Part shown: positions 1 to 34,172 of the stretch, piece by piece
Layout: every line of letters starts with the position of its first letter
Numbering within the stretch: position 1 is the first letter of the stretch
From: Parabacteroides distasonis
Lineage (GTDB): Bacteria > Bacteroidota > Bacteroidia > Bacteroidales > Tannerellaceae
DNA: 34,172 bases
Direction: 5' to 3'
Assembly (NCBI RefSeq): GCF_004793765.1
Contig: NZ_SRYM01000046.1
Span: 1 to 34,172 of the forward strand
The notes under the pieces: generated by a model
What the model saw: the letters and a program-made list of their open reading frames with translations, nothing else
Told to the model about the DNA's origin: nothing
The model's database searches: none
Translations under genes and position numbers: made by a program

Positions 1-55
1 CAAAATCCGGTGATGTAACCGTTTCTTATTTGCTCGATACGGTGGAAGCGTATTC
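1..55. repeat. Terminal direct repeat (circular overlap), left copy
   Basis: These 55 bases are identical to 34118-34172. An exact repeat at both ends, with an open reading frame (traG) continuing through it, is what a closed circle written linearly with a fixed-length overlap looks like. Removing one copy gives a 34117 bp circle. It is almost certainly an assembly overlap and not a biological repeat. Confidence 0.95.
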
Positions 56-2384
56 TTTGGATGTGGACGGGATCGAACAGCGGCATAATGATTTTTTTAG
101 GGCTTTCCAACATATCCGGAACGGATTTATCCATAAGCAGGATATTTTTCTTAGAAGAAAATTCGATCCGGAATATATGATAAAAGGGGATAGCTATATA
201 CAACAGGCCGAGAAACGGCACTTTGCAGGACGGGAATATTTACATCATTTTTGTGTTCTTTCCTTCACCCTTTCCGGTTTATTGAGTTTAGAGAAAGCGT
301 ACCAGGTTAACCCGCTTTCCTATAAGGAAGAACTAACGAAGTCAGACCGGGACAAGTTGGGCGATTTCCTGGAAAGCGTGGAAAATGCGATTTCCATTAT
401 TCGCAATATAAAGAATACAAGTATCCGGCCATTGACAACAGCGGATATAAAACAGCACATTTACAGGTATGTAAACGGCTTTCATAATGACGAGGGACTA
501 AGGGACATACAGTTTTCGGATAAGTTGAAGATCGGCCAGAAAACAGGCCTGTTCTTTGCCGTATCAGACGAGAGGTATTTACCCGACAAACTGAAAACCC
601 ATGTATCCGATACAACATTACAGGACGCAAACAGCAGTTTGTATATGGCAATGTTGGAGCGTTTAGGGGTACATTTGATGTGTTCCCACGTCATTAACCA
701 GATTTGGCAGTTTAAAGGAAATTCATTCAAAGAAGATTTGGCCGAACGTGTACGGCAATTCGGCCGTTACCGGGAGTTTGACAAGGGGATAAAAAAGAAA
801 TATGAAGATTTGGCCGACTATGAGCAAGAGATCATAAACGAGGAAAACACCCTTTGCAAAACTCACTTTAATATAGCCCTTTTAGAGGACGAAGAAGCCG
901 TTTTAAACAAATGTATCGAACAGGTAAAGAACATCTTTACAAACGCCGGATTTAAGTATTATATCCCTTCCTACGAAGGATTATATAATATCTTTATCGG
1001 TTCTGTTATCGGCCGTGAGAACTGCCTGGATCCGAGTTATTTGTTTTTAACCGACCTACATAGTTCCCTTTGTCTGAATATCAATTATACATCATATAAA
1101 AATGATCCGGAAGGTATTCTGTTTAATGAACGGATCTATCAAACGCCAATCCGGAAAGATCTTTGGGACGCACATAAACGCCGTATCCCGGCTCGTAATC
1201 TGATTATCGTAGCTTCGACAGGTGGGGGAAAGTCCGTTACTTCACTAAATATCATACAGCAATATATAGAACAGAGTTATAAGATCATTGTCGTAGAATT
1301 TGGTAAGAGCTTTTATCAGTTATCCCAACTTTACAAAGATAAATCTTTGCATGTTGATTATGACGGATCCGCCCCCCTGGGGATCAATCCGTTTTTTACG
1401 GACGGGAAGAAACCGGATAATGAAAAGGTTAAAACTCTGGTAGGGCTGATCCTTAAATTTTGGCGGGAAAAAACGATCATGGAAGATACAAAGCAGGTTG
1501 TTTCATTAACAAAGATCGTGAATGAATATTACGAAGATGTAAAGGAAGGCCATTGTTTCCCAAGTTTTTATAATTACGTGAAGGAGTACGGCCGGGAACT
1601 TTACACCCGGTTAAATATCCTTCCGGAATATTTCGACCTGGATAGCTTTTTACATATCTGTTCGGAATTTATGGAAGGCGGTTTTTACGAGAATGTTTGT
1701 AAACATTCTCCCCTTGAGAACGAAATGAAGAATCGGGATTTTATTGTTTTTGAACTAACCAAGATAAAGAAAGATCCTTTTCTTATCTCTGTTATTATGA
1801 CGATCCTATACGATACAATCGAAAATAAAATACTTTCGGATAGGAGCGTTCGGGGTATGCTGATCTTTGACGAGTACGCAGAAAGCCAGGCGATAAAGGA
1901 CACATTCAGCGGTGCAGATATTCACAGTACGGTAGCCTATTGTTACCAAAAACTAAGAAAAGAGAACGGCGGCATAGGTACGATAATACAAAGCCCGGCG
2001 CAGCTTCCGGATAACGAATTTACAAAGGGTATTATCGCAAATACACAGGTTCTTTGTGTTCTTCCGGCAACAGAGGTAGTTTACGATCAAGTAATAGAGG
2101 CCTTCCACATAAAAAACAACTCACAAATAAACCTGATGAAGTCCATACGGAACGATTTCGCCGGAACCCGGCCGCATAGTGAGGTATTTTTCCGGTTTAT
2201 GGATACTTACGCCACTGTTTTACGTCTTGAACTCTCAAAGGAGAAATTACTTGCTTTCCAAACGGACGGGGAGAAGTGGAACAAGTTACAAAACCTGTAT
2301 AAAGAAACCGGATCCATAGAGAACGCAATCGAAGAATTTAAAACCCTAAAAAGCAAAGATTATGAAAACGAAAGTTCTATGTAG
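1..2384 (+). CDS. traG: TraG-type VirB4 conjugation ATPase (main part; 5' end at 34057)
   Basis: Cytoplasmic/inner-membrane ATPase that powers assembly of the conjugative type IV secretion channel. Joined across the circular junction the gene starts at ATG 34057 and encodes 814 residues, a normal length for TraG of Bacteroides conjugative elements. In the joined protein a Walker A motif (ASTGGGKS) lies near residue 425 and a Walker B motif (LIFDEY) near residue 640. The N-terminal half matches the VirB4 layout, without P-loop motifs. Inside this linear window the first in-frame start is only a TTG at 30, which is an artefact of the cut point. The 3' end overlaps traI by 23 nt. The order traE-traF-traG-traI-traJ-traK-traM-traN follows CTnDOT-type systems. 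Identification is firm; the symbol follows CTnDOT usage. Confidence 0.95.
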   Translation, partial: KSGDVTVSYLLDTVEAYSLDVDGIEQRHNDFFRAFQHIRNGFIHKQDIFLRRKFDPEYMIKGDSYIQQAEKRHFAGREYLHHFCVLSFTLSGLLSLEKAYQVNPLSYKEELTKSDRDKLGDFLESVENAISIIRNIKNTSIRPLTTADIKQHIYRYVNGFHNDEGLRDIQFSDKLKIGQKTGLFFAVSDERYLPDKLKTHVSDTTLQDANSSLYMAMLERLGVHLMCSHVINQIWQFKGNSFKEDLAERVRQFGRYREFDKGIKKKYEDLADYEQEIINEENTLCKTHFNIALLEDEEAVLNKCIEQVKNIFTNAGFKYYIPSYEGLYNIFIGSVIGRENCLDPSYLFLTDLHSSLCLNINYTSYKNDPEGILFNERIYQTPIRKDLWDAHKRRIPARNLIIVASTGGGKSVTSLNIIQQYIEQSYKIIVVEFGKSFYQLSQLYKDKSLHVDYDGSAPLGINPFFTDGKKPDNEKVKTLVGLILKFWREKTIMEDTKQVVSLTKIVNEYYEDVKEGHCFPSFYNYVKEYGRELYTRLNILPEYFDLDSFLHICSEFMEGGFYENVCKHSPLENEMKNRDFIVFELTKIKKDPFLISVIMTILYDTIENKILSDRSVRGMLIFDEYAESQAIKDTFSGADIHSTVAYCYQKLRKENGGIGTIIQSPAQLPDNEFTKGIIANTQVLCVLPATEVVYDQVIEAFHIKNNSQINLMKSIRNDFAGTRPHSEVFFRFMDTYATVLRLELSKEKLLAFQTDGEKWNKLQNLYKETGSIENAIEEFKTLKSKDYENESSM

Positions 2385-2922
2385 CATTATGATAATGTTT
2401 TTCGCCGTCACTAATGTAGCGGCGCAGTGGGTAGTTTCTGATCCGGCGTTAACTTCATTAACGCAGATCACAGCGGCCAAAGAGTTTGAACAGGCATTAA
2501 AGGATTTCGCAGTTTTGCAAAAATCACGGGATTTCTTGAATGAGAGCATAGATTTCTATAAGAAGGTGAACGGAGTAATCAAGAACTCAAAGACCGTTTT
2601 AAACGTACTTTCCAGGCAGGGGAAAATGTACGAGTTATCAGCGCAAGAGTGTTCCAGGACGGATATTTATACACCGGACGCCTATAAGGAATATACGCAA
2701 GTCATTAATGATATTATGGAGGAAAATTTGCTTTCCTTCGATCTGATTAAAACGATTATATCTAGCAGCGTACAAATGACGGACGGGGAAAGATTGCGGG
2801 TGATCTTGGATCTGGACGAAAAGACCAAAGAGGGGATGAATAAACTTATAGATGAACGATCCCGCTTTAATACGGTAAATGATGCAATAAAAAGAATCTC
2901 TGCACTTAAATCTAAAAAGTAG
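2362..2922 (+). CDS. traI: TraI-like (DUF4141) periplasmic conjugation protein
   Basis: A 186-residue protein with an N-terminal signal peptide (about residues 1-21, ending in NVAAQ) followed by QWVVSDP, the start typical of the mature TraI/DUF4141 family in Bacteroides transfer regions. The rest is largely helical and charged, resembling VirB5/TrbJ-like minor pilus or channel proteins, so an exported role in the transfer apparatus is likely. The start overlaps the end of traG by 23 nt, and the stop is 6 nt before traJ, so it is translated within the tra operon. The family call rests on position and the QWVV-DP start; the VirB5 comparison is inference. Confidence 0.8.
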   Translation: MKTKVLCSIMIMFFAVTNVAAQWVVSDPALTSLTQITAAKEFEQALKDFAVLQKSRDFLNESIDFYKKVNGVIKNSKTVLNVLSRQGKMYELSAQECSRTDIYTPDAYKEYTQVINDIMEENLLSFDLIKTIISSSVQMTDGERLRVILDLDEKTKEGMNKLIDERSRFNTVNDAIKRISALKSKK

Positions 2923-2928
2923 AAAGCT

Positions 2929-3708
2929 ATGGATATGGAAGTTATTGACAACGTTATAACCGCTTACGAGGCTGTAAAGCTCAACGATGTAAGCAAGTCT
3001 ATTATAGCCTTATGTACCTTTATCGCTTTAATCATTGTGATAAATAGATTTATTACAGCCTATAAAGAGGCTTTTTCAGAAGGTGACAGCCCGGCCGATC
3101 TGAAACACTTTTTCCGGTTGTTTTCTGTATATGTTTACTTTTTTGTGCTGATCGCTTCGGCTCCCTTTGCTTTCTCTATCATTGAGAAAGGTTTAGGGGA
3201 AATTCAAAACGAACTGATACAACATTATCAAAAAGATGTGGATCTTAGTATAGATGAAGCGATTGTAACCTTTACAAAGGATTATATCGAAGATGTACAA
3301 CGGCGGCATAACTGGGTAGGAAAGCAGATACAAGAGGTCATAATGTTGCCTCTTACTATTTCCGCTTATACGATCCTGTTGTATGCAACGAAGTATATAT
3401 TTTTCTTTTTTGCAGCAGGCAGATATTTATATCTTATCTTACTTGAGATCGTTACGCCGATTGCGATTATCCTTTACCTGGACGAAAAGACGAGAAGTTA
3501 TACACATACCTTTTTGAAGAACCTGTTTATCTGTTATATGTTGATCCCGGCGTTTTTGATTGCAAACGCTTTCGGATCTATCATTTCAGATAATATCATG
3601 CACATGGTAGGCGAAAATAAATACAGCCTTTTAGGTTTGTTGTTCGCCTTTATCTTTAAATTATTCCTTTTTGCGAAGTCCGTAAAATATTGTAATCAAC
3701 TGTTTTAA
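2929..3708 (+). CDS. traJ: TraJ-like polytopic inner-membrane protein (VirB6-like)
   Basis: A 259-residue membrane protein with several hydrophobic segments (about residues 22-42, 60-85, 140-185, 200-220 and 230-250), separated by a long polar stretch at residues 85-135 rich in acidic residues and lysine. Position between traI and traK and the multi-span layout match TraJ of CTnDOT-type systems, the VirB6-like channel component of the inner membrane. It is shorter than CTnDOT TraJ (over 300 residues as I recall), with fewer spans at the C-terminus, but the reading frame is intact. It is translated in the tra operon, 6 nt after traI and 13 nt before traK. Confidence 0.8.
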   Translation: MDMEVIDNVITAYEAVKLNDVSKSIIALCTFIALIIVINRFITAYKEAFSEGDSPADLKHFFRLFSVYVYFFVLIASAPFAFSIIEKGLGEIQNELIQHYQKDVDLSIDEAIVTFTKDYIEDVQRRHNWVGKQIQEVIMLPLTISAYTILLYATKYIFFFFAAGRYLYLILLEIVTPIAIILYLDEKTRSYTHTFLKNLFICYMLIPAFLIANAFGSIISDNIMHMVGENKYSLLGLLFAFIFKLFLFAKSVKYCNQLF

Positions 3709-3721
3709 AGTATATTAATCT

Positions 3722-4360
3722 ATGGATAAAGATAGTGTATTGAAAGATTTTGACACGTTGGCCGAATCGAAAAAGAAAAACGCTTTGAATCTGAAACTTT
3801 GTTTAGGTTTCGCCCTGGTAGTGGTTATCTTGGTTTTAGCCTGGGGAATCACGGTAGCCCTTACCGCACTTGATAGAGTTGTAGTAGTGGAACGAAGCGG
3901 GGAGTATCTAAAAACCTTTTCCCAGGATCGAGAGGCCATGTTTACGACATTCGTAAAGAATACGTGCGCGCAAGCTACCATGTACGCAAATTCGTTTGAT
4001 CGTTTGAACCTAAAGAAGAACCAGGCACAGGCCGCCTTCTATATCAATAAGAACGATCTAAACGCCATTACGTCAAAATACTATAATGATAAGGCCTATT
4101 TTGATGCAATGCAGAACGGAGCCGTTTATAAATGCGACTTTGACAGCTTGCAGATCCTTTCCGGAAATAATGAACCCTATAAAGTCCGTTTTAGTTCAAC
4201 GCTTACCGTTTACGGGGTAAGCGGCCAGAAAATAAAGTTTCTGATAAAGACCGAGGGCGATTTAGTCCGGACAACTCCACAATTTCCGGAGAATGTGACA
4301 GGCCTGTTTTTTAATAGATACATTCAGCAAATCATACGTTTAAGAGAACCCAAAAAATAA
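3722..4360 (+). CDS. traK: TraK-like VirB8 conjugation protein
   Basis: A 212-residue bitopic inner-membrane protein: a short charged cytoplasmic N-terminus, one transmembrane helix (about residues 25-48, LGFALVVVILVLAWG), then a periplasmic domain of about 160 residues. This is the VirB8 layout, and the gene holds the traK position directly before traM. The periplasmic domain contains the strand-rich segment expected near the C-terminus (around YKVRFSSTLTVYG and GDLVRTTPQ). It is predicted to act as an assembly scaffold linking inner-membrane and outer-membrane parts of the channel. It is followed 7 nt later by traM. Confidence 0.85.
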   Translation: MDKDSVLKDFDTLAESKKKNALNLKLCLGFALVVVILVLAWGITVALTALDRVVVVERSGEYLKTFSQDREAMFTTFVKNTCAQATMYANSFDRLNLKKNQAQAAFYINKNDLNAITSKYYNDKAYFDAMQNGAVYKCDFDSLQILSGNNEPYKVRFSSTLTVYGVSGQKIKFLIKTEGDLVRTTPQFPENVTGLFFNRYIQQIIRLREPKK

Positions 4361-4367
4361 CAAGCCT

Positions 4368-5246
4368 ATGGATAGCGTGACTAAAACAAAAATCATTCTG
4401 TTTTCTTCCCTGGGGATCTTATTGCTTATCATTGTAGGCGTTTGTATTGCCTTCATGGGGGGGAAGTCCGGAACGGTGGAAGATAACGTAAATACGTCCC
4501 TTAGAGCGCAGGAGCAAAGCGATTTTGCTTTAGATGATATGCTTAAAGCGAATGACGGCCGCCCGGAATATGAAAAGTTCGGGGAGTACGAGCAGCCCGC
4601 AGAAACAAAGATCCAGGATCCGGAAATACTTGCTTTACAGGAGCAGTTAAGGGAGAACCAGGGGGGACAGCCGGACACAGTGCAGCCAAAGAAACGTATA
4701 GCACCGAAGAAGAAAGCAGCCAAGAAACAGCCGGAACCGCAGCAGCCCCCAAAGCCGGAGAGCCGTTTCTTTTCTTCCGGAAAGGAAGAAAACACCGGAA
4801 ACACGGTAGAGGCCATTGTTTCCGGAGATCAGAAGATCACCGACGGCAGCGTTATAAAGTTAGTGACCTTGCACGAGATACCGTTAGAAAACGGCGTGAT
4901 CTTGCAAAAAGGATCCGCTTTATTCGGTGTGGTGAAATTAGAGCAAGACCGTATTAGCGTAACGATCCAATCCGTCCGGATCGGTAACAGTATCTACGAT
5001 CTGAAAAAGCAAGTATATGACCGGGACGGGCTACCAGGTATTTACGTACCCCTTAACATCAAAGCCGAAGCCACCAAAGAGGCAGCGGGGGAAGTTGTTA
5101 ACGATATGAATGTAACGCCTTATAGTTCCGATGTATTAAGCACAAGCGTTAACGCCGTTAGTAGTGCAGCTAAAAGCGTATTCCGGAAGAAAAATAACCA
5201 GGTAATCGTAACCGTAAAGTCAAACTATAAACTGTATTTAAAATGA
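4368..5246 (+). CDS. traM: TraM-like VirB10 conjugation protein
   Basis: A 292-residue VirB10-like protein. It has one N-terminal transmembrane helix (about residues 10-30), a long low-complexity stretch rich in Pro, Gln, Glu and Lys (about residues 65-135, including KKRIAPKKKAAKKQPEPQQP) that can span the periplasm, and a compact C-terminal domain from about residue 140. It would link the inner and outer membranes in the transfer channel. CTnDOT TraM is longer as I recall; the shortening appears to be mainly in the linker. The TGA stop overlaps the ATG of traN (ATGA at 5243), so the two are translationally coupled. Confidence 0.87.
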   Translation: MDSVTKTKIILFSSLGILLLIIVGVCIAFMGGKSGTVEDNVNTSLRAQEQSDFALDDMLKANDGRPEYEKFGEYEQPAETKIQDPEILALQEQLRENQGGQPDTVQPKKRIAPKKKAAKKQPEPQQPPKPESRFFSSGKEENTGNTVEAIVSGDQKITDGSVIKLVTLHEIPLENGVILQKGSALFGVVKLEQDRISVTIQSVRIGNSIYDLKKQVYDRDGLPGIYVPLNIKAEATKEAAGEVVNDMNVTPYSSDVLSTSVNAVSSAAKSVFRKKNNQVIVTVKSNYKLYLK

Positions 5247-6340
5247 AAACATTATACATTATATTGCTAATTCTTACAGCTCTACCGTGCCGGTCACAGC
5301 TCCGGCCGGTAGAAAGCAAAGAAATTTGTGTAAACTACTCAAAAACAATACATTTGATTTTTCCAACTCCGATAAAATACAGTAAATCCGTCACGGATTT
5401 TGTCGTAGTGGATAATCCGGAAAATGTTCCCAAAATTTTACGAATAAAGGCCAACCAAAAGAGTTTTAGCCGGAAAACGACCGTTTCCGTTGCGACGGAA
5501 GGCGGGTATTTCTATTCGTTTAACGTCAGTTATTCCGATACCCTGGAACATACAAACTATTTTCTTCCGGAAATGAGCAGTATTACACCGGATACGATAT
5601 TTATTAATGAAGTATCGCAAACCCATTTGATCGCCCCGGAAAAGATCATCTACATAGATTTCGGGGATACCTGTATAAAGGTAGACAAGGCAGAGAAAAC
5701 AGAAAATATAATCCGGATGATCGCCACAAGCGGAACCGTGCAAGGATTTCCCAAACAAACTAATTTGTCCTTAGCAACCACAGACGGAAAGTTTTATACC
5801 TATGACGTGGATTTTCGCCAGGATCCGGAAGCCTTCGTTTATGAGATAGGGGAACAGCAACCAGATAAGAAAGCAAATGTTATCCTTTCGGATAATATCA
5901 TTCCCGCAGTTGAACGGGATAGCGTGATGAAAGCCGTATATACGGCCAGGCGGCAGATCTTTAACAAAGGAATCATAAAGAATAAAATTACGTTCAGTAT
6001 TAATAACCTCAATATCTACAATAATCTTTTGCTCTTTACTTTTGAGATAGAGAATAAAAGCAGGATCCCTTACGATATTGATTATATCCGTTATTTCATC
6101 GTTGACAAGAAAACGGCCAAACTCACCGCTTCGCAGGAAGTAGATCAAACGGTTCTATTCTCTGAATATTACACGCCCAGGGTAGAAGGCCGGAAGAATT
6201 TAAAATATGTCGTAGCCTTTTCAAAGTTCACCATTCCGGATGAGAAGGTTTTCCGGATCGAGATAAACGAGAAAAATGGGGGAAGACATATTTTATTTGA
6301 TCTTGAGAACTCCGATTTATCAAATGTGGAAGGTATTTAA
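5243..6340 (+). CDS. traN: TraN-like (DUF4138, VirB9-type) conjugation protein
   Basis: A 365-residue exported protein with a short signal peptide (about residues 1-18, ending before QLRPVESKEICVNYSKT). The mature part is beta-rich, with two related segments (residues about 25-100 and 105-190) of the type xxIxFPxxIxYxDxG, then a C-terminal beta-domain from about residue 215. This is the DUF4138/TraN family, the VirB9-like outer-membrane-associated partner of TraM. It starts within the traM stop codon and its last 17 nt overlap the start of the next gene. Family assignment is supported by gene order and by the strand pattern. Confidence 0.85.
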   Translation: MKTLYIILLILTALPCRSQLRPVESKEICVNYSKTIHLIFPTPIKYSKSVTDFVVVDNPENVPKILRIKANQKSFSRKTTVSVATEGGYFYSFNVSYSDTLEHTNYFLPEMSSITPDTIFINEVSQTHLIAPEKIIYIDFGDTCIKVDKAEKTENIIRMIATSGTVQGFPKQTNLSLATTDGKFYTYDVDFRQDPEAFVYEIGEQQPDKKANVILSDNIIPAVERDSVMKAVYTARRQIFNKGIIKNKITFSINNLNIYNNLLLFTFEIENKSRIPYDIDYIRYFIVDKKTAKLTASQEVDQTVLFSEYYTPRVEGRKNLKYVVAFSKFTIPDEKVFRIEINEKNGGRHILFDLENSDLSNVEGI

Positions 6341-6902
6341 CATATTGTTTTTATGTGTCGTTTTGCCTTCGTTCGGCCAAGAGGTAAAAGCGGATAAGTA
6401 TAAACTTATTATCCAGGTTTTACAGACGGCAGCGGATTTTCAAAATATAGCCCCTGTAATGGAAATTATCAGCCGGGACAATGAAATTTTTTCTTATGTC
6501 CCGTCCGAGTGTCCGTTACTTGAGAACTTCCGGATCTCCGATAATTTCGGTTATCGGATCCACCCGATAAAGGGAACACGGCAGTTTCATAGTGGGGTAG
6601 ATCTTGCCGCAGCTTACGCCGCCACAGTACACGCCACCGCCCAGGGAATTGTTACTTTTTCCGGCAATATGGCAGGATACGGAAAAACGGTAGTGATCCG
6701 ACACAAATACGGTTTTGTAACCCAATACTCACACCTTACTTATATCTATCGGAAGGTAGGGCAGGAAGTGAGAAAGGGGGAAGTTATCGGCTTTGTAGGA
6801 TCGACGGGGCAGAGTACCGGGAATCACCTACATTATGAGATTATAAAGAATAACAGGAAAGTAAACCCGCTAAACTTTTTTAATTATGAATTTAGGAAAT
6901 GA
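6324..6902 (+). CDS. M23 (LytM) murein endopeptidase of the transfer operon
   Basis: Zinc endopeptidase predicted to cut peptidoglycan cross-links so the transfer channel can cross the wall. It has a signal peptide (MWKVFNILFLCVVLPSFGQ), which fixes the start at ATG 6324; an upstream in-frame ATG at 6276 would bury the signal and lengthen the overlap with traN. The active-site signature is complete: H89 and D93 (HSGVD) plus H168 and H170 (NHLHYE). At 192 residues it is a minimal secreted LytM enzyme. CTnDOT-type regions commonly carry a lysozyme-like gene for this job, so this is an alternative wall hydrolase. The last 17 nt overlap the downstream XRE gene. Confidence 0.9.
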   Translation: MWKVFNILFLCVVLPSFGQEVKADKYKLIIQVLQTAADFQNIAPVMEIISRDNEIFSYVPSECPLLENFRISDNFGYRIHPIKGTRQFHSGVDLAAAYAATVHATAQGIVTFSGNMAGYGKTVVIRHKYGFVTQYSHLTYIYRKVGQEVRKGEVIGFVGSTGQSTGNHLHYEIIKNNRKVNPLNFFNYEFRK

Positions 6903-7092
6903 ATTGAAGGTAGAGAGAACCCGGTTAGACATAAAGGCTAAGGACGTGGCGAACGATATAGGCGTAACACCGCAGCAGATCAGTAATATAGAACGTACCA
7001 GGAAGGTAACGAACCTTTTGAAATATATATCATTCCTACGCTCTAAAGGCGTGGATCTGAATAATTTATTTGATAGGATAAACAATAAATAA
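6886..7092 (+). CDS. Small XRE-family helix-turn-helix regulator inside tra operon
   Basis: A 68-residue single-domain DNA-binding protein. Residues 4-60 carry the XRE/Cro helix-turn-helix pattern (IKAKDVANDIGVTPQQISNI), the recognition helix being the segment after GVTP. There is no sensor domain. Its start lies 17 nt inside the M23 gene, and the next gene begins 8 nt after its stop, so it is co-transcribed with the late tra genes and could feed back on tra expression. The target is unknown; the operator-like repeats near 33321-33340 and the 22-bp palindrome at 22452 are candidates only. Confidence 0.85.
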   Translation: MNLGNELKVERTRLDIKAKDVANDIGVTPQQISNIERTRKVTNLLKYISFLRSKGVDLNNLFDRINNK

Positions 7093-7100
7093 GAAAGAGT

Positions 7101-7511
7101 ATGAGAAGCATTTTAATGACATTGTTTGCAGTGGTTTTGTTATCTTCATGTGATAACGACCTAAAAATTATCAACCGGGATTTTTCGGTAAGTCTGAAAG
7201 CCATAGACGGCGGTACGCCTACCGTTGGCCGATCAATCAAATGTACTTTTTCCGTTAACGGCCTGGATCCGGCCAATTCGGACGAACTGTTTACTACCTT
7301 TTCCGTTAAAGACGGCAGCGGTAAGATCTTAGTAGAGAATGACGAGTACACACCAGGGGAAACGATTATTTACGACTACCAGGAAGCCGGGAAAATGATC
7401 TTTGATTATGTTCCGGCCACTTCCGGGACGCAATCGCTTATTTTATCCGTCAGTTCCGAAATTATAACCCGTTCGGATACGGTCGTTATTAACGTGGTGA
7501 ACAGTAACTAA
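7101..7511 (+). CDS. traQ: TraQ-like (DUF3872) lipoprotein
   Basis: A 136-residue predicted lipoprotein: N-terminal hydrophobic segment ending in LLSSC (lipid-anchored Cys at about residue 17), then a single beta-sandwich-like domain with Gly/Asp turns (NDEYTPGETIIYDY near the middle). Length, late position in the tra operon and strand pattern resemble TraQ/DUF3872 of CTnDOT-type systems. It probably sits at the periplasmic face of the outer membrane. The assignment is moderate because the similarity was judged by eye; it could also be an unrelated surface lipoprotein. Confidence 0.6.
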   Translation: MRSILMTLFAVVLLSSCDNDLKIINRDFSVSLKAIDGGTPTVGRSIKCTFSVNGLDPANSDELFTTFSVKDGSGKILVENDEYTPGETIIYDYQEAGKMIFDYVPATSGTQSLILSVSSEIITRSDTVVINVVNSN

Positions 7512-7524
7512 AAAGCGTAACATT

Positions 7525-8031
7525 ATGAAAAAGATTATCCTTTTAATAGCTGTTTTATTCGTTTCAATGGTCACGAAAGCACAGTATATCGGCAGCCAAT
7601 ATTTAAACGGTAGCCTCGATTATATCGTAGATCAAAACCAAGTGCAGGGAAGCGTAGGTTTTGGAAAAGTGTACAAGAGCTTTAAAGTAGGTGCGGTTCT
7701 CAACTACCGGAACCTATCTAAAGATGCAGTTACGGCCAACACAGCAACCGCCGGAGCCGAATTTTCCTATTACCTTCTGAAAGGATCCCGCTTTTCTCTC
7801 TCCGGTGTGGCCGTTGGATCAATCGGCTTTCAGAAGGCCAAGACGAAAAGCGAATTAATCCGCTTAGAGAGGTCAAAAGCGTTTGTTTACGGGTATGAGG
7901 TGGGAGTACGGCCGGAATTTCTGTTATCCCCTAAATGTGCCTTATTTATGCAATATAAATTTGAAATGCTGTTTAACTCCATAATCCGGAATAATAACCA
8001 TATAGGAGCCGGATTTATCGTTTACTTATAA
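7525..8031 (+). CDS. traO: TraO-like outer-membrane beta-barrel
   Basis: A 168-residue protein with a signal peptide (residues 1-19, ending VTKAQ) and an alternating amphipathic pattern with aromatic girdle residues, ending in a hydrophobic strand (GAGFIVYL) as expected for an eight-stranded outer-membrane barrel. In CTnDOT-type operons TraO occupies this late position and has this size. A role in anchoring or gating the channel at the outer membrane is inferred. Only 13 nt separate it from the upstream lipoprotein gene. Confidence 0.65.
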   Translation: MKKIILLIAVLFVSMVTKAQYIGSQYLNGSLDYIVDQNQVQGSVGFGKVYKSFKVGAVLNYRNLSKDAVTANTATAGAEFSYYLLKGSRFSLSGVAVGSIGFQKAKTKSELIRLERSKAFVYGYEVGVRPEFLLSPKCALFMQYKFEMLFNSIIRNNNHIGAGFIVYL

Positions 8032-8054
8032 TTCACCTTTTAAAATTAAACAAG

Positions 8055-8510
8055 ATGAAACGCATTAGTTTTTTAGTTCTGTTACTGGCGGCCATGACCG
8101 CAGTGTTTTATAGTTGTAGCAATGACGAGGACGAACCAGGCAGCGGAAAGGCGGCCATGTACCAGGTAGTAATTAAACAAAGCGGCGATTATCAGAATTT
8201 CATTAAATCCGTTGTGATCGCAGCAAACGGAACTACATTAAAGGACGATATCGCAAACAAAAGTTTGTCGAAAACTGTTTTCAGTGACGAAGATTTAACC
8301 GGATCGACGTTTTCCGTAAGCACAGAAGGAAAAGCGGTACAGTTCGCCGTTTCCGGAGGCGTAGCAGACCGGGACGAGGAAAGTATTACTAATCCCATGA
8401 CCTGGGACGTAACGGTTTACCGTGACGGAAAAGAAATAGATCACCAGGTACTTACTTTTGAGGACGGCCACCAGCCAAGCAGTAAGGATCTGAATTTATA
8501 TTACGATTAA
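8055..8510 (+). CDS. Lipoprotein at the end of the transfer operon
   Basis: A 151-residue lipoprotein with a clear signal and lipobox (YSC, Cys at about residue 21) followed by a Ser/Asn/Asp/Glu-rich spacer (SNDEDEPGSG). An acidic stretch directly after the Cys is the kind of signal that sends Bacteroides lipoproteins to the cell surface. The remainder is a beta-rich domain I do not recognise. As the last gene of the operon it could be a surface adhesin or an exclusion protein, but nothing in the sequence proves either. A hairpin follows at 8522-8554. Confidence 0.7.
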   Translation: MKRISFLVLLLAAMTAVFYSCSNDEDEPGSGKAAMYQVVIKQSGDYQNFIKSVVIAANGTTLKDDIANKSLSKTVFSDEDLTGSTFSVSTEGKAVQFAVSGGVADRDEESITNPMTWDVTVYRDGKEIDHQVLTFEDGHQPSSKDLNLYYD

Positions 8511-8521
8511 AGCCTATGGGG

Positions 8522-8554
8522 GAAGCGTGGCGACCTTCACAGGCCGCCCGCTTC
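8522..8554 (+). terminator. Bulged hairpin ending the transfer operon
   Basis: GAAGCG pairs with CGCTTC and GGC with GCC, interrupted by a one-base bulge and a small internal loop, closed by CCT/AGG around a four-base loop. It starts 11 nt after the last tra-operon stop codon. There is no clean T-run, so it may be a 3'-end stabiliser or structured leader instead of an intrinsic terminator. Confidence 0.45.
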
Positions 8555-8923
8555 AATATGATTTAATTTCTGTTTTGCCTCACGACAATATTATTGTGTG
8601 TTTAAGTGATAATAGTTAATCTCTTCCTAATATTTCAATATTTTGTAATATCCTTTTGGATTAAAATAGTTCATTTTTTAGAGTTTTTTGCAAAAATGTA
8701 GCTCAAAAATACTGCAATTATGCTAAACTATAATTATATAACGAAACTTTTTAAGGCTTTCGTAAAGAATATTTTATTTTCTGCTTATTCAAACTCTCCG
8801 ATAATACAACACTTTTGAAAAATGTTCTAAGTTTTTCTGGAATTTACTACCCAAAAGTTTAGTTGTTATCTAGGTTCTTAAGGTATTACCTTTTTGTGTA
8901 ATGTCCGTTATTGGAGTTGAATA

Positions 8924-8931
8924 TAATTTTG
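8924..8931 (+). promoter_or_regulatory. Bacteroides -7 box (TAATTTTG)
   Basis: Matches TAnnTTTG, 28 nt upstream of the lipoprotein start at 8960. No TTTG at the usual 19-21 nt upstream, so the -33 half is weak and activation may be needed. Confidence 0.5.
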
Positions 8932-8959
8932 CCACCGAAATAACAAAATAATTAAAATT

Positions 8960-9892
8960 ATGATTTACAAAAAATTATTGTGTAGTTTAGCTTTGGTAGC
9001 TATGTTTTGCTCTTGTTCTTCTGATGTTATGGATATGCCAAGTCAAGAAGCCAATATTGCCACTAAGGAAAGTTTGATTTATCTTGATGGTGTTCCTTTC
9101 TCTCAGGAGAATGATATGTTGTCATTTGCGACTATCGAAGAGTTCCAACAGGCAGTGAAAGGGATGGAGAATAACCGGATTGTCATGGAAAATTTGGGAA
9201 CTTATGTTCCCATGCAGGAAGAAGTGAATCGGTTACAATTGGAAGGGTTCACTTCTATTTATGATGCGTATGAGGAAGCTTTGAACGAGGCAGATAATTA
9301 TTATGATTCAGAAAGTCATTACGCTGAGTTCAAGGAAAAATATGCAAGTCTGTATTTTCCTGAACATGAGGATGATTATTCCGTATATTTGCCGGTTAGC
9401 GATAGAAACGTTGCTAAATTGTTAAATGTCAATGGGGATGTAATGATCGGTAATGAGGTCATTAATATGAAGGATATTTTCACTTACGAGAAATTGGTAG
9501 AGTTGGGAGAGACAATGACTGATGATGGTATTTCTACTTTAGATTATACTGGTGACTATTTGAATGGGACTCCAGAGCTTAAAAATGGAGGTGATCGCAA
9601 GTTGAGAATTAGAGTTTATACAAAACCGGGTTCTGATGGAGTTGGTGAAATTGTTGTTGTGGATGTTAGCTTCAGAAAGAAAGGTGCGTTCGGGGCTTGG
9701 TACAATTATAAATCTACTACGACTTTAGGTTCGGCTTCGGGAAAATCTTGGAAGAAAGACGGCTTCTCTTCTCATGATTATAAATTTGCACGAGAATATC
9801 GAGGGGGAAAACCTCTACAGTTTATAGACAGAATGTATATCGAGTATCAAGGGTTTAGAGGTGAGAAAGTATTCTTTAATGTAGACATTTAA
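8960..9892 (+). CDS. Surface lipoprotein of unknown function, paired with barrel
   Basis: A 310-residue lipoprotein with a lipobox ending FCSC (Cys at about residue 19). Residues 35-130 are helical and acidic and mention YLDGVPFSQENDMLSFATIEEF, a start I associate with uncharacterised Bacteroides lipoproteins of the DUF4848 type. Residues 200-310 are beta-rich with many Tyr, Phe, Lys and Gly. It is followed 4 nt after its stop by an outer-membrane barrel, so the two probably act as a pair at the outer membrane. The gene is more AT-rich than the tra operon and has its own promoter box at 8924, consistent with cargo. Function unknown. Confidence 0.7.
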   Translation: MIYKKLLCSLALVAMFCSCSSDVMDMPSQEANIATKESLIYLDGVPFSQENDMLSFATIEEFQQAVKGMENNRIVMENLGTYVPMQEEVNRLQLEGFTSIYDAYEEALNEADNYYDSESHYAEFKEKYASLYFPEHEDDYSVYLPVSDRNVAKLLNVNGDVMIGNEVINMKDIFTYEKLVELGETMTDDGISTLDYTGDYLNGTPELKNGGDRKLRIRVYTKPGSDGVGEIVVVDVSFRKKGAFGAWYNYKSTTTLGSASGKSWKKDGFSSHDYKFAREYRGGKPLQFIDRMYIEYQGFRGEKVFFNVDI

Positions 9893-9896
9893 AAAG

Positions 9897-10508
9897 ATGG
9901 GAAGATTTTTTAGGTTGTTTGTTGTTTTCTTTGTTGTTTCGGTACATTGCTTTTCCCAAAGCCAATCTGGTTTATTAGTGGGGGCAGGTATGGGATTTGA
10001 AAGTATAACGGCTAATACTAATAATCCAGAGTTTTTGGAAGGAAAGCAATTCAATAGCTCTTATAATTATAATCTGCAAATTGGTTACCGTTTCCGGTTT
10101 GAGAATCCGAGACATGACAGGATATTTTTTGACGTGGACCCGTTGATAAAACTACAGACTTTTAAAAATGTGAGTTTTTCTCCGGGAACCAGTGCGGATT
10201 ATACATCGGTCACGGCTGAAGCACGGGATATAAATTTTCAATTGGCGGTTTCGCCATCTGTTAATTACCTGTTTTTTAAAAGGGTTTATCTTGGTATGGG
10301 AGTGGAGCCTACTTGGAATATAGTTACGGAAGGGAAGCATTTTGATATTCCTGTTTTTGGTCGTATTGGTTACAGTCTTAAAGGCAAGATGGAACTGGCC
10401 GTAACTTATCGTCATGGTTTCCTGAACGTGATAGATGATAGCAAGTATAATAAAGGGCGGATATCGGATTTGAGCGTCGGAATTTTCATTCCTTTTTATA
10501 TTAAGTAG
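9897..10508 (+). CDS. Outer-membrane beta-barrel protein
   Basis: A 203-residue protein with a signal peptide (residues 1-20, ending HCFSQ) and an eight-strand type porin/OmpA-barrel pattern: Gly-rich first strand (GLLVGAGMGFE), repeated aromatic-ended strands and a last strand ending IPFYIK. It is translated directly after the lipoprotein gene (4 nt gap) and ends before a strong terminator at 10534. The pair could be a secreted factor or receptor with its membrane partner; the sequence does not decide. No plug or periplasmic binding domain is visible. Confidence 0.75.
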   Translation: MGRFFRLFVVFFVVSVHCFSQSQSGLLVGAGMGFESITANTNNPEFLEGKQFNSSYNYNLQIGYRFRFENPRHDRIFFDVDPLIKLQTFKNVSFSPGTSADYTSVTAEARDINFQLAVSPSVNYLFFKRVYLGMGVEPTWNIVTEGKHFDIPVFGRIGYSLKGKMELAVTYRHGFLNVIDDSKYNKGRISDLSVGIFIPFYIK

Positions 10509-10533
10509 TTAATAAGAAAATTTGAATGTATAA

Positions 10534-10571
10534 GTATGGTAAGGTTATCAGTGACTTTACCATACTTTTTT
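10534..10571 (+). terminator. Intrinsic terminator
   Basis: A perfect nine-base stem (GTATGGTAA at 10534-10542, TTACCATAC at 10557-10565) followed by six T residues. It closes the lipoprotein/barrel operon and isolates it from the ThiF gene. Confidence 0.85.
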
Positions 10572-10626
10572 GTTATAAAGGATAGGTCTTATACCTTTTT
10601 GTAAAGGTTTTCTTTTTATTTTTATG

Positions 10627-10634
10627 TAGTTTTG
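10627..10634 (+). promoter_or_regulatory. Bacteroides -7 box (TAGTTTTG) for the ThiF gene
   Basis: Matches TAnnTTTG, 22 nt before the ATG at 10656. The same box sequence TAGTTTTG recurs at 12316 before the acyltransferase gene, so the two plus-strand genes of the module may share control. Confidence 0.6.
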
Positions 10635-10655
10635 TATTTATTAATAAAAAGTTAG

Positions 10656-11414
10656 ATGAAAGAAAGATATTCAAGAAATCGTATATATATACGAGAAGAT
10701 GAGCAAGAGCTTATAGGAAAAAAACGGTTGTTTCTGGGTGGTTCCGGAATCGGTAGCGTTATAGCGGAATGTGCTATTCGCTTTGGTTTTGAGAACATAA
10801 CAATCGTTGATGGTGACAAGGTGGAGTTAAGTAATCTGAACCGGCAGAATTATACGTTTGGTGATATTGGCAGGTATAAGGCCGAATGTTTGGCCGAACG
10901 GCTCCTGATGATTAATCCGGATGCTAATGTTATGTTTCATACTTGTTTTATAGACAGGGGTAACGTTAAAGAACTATTAGAAGGACATGATATTGCTATT
11001 AACGCATTGGATTTTACGTCTGATATACCTTTTTATTTTGATGAAGTGTGTAAAGAGAAGGGTATACCGGTATTGCATCCCTTTAATTTTGGTTTTGGGG
11101 CTTTCCTTACGATTGTAAAACCTGATAGCCTTCAATTGGCAGAGGTTCTCGGTGATTATGAGAATGCAGATTTGAGAATGGTGGAACAGGTTTGTCGGTA
11201 TGGTATATTCTGGAATGAGCCTAAAGAATGGTTAGAGAGGGTCATAGAAGAATATAAAAAAGAAAAAGGCATACTTCCCCCCCCTCAATTGGCAATTGGA
11301 TCTTGGATTGTTGCGGGTGATTGCGTTACGGCCATGTATAATATGTTGACAGGTAAAGATGTGAAAGTGTTCCCTAAATTTTATCTGTCAACATTATATA
11401 ACAATAGGAACTAG
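10656..11414 (+). CDS. ThiF/E1-like adenylyltransferase
   Basis: A 252-residue Rossmann-fold enzyme of the ThiF/MoeB/HesA/E1 family, which uses ATP to adenylate a carboxyl group (usually the C-terminus of a ubiquitin-like protein or short peptide). Visible core motifs: nucleotide loop GGSGIGS (residues 28-34), IVDGD with D52 and D54, NLNRQ (N60, R63, Q64), K75, and NALD with D119. I see neither the paired CxxC zinc site of MoeB/ThiF nor an obvious catalytic Cys loop, so it may stop at the acyl-adenylate, as MccB-type enzymes do before a partner completes the transfer. It lies convergent to the LuxR-type gene (6 nt between stops) and next to a LuxI-like acyltransferase. No ubiquitin-like substrate gene ending in GG is visible nearby, so the substrate may be a small molecule, a host protein or a very short peptide. 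Confidence 0.88.
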   Translation: MKERYSRNRIYIREDEQELIGKKRLFLGGSGIGSVIAECAIRFGFENITIVDGDKVELSNLNRQNYTFGDIGRYKAECLAERLLMINPDANVMFHTCFIDRGNVKELLEGHDIAINALDFTSDIPFYFDEVCKEKGIPVLHPFNFGFGAFLTIVKPDSLQLAEVLGDYENADLRMVEQVCRYGIFWNEPKEWLERVIEEYKKEKGILPPPQLAIGSWIVAGDCVTAMYNMLTGKDVKVFPKFYLSTLYNNRN

Positions 11415-11419
11415 TTGTA

Positions 11420-12175
11420 TTACAATAGCTTGTAATTTGTTGCAAATGATAAAGCTTCCGTGATATTTTTGACTTCCATACGTTCAAAAATTCTCCTTTT
11501 GTAATATTTTACAGTATCTATCGCAATGCATAGTTTATCGGCAATCTCATTCATGGTATAACCTTGGGCGGATAAGGTTAGAATATCTTTTTCTTTGTTG
11601 CTCAAGGTTATACCTTCGCATTCTTGCCATTTGTGTTGTTCCAGTAAATACGTCCAATAATTTTTCTGTCCCGCTTTACGCATTTCTATGTGTCCAGCGC
11701 TATTGTGTGAGGAAAGGGATACCATACATGCGGCAAGCCATATTTTTCCTTCTTTATCTAACGTGATAGGTGTCAGCTTATGGTTTATCAGTATTTCTTT
11801 CTTTCCTTTTTGAGTATGGAAATCGTATGAGATTGTATATAGAAGCCTTTCATCTACTGGTATCTCATGAAAAAATTTGAACCCTGATTTGTTTATTTCT
11901 GTAAGCATGCTTTGTTCCTTTTCGGGTACATGATTAATATAGAAGAGATATCCCAATTTCTTAATTTCCTCAGATGAATAGCCACGTAAAAAGAGGGGAT
12001 TCTCAGAAACAAATAAGAAATTTTTCTTGAAGTAATCAATTATGTATAAACTTTGATACGTCATTCTGGATATGGCCTCGAATGTTTTGATTACGGTATC
12101 GGCTTTCTTGTATTCTTCTTCAGAAATAGAAAATACGGAGTTTGAGGATATAAAAAAGTCGTTTACTGATGTCAT
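11420..12175 (-). CDS. LuxR-type regulator with N-terminal PAS-like sensor
   Basis: A 251-residue transcription factor. Residues about 25-150 form a PAS-like sensor (around SLYIIDYFKKNFLFVS and YTISYDFHTQKG), and the C-terminus is a LuxR/NarL helix-turn-helix (LSNKEKDILTLSAQGYTMNE, then IADKLCIAIDTVKYYKRRIF). I chose ATG 12175 because an in-frame start 36 nt further upstream at 12211 would have to be translated from before the likely -7 promoter box at 12201-12208. The gene is divergent from the acyltransferase at 12337, the classical arrangement of a signal-responsive regulator and its synthase, and two similar dyad sites lie between them. The sensor is PAS-like and not the AHL-binding fold of proteobacterial LuxR, so the ligand need not be an AHL. 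Confidence 0.88.
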   Translation of the reverse strand: MTSVNDFFISSNSVFSISEEEYKKADTVIKTFEAISRMTYQSLYIIDYFKKNFLFVSENPLFLRGYSSEEIKKLGYLFYINHVPEKEQSMLTEINKSGFKFFHEIPVDERLLYTISYDFHTQKGKKEILINHKLTPITLDKEGKIWLAACMVSLSSHNSAGHIEMRKAGQKNYWTYLLEQHKWQECEGITLSNKEKDILTLSAQGYTMNEIADKLCIAIDTVKYYKRRIFERMEVKNITEALSFATNYKLL

Positions 12176-12200
12176 TTTATAATAAATTACATTGAGACCG

Positions 12201-12208
12201 CAAAAATA
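12201..12208 (-). promoter_or_regulatory. -7 box (TATTTTTG) of the luxR-type gene
   Basis: On the minus strand it matches TAnnTTTG, with a TTTG 16 nt upstream. It lies 25 nt before the ATG at 12175, giving a short leader. Confidence 0.55.
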
Positions 12209-12238
12209 CATTTTCCTTTGATACCAAAGGAGCTTTTG

Positions 12239-12292
12239 CTACACAAAAGTGTAGCTTTTGGAGAATCGTTTTTACAACCGCACAATAGTGTA
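12239..12292. promoter_or_regulatory. Repeated operator in the luxR/acyltransferase divergent region
   Basis: Two copies of CACAAWAGTGTA, at 12242-12253 and 12281-12292, match at 11 of 12 positions with 39 bp between starts. The first lies in a perfect dyad CTACAC-AAAA-GTGTAG (12239-12254); the second overlaps a dyad ATAGT-GT-ACTAT (12285-12296). The second copy sits about 24 bp upstream of the -7 box at 12316, where an activator overlapping the -33 region would bind. A LuxR-type dimer encoded next door is the obvious candidate. Confidence 0.6.
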
Positions 12293-12315
12293 CTATCTGA
12301 AACGGTGAAAGAAAA

Positions 12316-12323
12316 TAGTTTTG
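12316..12323 (+). promoter_or_regulatory. -7 box (TAGTTTTG) of the acyltransferase gene
   Basis: Matches TAnnTTTG, 13 nt before ATG 12337. No TTTG at -33; instead the second operator copy occupies that position, which suggests dependence on an activator. Confidence 0.6.
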
Positions 12324-12336
12324 TGCTATCAAAAGA

Positions 12337-12987
12337 ATGAGCATGAAAAAATTAATGTCACAAAATAGCAGATATCGAATTTATAAGGCAGACTTAGGTC
12401 AACTTTATGATGTAGCCAAATTTGTGGTAAGTGAGAATTATAAACACCACAATGAGAAAATGTTGGATAATATGGTGGAAGATATACAAAGTGTATATAA
12501 TGAAGAACTTAGCTATTTCCCTAAATCTTATATTTATGTGGTGGAAGATTTTAGGGGAGAAATGATCGGATGTATCCGTGTGATGAAGTGGGATAAGAAG
12601 GATGAATTGCCTATACAGAGGATTTTTAATATAAATCCACTACAATGTATTAAAAAAGGAGGAGATATGACTTTTTGGCACATAGGACGTTTCGCCATTA
12701 ATTCATTGGCTAATGCCTCTGGAATATCATTATTTAAACAACTGATGATTTTTGCCATAGTGCCGATATGTAAATCCCTGAACGGTTATATGATTGCGGA
12801 ATGCGATAGTAAATTACTCAAAATCATGAATCGGTTAGGAATTGACACTAGGAGGTTAGGGGAGGGGATTTCATATTTGGGTTCCGAGACTATACCTGTA
12901 TATGCAGACAGAAAAGGGTTACTTCGTTTTTATTCCAATTTTAAACATTTATATTATGATACAAATCTTTCCGTCAGTTCAAATTAA
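12337..12987 (+). CDS. LuxI/FeeM-like GNAT-fold N-acyltransferase
   Basis: A 216-residue protein with the layout of autoinducer synthases and N-acyl amino acid synthases (GNAT fold). Visible similarities: a strand and turn YIYVVED followed by GEMIGCIRVM (compare V-G-C-x-R-L in LuxI), then FWHIGRFAI around residues 113-120 (compare W-E-x-S-R-F-A-V), with the Arg kept (R118) and the usual Glu replaced by His (H115). The C-terminal half has an ordered helix-strand pattern with LMNRLGIDTRRLGEGISYLG, resembling the end of LuxI-type domains. It most likely transfers an acyl chain from acyl-ACP or acyl-CoA to an amine, making an N-acyl product. It is divergent from the LuxR-type regulator and ends before a bidirectional terminator. 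It could also be a non-signalling GNAT; its context argues for a signal or lipid-amide product. Confidence 0.75.
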   Translation: MSMKKLMSQNSRYRIYKADLGQLYDVAKFVVSENYKHHNEKMLDNMVEDIQSVYNEELSYFPKSYIYVVEDFRGEMIGCIRVMKWDKKDELPIQRIFNINPLQCIKKGGDMTFWHIGRFAINSLANASGISLFKQLMIFAIVPICKSLNGYMIAECDSKLLKIMNRLGIDTRRLGEGISYLGSETIPVYADRKGLLRFYSNFKHLYYDTNLSVSSN

Positions 12988-13168
12988 AGACTTTGTATGA
13001 GAAAGAGAATAATCGACTGCTCTAATGTTTGGTAGATAGGAAGTAATAGTCTTTAAGATAGTTAAAGATGTGGGGATGTGTCAAAATGTACATATTCCCC
13101 TTATTGTTAAAAAATGTGTTGGTATTTTTACTGTATCTTCGAATGTTATGGATGTTCTGAAGTGTACA

Positions 13169-13200
13169 CAAAGCCCTATTATAATAGGGCTTTGTTTTTA
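13169..13200. terminator. Bidirectional terminator between acyltransferase and partition genes
   Basis: A perfect 26-base palindrome (13169-13194, arms starting CAAAGCCCTATTA) followed by T residues. The TAA stop of the minus-strand ribbon-helix-helix gene is in its centre, so the last codons of that gene form one arm. Confidence 0.85.
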
Positions 13201-13436
13201 TCTAGATAATCAGATATGGCTTCTTGCAATACCGATTTCAGCGAATCGCCTTTACGGATCGCAATCAGTTTTAAGTTCTGGTGATAGGTTTCGTCCATGA
13301 CAAAATTACAATGCACGGTTTTTGCCTTCTTCGGCTTTTGAGCCTCTTTTTGCCCGGCCGTGGATTGGATCAGGCTGTCTAACCCCCCGGTTAGTCCGGC
13401 CGACATACTGTTTTTTAAATCGTTCTTCTTTGCCAT
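13179..13436 (-). CDS. Ribbon-helix-helix partition partner (ParB/ParG-like)
   Basis: An 85-residue basic protein encoded 4 nt after parA in the same operon. The flexible N-terminus is rich in Lys, Gln and Gly; the C-terminal 45 residues (VHCNFVMDETYHQNLKLIAI, then SLKSVLQEAISDYLDK) fit a ribbon-helix-helix domain: one beta strand that enters the DNA groove and two helices. Such proteins bind tandem 7-8 bp repeats as plasmid centromere-binding proteins and repress their own operon. The octamer TTTTAGTA, tandemly repeated just upstream of parA and at three more places on the plasmid, is the likely target. Confidence 0.75.
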   Translation of the reverse strand: MAKKNDLKNSMSAGLTGGLDSLIQSTAGQKEAQKPKKAKTVHCNFVMDETYHQNLKLIAIRKGDSLKSVLQEAISDYLDKNKALL

Positions 13437-13440
13437 ATGG

Positions 13441-14199
13441 TTACTTTATTTCTGTTAGCAGTTCGTTACATACACTCTCGTAGTCCTCTGCCCCGGCAGA
13501 TTTGGGGGCGTAGTGAAAAATATCCTGCCCTTGTGTCGGGGCTTCGGCCAGCGCAATGGCGTTGCGTATATGGGTGCTAAATACTTTGCCCTGGAATGTT
13601 TCCTGTACCAGTTCCGAAACGCTCTTGTTCAGGTTCTTTCTTCCGTCGTACTGGGTGATCAGAACCCCGGCGATCGAAAGATCCGAGTTCAAACGTTGCT
13701 GCACCTTGTGGACGACCTGCATAAGTTTAGCCATTCCACGCATTGCCAGGAATTGAGCCTGAACCGGGATAATCAACCGATCCGAGGCCGTCAGTGCGTT
13801 AAGCGTGAGCAGCGACAGCGAGGGGGGGCAGTCGATCAGGATATAATCGAATTTCTCCTTTTGGCCTTTGATAAGGTGGGCTAAGATAAGCTCCCGTCCG
13901 GCCTCGTTGATTAACTCCGTTTCAACGGCCGAGAGATCCAGGCAGGAGGGAACGACGCTAAGGCCGTCCTTATGCCCGTAGATCGGTAGGTCGTATTCTC
14001 CTTTCATCGCACCGTAGATCGTTTGGGGAAGCTCCGTAGAGAAACCCAGCGATTCGGTGAGGTTGGCTTGCCCGTCAAGGTCGATCAAAAGAACCTTGTA
14101 CCCTTTTTGACGTAACGCACCACCCAGGTTGATCGTGGTTGTGGTCTTTCCTACTCCCCCTTTGTGATTCAATACGGAGATTACTTTTGCTTTGCTCAT
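13441..14199 (-). CDS. parA: ParA partition ATPase
   Basis: A 252-residue Walker-type ParA ATPase that moves plasmid copies apart by forming ATP-dependent patches on the nucleoid. The deviant Walker A motif KGGVGKTTT is at residues 13-21, followed by the A-prime motif with LLIDLDGQANLT and the Walker B-like YILIDCPPSL. There is no N-terminal helix-turn-helix, so this is the short (type Ib-like) ParA, in which the small partner makes the specific DNA contact. The partner gene follows directly. Operon control probably runs through the octamer cluster at 14248-14276, which overlaps the -33 region of its promoter. Confidence 0.95.
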   Translation of the reverse strand: MSKAKVISVLNHKGGVGKTTTTINLGGALRQKGYKVLLIDLDGQANLTESLGFSTELPQTIYGAMKGEYDLPIYGHKDGLSVVPSCLDLSAVETELINEAGRELILAHLIKGQKEKFDYILIDCPPSLSLLTLNALTASDRLIIPVQAQFLAMRGMAKLMQVVHKVQQRLNSDLSIAGVLITQYDGRKNLNKSVSELVQETFQGKVFSTHIRNAIALAEAPTQGQDIFHYAPKSAGAEDYESVCNELLTEIK

Positions 14200-14231
14200 A
14201 AATTCAGTTTTTTAAATGATTGTCATGTCCG

Positions 14232-14239
14232 CAAATATA
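14232..14239 (-). promoter_or_regulatory. -7 box (TATATTTG) of the parA operon
   Basis: On the minus strand it matches TAnnTTTG, 33 nt before the parA ATG. The octamer cluster begins 9 bp upstream and covers the -33 position. Confidence 0.6.
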
Positions 14240-14247
14240 GTTAAAAA

Positions 14248-14276
14248 ACTAATATACTAAAATACTAAAAGTAGTA
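14248..14276 (-). repeat. Partition-type octamer cluster A
   Basis: Read on the minus strand, two perfect tandem TTTTAGTA octamers followed by a third degenerate one, preceded by TACTAC. All 29 bases recur exactly, inverted, at 17402-17430. Tandem 8-bp units suit a ribbon-helix-helix protein. Confidence 0.7.
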
Positions 14277-14312
14277 TTTTTATTTCTTGCGTGTTTTTTG
14301 TGCCGATCGGGG

Positions 14313-14355
14313 AAACGTACCGAAATAAATCTTATTTTCGTCTTTCGGTACGTTT
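14313..14355. repeat. Inverted repeat between parA and the next gene
   Basis: Perfect 13-base arms (AAACGTACCGAAA and TTTCGGTACGTTT) around a 17-base loop, in the divergent region upstream of parA. It could be a transcription barrier, a replication or partition element; no T-run is strong enough to call it a terminator outright. Confidence 0.6.
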
Positions 14356-14418
14356 TGTTTCTGTATCGGAATTAATCAAAGATTAGAATAACTATAAATG
14401 TTTCTGTATGTTAATTGT

Positions 14419-14460
14419 ACGTATGTATATACGTATGTATTTATTTTTGTGTTATCTTTG
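14419..14460 (+). promoter_or_regulatory. Promoter with direct repeats for the 14490 gene
   Basis: Two copies of ACGTATGTAT (14419-14428 and 14431-14440), one helical turn apart, lie just upstream of a -7 box TATCTTTG (14453-14460). The spacing suggests an operator for a regulator bound on one face of the DNA. Confidence 0.5.
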
Positions 14461-14489
14461 CCAAATGTTAAATTTAAAATGTATGATAT

Positions 14490-14813
14490 ATGTATTCCTA
14501 TAAAAACCCGAAGTTTATAAATTCCCCTAGAGGGCTGGTTGAAGTTGTAGAAGTGATTTATGACGGTAAAGATGATCCGGCCTATTCACTGGCTATTATT
14601 AAATGGGACAAGACCTATAAATTAGGCATTCGTTGGAACATCGCTTATAGTGAATGGGACGATTTCCGCAAACAGAACGGGCAAGATGAATGTATAGGTA
14701 ATCCACAGTCGAGAGGTATTCCCACCTGGTTTGTTTTGCCTGATGATATGATGTTTAGTGAGAAGTTCAGCGGTGCGATGCAGAGGCTTGATGAATTAAG
14801 AAAAGGTAAATAA
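14490..14813 (+). CDS. Small protein of unknown function
   Basis: A 107-residue soluble protein with many aromatic residues (YSYKNPKF, IKWDKTYKLG, WNIAYSEWDDF) and no membrane segment or signal peptide. The reading frame starts 30 nt after a clear -7 box and is followed 3 nt later by the RhuM remnant, so it is likely a real expressed gene. I do not recognise the family. Trp-rich beta-sheet proteins of this size in accessory regions are often partners or immunity-like proteins, but that is only a guess. Confidence 0.6.
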   Translation: MYSYKNPKFINSPRGLVEVVEVIYDGKDDPAYSLAIIKWDKTYKLGIRWNIAYSEWDDFRKQNGQDECIGNPQSRGIPTWFVLPDDMMFSEKFSGAMQRLDELRKGK

Positions 14814-14816
14814 GCA

Positions 14817-15056
14817 ATGGAACAGGGAGAAATCATATTATACCAGCCGGATGAAGCGGTTAAGTTGGAAGTGAGGTTGGAGGATGAAACCGTTTGGTGG
14901 ACGCAGAGACAAATAAACTACTAATTATAATCTTGATGCTATTCTGCCAATAGGATATTGGATTAAAGGTAAGAACGCAACTTTTTCCAAAAAAAGGCGA
15001 ATGGCGTGTCAGAACTTGAAAATCATTTTGCTACATTTGTTAACGCTAAGAGGATA
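14817..15056 (+). pseudogene. Degenerate RhuM-like gene (internal deletion)
   Basis: From ATG 14817 the frame reads MEQGEIILYQPDEAVKLEVR, then LEDETVWWTQRQ, the start of RhuM-family (Fic/DOC-associated, KilA-N-like) proteins, but stops at 14922-14924 after 35 residues. In another frame just downstream, YNLDAILPIGYWIKGKNATF matches the next conserved block of the same family (usually YNLDxIIxVGYRVxSxRGTxF), which would normally be some 40-60 residues further on. So a deletion has joined distant parts of the gene out of frame. Nothing recognisable follows up to a stop at about 15054. Confidence 0.7.
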
Positions 15057-15065
15057 AAAAGAAAA

Positions 15066-15086
15066 ACCCGTTCTTGATGAACGGGT
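15066..15086. terminator. Hairpin after the RhuM remnant
   Basis: An eight-base stem (ACCCGTTC / GAACGGGT) with a five-base loop. The A-rich run upstream (15062-15066) would be the T-run for minus-strand transcripts; downstream of it on the plus strand is only ATAT. Confidence 0.5.
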
Positions 15087-15176
15087 ATATCCTTAACTTA
15101 GTTACGTGTTTTGATAACAGAGGCTTTACCAAGCATTACGATGCAAAGATAGTAATCTTATTCCAAATACCAAAAA

Positions 15177-15893
15177 ATGAAATATAAAAAAATAGTTAGG
15201 TTATATTCAAATTCACGTGTGGCCAAGTATTATCGGGCTACAAGTGGAGATAAAAATAAGGCAGTAATGCTTTATTTTGCTAATATGAAAATAGCGCAGG
15301 CTTTTCATCCGCTACTTTCTTCCTTTGAAGTTATCTTGCGAAATCAGTTGCATTATGCCCTGGCGCATCATTTCTCGGACGGGAACTGGATCATAAATCA
15401 GAAAAACGGGTTTATGGTAGCTTCTTCCTTGACGTACACGAATAAGCGTACGAAGAAGCAAGTAACCAATAGATACTTGTTGACGGAAGTGCAAAAAGCT
15501 GAAAAGAAAATTTCCGATCGTGGCGTGAGGATTACAGCAGGGAGGGTTATAGCGGAACAGACCTTGGGCTTTTGGAACAGTTTTTATGAGGTTCATCATT
15601 ATATGCTCTTATCTGGTGTCCCTTGTACCATATTTAAGAAACTGCCTTCCGGATATGGACGGAAACAAGTCAATGATGTTATCACACAAGTTCGTGAATT
15701 GAGGAATCGCATTAATCATAATGAGCCTATTTGTTTTGTAAATAAAAAATGTGATTTTTCTTATGTAAGGGAAATGTATAGGTTAATTAGCGAATTTCTT
15801 TCTTGGATAGATCCGGAAATAATGCCGTCCTTGAAAGAGGTGGATAAGGTGATTAAAACAATAGATAAGGAAGAGCAAAAGCAAAAGGGATGA
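15177..15893 (+). CDS. Abi-like (Abi_2) HEPN protein, copy 1
   Basis: A 238-residue protein of the Abi_2/AbiD-AbiF type, which is linked to abortive phage infection and contains a HEPN ribonuclease-like fold. The catalytic-type motif RNRINH (R176, N177, H181) is followed by NEPICF, and the N-terminal block LSSFEVILRNQLHYALAHHF is the other conserved part of the family. The stop codon overlaps the start of the serine recombinase (ATGA at 15890), so the two are translated together. A second family member (16689) lies on the far side of the recombinase and shares the block order, including RNRI-H-EPICF. Likely role: RNA cleavage that halts growth during phage attack; unproven here. Confidence 0.8.
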   Translation: MKYKKIVRLYSNSRVAKYYRATSGDKNKAVMLYFANMKIAQAFHPLLSSFEVILRNQLHYALAHHFSDGNWIINQKNGFMVASSLTYTNKRTKKQVTNRYLLTEVQKAEKKISDRGVRITAGRVIAEQTLGFWNSFYEVHHYMLLSGVPCTIFKKLPSGYGRKQVNDVITQVRELRNRINHNEPICFVNKKCDFSYVREMYRLISEFLSWIDPEIMPSLKEVDKVIKTIDKEEQKQKG

Positions 15894-16528
15894 ATGTGGT
15901 TATCTATTCACGTGTAAGCTCGCAGTCGGCCAGGCAATCGACCGAACGGCAGGTTGTCGATCTGGAGAGGTTCGCAGCCGGACGAGGGTACGAGGTAACG
16001 GCGGTCTTTGAGGAAAAGATAAGCGGACGAAAGGCCAATATCGAACGCCCGGTTTTAAGTCGTTGCCTGGAATACTGCACAGATCCGCAGAACCGGGTGG
16101 ATATGCTGTTGCTGACCGAGATCTCACGCCTGGGGCGTTCCACCCTGGAGATCCTAAAGGCACTCGATACGCTGCACACGCATAAAATATGCGTGTATAT
16201 CCAAACCTTGAACCTGGAAACATTACGGCCGGACAAGACGGTAAACCCCTTGTCCTCTTTGATTACTACCCTATTGGGGGAACTGGCCGCAATCGAACGC
16301 CAGGGGATCATCGACCGCCTTAATAGCGGACGGGAGTTGTACATCCAGAAAGGGGGCAGGCTGGGGAGGAAGCCGGGAAGCCGGAAAACGGCCGGGCAGA
16401 AGAAAGAGGAATACCGGGAGGCGATCGCCTTGTTAAAGAAAGGCTACTCGATCCGGAACGTGGCGAAGCTCACAGGAAAGGCCGTTTCAACGATACAGAT
16501 AATAAAAAAAGAATTTATAGATAAGTGA
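15890..16528 (+). CDS. Serine recombinase (resolvase/invertase family)
   Basis: A 212-residue small serine recombinase. The catalytic block YSRVSS (S10 as nucleophile) is followed by the conserved Arg and acidic positions (QSTERQVVDLERF, EISRLGRS with R), a long helix, and a C-terminal helix-turn-helix (KKGYSIRNVAKLTGKAVSTI). Length is that of Tn3 resolvases and Gin/Hin invertases. Possible jobs: plasmid multimer resolution, or DNA inversion. A 34-bp palindrome with a 2-bp centre at 22266-22299 has the geometry of a serine-recombinase crossover site. The start codon overlaps the stop of the upstream Abi gene. GC content is visibly higher than its neighbours, which suggests a separate origin. 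Confidence 0.92.
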   Translation: MNVVIYSRVSSQSARQSTERQVVDLERFAAGRGYEVTAVFEEKISGRKANIERPVLSRCLEYCTDPQNRVDMLLLTEISRLGRSTLEILKALDTLHTHKICVYIQTLNLETLRPDKTVNPLSSLITTLLGELAAIERQGIIDRLNSGRELYIQKGGRLGRKPGSRKTAGQKKEEYREAIALLKKGYSIRNVAKLTGKAVSTIQIIKKEFIDK

Positions 16529-16541
16529 CATGATAGGAGAT

Positions 16542-16559
16542 CCATACGCTACCGTATGG
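16542..16559 (+). terminator. Short hairpin after the recombinase
   Basis: Seven-base stem CCATACG / CGTATGG with a four-base loop, 13 nt after the stop. No T-run directly follows, so termination is uncertain. Confidence 0.35.
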
Positions 16560-16654
16560 GCTTGAAAAGGGAAGTATATAAAAAACAAAACCCTGAAGTT
16601 TGTCTTACGACAGGGACAACAGGGGATTACTTCGCAAATATACGGGCTTTTTCC

Positions 16655-16662
16655 TATATTTG
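16655..16662 (+). promoter_or_regulatory. -7 box (TATATTTG) of the second Abi gene
   Basis: Matches TAnnTTTG, 26 nt before ATG 16689, so the second Abi gene has its own promoter and is not only read from the recombinase operon. Confidence 0.6.
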
Positions 16663-16688
16663 CAAATAAAAGCCAATAAAAAAGCAAA

Positions 16689-17357
16689 ATGAAATATTCC
16701 GATTATGAAACCGCCTTTTCTCCAGCTCGTCTAAGCCGATATTTGAACGCTTGCGGTGGGGATAATGACAAGGCTTTGACGCTGTACAGGCACAATGTAA
16801 AACTGTGCCAGAAATTTTATGGCGTGTTAAGTCTGTTTGAAGTCGTCTTGCGCAATGCGATCAACGAGTATTATAAACGCCATTTCGGAGATAACGACTG
16901 GATCAGGACACAGGTACAGCCGGGAGGTATGTTAGAGAACTGTCCGCAGTTGGCCGATGTGAACAGGCATATTACAAGGCTGGTGAATGACGGCAGATAT
17001 ACGCATGACAGGCTGGTTTCTTCGGTGAGCTTCGGGTTCTGGACGTATCTTTTCAATAAGCAGCCGTTCCGCAAAGGGGGACAAATCTTGCTGGCGGTCT
17101 TGCCGAACAGAGCTAGGGGACTGGGGCAGAGGGCGATTTATAACGAGCTAATGGAGATAAAGAAGTTCAGGAACCGGATAGCCCACCATGAGCCGATATG
17201 CTTCGATACGGCAGGAAACAAGGACGTGAATTTCGCACGGTATAATTATAACCAGGTACTTAAATATGTCTATTTCCTGGGCTACAATAAGGATGAGTTG
17301 TTTTATGGCCTTGATGTGCTTCCGGACACGACTATCACGAAGATAAACAATCTGTAA
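16689..17357 (+). CDS. Abi-like (Abi_2) HEPN protein, copy 2
   Basis: A 222-residue paralogue of the product at 15177. Shared blocks: LSLFEVVLRNAINEYYKRHF near residue 48, SFGFWTYLF in the middle, and RNRIAHHEPICF with R161, N162 and H166 of the HEPN motif. The protein is clearly diverged from copy 1, not a recent duplicate, and is more GC-rich. It has its own promoter and is followed within 45 nt by octamer cluster B. Two different HEPN proteins around one recombinase could form a heteromeric defence unit, or reflect repeated insertion at a favoured site. Confidence 0.8.
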   Translation: MKYSDYETAFSPARLSRYLNACGGDNDKALTLYRHNVKLCQKFYGVLSLFEVVLRNAINEYYKRHFGDNDWIRTQVQPGGMLENCPQLADVNRHITRLVNDGRYTHDRLVSSVSFGFWTYLFNKQPFRKGGQILLAVLPNRARGLGQRAIYNELMEIKKFRNRIAHHEPICFDTAGNKDVNFARYNYNQVLKYVYFLGYNKDELFYGLDVLPDTTITKINNL

Positions 17358-17401
17358 AAGGATGATCCACTAAAGAGGCTGGGGATAACGGAAGTAGTGT
17401 T

Positions 17402-17430
17402 TACTACTTTTAGTATTTTAGTATATTAGT
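17402..17430 (+). repeat. Partition-type octamer cluster B
   Basis: Three tandem units TTTTAGTA, TTTTAGTA, TATTAGT after TACTAC; all 29 bases are the exact reverse complement of 14248-14276. It is not followed by a promoter box, so its role here is unlikely to be simple repression. Confidence 0.7.
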
Positions 17431-17779
17431 ACGCTTTTCTTTTGGAGGATTTGGGCGTTCCCGTAAACGGTCGGGCTTTCCGCCTTCAAGTCCTCGCCTA
17501 AAGGCTGTGGGCTTTCCACTGCAATCCCTAACGCATGAATACACCCACCCACCCGATTAAGGTAGGCTATTTCCGGATAGAGCCGTTCGGTGAAGCCAGC
17601 CGGATAAAAGCCGCCTGACTTTTCACTGATCGGCACAATCCGGAAAGGAGTACCCGGAATGATCCTTGCCCGGCTGATGAGCGCAGGCACTCGTCGGCTG
17701 GGCAAGGAACATTCCTTGTCGGGCACTCCGGTTGCCGATTGTCGAACCCGGTTTTAAACCCCCTTTCAGGGAGAAAGGT

Positions 17780-18042
17780 ATTTTAGTTTTTCCGGCGTGG
17801 CCGCCTTGCGTTTACCTTGACCGGGGTTTTTGTCTGCAAAGGTCAAACGTTTTTTTCCATAGCACAAGTTGAGCCGCAAGCGGCTTTTAGAAAAAATCTC
17901 CAGCCTGGCTAAAGTCAGGTAGTATTTTTCCTAAAAAACTTGTGCTATGGAAAAAAACGTTTGGGGTGTTCTCATACAAAAACCCCTCGGAACTCAAGGT
18001 AAACGCAAGACGACCACACCGACAGCCCCGAAAAACCAAAAT
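17780..18042. repeat. Long imperfect inverted duplication with 27-bp perfect core
   Basis: Left arm 17780-17870 and right arm 17937-18042 are inverted copies with several small gaps. The inner 27 bp (17844-17870 and 17937-17963, containing TCCATAGCACAAGTT and its complement) are perfect, and TCAAGGTAAACGCAAG (17994-18009) is perfectly repeated at 17805-17820. The 66-base centre contains its own small hairpin AGCCGC-AA-GCGGCT followed by TTT. As RNA or single-stranded DNA this would fold into a very stable structure. Confidence 0.8.
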
Positions 18043-18088
18043 GAGGTTGTCTTGATACAAAAACATCGGAATCTTAGGCATCCGCAAG
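17974..18088 (+). repeat. Short repeat family (two direct copies here)
   Basis: Units 17974-18009 and 18055-18088 share ATACAAAAAC, then CGGAA, then AGG, then CGCAAG at like spacing. A further unit is inverted at 17805-17835 and another lies at 22070-22103. Confidence 0.65.
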
Positions 18089-18143
18089 GTTTTTGGGGGG
18101 GGAGAGGGTGCGAGGTGGGGAGTTTACTATCGGAAAAAATCAG

Positions 18144-18192
18144 GTAGTAAATACTAAGTTTAGTATATACTAAAATACTAATTTAGTAGATA
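18144..18192 (-). repeat. Partition-type octamer cluster C
   Basis: Contains TATACTAAAATACTAA (18166-18181), shared with cluster A, flanked by further TAGTA units in both orientations. It lies 140 bp upstream of the ArdC-like gene. Confidence 0.6.
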
Positions 18193-18333
18193 ACTATCTG
18201 ATAAATAGTTAGTTAAATATTGTTTAAATACTTGCGTATCTCAAATAAAAGTGCTATCTTAGAGGTATAGAAAAAGAGATAACAACCTTTAGAACTGGCT
18301 CACCCACCAGGATAAAGAACGGGGGACGTAGTT

Positions 18334-19350
18334 ATGAAAACTGATTATTTCGACAAGGCAGCGCAACAATTTGCAAATTTGATGATCGAGAAGATCCAGC
18401 AGGTAGAGGACAATTGGCAAAAGCCCTGGATCACCATTGCGGCAAATACACGCAATTTCTTTCCGCAGAACCTCACAGGACGCAGGTACGCCGGAGGTAA
18501 CGCCTTTTTACTTCTTTTCCTTTGCGAGAAATTTCAGTACCAGACACCCGTATTTATGACATTCAACCAAGCGAAAGAGGCCGGGATCTCCGTGCTGAAA
18601 GGATCAAAATCGTTTCCGGTCTATTACTTCCTTTTCTACGTGTACCACAAGGAAACACGCAAGAAAATAACCTTTGAGGAATACAAGGCGTTAAGCCGGG
18701 AGCAGCAACAGGAATACAACGTTATACCGACCTATAAATATTACTCGGTCTTTAACCTGGATCAGACCAATTTTTCGGATGTGAGGCCGGAAGAATGGGA
18801 AGCGTTAAGGGAGAAGTTTAGAGGGGGACAGGCAGAGCAGCCCGAAGGGATAACCGGAGAGGCGCACCCCGAAATAGACGCCATGTTGGAGGCGAAAAGC
18901 TGGTTTTGCCCGATACGGGAGCAGCAAGGTGACAGGGCTTTCTATTCTCCTTTGGCCGATTATATCGTAGTGCCGCTTCGCTCGCAGTTCGTTGATATAC
19001 AGAGTTTTTACGAAACGCTTCTGCATGAAATGGGACATTCCACGGGACACCCCACCCGATTGAACCGGGATCTTGCGCACCCGTTCGGATCAGAGGAATA
19101 CGGCAAGGAGGAATTAACGGCCGAGTTCGCCGCAGCCCTGGCAGGAATGTTTTTCGGGATAGCCGAACATATACGCACTGAAAACGCCGCTTATCTGAAA
19201 AGCTGGATAAAGGCGATCCGGGAAGAACCCAAGTTCATTTTAAACGTACTGGCCGACGCTATGAAAATTGTCAAGATGATAGCCGGGAAACTGAATATCT
19301 CCGTAGAAAGCGAGGAAACGGCCGCAGATGAAGCGGAACAGGTGGCATGA
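18334..19350 (+). CDS. ArdC-like antirestriction protein
   Basis: A 338-residue two-domain protein. Residues 1-110 form the ArdC N-terminal single-stranded-DNA-binding domain (W at about 28, KPW, then NLTGRRYAGGNAFLLLFL and the conserved FMTFNQAKEAG). Residues about 180-310 form a zincin-like metallopeptidase domain with HEMGH (H231, E232, H235) and a downstream ELTAEFAAAL block that would supply the third ligand. ArdC-type proteins protect incoming conjugative DNA from restriction in the new host. It follows octamer cluster C and has only a weak promoter candidate (TATCTTAG at 18255). The symbol is withheld because the match is to the family, not to a named gene. Confidence 0.88.
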   Translation: MKTDYFDKAAQQFANLMIEKIQQVEDNWQKPWITIAANTRNFFPQNLTGRRYAGGNAFLLLFLCEKFQYQTPVFMTFNQAKEAGISVLKGSKSFPVYYFLFYVYHKETRKKITFEEYKALSREQQQEYNVIPTYKYYSVFNLDQTNFSDVRPEEWEALREKFRGGQAEQPEGITGEAHPEIDAMLEAKSWFCPIREQQGDRAFYSPLADYIVVPLRSQFVDIQSFYETLLHEMGHSTGHPTRLNRDLAHPFGSEEYGKEELTAEFAAALAGMFFGIAEHIRTENAAYLKSWIKAIREEPKFILNVLADAMKIVKMIAGKLNISVESEETAADEAEQVA

Positions 19351-19393
19351 TACAAGGAAGATCCCCCGAAAGGGGGACAGCCTTTCGAGACGA

Positions 19394-19423
19394 GTTCTTT
19401 TTGGCACTCGCCCCAAAAAGAAC
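19394..19423. terminator. Hairpin after the ArdC-like gene
   Basis: Perfect 11-base stem (GTTCTTTTTGG / CCAAAAAGAAC) with an eight-base loop, 43 nt after the stop codon. The weak U-run on the plus strand makes it a possible bidirectional or processing hairpin. Confidence 0.5.
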
Positions 19424-19496
19424 CAAAAAACGCTTTGCCGCTACACTCCGTTTCGCTTTCATAGCTCTGATAATGCGTTTTTTGATTGGATAGATA

Positions 19497-19504
19497 TATA
19501 TTTG
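19497..19504 (+). promoter_or_regulatory. -7 box (TATATTTG) of the 19523 operon
   Basis: Matches TAnnTTTG, 18 nt before the ATG at 19523. Confidence 0.55.
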
Positions 19505-19522
19505 TAGATAAAATAATGTAAT

Positions 19523-20047
19523 ATGAACAAACCGAAGGTTATACAGATTATTGATGTTGTTTCCAATGCGATAGCCGGAAATCGTATCGACGAGGATTTT
19601 ATAAAGAGTTGTATTTACGGAAAAGTGAATACGGAACTGTATGAGCATCTTTTAAGCAAATACAAGGGGTATGACGGGGATCTTTTTCAGTTCTATTTGG
19701 GGACGGACGATCAGATAAACCGGGCTTTGTTGGAGAACCTGGGGATTAAGGTCGAACCCGACAAATATCCGGACTATAATAGCCGGATTGTTGCGCAGGT
19801 CGTCCAGGGAAAGAAAAGGTTTGATATTTATCCTTTCGAGGTGGAAGCCTTTAACAGATATGCCATGTTTGGTAATAATAATGCGCTTTCATGCCTGAAA
19901 GGGATTTCCCCGACAGCCGGGCAGACCGTCCGAGAAAACGGTATTAACGAGTATGGAAACGCCTTGAATTGGTCGCTGTTCTGGATAAAGGCAAATCCGG
20001 AGGACAAAGCCCTGTTAGTGGATCACGTTTTGAATATCTCCGAATGA
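19523..20047 (+). CDS. Unknown protein, first gene of a two-gene operon
   Basis: A 174-residue soluble protein, mixed helix and strand, with no signal peptide or membrane segment. Not recognised. Segments such as DGDLFQFYLGTDDQINRALL and KRFDIYPFEVEAFNRYAMFG contain several aromatic residues. It has a good -7 box and its stop codon overlaps the start of the next gene (ATGA at 20044), so the two products are made together and probably act together. The pair sits between ArdC and octamer cluster D in a block of establishment and maintenance genes. Confidence 0.7.
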   Translation: MNKPKVIQIIDVVSNAIAGNRIDEDFIKSCIYGKVNTELYEHLLSKYKGYDGDLFQFYLGTDDQINRALLENLGIKVEPDKYPDYNSRIVAQVVQGKKRFDIYPFEVEAFNRYAMFGNNNALSCLKGISPTAGQTVRENGINEYGNALNWSLFWIKANPEDKALLVDHVLNISE

Positions 20048-20526
20048 TGATAGCGGAATATTTCATTTACCGGAGAAAGGGGGATAAAGAGCCGTTTATC
20101 TCCCTGGGGGAAATGCCGCAGTACGGGTTAAGGCCGAAACAGAAGTTTACCGGGAAAAAACTTAAAATAGAGGTGATCCGCAGGCTTTCCGGCGTGGAAA
20201 TCGAGCAGACGGCCACCACTCCGCAGATAAACGCCTATATCGAGGCGAATATCTATGATACCGACCGTTGGCCGGAATACCGGAAGTTATACCGACAGGT
20301 AGCTGGGGAGGTGGAAACCGTGGCCGACATCTTTACGCTCCAGTATATTTTAGTGGCCGAACTGGAGGATCAGACCAGGACGGGAAGGGACAGCCAGCCG
20401 CAGCCGACAGATCCGAAAGACGAGAGGCTGATACACTTGATCCGGTGCGAGCTTATGGGGGAGCCCTTGGAAATGTACAAGGCAATGATAAACCCGATCA
20501 TTGCCTTAAAGAAACGTTTCGTTTGA
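20044..20526 (+). CDS. Unknown protein, second gene of the two-gene operon
   Basis: A 160-residue protein. I chose ATG 20044 because it overlaps the upstream stop (ATGA); a longer frame from 19969 would be read inside the upstream gene. It is mostly helical, with a basic segment early on (RPKQKFTGKKLKIEVIRRL) and a Gln/Thr/Pro-rich linker (TRTGRDSQPQPTDPKDER). No domain recognised. The basic stretch might contact nucleic acid. It ends at octamer cluster D. Confidence 0.7.
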   Translation: MMIAEYFIYRRKGDKEPFISLGEMPQYGLRPKQKFTGKKLKIEVIRRLSGVEIEQTATTPQINAYIEANIYDTDRWPEYRKLYRQVAGEVETVADIFTLQYILVAELEDQTRTGRDSQPQPTDPKDERLIHLIRCELMGEPLEMYKAMINPIIALKKRFV

Positions 20527-20568
20527 TACTATACTAAAAATAGTGGATACTACTTTTAGTATTTTAGT
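20526..20568 (+). repeat. Partition-type octamer cluster D
   Basis: Bases 20548-20568 are identical to the first 21 bases of cluster B (TACTAC plus TTTTAGTA and TTTTAGT), and 20526-20543 hold a further inverted partial unit. It lies between two convergent genes. Confidence 0.65.
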
Positions 20569-20594
20569 TCGTGCGCTCAATCCTGGGAGAGAAG

Positions 20595-21170
20595 CTAATC
20601 AGGGTATTCATTGAGTTCTCGGTATGCCTTGTCTAACTCTTCTTTGGTGTAACGTTTGAACTTTCTACGACTTATGATGAAAGGCAACCTCTGATTCATT
20701 TCACGCTCGTACTCGTCCAGGCGGTGTTTACCCCTTCCAGTGAGGACGATGTGGGTACGGTCGTCGGAAAAGTTGATCTCTTTTAGATCTTCCATTGTGT
20801 CTAATATACGGAGGATGATTTTCTCGTAAATGGGGGTACGCAGTAACGGGTGTGCGTATATGGGAAAATCGAATTTTATATCGAAGTTCTCAATGATTTC
20901 CGTCTGCACTTCCTCTATATGCTTGGGAAGTGCTTTTCCCAGGGTGTAGTAAACTGCTATCTGAAAGTCTTTGTAATTTGGAAACATGGCCGTATATGCT
21001 TTATTGGGAACAAGGTCGTTTTTAATATTCCTGTTCCGGAATTCTTCGGTCGAAAGATAAAAAAATCTCTCGAATAATCTTTTGGACGGGATATAGAAAT
21101 TTGTATCCCGAATCGTTTTACAATAAATATGTGGGCTTCTGGAAGTTCTGAACGTGGTAGTTGATAACAA
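20595..21170 (-). CDS. Unknown protein with TTG start
   Basis: A 191-residue protein on the minus strand. Its only start upstream of the conserved-looking body is TTG at 21170; the first internal Met is at about residue 62, and an in-frame TGA lies two codons upstream of the TTG. So the gene either uses TTG or has lost its original start. The protein is rich in aromatic and charged residues (KRLFERFFYLSTEEFRNRNI, TRYTKEELDKAYRELNEYPD-like C-terminus), soluble, and not recognised. It converges on the 19523 operon and is divergent from the lipoprotein gene at 21278. Confidence 0.5.
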   Translation of the reverse strand: MLSTTTFRTSRSPHIYCKTIRDTNFYIPSKRLFERFFYLSTEEFRNRNIKNDLVPNKAYTAMFPNYKDFQIAVYYTLGKALPKHIEEVQTEIIENFDIKFDFPIYAHPLLRTPIYEKIILRILDTMEDLKEINFSDDRTHIVLTGRGKHRLDEYEREMNQRLPFIISRRKFKRYTKEELDKAYRELNEYPD

Positions 21171-21277
21171 TAATCATAATATATATAGTACAATATTTAT
21201 CATAGAGTAACGTTATAAATAATGTAATATGAAATTACTCTTTTTACACACTTTGATAATGATTATAATAATATACC

Positions 21278-21988
21278 ATGAAAAAAATTAAATGGCTTAT
21301 ATTTGTAGCGTTTTTTTTGCAGATAATTTTTTTTAGTAGCTGCAATAAAGAAATAGATTATCCAATAGATAATGTTCAAATTATAGAAGAACTTTCAATC
21401 TTCTATTGTAAAAAAGATCAAAATGAATTGATTGGTGACAATGAAATAGTTAATAAAATTATAATCTTAAATTCAAAAGAAGATGCCATAAATAACTTTA
21501 CAGAATCATTTTTAGATTCTTACCCAGAATATCTTCAAATAGATTATAATAAATATTCTGTACTTGTTAGAACTGCTCCTGTTGATTACAATATAATAAA
21601 TAGAAATATATCATTGCTATTTTATAAAACATCTAATAGTTATCAATATTATATTGACTATTTAGTTGGCGATGTTTGTGATGTAAATGACTACTATATA
21701 GAAAGAACGGCTATAGTTATCGATAAAATTCTTTCTCATTCTAAAATAGAAGTAGGATCTTCTATTTCGAAAAAAGTTTCAAAAGAAAAAAAGAAGCTAC
21801 CACTTTTATTAGTGGTAGCTTCTTTTTTTCTTTTATTCATATATTCTGACATATATTCTAGCCTTTGTTTCATCGTCGAAAGGGACATAACATCTTGTAT
21901 ATCCAAAATTTCTTCCATTAATATCACTTACAATCCTCCAAACGTAAGTGAAAAACTCAGGTTTAGTAGAACTTTCCCCATTGAGTGA
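21278..21988 (+). CDS. Lipoprotein whose frame runs through a terminator
   Basis: A lipoprotein with a clear signal (FFSSC, Cys at about residue 22) and an AT-rich, Asn/Ile/Tyr-rich body up to about residue 170. From about residue 172 the frame is encoded by a textbook terminator hairpin (21793-21829), giving KEKKKLPLLLVVASFFLLF, followed by sequence unlike the rest. The original stop was therefore probably lost by a small deletion or frameshift near 21780, and the last 60 or so residues are not native. It is divergent from the gene at 20595. Function unknown. Confidence 0.6.
   Translation: MKKIKWLIFVAFFLQIIFFSSCNKEIDYPIDNVQIIEELSIFYCKKDQNELIGDNEIVNKIIILNSKEDAINNFTESFLDSYPEYLQIDYNKYSVLVRTAPVDYNIINRNISLLFYKTSNSYQYYIDYLVGDVCDVNDYYIERTAIVIDKILSHSKIEVGSSISKKVSKEKKKLPLLLVVASFFLLFIYSDIYSSLCFIVERDITSCISKISSINITYNPPNVSEKLRFSRTFPIE
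21793..21829. terminator. Strong bidirectional terminator inside a reading frame
   Basis: Perfect 12-base stem (GAAGCTACCACT / AGTGGTAGCTTC), six-base loop, seven T residues after and an A-run before. It lies inside the frame of the lipoprotein gene. Confidence 0.9.
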
Positions 21989-22028
21989 TGGGAGTGGAAG
22001 TTCTGATGCAATTCCTAATGCAAGGTAG

Positions 22029-22106
22029 CCACACCACAAAGAGGAAAGATTAAAATGAGAATTATTTCAATACAAAAACATCAGAATCTTTGGCATTCGC
22101 AAAGTT
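22029..22106 (+). repeat. Second copy of the 18013-18091 segment
   Basis: About 78 bases align with 18013-18091. The best part, 22070-22106, matches 18055-18091 at 33 of 37 positions by eye. Just before it, TGCAATTCCTAATGCA (22007-22022) matches 17520-17535 at 14 of 16, with the 480 bases between the two blocks missing here. Confidence 0.7.
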
Positions 22107-22265
22107 GGACGGCCTGACCAGGAAGAAACGGAAGGCGTTAACCTGTGGAGTATCAATGTTATAGCTCTTTAGGTTGTTGGTACTACTTTTCGATTATACG
22201 AAAATACGAACAAACGGCTTTATTTCTTCTGATAATCTTCTATATATCAAACTATTATTCATATA

Positions 22266-22299
22266 TTGGACAAATTGTTCAGTTGAACAATTTGTCCAA
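22266..22299. repeat. 34-bp palindrome with a 2-bp centre
   Basis: Perfect 16-base arms (TTGGACAAATTGTTCA and complement) around GT. This is the geometry of crossover sites cut by small serine recombinases with a 2-base stagger, and the plasmid encodes one at 15890. Confidence 0.75.
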
Positions 22300-22350
22300 A
22301 GATACTATATTTTTCTGATAATCAAAAGGTTTTTCGCTTTATTTTTCAAA

Positions 22351-22389
22351 TTGGAGTGTACATTACATTATTTGTATCGTACACTCCAA
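22351..22389. repeat. Spaced inverted repeat of TTGGAGTGTAC
   Basis: TTGGAGTGTAC at 22351-22361 and its complement at 22379-22389. The same half-site forms the palindrome at 22452 and occurs singly at 25062-25072. Confidence 0.7.
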
Positions 22390-22451
22390 AAAACATGCAA
22401 ATATAGGTTAAATATAAGAAAAATCAGAAGATTATAGATAAAAAACTTCGT

Positions 22452-22473
22452 TTTTGGAGTGTACACTCCAAAA
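22452..22473. promoter_or_regulatory. 22-bp palindrome at the sprT-like promoter
   Basis: A perfect palindrome with half TTTTGGAGTGT. It ends 7 bp before the -7 box at 22481 and so covers the -33 region, where a bound repressor would block transcription. Confidence 0.75.
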
Positions 22474-22480
22474 TAATTTG

Positions 22481-22488
22481 TATATTTG
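22481..22488 (+). promoter_or_regulatory. -7 box (TATATTTG) of the sprT-like gene
   Basis: Matches TAnnTTTG, 22 nt before ATG 22511. Confidence 0.6.
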
Positions 22489-22510
22489 TATAAACCTAAA
22501 AGCAAAAGAT

Positions 22511-23203
22511 ATGATAACGACAGTACAGTTTAAGACGTTGGACGATTTGTATAAGTTCTACAATGAGGCCATTTTTGAGGGCAATTTAGCCGAGTGTATC
22601 GTTAACATGAGCCGCCACGGTGGAGCCTATGGATTTTTTGCGGCCAACCGTTGGAGAAGCGGCCAGGGCGATAAACAGATAGTACATGAAATCAGTATTA
22701 ACCCGGATTACATGAACCGAACGGATAAGGAATGGCATAGTACTTTAGTGCATGAAATGTGCCACTTGTGGCAGGAAGATAACGGCAGCCCAAGCCGCCG
22801 GGGATACCATAACAAGGAATGGGCTAAGAAGATGATAGAAGTAGGCCTAATGCCTTCTGATACGGGCGCAGAAGGCGGGAAAATGACCGGGCAGAGCGTC
22901 ACGCATTACGTTATTGAAGGCGGCCTGTTTGACCGGGTATTTAATACTCTCAAATCGGAAGATCTGGACGCTTTGCGCTTAAAGTACCTTCCGACATTGG
23001 CGGCCGTTTCCTTCTCAGGCAGCGGATCCACCGGAGAAGAAGGAGAGGAAGGCGAAGGAGAAGGCGGCGAAGATTCAGGCAAGAAGAAACGACAAGGTGT
23101 AAAAATTAAATATACCTGTCCGTGCGGCGTTAATGTTTGGGGGAAACCGGATCTAAAGTTACGCTGCAATGAATGTGAGGGGGATTTTGAGCCGCAGGAG
23201 TAG
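22511..23203 (+). CDS. SprT-like zinc metalloprotease-like protein
   Basis: A 230-residue SprT/Spartan-like protein. The zinc-binding HEMCH motif (H81, E82, H85) sits in TLVHEMCHLWQ; a Gly/Glu-rich acidic linker follows at about residues 175-195, then a basic stretch and a C-terminal zinc ribbon (YTCPCGVNVWG and LRCNECEG). I chose ATG 22511 over an earlier TTG because the -7 box lies between them. Proteins of this family act on DNA-protein cross-links in eukaryotes; in Bacteroides mobile elements they are common but uncharacterised, possibly trimming protein bound to transferred DNA such as relaxase. The palindrome at 22452 suggests repression. Confidence 0.85.
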   Translation: MITTVQFKTLDDLYKFYNEAIFEGNLAECIVNMSRHGGAYGFFAANRWRSGQGDKQIVHEISINPDYMNRTDKEWHSTLVHEMCHLWQEDNGSPSRRGYHNKEWAKKMIEVGLMPSDTGAEGGKMTGQSVTHYVIEGGLFDRVFNTLKSEDLDALRLKYLPTLAAVSFSGSGSTGEEGEEGEGEGGEDSGKKKRQGVKIKYTCPCGVNVWGKPDLKLRCNECEGDFEPQE

Positions 23204-23253
23204 AAGATATGCAAGGGCAGGAAGTCCCCTAAAAAACCCCGCCGGAGGCAAAC

Positions 23254-23297
23254 GAAAGCGGGGGATGTCGTATATACGTCAATTCACCCCCGCTTTC
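23254..23297. terminator. GC-rich hairpin between the sprT-like and rep genes
   Basis: Perfect 11-base stem (GAAAGCGGGGG / CCCCCGCTTTC) around a 22-base loop in the space between convergent genes. It can separate both transcripts. Confidence 0.7.
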
Positions 23298-23425
23298 CGG
23301 CTAATATGCAATAGCTATCAGCCCCCATCGTGCGGAACCACCCGGCACGGTATGCCAATATAGCAATTTTGGGGATATATTATTACACCTGTGTGCCCGT
23401 TTTAAGCCGTTTTAAGAGAAAATAA

Positions 23426-24610
23426 CTATATCGTTTTATAATATCTTCCCTGTTCGTCAGTTTCTAATCGCAGCCTTTTAACGGCTTCGCTGAAAGGCAT
23501 TTTTCCGTCTTTGGCAACCTGTTCTATTTCTTCCTTGGAGTAATAGAATACTTTCGGTTTGGGTACATCGGGAATATAGGCCGGATTTATATCCGCTTCT
23601 TGCGGTACTATTTGTGCAAATAGATCCTGCATAGAAGCGGGATTGTTTGAACGTTTCCGTTTGTCTTTTGGCTTTACGAGGTCATAATCGACGATGGCGT
23701 TATTTCTTTCTACTTCGGCCATTTTTTGAGCTTTGCTCAAGTGCTGTTTTTTCATGGATATGAAAAATATAATGTCCGTATATGTTCGCCCCGTCTTAAC
23801 GGCGCAGGCCGATACGTTAATATCGGTATTGGCCGTTATCCCGTATAGTGTTCCGGTTGTTTCGCCTGTTTTCTTATCAACGTAGTAATTCCATGCAACC
23901 GGACGGGGGGAACGCCCGGCCGCTTTCGCTTGCCGTTGTTCCTGTTTGGCTTCTTCTGAAATCTGTATGCCTACTACATACTTGAGTATGTTTTCCGTGG
24001 CATTCTTGTTTTTGGTCGGGTCATAAGATGAATTTTCATCTAATGATAAGGCCAATTTTAAGTTATCGATAGATACCCGCCATTGGCCGAGCTTGACGGC
24101 GTTTTTAAGATATGGGTAAAACCAGTTCTGATATTCTGTCGATAACCGGATATAATATTTAGGTTGAATAGAAGCGTACTGTTTCAGATTGAGAAGGAAC
24201 GGCTTAACATCATCATTTAAGCGGATCGTAACAAACTTTTCGTTTGTGGAAAAATAGTAAGAGGAAATCCAAGCGTAACCAGCCCAATAATACCCCCCCC
24301 TTTTTTTGGGTTGTGCTATTTTCAAAGGCTTTTCCATAATTTCGTTCAAGGTTTCGGCCAACCTGTTATAACAATCCTTGTTGTTTTCAAGTCCCATGTA
24401 CTTAAACAGGGTTTGCTTGTCGAATCCAAGTTCCGGGAATAAATCAGGACTACGGTATTCTAAGCATTGAGATAATGCAAATAACAGGCGGTAGGCAAGC
24501 GTAGACATACGCCACCGGATTTTGCCCAGTTGGTATAGATCTTGAGATACACGCACGGCCTTGTCTTGATTGTATTTCGTGATCTTCATTTCTTTTTTTT
24601 CCTCTTTCAT
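23426..24610 (-). CDS. Plasmid replication initiator (Rep_3/RepB family)
   Basis: A 394-residue initiator with the two winged-helix halves of the Rep_3 family: an N-terminal block (NQDKAVRVSQDLYQLGKIRW, then MSTLAYRLLFALSQCL) and a second half with YSTEYQNWFYPYLKNAVKLG-like sequence and WRVSIDNLKLAL. A basic, Lys-rich tail follows from about residue 320. ATG 24610 is chosen because promoter elements lie directly upstream at 24638-24668; a longer frame to 24667 would overlap them. Five direct iterons and one inverted one lie upstream, and the inverted one sits between its -33 and -7 boxes, so the protein should repress its own synthesis as well as open the origin. Confidence 0.88.
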   Translation of the reverse strand: MKEEKKEMKITKYNQDKAVRVSQDLYQLGKIRWRMSTLAYRLLFALSQCLEYRSPDLFPELGFDKQTLFKYMGLENNKDCYNRLAETLNEIMEKPLKIAQPKKRGGYYWAGYAWISSYYFSTNEKFVTIRLNDDVKPFLLNLKQYASIQPKYYIRLSTEYQNWFYPYLKNAVKLGQWRVSIDNLKLALSLDENSSYDPTKNKNATENILKYVVGIQISEEAKQEQRQAKAAGRSPRPVAWNYYVDKKTGETTGTLYGITANTDINVSACAVKTGRTYTDIIFFISMKKQHLSKAQKMAEVERNNAIVDYDLVKPKDKRKRSNNPASMQDLFAQIVPQEADINPAYIPDVPKPKVFYYSKEEIEQVAKDGKMPFSEAVKRLRLETDEQGRYYKTI

Positions 24611-24637
24611 GGTAGATCCTTCTTTGTATTTCAAGTG

Positions 24638-24668
24638 CAAAGATATGTATTTCCATAGATGATGCAAA
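24638..24668 (-). promoter_or_regulatory. rep promoter with embedded inverted iteron
   Basis: On the minus strand: TTTG at 24668-24665, a 19-bp spacer, then TATCTTTG at 24645-24638, an ideal Bacteroides promoter. The spacer holds an inverted copy of the iteron core (24649-24658), as expected for autorepression. Confidence 0.8.
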
Positions 24669-24783
24669 TATCTATGGAAATATTTTTTTTTGTTCCCTCA
24701 AAAACTATGGAAATAGTTCCCTCAAAAACTATGGAAATGCCCCCTCAATTCCTATGGAAATATCCCTCAATTCCTATGGAAAT
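24649..24783. repeat. Iteron replication origin
   Basis: The core CTATGGAAAT occurs five times in direct orientation at 24672, 24705, 24729, 24752 and 24774, and once inverted at 24649-24658. Copies 2-5 are 22-24 bp apart, about two helical turns; the longer units begin CCCTCAAAAA (copies 2-3) or CCCTCAATTC (copies 4-5). AT-rich sequence follows at 24784-24860 and could be the melting region. Position next to the rep gene makes this the origin of vegetative replication. Confidence 0.88.
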
Positions 24784-25207
24784 ATATTCTTAAACAATTG
24801 ATATATAAATAAATACGAAACTGACATATTTCTTTCATTAAAAAACAAATTAAAAACATCCTTAAACTGTTGAGAAATGCTTTTAGGAACTTACACATCA
24901 ACGAGAACGGTCGATCTGTCAACTTGGCAGAGTGAAAGAAGGAGAAAAAAGATGGCGGAATCTTTGTTGTCTTTAGGGCAGATTTTCCGGCGTGTTAAAA
25001 TTTGTATATTTTTGTTTCTGTGTATAAAATTGGTTATAACTTTTTGTTATAACTTCGGCGGTTGGAGTGTACGTATAAATCGAATAATTTGCGACTGTTC
25101 CGGAGCCTGGTTACGTTTACGGGAGTATTGGAGCGTAACGGAGTGCAGCGGTCTAAGGAAGGCGGCAAAGCGATAGCAGCGACGGCTGTAATCGAAGAGA
25201 GCAAGCA

Positions 25208-25230
25208 GATATTGGACTTTGTCCAATATC
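25208..25230. repeat. Hairpin 1 upstream of the mobilization operon
   Basis: Perfect ten-base stem GATATTGGAC / GTCCAATATC with a TTT loop, 160 bp upstream of the BfmA/BtgA-like gene. A candidate relaxase recognition hairpin. Confidence 0.7.
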
Positions 25231-25236
25231 GCTATT

Positions 25237-25263
25237 ATAAAAGACTGTAATACAGTCTTTTAT
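25237..25263. repeat. Hairpin 2 upstream of the mobilization operon
   Basis: Perfect 13-base arms (ATAAAAGACTGTA and complement) with one central base, 6 bp after hairpin 1. T-rich sequence follows, so it may alternatively be a terminator for a short transcript. Confidence 0.7.
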
Positions 25264-25389
25264 GTTTTTACTGATTTACTTATAGTAAACTTTTGGTAAA
25301 CTAATTTTTTTTAATTACCTTGCAACCAGGTTATTACACCGTTTTAAACAGTCGACTAAAAGGTAAACCAAACATCTAAACCTAATATT

Positions 25390-25995
25390 ATGCCAAAAGA
25401 GAACGACAAGCAAATTAAGGTTAAGGATCTTACTAAAATGACCCTTGACAAGTGGAAGGGTAATAAAACGTATGACGCTTTTATTACCGAAATGTTAACT
25501 TACTTTGAAATAACCGGGATTAATCCCGGTTCTAAAATTGCCACCCCTTTGGTGGCCGTAGAATCCCAGGCAACAAGAGTGATCCAGGTAGTCCGGGGGA
25601 TTGAAAAAGATCAATCCGTTTATCTGAAAAGTATCTTAGATCATGTAAAACGCTTGTCCGGTTCTCCGGTCGCTCCGGAAGTTCCGGCCGGATTTAACCC
25701 CGATGAATATATACATATAAATAAGGTGCAGGAGTTAACCGGAGAAATGGATAAGATCACCCAGGAGAACGCCCAGGCAAAGGGAGAGATCCGGAAGTTG
25801 CAAACAGAGCTTGAGATCGAGAGGAAGAAAGCCCCCGAAGGATCCGGCCAGGTTAATACTAAAGTGATTTTGGAGATCCTGGATATTCTGGACGAAAAGA
25901 AACAGACATCTACTTTTGACCTGGATAGTTACCGGATCGACAAAAGTACATTTGACAAATATATAGCCCGTCTTAAATCCGAACTTAAAAAGTAA
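25390..25995 (+). CDS. BfmA/BtgA-like mobilization accessory protein
   Basis: A 201-residue protein encoded 5 nt before the relaxase. N-terminal third is basic with a helix-strand pattern suited to DNA contact (KTYDAFITEMLTYFEITGIN, then ESQATRVIQVVRGIEK); residues about 110-150 form a coiled coil (EMDKITQENAQAKGEIRKLQ); the C-terminal 45 residues form a small helical domain. This matches BfmA/BtgA-type proteins, which bind oriT and help the relaxase. The call rests on these features and gene order. Confidence 0.75.
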   Translation: MPKENDKQIKVKDLTKMTLDKWKGNKTYDAFITEMLTYFEITGINPGSKIATPLVAVESQATRVIQVVRGIEKDQSVYLKSILDHVKRLSGSPVAPEVPAGFNPDEYIHINKVQELTGEMDKITQENAQAKGEIRKLQTELEIERKKAPEGSGQVNTKVILEILDILDEKKQTSTFDLDSYRIDKSTFDKYIARLKSELKK

Positions 25996-26000
25996 AGCCC

Positions 26001-28184
26001 ATGTTTGCAAAGGTACACCCGCCCACTGATATAAAAGGGGGGAATAAGGGAAGCTGTTACGATCTTGCAACGTATTTGAACAAGGAACAGGGGACAGGAC
26101 AAAATTTCTTTTCCCATACGGAAGATAATGTAACGGTAGAGGACGTTATTATAAATATCAATAATAACAAAAAGGCAATAGGGAAGGACGAAGCTAAATT
26201 TTATATGGTGTCTTTAAATCCTTCCGAGGCCGAACAGCGGCATTTAATAGGCCGTAATGTCAGCGATGTTTCAGAACTAAGCGAGGCCGAGAGGCAAACC
26301 GTTTTCCGGAAATTGGAAGCGTTCACCCGTTCGGCTATGAACGAGTACGCAAAGAATTTTGAGCGTGACAATATCCGCAGCGGTGCGGATCTGATGTATT
26401 ACGGCCGGATCGAAACGCAGCGGATTTACAAGCCGGAGGACGAGGAAGTAAAAAGCGGAGCGGCCAGGATCGGAGAGGTCAAATCCGGTTTAAATTTTCA
26501 TGTTCATGTAATCGTTTCCCGTAAATCCCTGGACGGTAAAACGAAACTTGCGCCCGCCTTTGGTAAATCGGCCGGGAACGCCTGGGAGCTTGAAGGCCGG
26601 GGAACGGTGAAGCGGGGGTTTTCACATGAGAAATTTAAAGTATCTGTTCAAAATTCCTTTAACCGGGAATTTGATTATCAGTCAACGAAAGAGGAAACCT
26701 ATACGATCAAGAAAACACCGGAGCAGACAATTATAAATAAGATTTCTAATCCGGATCTTAAACAGCTATTAACCGATATTCATTTTACCGCAGCGAATCA
26801 AATCGTTTCGGCCATGAAAGAGAAAGGATACGAGCACCAGGTAAGAAAGGGGATACATACGTTCGGTAAAGACGGCCAAACATTCCAGGTAACGCACAGC
26901 GAACTAAAGACATTCGAGCGGCCGTTATCGGATAGCCAGTTAAAGAGTATAACGGATCGTTTCGACCTGGCCGAGTATGAGAACGGAGCCGGGAAATACG
27001 ATAAGAACGGCCTAACCGTAAAGAATATAGCGTTTTCAACCTGGGTAAAGGATGAAAGCGTTCCGGAAGGCAAGAGCCTAAAGGACGTTTCCTATAAAGT
27101 GATTTATGACAAGGAAACAAACAGCGTTGTTTCTTTCTCTACCGTTAAACAGTTCGCCCATGAGAATAAGATCAACCTAATAAAAAGCGATCTGAATACG
27201 GAGATCCTTTTGAAGCGTTTAAAAAATCCGGATCTAAAGCTGTTGTTAACGAATCAGCGTTTTACCGCAGCTAATCAAATCATTTCGGCCATGAAGGAGA
27301 AAGGATACGAGCACCAGGTAAAAAGGGGGATACATACGTTCACCCATAGCAACGGCAGCCGGATAAGTATTTTACATAGAGATCTTAACCGCTTTTGTAC
27401 TAAAGTGGAAAGTGAAACAATGAAAAATATTTCATCCCGTTTTAACGCTTATAAGTTTAACCAGGATCACGATGTAACCGGGTACTCCGAAAACGGCCTA
27501 TCGAGCAAGAAAATAGGCTTTTATACTTATGTATCGGAAAACGAACAAGGCAGGGAGGAAAACGACCCCCAGGATTCACAAAAAAAAGTTGCACAAGAGA
27601 AAGTTTTAAAGTATGTAGAGTATGAGGTTATTTACGATAGCCATACAAAAACGACCGTTCCCGTGTCGGAGATCCGGAAGTTTGCACGGGAAAATGATAT
27701 TAATCTGTATGACCGTTTTAAACATTCCTACGCAGTTTCTAACCCCGATTTAAGGGAATGTTTATCTAACCCGGATCTTACCACCAGGCGGCAGATAAAC
27801 CAGGAAATGAGGAAGCGGGGATATACCGTTTCAACGGACGAAAAGGGGAATTATACCTATACAAAAAACGGAGCGTCTTTTTCTATGTCCCGCCGGGATC
27901 TTGGAGCCTTCACCAATTATGTAAAGGACAGCGCAAATAAACAAAGTTCTCATTCTTCCGGATCCGGAAGGGGAGAGGCAACCGCTGGGGCAGCCCTAAA
28001 TATGACCGTCGGAAATGTGAAAAGCAAGGTAACTAACGAGATCCTGGGGGATAGCTTCAAAACAGAGCGGCAGATCATAGGAAAGGTTAAGACGGCCGTA
28101 ACGGTAGTTACCAACCCGGCCAGTATCAAGATGATGTTATTACGTAAAATTGCAAGTTATCTAAACCCATTAAAAGAAATGTGA
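26001..28184 (+). CDS. Relaxase (DUF5712/BfmC-BtgB-like) with repeated C-terminus
   Basis: A 727-residue mobilization protein. Residues 1-225 form the relaxase-type domain: start MFAKVHPPTD, FYMVSLNPSEAEQRH, an early Tyr-rich segment (YAKNF, LMYYGRIETQR) and FHVHVIVSR with H167 and H169 as metal ligands. It would nick one strand at oriT and lead it into the recipient. The rest of the protein is made of repeats: starting near residues 250, 409 and 581, each has NPDL, then helix, then a GY-containing strand segment (AANQI-SAMKEKGYEHQV in the first two), and the first two continue with a homologous stretch ending A-EN-INL. Typical DUF5712 proteins are much shorter, so this tail is an expansion. 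It overlaps the coupling-protein reading frame by a GTGA. Confidence 0.85.
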   Translation: MFAKVHPPTDIKGGNKGSCYDLATYLNKEQGTGQNFFSHTEDNVTVEDVIININNNKKAIGKDEAKFYMVSLNPSEAEQRHLIGRNVSDVSELSEAERQTVFRKLEAFTRSAMNEYAKNFERDNIRSGADLMYYGRIETQRIYKPEDEEVKSGAARIGEVKSGLNFHVHVIVSRKSLDGKTKLAPAFGKSAGNAWELEGRGTVKRGFSHEKFKVSVQNSFNREFDYQSTKEETYTIKKTPEQTIINKISNPDLKQLLTDIHFTAANQIVSAMKEKGYEHQVRKGIHTFGKDGQTFQVTHSELKTFERPLSDSQLKSITDRFDLAEYENGAGKYDKNGLTVKNIAFSTWVKDESVPEGKSLKDVSYKVIYDKETNSVVSFSTVKQFAHENKINLIKSDLNTEILLKRLKNPDLKLLLTNQRFTAANQIISAMKEKGYEHQVKRGIHTFTHSNGSRISILHRDLNRFCTKVESETMKNISSRFNAYKFNQDHDVTGYSENGLSSKKIGFYTYVSENEQGREENDPQDSQKKVAQEKVLKYVEYEVIYDSHTKTTVPVSEIRKFARENDINLYDRFKHSYAVSNPDLRECLSNPDLTTRRQINQEMRKRGYTVSTDEKGNYTYTKNGASFSMSRRDLGAFTNYVKDSANKQSSHSSGSGRGEATAGAALNMTVGNVKSKVTNEILGDSFKTERQIIGKVKTAVTVVTNPASIKMMLLRKIASYLNPLKEM

Positions 28185-28186
28185 TT

Positions 28187-29620
28187 ATGTTGTATATTAT
28201 AATCGGAGTAGTTGTATTATTGGCTATCATAGTGATAGTTCTTTTTATTCCTTCCGGAGAGAAGAAGAATCCCCAAAAGGAAGGTTACAAATTTGAACTG
28301 TTGGCCGACGGTGGCCGACGGATCACGTTTACAGATCCGTTTGATAATTTTTTAGTGTACGGCGGTGCAAATTCGGGGAAAACCAAGAGCGTAGGGAAAC
28401 CGCTGTTAGAGCAGTATATTAAAGCTCATTTTGCGATGTTTATTTATGACTATAAAGATTTTGACCTTACAAAGACGGCCAATCATTTAGTTTTGAAACA
28501 TAACTATCCGTATGAATTTTATAGGATCAGTTTTACCGATATGGAACAGACACACCGGACTAACCCGATCCGCCCCTCAATCGTAGGGGATGAAAGCCTT
28601 TTTCTTCAATTAATGGACGATCTTTTAACAGCGTACCAGGGAAAGGACAGCAAGCGGGACGAGTGGTTTAACGGAGCTTTGGGGATCCTTCGGGGTGTTT
28701 CTATCCGTTTCTTTAATGATTATCCGGATCTTTGCACGATCCCGCATATAGCAAATTATATTTGCAGTGCAGGAGCCGCCCGGATAACTACGTTCCTGGA
28801 AGCTACCCACCAAAGCCGGGCACTTGCCGGAGCCTTTTTAGATGCAAAGGACAGCCCCAAGACGCAAAGCAGTTATCTAAGCAGTTTAACCAACTATTTA
28901 AGCACGTTGGCAAATAACAAAAAGGTTTGCTATGTGCTTTCCGGTAATGACTTTGATTTTAACCTCATAGATCCGGATAGACCTAAAATCCTATCGGTAG
29001 CCAACGCCTACCAGATAGAAGGCCTTATCTCTCCGGTAATCGCCCTAATGCTTTCCATTTCGTCCAGGCGTTTCACGCTGAATAATAAGATCCCGTTCCT
29101 GTATTTCCTGGACGAAGCAACGACTTTCCGGATCCCGGATTTTGAGAAGTTACCGAGCGTACTGCGTGAGTACAAATGTAGTTTTGTGTTTCTCACGCAA
29201 TCAGCGGCCAAAATAGAGAAGGTTTACGGGAAATATGACCGCAGCAGTGTAGAGGCAAATTTCAGTAATCAGTTTTACGGGAGAACTAAGGACATAGAGG
29301 CCTTGAAAAGTTATCCCCTTGTATTTGGTAAGGAAGATAAAGAAAAGATCTCAAAGACCAGGGGAAACAGCAAAGGGGGAGATAGCCGGAGCCGTACCGT
29401 ATCCACCCAAAGAGAGGAACGGTATGATACAAATTTCTTTACCGGGCTGCAATCCGGCCAATTCGTGGGAAGTGCTGCACATTCCAACATGAGAGATTTT
29501 TGTTTGCGCTTTAAGATGTACAGCGATCAAGAGGAAGCGTTACCGATTATCCGGGCTGTTCTTCCGTCAGAGATCGAACAGAATTATTTTAAGATCATAG
29601 AGGATATTTCCCATTTGTAA
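28187..29620 (+). CDS. VirD4/TraG-type coupling protein (T4CP)
   Basis: A 477-residue coupling ATPase that brings the relaxase-DNA complex to the secretion channel. One N-terminal transmembrane helix (residues 2-20), Walker A GGANSGKT (residues 59-66), Walker B FLYFLDEAT (D309, E310) and the conserved LTQSAAKIEKVYG block and GRT near the C-terminus. ATG 28187 is preferred, but a GTG at 28181 overlapping the relaxase stop is possible and adds two residues. It has only one membrane span and is short for the family (most have two spans and 550-670 residues). Encoded with the relaxase, not with the tra channel genes. Confidence 0.92.
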   Translation: MLYIIIGVVVLLAIIVIVLFIPSGEKKNPQKEGYKFELLADGGRRITFTDPFDNFLVYGGANSGKTKSVGKPLLEQYIKAHFAMFIYDYKDFDLTKTANHLVLKHNYPYEFYRISFTDMEQTHRTNPIRPSIVGDESLFLQLMDDLLTAYQGKDSKRDEWFNGALGILRGVSIRFFNDYPDLCTIPHIANYICSAGAARITTFLEATHQSRALAGAFLDAKDSPKTQSSYLSSLTNYLSTLANNKKVCYVLSGNDFDFNLIDPDRPKILSVANAYQIEGLISPVIALMLSISSRRFTLNNKIPFLYFLDEATTFRIPDFEKLPSVLREYKCSFVFLTQSAAKIEKVYGKYDRSSVEANFSNQFYGRTKDIEALKSYPLVFGKEDKEKISKTRGNSKGGDSRSRTVSTQREERYDTNFFTGLQSGQFVGSAAHSNMRDFCLRFKMYSDQEEALPIIRAVLPSEIEQNYFKIIEDISHL

Positions 29621-29735
29621 CAAAATGAAAGCGATATCTACCCGAAAAGGTCGAAAAAGGAGCTGCCGGTTGTGATAAAATGATACAACCGGACACCGGA
29701 ACCCTGGCGGATCACGCACATACCGGAAAGAAGTA
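29621..29735 (+). repeat. Diverged direct repeat, copy 1 (left of protease cargo)
   Basis: Aligns without gaps to 33011-33125 at roughly 60% by eye, best at the ends and at an identical AAAATGATA (29677-29685). In this copy CCGGTTGT / ACAACCGG form a hairpin (29666-29692) with AAAATGAT in the loop. The pair brackets 29744-32963. Confidence 0.5.
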
Positions 29736-29743
29736 ACTAACAA

Positions 29744-29794
29744 AAAGATAAAAACATGGTTTGACACAACTTGTCAAACCATGTTTTTATCTTT
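29744..29794. repeat. 51-bp near-palindrome (23-bp perfect arms)
   Basis: Arms 29744-29766 and 29772-29794 (containing ACATGGTTTGACA and complement) around CAACT. The right arm ends in a -7 box TATCTTTG (29788-29795), so this is both a strong hairpin and part of the promoter for the 29814 gene, with a nearly matching box (TATCTTTT) in the other direction. Confidence 0.8.
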
Positions 29795-29813
29795 GCCGGA
29801 AAAAGTATTGAAT

Positions 29814-30020
29814 ATGAAATTTTCTATCGGAGTTAAAGAAATGCCCGAATACGGGTTAAGTGGTGGGCAGATCCTACGGGATCCGCAAGAACTGGATTGG
29901 TTTAACGGTATAACGGAAGTGCTTTTGTACATGGATGAAAACCTGAGTCTTTTAAACGCCGATCTAAAGGCTTTTGGGCTTGAGAATACAGATTTATGTA
30001 TTCTTAAAAAAGAGGACTGA
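29814..30020 (+). CDS. Small protein of unknown function
   Basis: A 68-residue acidic protein (MKFSIGVKEMPEYGLSGGQI at the start, ILKKED at the end). ATG 29814 is chosen because the earlier in-frame ATG at 29781 lies upstream of the -7 box at 29788. It is preceded by a remarkable 51-bp near-palindrome and is otherwise isolated. Codon usage fits the mobilization genes better than the AT-rich protease cargo, so it probably belongs to the backbone. Family not recognised. Confidence 0.6.
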   Translation: MKFSIGVKEMPEYGLSGGQILRDPQELDWFNGITEVLLYMDENLSLLNADLKAFGLENTDLCILKKED

Positions 30021-30270
30021 AACCCCACGAAAGGGGGAAATCTGTTCTGATTTATATATTTTTGGGGTTATATGTAATATTTCTCTAAATTTAGACAACA
30101 AATATTTTTTTTATCTCAATATAATTTTATTATTTTACGATTGTTAGTGATGTATGGTTAGCCGTTTTTGTAAACGGCTCTTGCCATAGGTTCGTTATAA
30201 TACGTTTGTATTATATCTCTCTTAGTTCTGAAATGAAAATTTTTTTATTAACGCCTAAATTGCATGTATC

Positions 30271-31425
30271 ATGAGAAAATTATTGTTTAAATGTTTAGTA
30301 TTAGCCATTGTATTTATGATATCAGGTTGCTCGGATATGATGGATGATGTTAGTTTTGTTGAAAATAAAACAGAATTTAATAGTTTAAAACAAGCTAAAT
30401 CAGAAGAGATCGCATTAAAATTAGAAGATTCTTTTCGGTCTACTATTTTGCGATCTGGAGGTAAGATCTATCCCGAATATTATGGAGGTAGTTATATTGA
30501 GAATGGAAATTTAGTTGCTTTAGTAACAGAAGATACAACAGAATGTCGCAGAAAACTATTGTCAAGAACAGAAAGTCCTGATTTCCTTGTTAAGCCATGC
30601 AAATTTTCTTATAATGAGCTACTAGACATACATAAGATAGTATTGGATTTCTTTATGAATGAAGAAAATAATAGATTAATTTCTGAAATAACAATGAATT
30701 CTTTAGGAATATCGGCAAAAGGTAATAGTATATTTGTTAGTCTCCAAGAACTTACTCCTGAAAAAATAGCTTTATTTAAAAATCGAGTTGTAGATTCTCC
30801 TATTATAACCTTTGAGCAAGCACACGGACAAATTGTGGCACAAGCAACATCAATTGTTTCAGGAGGGCATGTTTCATTAACTTCTGGTGGACTTGGTGGG
30901 TCTACAGGTTATAGAGCTAAAATGGGTACAACAACAGGAATTGTAGCTTCAGGACATGTTTTATCAACATTAGATGCAAAAGTATATCGTAACACAACAT
31001 TAATAGGTACGGTGAAAAAAGTTCAATTGAGTGGTAGTGTGGATGCAGCGTTTGTTGCTCTTGATTCTGGTTTTGAAGGAACTAATAGTATCGGTACTAC
31101 TTCTGTTTCAACATCAATAGAGGTATTAGGAGAGGGAGGAAATGTTTCTCTTCGTGGATATTATAATCAAACTGATGGAGTTGTTTATAATACAGGGGTT
31201 GCTTGTAATGTGAAAATTTTATCAACAGGAAAGATTGTAAGAATTAGTAACTGTACTAGATGTAAGTATGACTCTAAGGGTGGTGATAGTGGAGGATTAA
31301 TTTATTCTACAAATAGAAAAAATACAGTAGGTATACATGAAGGAGCTGATGAAGAGCAAAATGGATATTCATATTATGTTTTAGCGCATTCAATCAATGA
31401 TGCGTTAGGTTTAAGTCGATATTAA
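30271..31425 (+). CDS. Chymotrypsin-fold lipoprotein protease with pro-region
   Basis: A 384-residue exported serine protease of the S1 (streptogrisin/alpha-lytic-like) type. Lipoprotein signal with Cys20 (MISGCSD); pro-region at about residues 66-190; catalytic domain from about 191 to 384. The triad is in chymotrypsin order: H229 (VASGHV), D258 (SVDAAFVAL), S340 (GGDSGG). Two Cys-containing segments (VACN and NCTRC) could form disulfides. In alpha-lytic-type proteases the pro-region is needed for folding and inhibits the mature enzyme. Two downstream genes encode proteins related to this pro-region. The gene is very AT-rich compared with the tra and mob genes, a sign of recent acquisition. 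Substrate unknown. Confidence 0.88.
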   Translation: MRKLLFKCLVLAIVFMISGCSDMMDDVSFVENKTEFNSLKQAKSEEIALKLEDSFRSTILRSGGKIYPEYYGGSYIENGNLVALVTEDTTECRRKLLSRTESPDFLVKPCKFSYNELLDIHKIVLDFFMNEENNRLISEITMNSLGISAKGNSIFVSLQELTPEKIALFKNRVVDSPIITFEQAHGQIVAQATSIVSGGHVSLTSGGLGGSTGYRAKMGTTTGIVASGHVLSTLDAKVYRNTTLIGTVKKVQLSGSVDAAFVALDSGFEGTNSIGTTSVSTSIEVLGEGGNVSLRGYYNQTDGVVYNTGVACNVKILSTGKIVRISNCTRCKYDSKGGDSGGLIYSTNRKNTVGIHEGADEEQNGYSYYVLAHSINDALGLSRY

Positions 31426-31438
31426 TTTAATATAGAGA

Positions 31439-31460
31439 GAGGGGGCTTTAAAGTCCCCTC
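31439..31460 (+). terminator. Hairpin between the protease and pro-domain genes
   Basis: GAGGGG / CCCCTC arms extended by CTTTAAAG across a G-T wobble. No clear T-run; it may attenuate transcription and set the ratio of protease to downstream proteins. Confidence 0.5.
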
Positions 31461-31472
31461 ATATTATTATAT

Positions 31473-31940
31473 ATGAAGAAAGTATTCATGATAGCTTTTG
31501 TTTTATTTATTGTAACAAGTTGTATTGACAATAAAAATAGATACTTGTGTAACAAAGAATATCCGGATTATTATGGTGGATCTTATTATGATGAAGATGG
31601 GCGACTTGCTATTTTGATAGTTACTGGTTTCAATGTTAAAAAGGAATGTGTAGACTCTTTATTAGGTGTTGAAGACTATTATGTTATAGACTGTAGATAT
31701 TCTTATAACGATATATTATGTGTGCATAAATATCTTAATGACTTCTTCATGGATCATCAAAATGATTTTATTATAAATAAAATAACAATTAATTCATTAG
31801 GTATAAATCTGAGGGAAAATACTATTTTTGTTTCTTTAAAAGATAGTACAAAGGAAAATATAACCTTGTTTAGAAAGCGAGTTTCTAATAGTCCTATCAT
31901 CAGTTTTGAAAAATGGAGAGGAAATATCAATGCTCACTAA
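31473..31940 (+). CDS. Stand-alone pro-domain lipoprotein (candidate protease inhibitor)
   Basis: A 155-residue lipoprotein (Cys17, VTSC) that aligns along its whole mature length with residues 66-190 of the protease encoded upstream: YPDYYGGSYYDEDG versus YPEYYGGSYIENG, CRYSYND versus CKFSYNE, INSLGI versus MNSLGI, NTIFVSL versus NSIFVSL, and NSPIISFE versus DSPIITFE. It stops where the catalytic domain would begin. The family's pro-regions are tight inhibitors and foldases, so a membrane-anchored copy could protect the producer or help folding in trans. The next gene overlaps its last 28 nt. Confidence 0.85.
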   Translation: MKKVFMIAFVLFIVTSCIDNKNRYLCNKEYPDYYGGSYYDEDGRLAILIVTGFNVKKECVDSLLGVEDYYVIDCRYSYNDILCVHKYLNDFFMDHQNDFIINKITINSLGINLRENTIFVSLKDSTKENITLFRKRVSNSPIISFEKWRGNINAH

Positions 31941-32917
31941 AATCCGTTGACCCTCAAAATAAATATGTAGGTATATTTTACATCATAATTTTATTTTGTA
32001 TCTCTTGCCAGTATACGAAAAAAGATGTTGGAATAGGATATACGCCTAAAGATACTTTTACTGTTTCTTCGAATGTTGTAGATGAAAAAATTTGCGAATT
32101 ACAAGTAGACTCCGTTTTTCCTGTATCACAACGCAGAATACCGATCAAGATAATAAATCACACGGATAATGCTATTGAGATGGGAAGAAATGATTATAAG
32201 TTGGAGTTTTATAATGAATGTTCCCAAACTTGGGAAAATGCGTTACCTAAAGACTATGTTTATCTAATGATCACCGATGTAGTTCTTCCACATGATACAT
32301 TGGAACTAACCATATACGAGTATACAGGAAGGACAGGGAAATATCGAGTGACTAAAAACGCCACGGTAACATATGATCTCAGTAGAAAATCCCATGATTT
32401 TATACTTTCGGGTGAGTTCCGTTTGGGTAAGGAAGATGATAGTGTTATTAATGATATGGTAATAAAAAAGTCTGTTTATGACAGTTTCATAAACACGTTG
32501 GGAGATTATTACAGGACAGAATATGATAGTTTACCAGATTTCCTTGGTGGAATTTATGATGCGGATCAATATAATCTTGTCATTTATGTTGTCGGAGATC
32601 TTACGGACGGCAAAATATTATTAAATAAGATGTTAGGACGTACGGACTTTAACGTTAAACCCGCTCTTTTTTCTTATAGGCATCTAAGGAGGATGAATGA
32701 TAGCATATTATCTTTTACAATGAGAGAGAAGAATAAAAATATTCGTAAAGAGACTGGATTTCGTTTTTGTTCGTTATCAGAGAAGGAAAATCGGATTTTT
32801 GTGTATTTGGATGATTGTGACAATTTATCCATCTCCAAATTTAAAGAATATATCGCAAATGATAGTTGCATTATATTTAGGCAATATGAAAATGATCGTG
32901 TTATTGTCGCTGATTAG
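31913..32917 (+). CDS. Lipoprotein with Ig-like domain and C-terminal pro-domain
   Basis: A 334-residue protein with an N-terminal hydrophobic segment (about 18-31) and a likely lipid Cys32, an Ig-like beta-sandwich at about residues 60-170 (QRRIPIKIINHTDNAIEMGR and neighbours, resembling Bacteroides immunoglobulin-like domains), and a C-terminal segment (207-334) that is a third, more diverged copy of the protease pro-region (LPDFLGGIYDADQ, FSYRHL, NRIFVYLDD). The only ATG is at 31913, 28 nt inside the upstream gene, so translation is coupled. It may present the pro-domain at a distance from the membrane, or bind a second partner through the Ig-like domain. Confidence 0.75.
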   Translation: MERKYQCSLKSVDPQNKYVGIFYIIILFCISCQYTKKDVGIGYTPKDTFTVSSNVVDEKICELQVDSVFPVSQRRIPIKIINHTDNAIEMGRNDYKLEFYNECSQTWENALPKDYVYLMITDVVLPHDTLELTIYEYTGRTGKYRVTKNATVTYDLSRKSHDFILSGEFRLGKEDDSVINDMVIKKSVYDSFINTLGDYYRTEYDSLPDFLGGIYDADQYNLVIYVVGDLTDGKILLNKMLGRTDFNVKPALFSYRHLRRMNDSILSFTMREKNKNIRKETGFRFCSLSEKENRIFVYLDDCDNLSISKFKEYIANDSCIIFRQYENDRVIVAD

Positions 32918-32963
32918 TACTGTGTGTTCTTGTGTACATAAGAATGCCGACAAGGAAGTATGA
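32886..32963 (+). pseudogene. 25-residue mini-lipoprotein frame (remnant or tiny gene)
   Basis: From ATG 32886 a 25-codon frame reads MKMIVLLSLISTVCSCVHKN then ADKEV and stop, a complete lipoprotein signal with lipobox VCSC. It overlaps the last 32 nt of the upstream gene. Either it is a truncated fourth lipoprotein of the cassette that lost its pro-domain body, or a real lipopeptide. Remnant is more likely because each gene of this cassette starts in the same way. Confidence 0.45.
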
Positions 32964-33010
32964 TTTTTTAGGGGTTCCGCTGGGAGCTTGTATTTGCAAT
33001 ATATAAAAAA

Positions 33011-33125
33011 CAAAAAGAAAGCAATATTAGAGCGTTACACTATAAAAAACGACTGCTGGCTGTTACAAAATGATATTATCGGTAGGTAGCATCCCACCGG
33101 ATCATACGTCTAACAGTAAATAATA
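33011..33125 (+). repeat. Diverged direct repeat, copy 2 (right of protease cargo)
   Basis: Ungapped partner of 29621-29735, with the same CAAAAxGAAAGC start, AAAATGATA (33067-33075) and CGGATCA at equal spacing. The hairpin of copy 1 is not preserved. Confidence 0.5.
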
Positions 33126-33207
33126 CGCTATTGATAAGTTTGTTTCTTTCGATATGGGAAACACACAACCTTTGTAAATCAATTAATTGTGTGTATTTCT
33201 TCCACAG

Positions 33208-33234
33208 ATGTAGACCATATTTTCTACATTTTTA
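33208..33234 (+). terminator. Weak terminator-like hairpin in the tra leader
   Basis: Six-base stem ATGTAG / CTACAT with a ten-base loop followed by five T. It could end cargo transcription before traE. Confidence 0.4.
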
Positions 33235-33440
33235 TAACTAATTAAATAAAATAACTAATTGCAAATAAGCTAATTAATTAAAATATTCGTGTACTTTTAA
33301 CTTTTGGAATGTATTTTGTAGTGTTTTTAGTGATAAACACACAAATTAAAAAACAAAACTTTAAACGGGTGGCCTTGAATCGTTTTTTAATGAGTGAATA
33401 AGAGCATGTAATTTATTTATCACTTTAAAATTATACTCCT

Positions 33441-33740
33441 ATGAACGCATTAACTGTATTTGGTTTCGTACTTCTCCAGGCTGGGGGAGGAATAACAAGC
33501 GATGTAAATGATTTCCTTAGTAACTACGCCGTCCCTATCATTGCAATGGTGTTTGTTGTTGGTATTGGCTGGGGGGTAGCCCATAATTACGATAAGATTA
33601 TAGACAAAGACAACCAGGGAACGAGAAAAGAAGGCCTTATAAATTTGGTCTGGATCGCATGTTATGTAATAATAGGCCTAACCGTTATTACTATTCTTGT
33701 CAGTCAGGTAGTTAGTAGGCTAAATTTATCCATATCTTAA
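33441..33740 (+). CDS. traE: TraE-like (DUF4134) pilin-type protein
   Basis: A 99-residue hydrophobic protein with an N-terminal hydrophobic segment followed by GGGITSDVNDFLSNYAVP and two further spans (about residues 31-48 and 70-92) around a polar loop with DNQGTRKEG. This is the DUF4134/TraE family of Bacteroides transfer operons, in the place of a VirB2-type pilus subunit. It is the first gene of the transfer operon and is followed 2 nt later by traF. Confidence 0.85.
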   Translation: MNALTVFGFVLLQAGGGITSDVNDFLSNYAVPIIAMVFVVGIGWGVAHNYDKIIDKDNQGTRKEGLINLVWIACYVIIGLTVITILVSQVVSRLNLSIS

Positions 33741-33742
33741 TT

Positions 33743-34045
33743 ATGGATTATCCGGTTCGTAAAGGTCTGGAAAGCCAACTGAAAGTACACGGAATGAACA
33801 CAAGTTATTTTATAATTTACTGTATTGCTATTGCCGTTCTTTTAGTCTTTGTCGTTGGTTTTCTAATTTCTGCCATGAGCGGGGACGGATCGTTTTATTC
33901 TTTCATTGTGGCGTTTATTTTGTGCGCCTTGTGTTCCGTAATACTCCGAATCGTTTTAATTAATATTTCGGTAGACAAAAGGTATAATAAATTTTCTAAG
34001 AAAATTTATGTAATCTCTAATAAGGATCTGTTAAACAGCTTATAA
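33743..34045 (+). CDS. traF: TraF-like (DUF4133, VirB3-type) membrane protein
   Basis: A 100-residue protein with two adjacent transmembrane helices (about residues 22-44 and 52-75) and a basic C-terminal tail (KRYNKFSKKIYV), the VirB3/TraF layout. In this family the protein works directly with the VirB4 ATPase, whose gene starts 11 nt downstream at 34057. Confidence 0.85.
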   Translation: MDYPVRKGLESQLKVHGMNTSYFIIYCIAIAVLLVFVVGFLISAMSGDGSFYSFIVAFILCALCSVILRIVLINISVDKRYNKFSKKIYVISNKDLLNSL

Positions 34046-34056
34046 CAAATTAATTT

Positions 34057-34172
34057 ATGCAAATATCAGCGTCACAAGCGTACTGTATCCTTGATACGGT
34101 AGGGGGAGCCATTTTAACAAAATCCGGTGATGTAACCGTTTCTTATTTGCTCGATACGGTGGAAGCGTATTC
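34057..34172 (+). CDS. traG: 5' end of traG (continues at 1)
   Basis: ATG 34057 opens the frame MQISASQAYCILDTVGGAIL and reads without a stop into the overlap at 34118, which is identical to positions 1-55; codon phase is preserved, so the gene continues to 2384. These 30 codons before the overlap's TTG complete the N-terminus of the VirB4 ATPase. The start is 11 nt after the traF stop. Confidence 0.93.
   Translation, partial: MQISASQAYCILDTVGGAILTKSGDVTVSYLLDTVEAY
34118..34172. repeat. Terminal direct repeat (circular overlap), right copy
   Basis: Identical to positions 1-55; see the left copy. Marks the end of the 34117 bp circle. Confidence 0.95.

Follow-up and report, generated by a model that had tools for sequence, protein, structure and literature searches.

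The described system nearest to the genes reported here is the N-acyl-cyclolysine (ACL) signalling system of Bacteroidota (Linares-Otoya et al. 2025, Nature 646:423, doi 10.1038/s41586-025-09418-9), which is cited in a review (PMC13419125). In the published system lysine is the amino acid that is acylated, and the product is a density-dependent N-acyl-cyclolysine. A structure of the AclA enzyme, solved with substrate according to its title, is available as PDB 9EGB. The closest known systems also include FeeM, an N-acyl amino acid synthase (PF21926, PDB 2g0b), LuxI/LuxR quorum sensing by acyl-homoserine lactones (AHL; LasI, PDB 1ro5), and the ThiF/MoeB/MccB adenylating enzymes. FeeM is not known to have ThiF and LuxR partners. 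The work on ACLs reportedly describes several structures, and also autoinduction and the control of a neighbouring operon whose products are secreted or at the cell surface.

We analysed a 34,172-base contig of Parabacteroides distasonis, called the window below, and consider it highly probable that it carries a complete ACL-type signalling circuit on a p5482-like conjugative plasmid. For this reading we rely on gene content, on conservation of the three-gene set, on folds of the AclA and FeeM/LuxI type, and on two-box promoters whose spacing matches.

The three proteins of the proposed signalling circuit

10656..11414, plus strand: ThiF-family enzyme, AclA homologue, with a proposed role in ATP-dependent cyclisation of the N-acyl amino acid (Pfam, sequence and fold comparison)
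11420..12211, minus strand: LuxR-type regulator, which we propose as the AclR homologue and as receptor of the signal, with its start probably at 12175 (Pfam, relatives)
12337..12987, plus strand: FeeM/LuxI-like N-acyltransferase, proposed signal synthase by lysine acylation (Pfam, alignments, fold)

The three open reading frames are contiguous at these positions and the regulator and acyltransferase genes are divergent, as the original prediction had described them. The first encodes a protein that matches PF00899 (ThiF, E=1.4e-33) and, aligned over its whole length, is 53% identical to substrate-bound AclA. This close kinship to an enzyme solved with its substrate supports the earlier suggestion that the ThiF enzyme may act on the N-acyl product. 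Two other assignments were rejected. PADLOC E1 parts of the anti-phage E1-E2 systems match the protein (best 7.8e-18), yet AclA is much closer, and no E2, JAB or CD-NTase partner adjoins the gene; the ThiF protein of plasmid-partition (PRTRC) systems gave a weak match (1.1e-7, 31.4 bits against a cut-off of 144.75).

FeeM was the sole Pfam match of the acyltransferase (E=7.5e-4), and its 19.7 bits lie under the curated cut-off of 27, which places the protein outside PF21926 by curated score although the fold resemblance is strong. Comparison by sequence with solved structures gave nothing convincing. By structure, a check proposed with the original prediction, FeeM and LasI were the best matches, FeeM by Z (2g0b; 16.1, 172 residues aligned, 10% identity in the structural alignment) and LasI by Foldseek. 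In profile searches, 33 of the 39 aligned family members matched FeeM (best 3.1e-8), with 4 matching Autoind_synth, the LuxI family (at E≤0.1), and 4 matching Acetyltransf_5. LuxI enzymes carry Glu at the position that corresponds to H115 in the WHIGRFA block of the window protein. The His that had been remarked upon in place of the usual Glu is indeed there, but it is invariant in all 39 aligned sequences and is therefore a trait of the family.

An ACL-like system of another chemotype, in which an amine other than lysine is acylated and then turned by the ThiF enzyme into some other cyclic or activated compound, could be read from the divergence of the acyltransferase, which is just 46% identical to the one beside an AclA relative in T. 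discolor (locus L071) and 36-52% identical to its 38 aligned relatives, and from the several ACL structures that the published work reportedly describes. We consider this unlikely given the end-to-end alignment of the ThiF protein with AclA and the number of invariant columns, 50 over 33 aligned ThiF sequences and 21 over 39 acyltransferases, window included in both.

The regulator contains a LuxR-type DNA-binding domain (PF00196 GerE, E=2.4e-15), and outside this domain its best solved relative is 3clo. The T. discolor homologue starts at the residue encoded at 12175, which makes this a more likely start than 12211. Pfam found no PAS domain in the window protein and PAS_3 in 4 of 37 relatives (E≤0.1), so that the PAS-like sensor of the original prediction is only weakly supported by sequence. 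The features of the ACL system present on the plasmid are thus a ThiF-family cyclase homologous to AclA, an acyltransferase of the family that accompanies AclA relatives (46% to L071, FeeM/LasI-like fold), and a dedicated LuxR-type regulator divergent from it.

A classical AHL pair of LuxI and LuxR type with an unrelated ThiF neighbour would also have its synthase and regulator divergent, and LasI does head the Foldseek matches. However, Pfam does not support an AHL system: PF00765 (Autoind_synth) gave no match to the acyltransferase at E≤1, and the autoinducer-binding domain is absent from the six matches of the regulator at E≤1. The ThiF gene, moreover, lies within a trio that is conserved at 64 of 80 loci (see below), and we find this explanation scarcely credible. 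The trio and the nearness of the ThiF protein to AclA argue for the earlier view that the product is probably an N-acyl compound other than an AHL.

Plasmid backbone and recurrence of the gene set

The contig (G000:C118) is one of 177 in the assembly. Its two ends, positions 1-55 and 34118-34172, are 55 identical bases, which is consistent with a closed circular plasmid some 34,117 bp in length. The backbone genes include TraG, a coupling protein and a Rep3 initiator. Many plasmids of Bacteroides and Parabacteroides share 95-96% identity with it in the ParA region, the best record for 13100-34172 has 93.6% identity over 35% of that stretch, and the transfer region has about 71% identity over half of 1-8600. 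Judged from these comparisons, the backbone is that of a p5482-like conjugative plasmid. In p5482 the equivalent stretch has winged-helix regulators, DUF3575, DUF5119 and fimbrillin genes, whereas the window plasmid has the signalling genes instead, in a stretch (8511-13100) of 35.0% G+C between flanks of 41.1% and 40.3%. Elsewhere on the plasmid (30271-32917), three adjacent reading frames share by eye a PDYYGGSY-like block, the first of them also containing the GDSGG motif of trypsin-like proteases.

The acyltransferase has relatives in 8 of the 147 related genomes searched (a count that includes its own), in 7 of 123 genomes of the family and in 3 of 295 of the order. A single-protein search of genome contigs found nothing, and a later scan with a four-sequence alignment found 115 relatives. 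The best 80 of these were kept, all titled as Bacteroidota (Bacteroides, Prevotella, Tenacibaculum, Chryseobacterium, Flavobacterium, Aquimarina, Saprospiraceae and others); these loci were chosen by acyltransferase and several are near-duplicates. The canonical order, a ThiF gene facing a regulator gene that is itself divergent from the acyltransferase gene, is present in 64 of these best 80, and the ThiF and LuxR genes are separated by -5 to 170 bp. The conservation of the set elsewhere, for which the original prediction proposed a search, is thereby supported. Among the 16 other loci, seven (L029, L059, L065, L085, L088, L089 and L090, some cut by contig ends) have the divergent pair with no ThiF gene found in the fetched DNA, and nine are rearranged, interrupted or cut.

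In view of this synteny we rejected the idea that a GNAT gene and a LuxR gene had come together by chance. That the genes are chance neighbours of ordinary kinds or else a decaying, functionless remnant might be argued from five Bacteroidales loci in which one gene is broken or fragmentary (the acyltransferase in L012, L014, L015 and L016, the ThiF gene in L010). In the window, however, all three genes are open and full length and keep the family-invariant columns of alignments that include them, and the promoter architecture is intact, which makes this explanation very improbable.

At L012, L014, L015 and L016 the acyltransferase reading frames are short, interrupted or fragmentary (140, 138, 246 and 73 aa, with weak scores) and the regulator and ThiF genes are full length; these loci may be receivers without a signal synthase or cases of decay. 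In L015 (9359-12787) the reading frame leaves the acyltransferase start for unrelated sequence and is followed by a SagB-family dehydrogenase (TIGR03605, E 1.1e-41) and then ABC-transporter-like genes, a probable azoline peptide cluster. At L010 (11238-11832) the ThiF relative is split into two reading frames adjoining coupling-protein and group II intron genes, which makes it another copy near mobile-element genes, apparently not intact.

Neither the acyltransferase nor the regulator was found on the viral contigs searched. The acyltransferase had no match at E 0.01 on 72,556 plasmids, a collection that may lack records close to the genome of the window, and for this reason we do not claim that the plasmid copy is unique. 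Relatives of the regulator and ThiF protein are on four Riemerella plasmid records; on one of them (L110, NZ_CP081938.1) the two genes are adjacent and preceded by an ABC-transporter gene, with no acyltransferase annotated beside them.

Two-box promoters and the predicted target operon

Inspection by eye first revealed a palindrome, CTACACAAAAGTGTAG, in the region that separates the regulator and acyltransferase genes of the window. Scored over 12 positions against CTACACNNNNGTGTAG, the best site reached at least 10/12 in 59 of 78 regulator-acyltransferase regions, window included, compared with 0.6 in block shuffles. In 60 regions with a site of this quality we found 45 TAnnTTTG elements between -20 and +150 bp; measured from the centre of the site, 25 of them were at 33-35 bp and the remaining 20 at 71-73 bp. 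The two distances imply a pair of boxes with a spacing of 38-39 bp, of which the nearer has its centre 34 bp ahead of the element, and the operator therefore reads as CTACACnnnnGTGTAG twice at this spacing and then TAnnTTTG. We take the element to be the -7-type promoter consensus of Bacteroidota. A transcription start about 7 bp after it would put the near box at about -41, the position of a class II activator.

In 90 records (1,305,276 bp) from the surroundings of these loci we counted 110 occurrences of the combined pattern, with both boxes summing to at least 17/24; five shuffles contained none. The reversed consensus gave 0 patterns and ten permuted palindromes gave 0 in eight cases and 1 and 28 in the other two. 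Shifted spacings gave 0, 21, 26 and 15; non-zero counts are expected here because one perfect box can pair with a chance half match. Among the 80 loci, the pattern precedes the acyltransferase in 44, another lies elsewhere in 54, and 32 have both. Most of the other patterns (53/61) begin no more than 150 nt after the acyltransferase stop, and the genes that follow include, by eye, those for small peptides with GG leaders, outer-membrane receptor-like proteins and lipoproteins; in L053 a radical SAM/SPASM maturase-like protein is encoded. One record filed as an unverified bacteriophage (L018, MT836930.1, 1-8252) has the regulator, the acyltransferase, a 53-aa GG-leader peptide at 1323 preceded by a two-box promoter, a radical SAM/SPASM maturase, an outer-membrane receptor-like protein and a peptidase-ABC exporter, and looks like a Bacteroidota peptide cluster.

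The window holds exactly two such promoters, both with the 39 and 34 bp spacing:

8847..8862, plus strand: operator box 1 of the target operon, CTACCCAAAAGTTTAG, 10/12 consensus positions
8886..8901, plus strand: operator box 2 of the target operon, 8/12, centred 39 bp after box 1 and 34 bp before the -7 element
8924..8931, plus strand: -7-type element TAATTTTG of the target operon (Bacteroidota consensus)
8960..9892, plus strand: predicted target gene 1, secreted lipoprotein-like (promoter; lipoprotein signal by eye)
9897..10508, plus strand: predicted target gene 2, resembling an outer-membrane beta-barrel protein (match to OMP_b-brl under the cut-off, E 2e-4)
10532..10567, plus strand: terminator-like hairpin separating the target operon from the ThiF gene (consensus scan)
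12239..12254, plus strand: operator box 1 of the acyltransferase promoter, CTACACAAAAGTGTAG, 12/12, where the consensus was first read
12278..12293, plus strand: operator box 2 of the acyltransferase promoter, 9/12, at the same two distances between centres (39 bp to box 1, 34 bp to the -7 element)
12316..12323, plus strand: -7-type element TAGTTTTG of the acyltransferase promoter (two-box promoter scan)

Lowering the cut-off to 15 added no further two-box promoter in the window, and the corresponding stretch of p5482 (L019) has none. A weak box candidate before the ThiF gene (8/12, 34 bp before TAGTTTTG at 10627) was left uncounted. Target gene 1 has weak similarity to DUF4848 (PF16140, E 1.5e-6, 28.4 bits, cut-off 22.8), and a relative of the target gene 2 barrel adjoins the acyltransferase of L010 (E 4.5e-18).

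Since two-box promoters precede the acyltransferase gene and the 8960-10508 operon, the circuit should induce itself and that operon. This fits the cargo control envisaged in the original prediction, and its alternative, control of plasmid transfer, is not borne out, as no two-box promoter precedes the tra genes. Single boxes were less informative: a scan of the window with 3 mismatches was not above chance, and a plasmid-to-chromosome regulon was rejected because a single box with 1 mismatch occurs at 6 places in the genome, compared with 5 for the reversed pattern, with no exact match beyond the plasmid's own.

In the ACL-type circuit that we propose, the FeeM-like enzyme would join a fatty-acyl group to an amino acid, and the ThiF enzyme would adenylate the carboxylate of the N-acyl amino acid, leading to closure to a lactam. 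The lactam would build up with cell density and be bound by the LuxR-type regulator, which would then occupy the two palindromic boxes, some 41 and 80 bp upstream of where transcription presumably starts, and activate both the acyltransferase (autoinduction) and the lipoprotein/barrel operon. Here we infer the substrates, the product, ligand binding, binding of the regulator to the boxes, and activation.

Significance and comparison with known systems

Perhaps, and we suggest this tentatively, a new host acquires with this self-transmissible plasmid an entire ACL quorum circuit with two recognisable targets, its own synthase and a plasmid surface operon; cargo would then answer to density, possibly also to chromosomal ACLs of neighbouring Bacteroidota, and conjugation would spread both signal production and response. 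Carriage on a conjugative backbone would allow signalling to move between species, in this case by a quorum-sensing system of the phylum that dominates the gut. The operator rule, with 38-39 bp between the boxes and 34 bp from the second box to the promoter element, also predicts targets of ACL regulators, which in the sampled loci are peptide-precursor and maturase genes, outer-membrane receptors and lipoproteins, and in the window the lipoprotein/barrel operon.

Compared with LuxI/LuxR AHL systems, the acyltransferase family has His throughout for the usual Glu, no autoinducer-binding domain was found in the window regulator, and there is an additional ThiF enzyme. FeeM is the closest fold by Z and the best Pfam family of the acyltransferase relatives (33/39), with the window protein itself below the cut-off. 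The original prediction of a signalling pair in Bacteroidota holds in that the trio recurs; such a system is not unknown, however, since it matches the ACL system. Like that system, the window plasmid has a ThiF-family AclA homologue by sequence and fold, a divergent LuxR-type regulator and acyltransferase in a member of the Bacteroidota, and adjacent secreted or surface genes with the same predicted operator. Unlike it, this copy is on a p5482-like conjugative plasmid and its predicted target operon is on the ThiF side, not after the acyltransferase. We conclude that this is an ACL-type circuit, of a known kind in a new setting, and that what is new to us is its carriage on a p5482-like conjugative plasmid together with a putative target operon.
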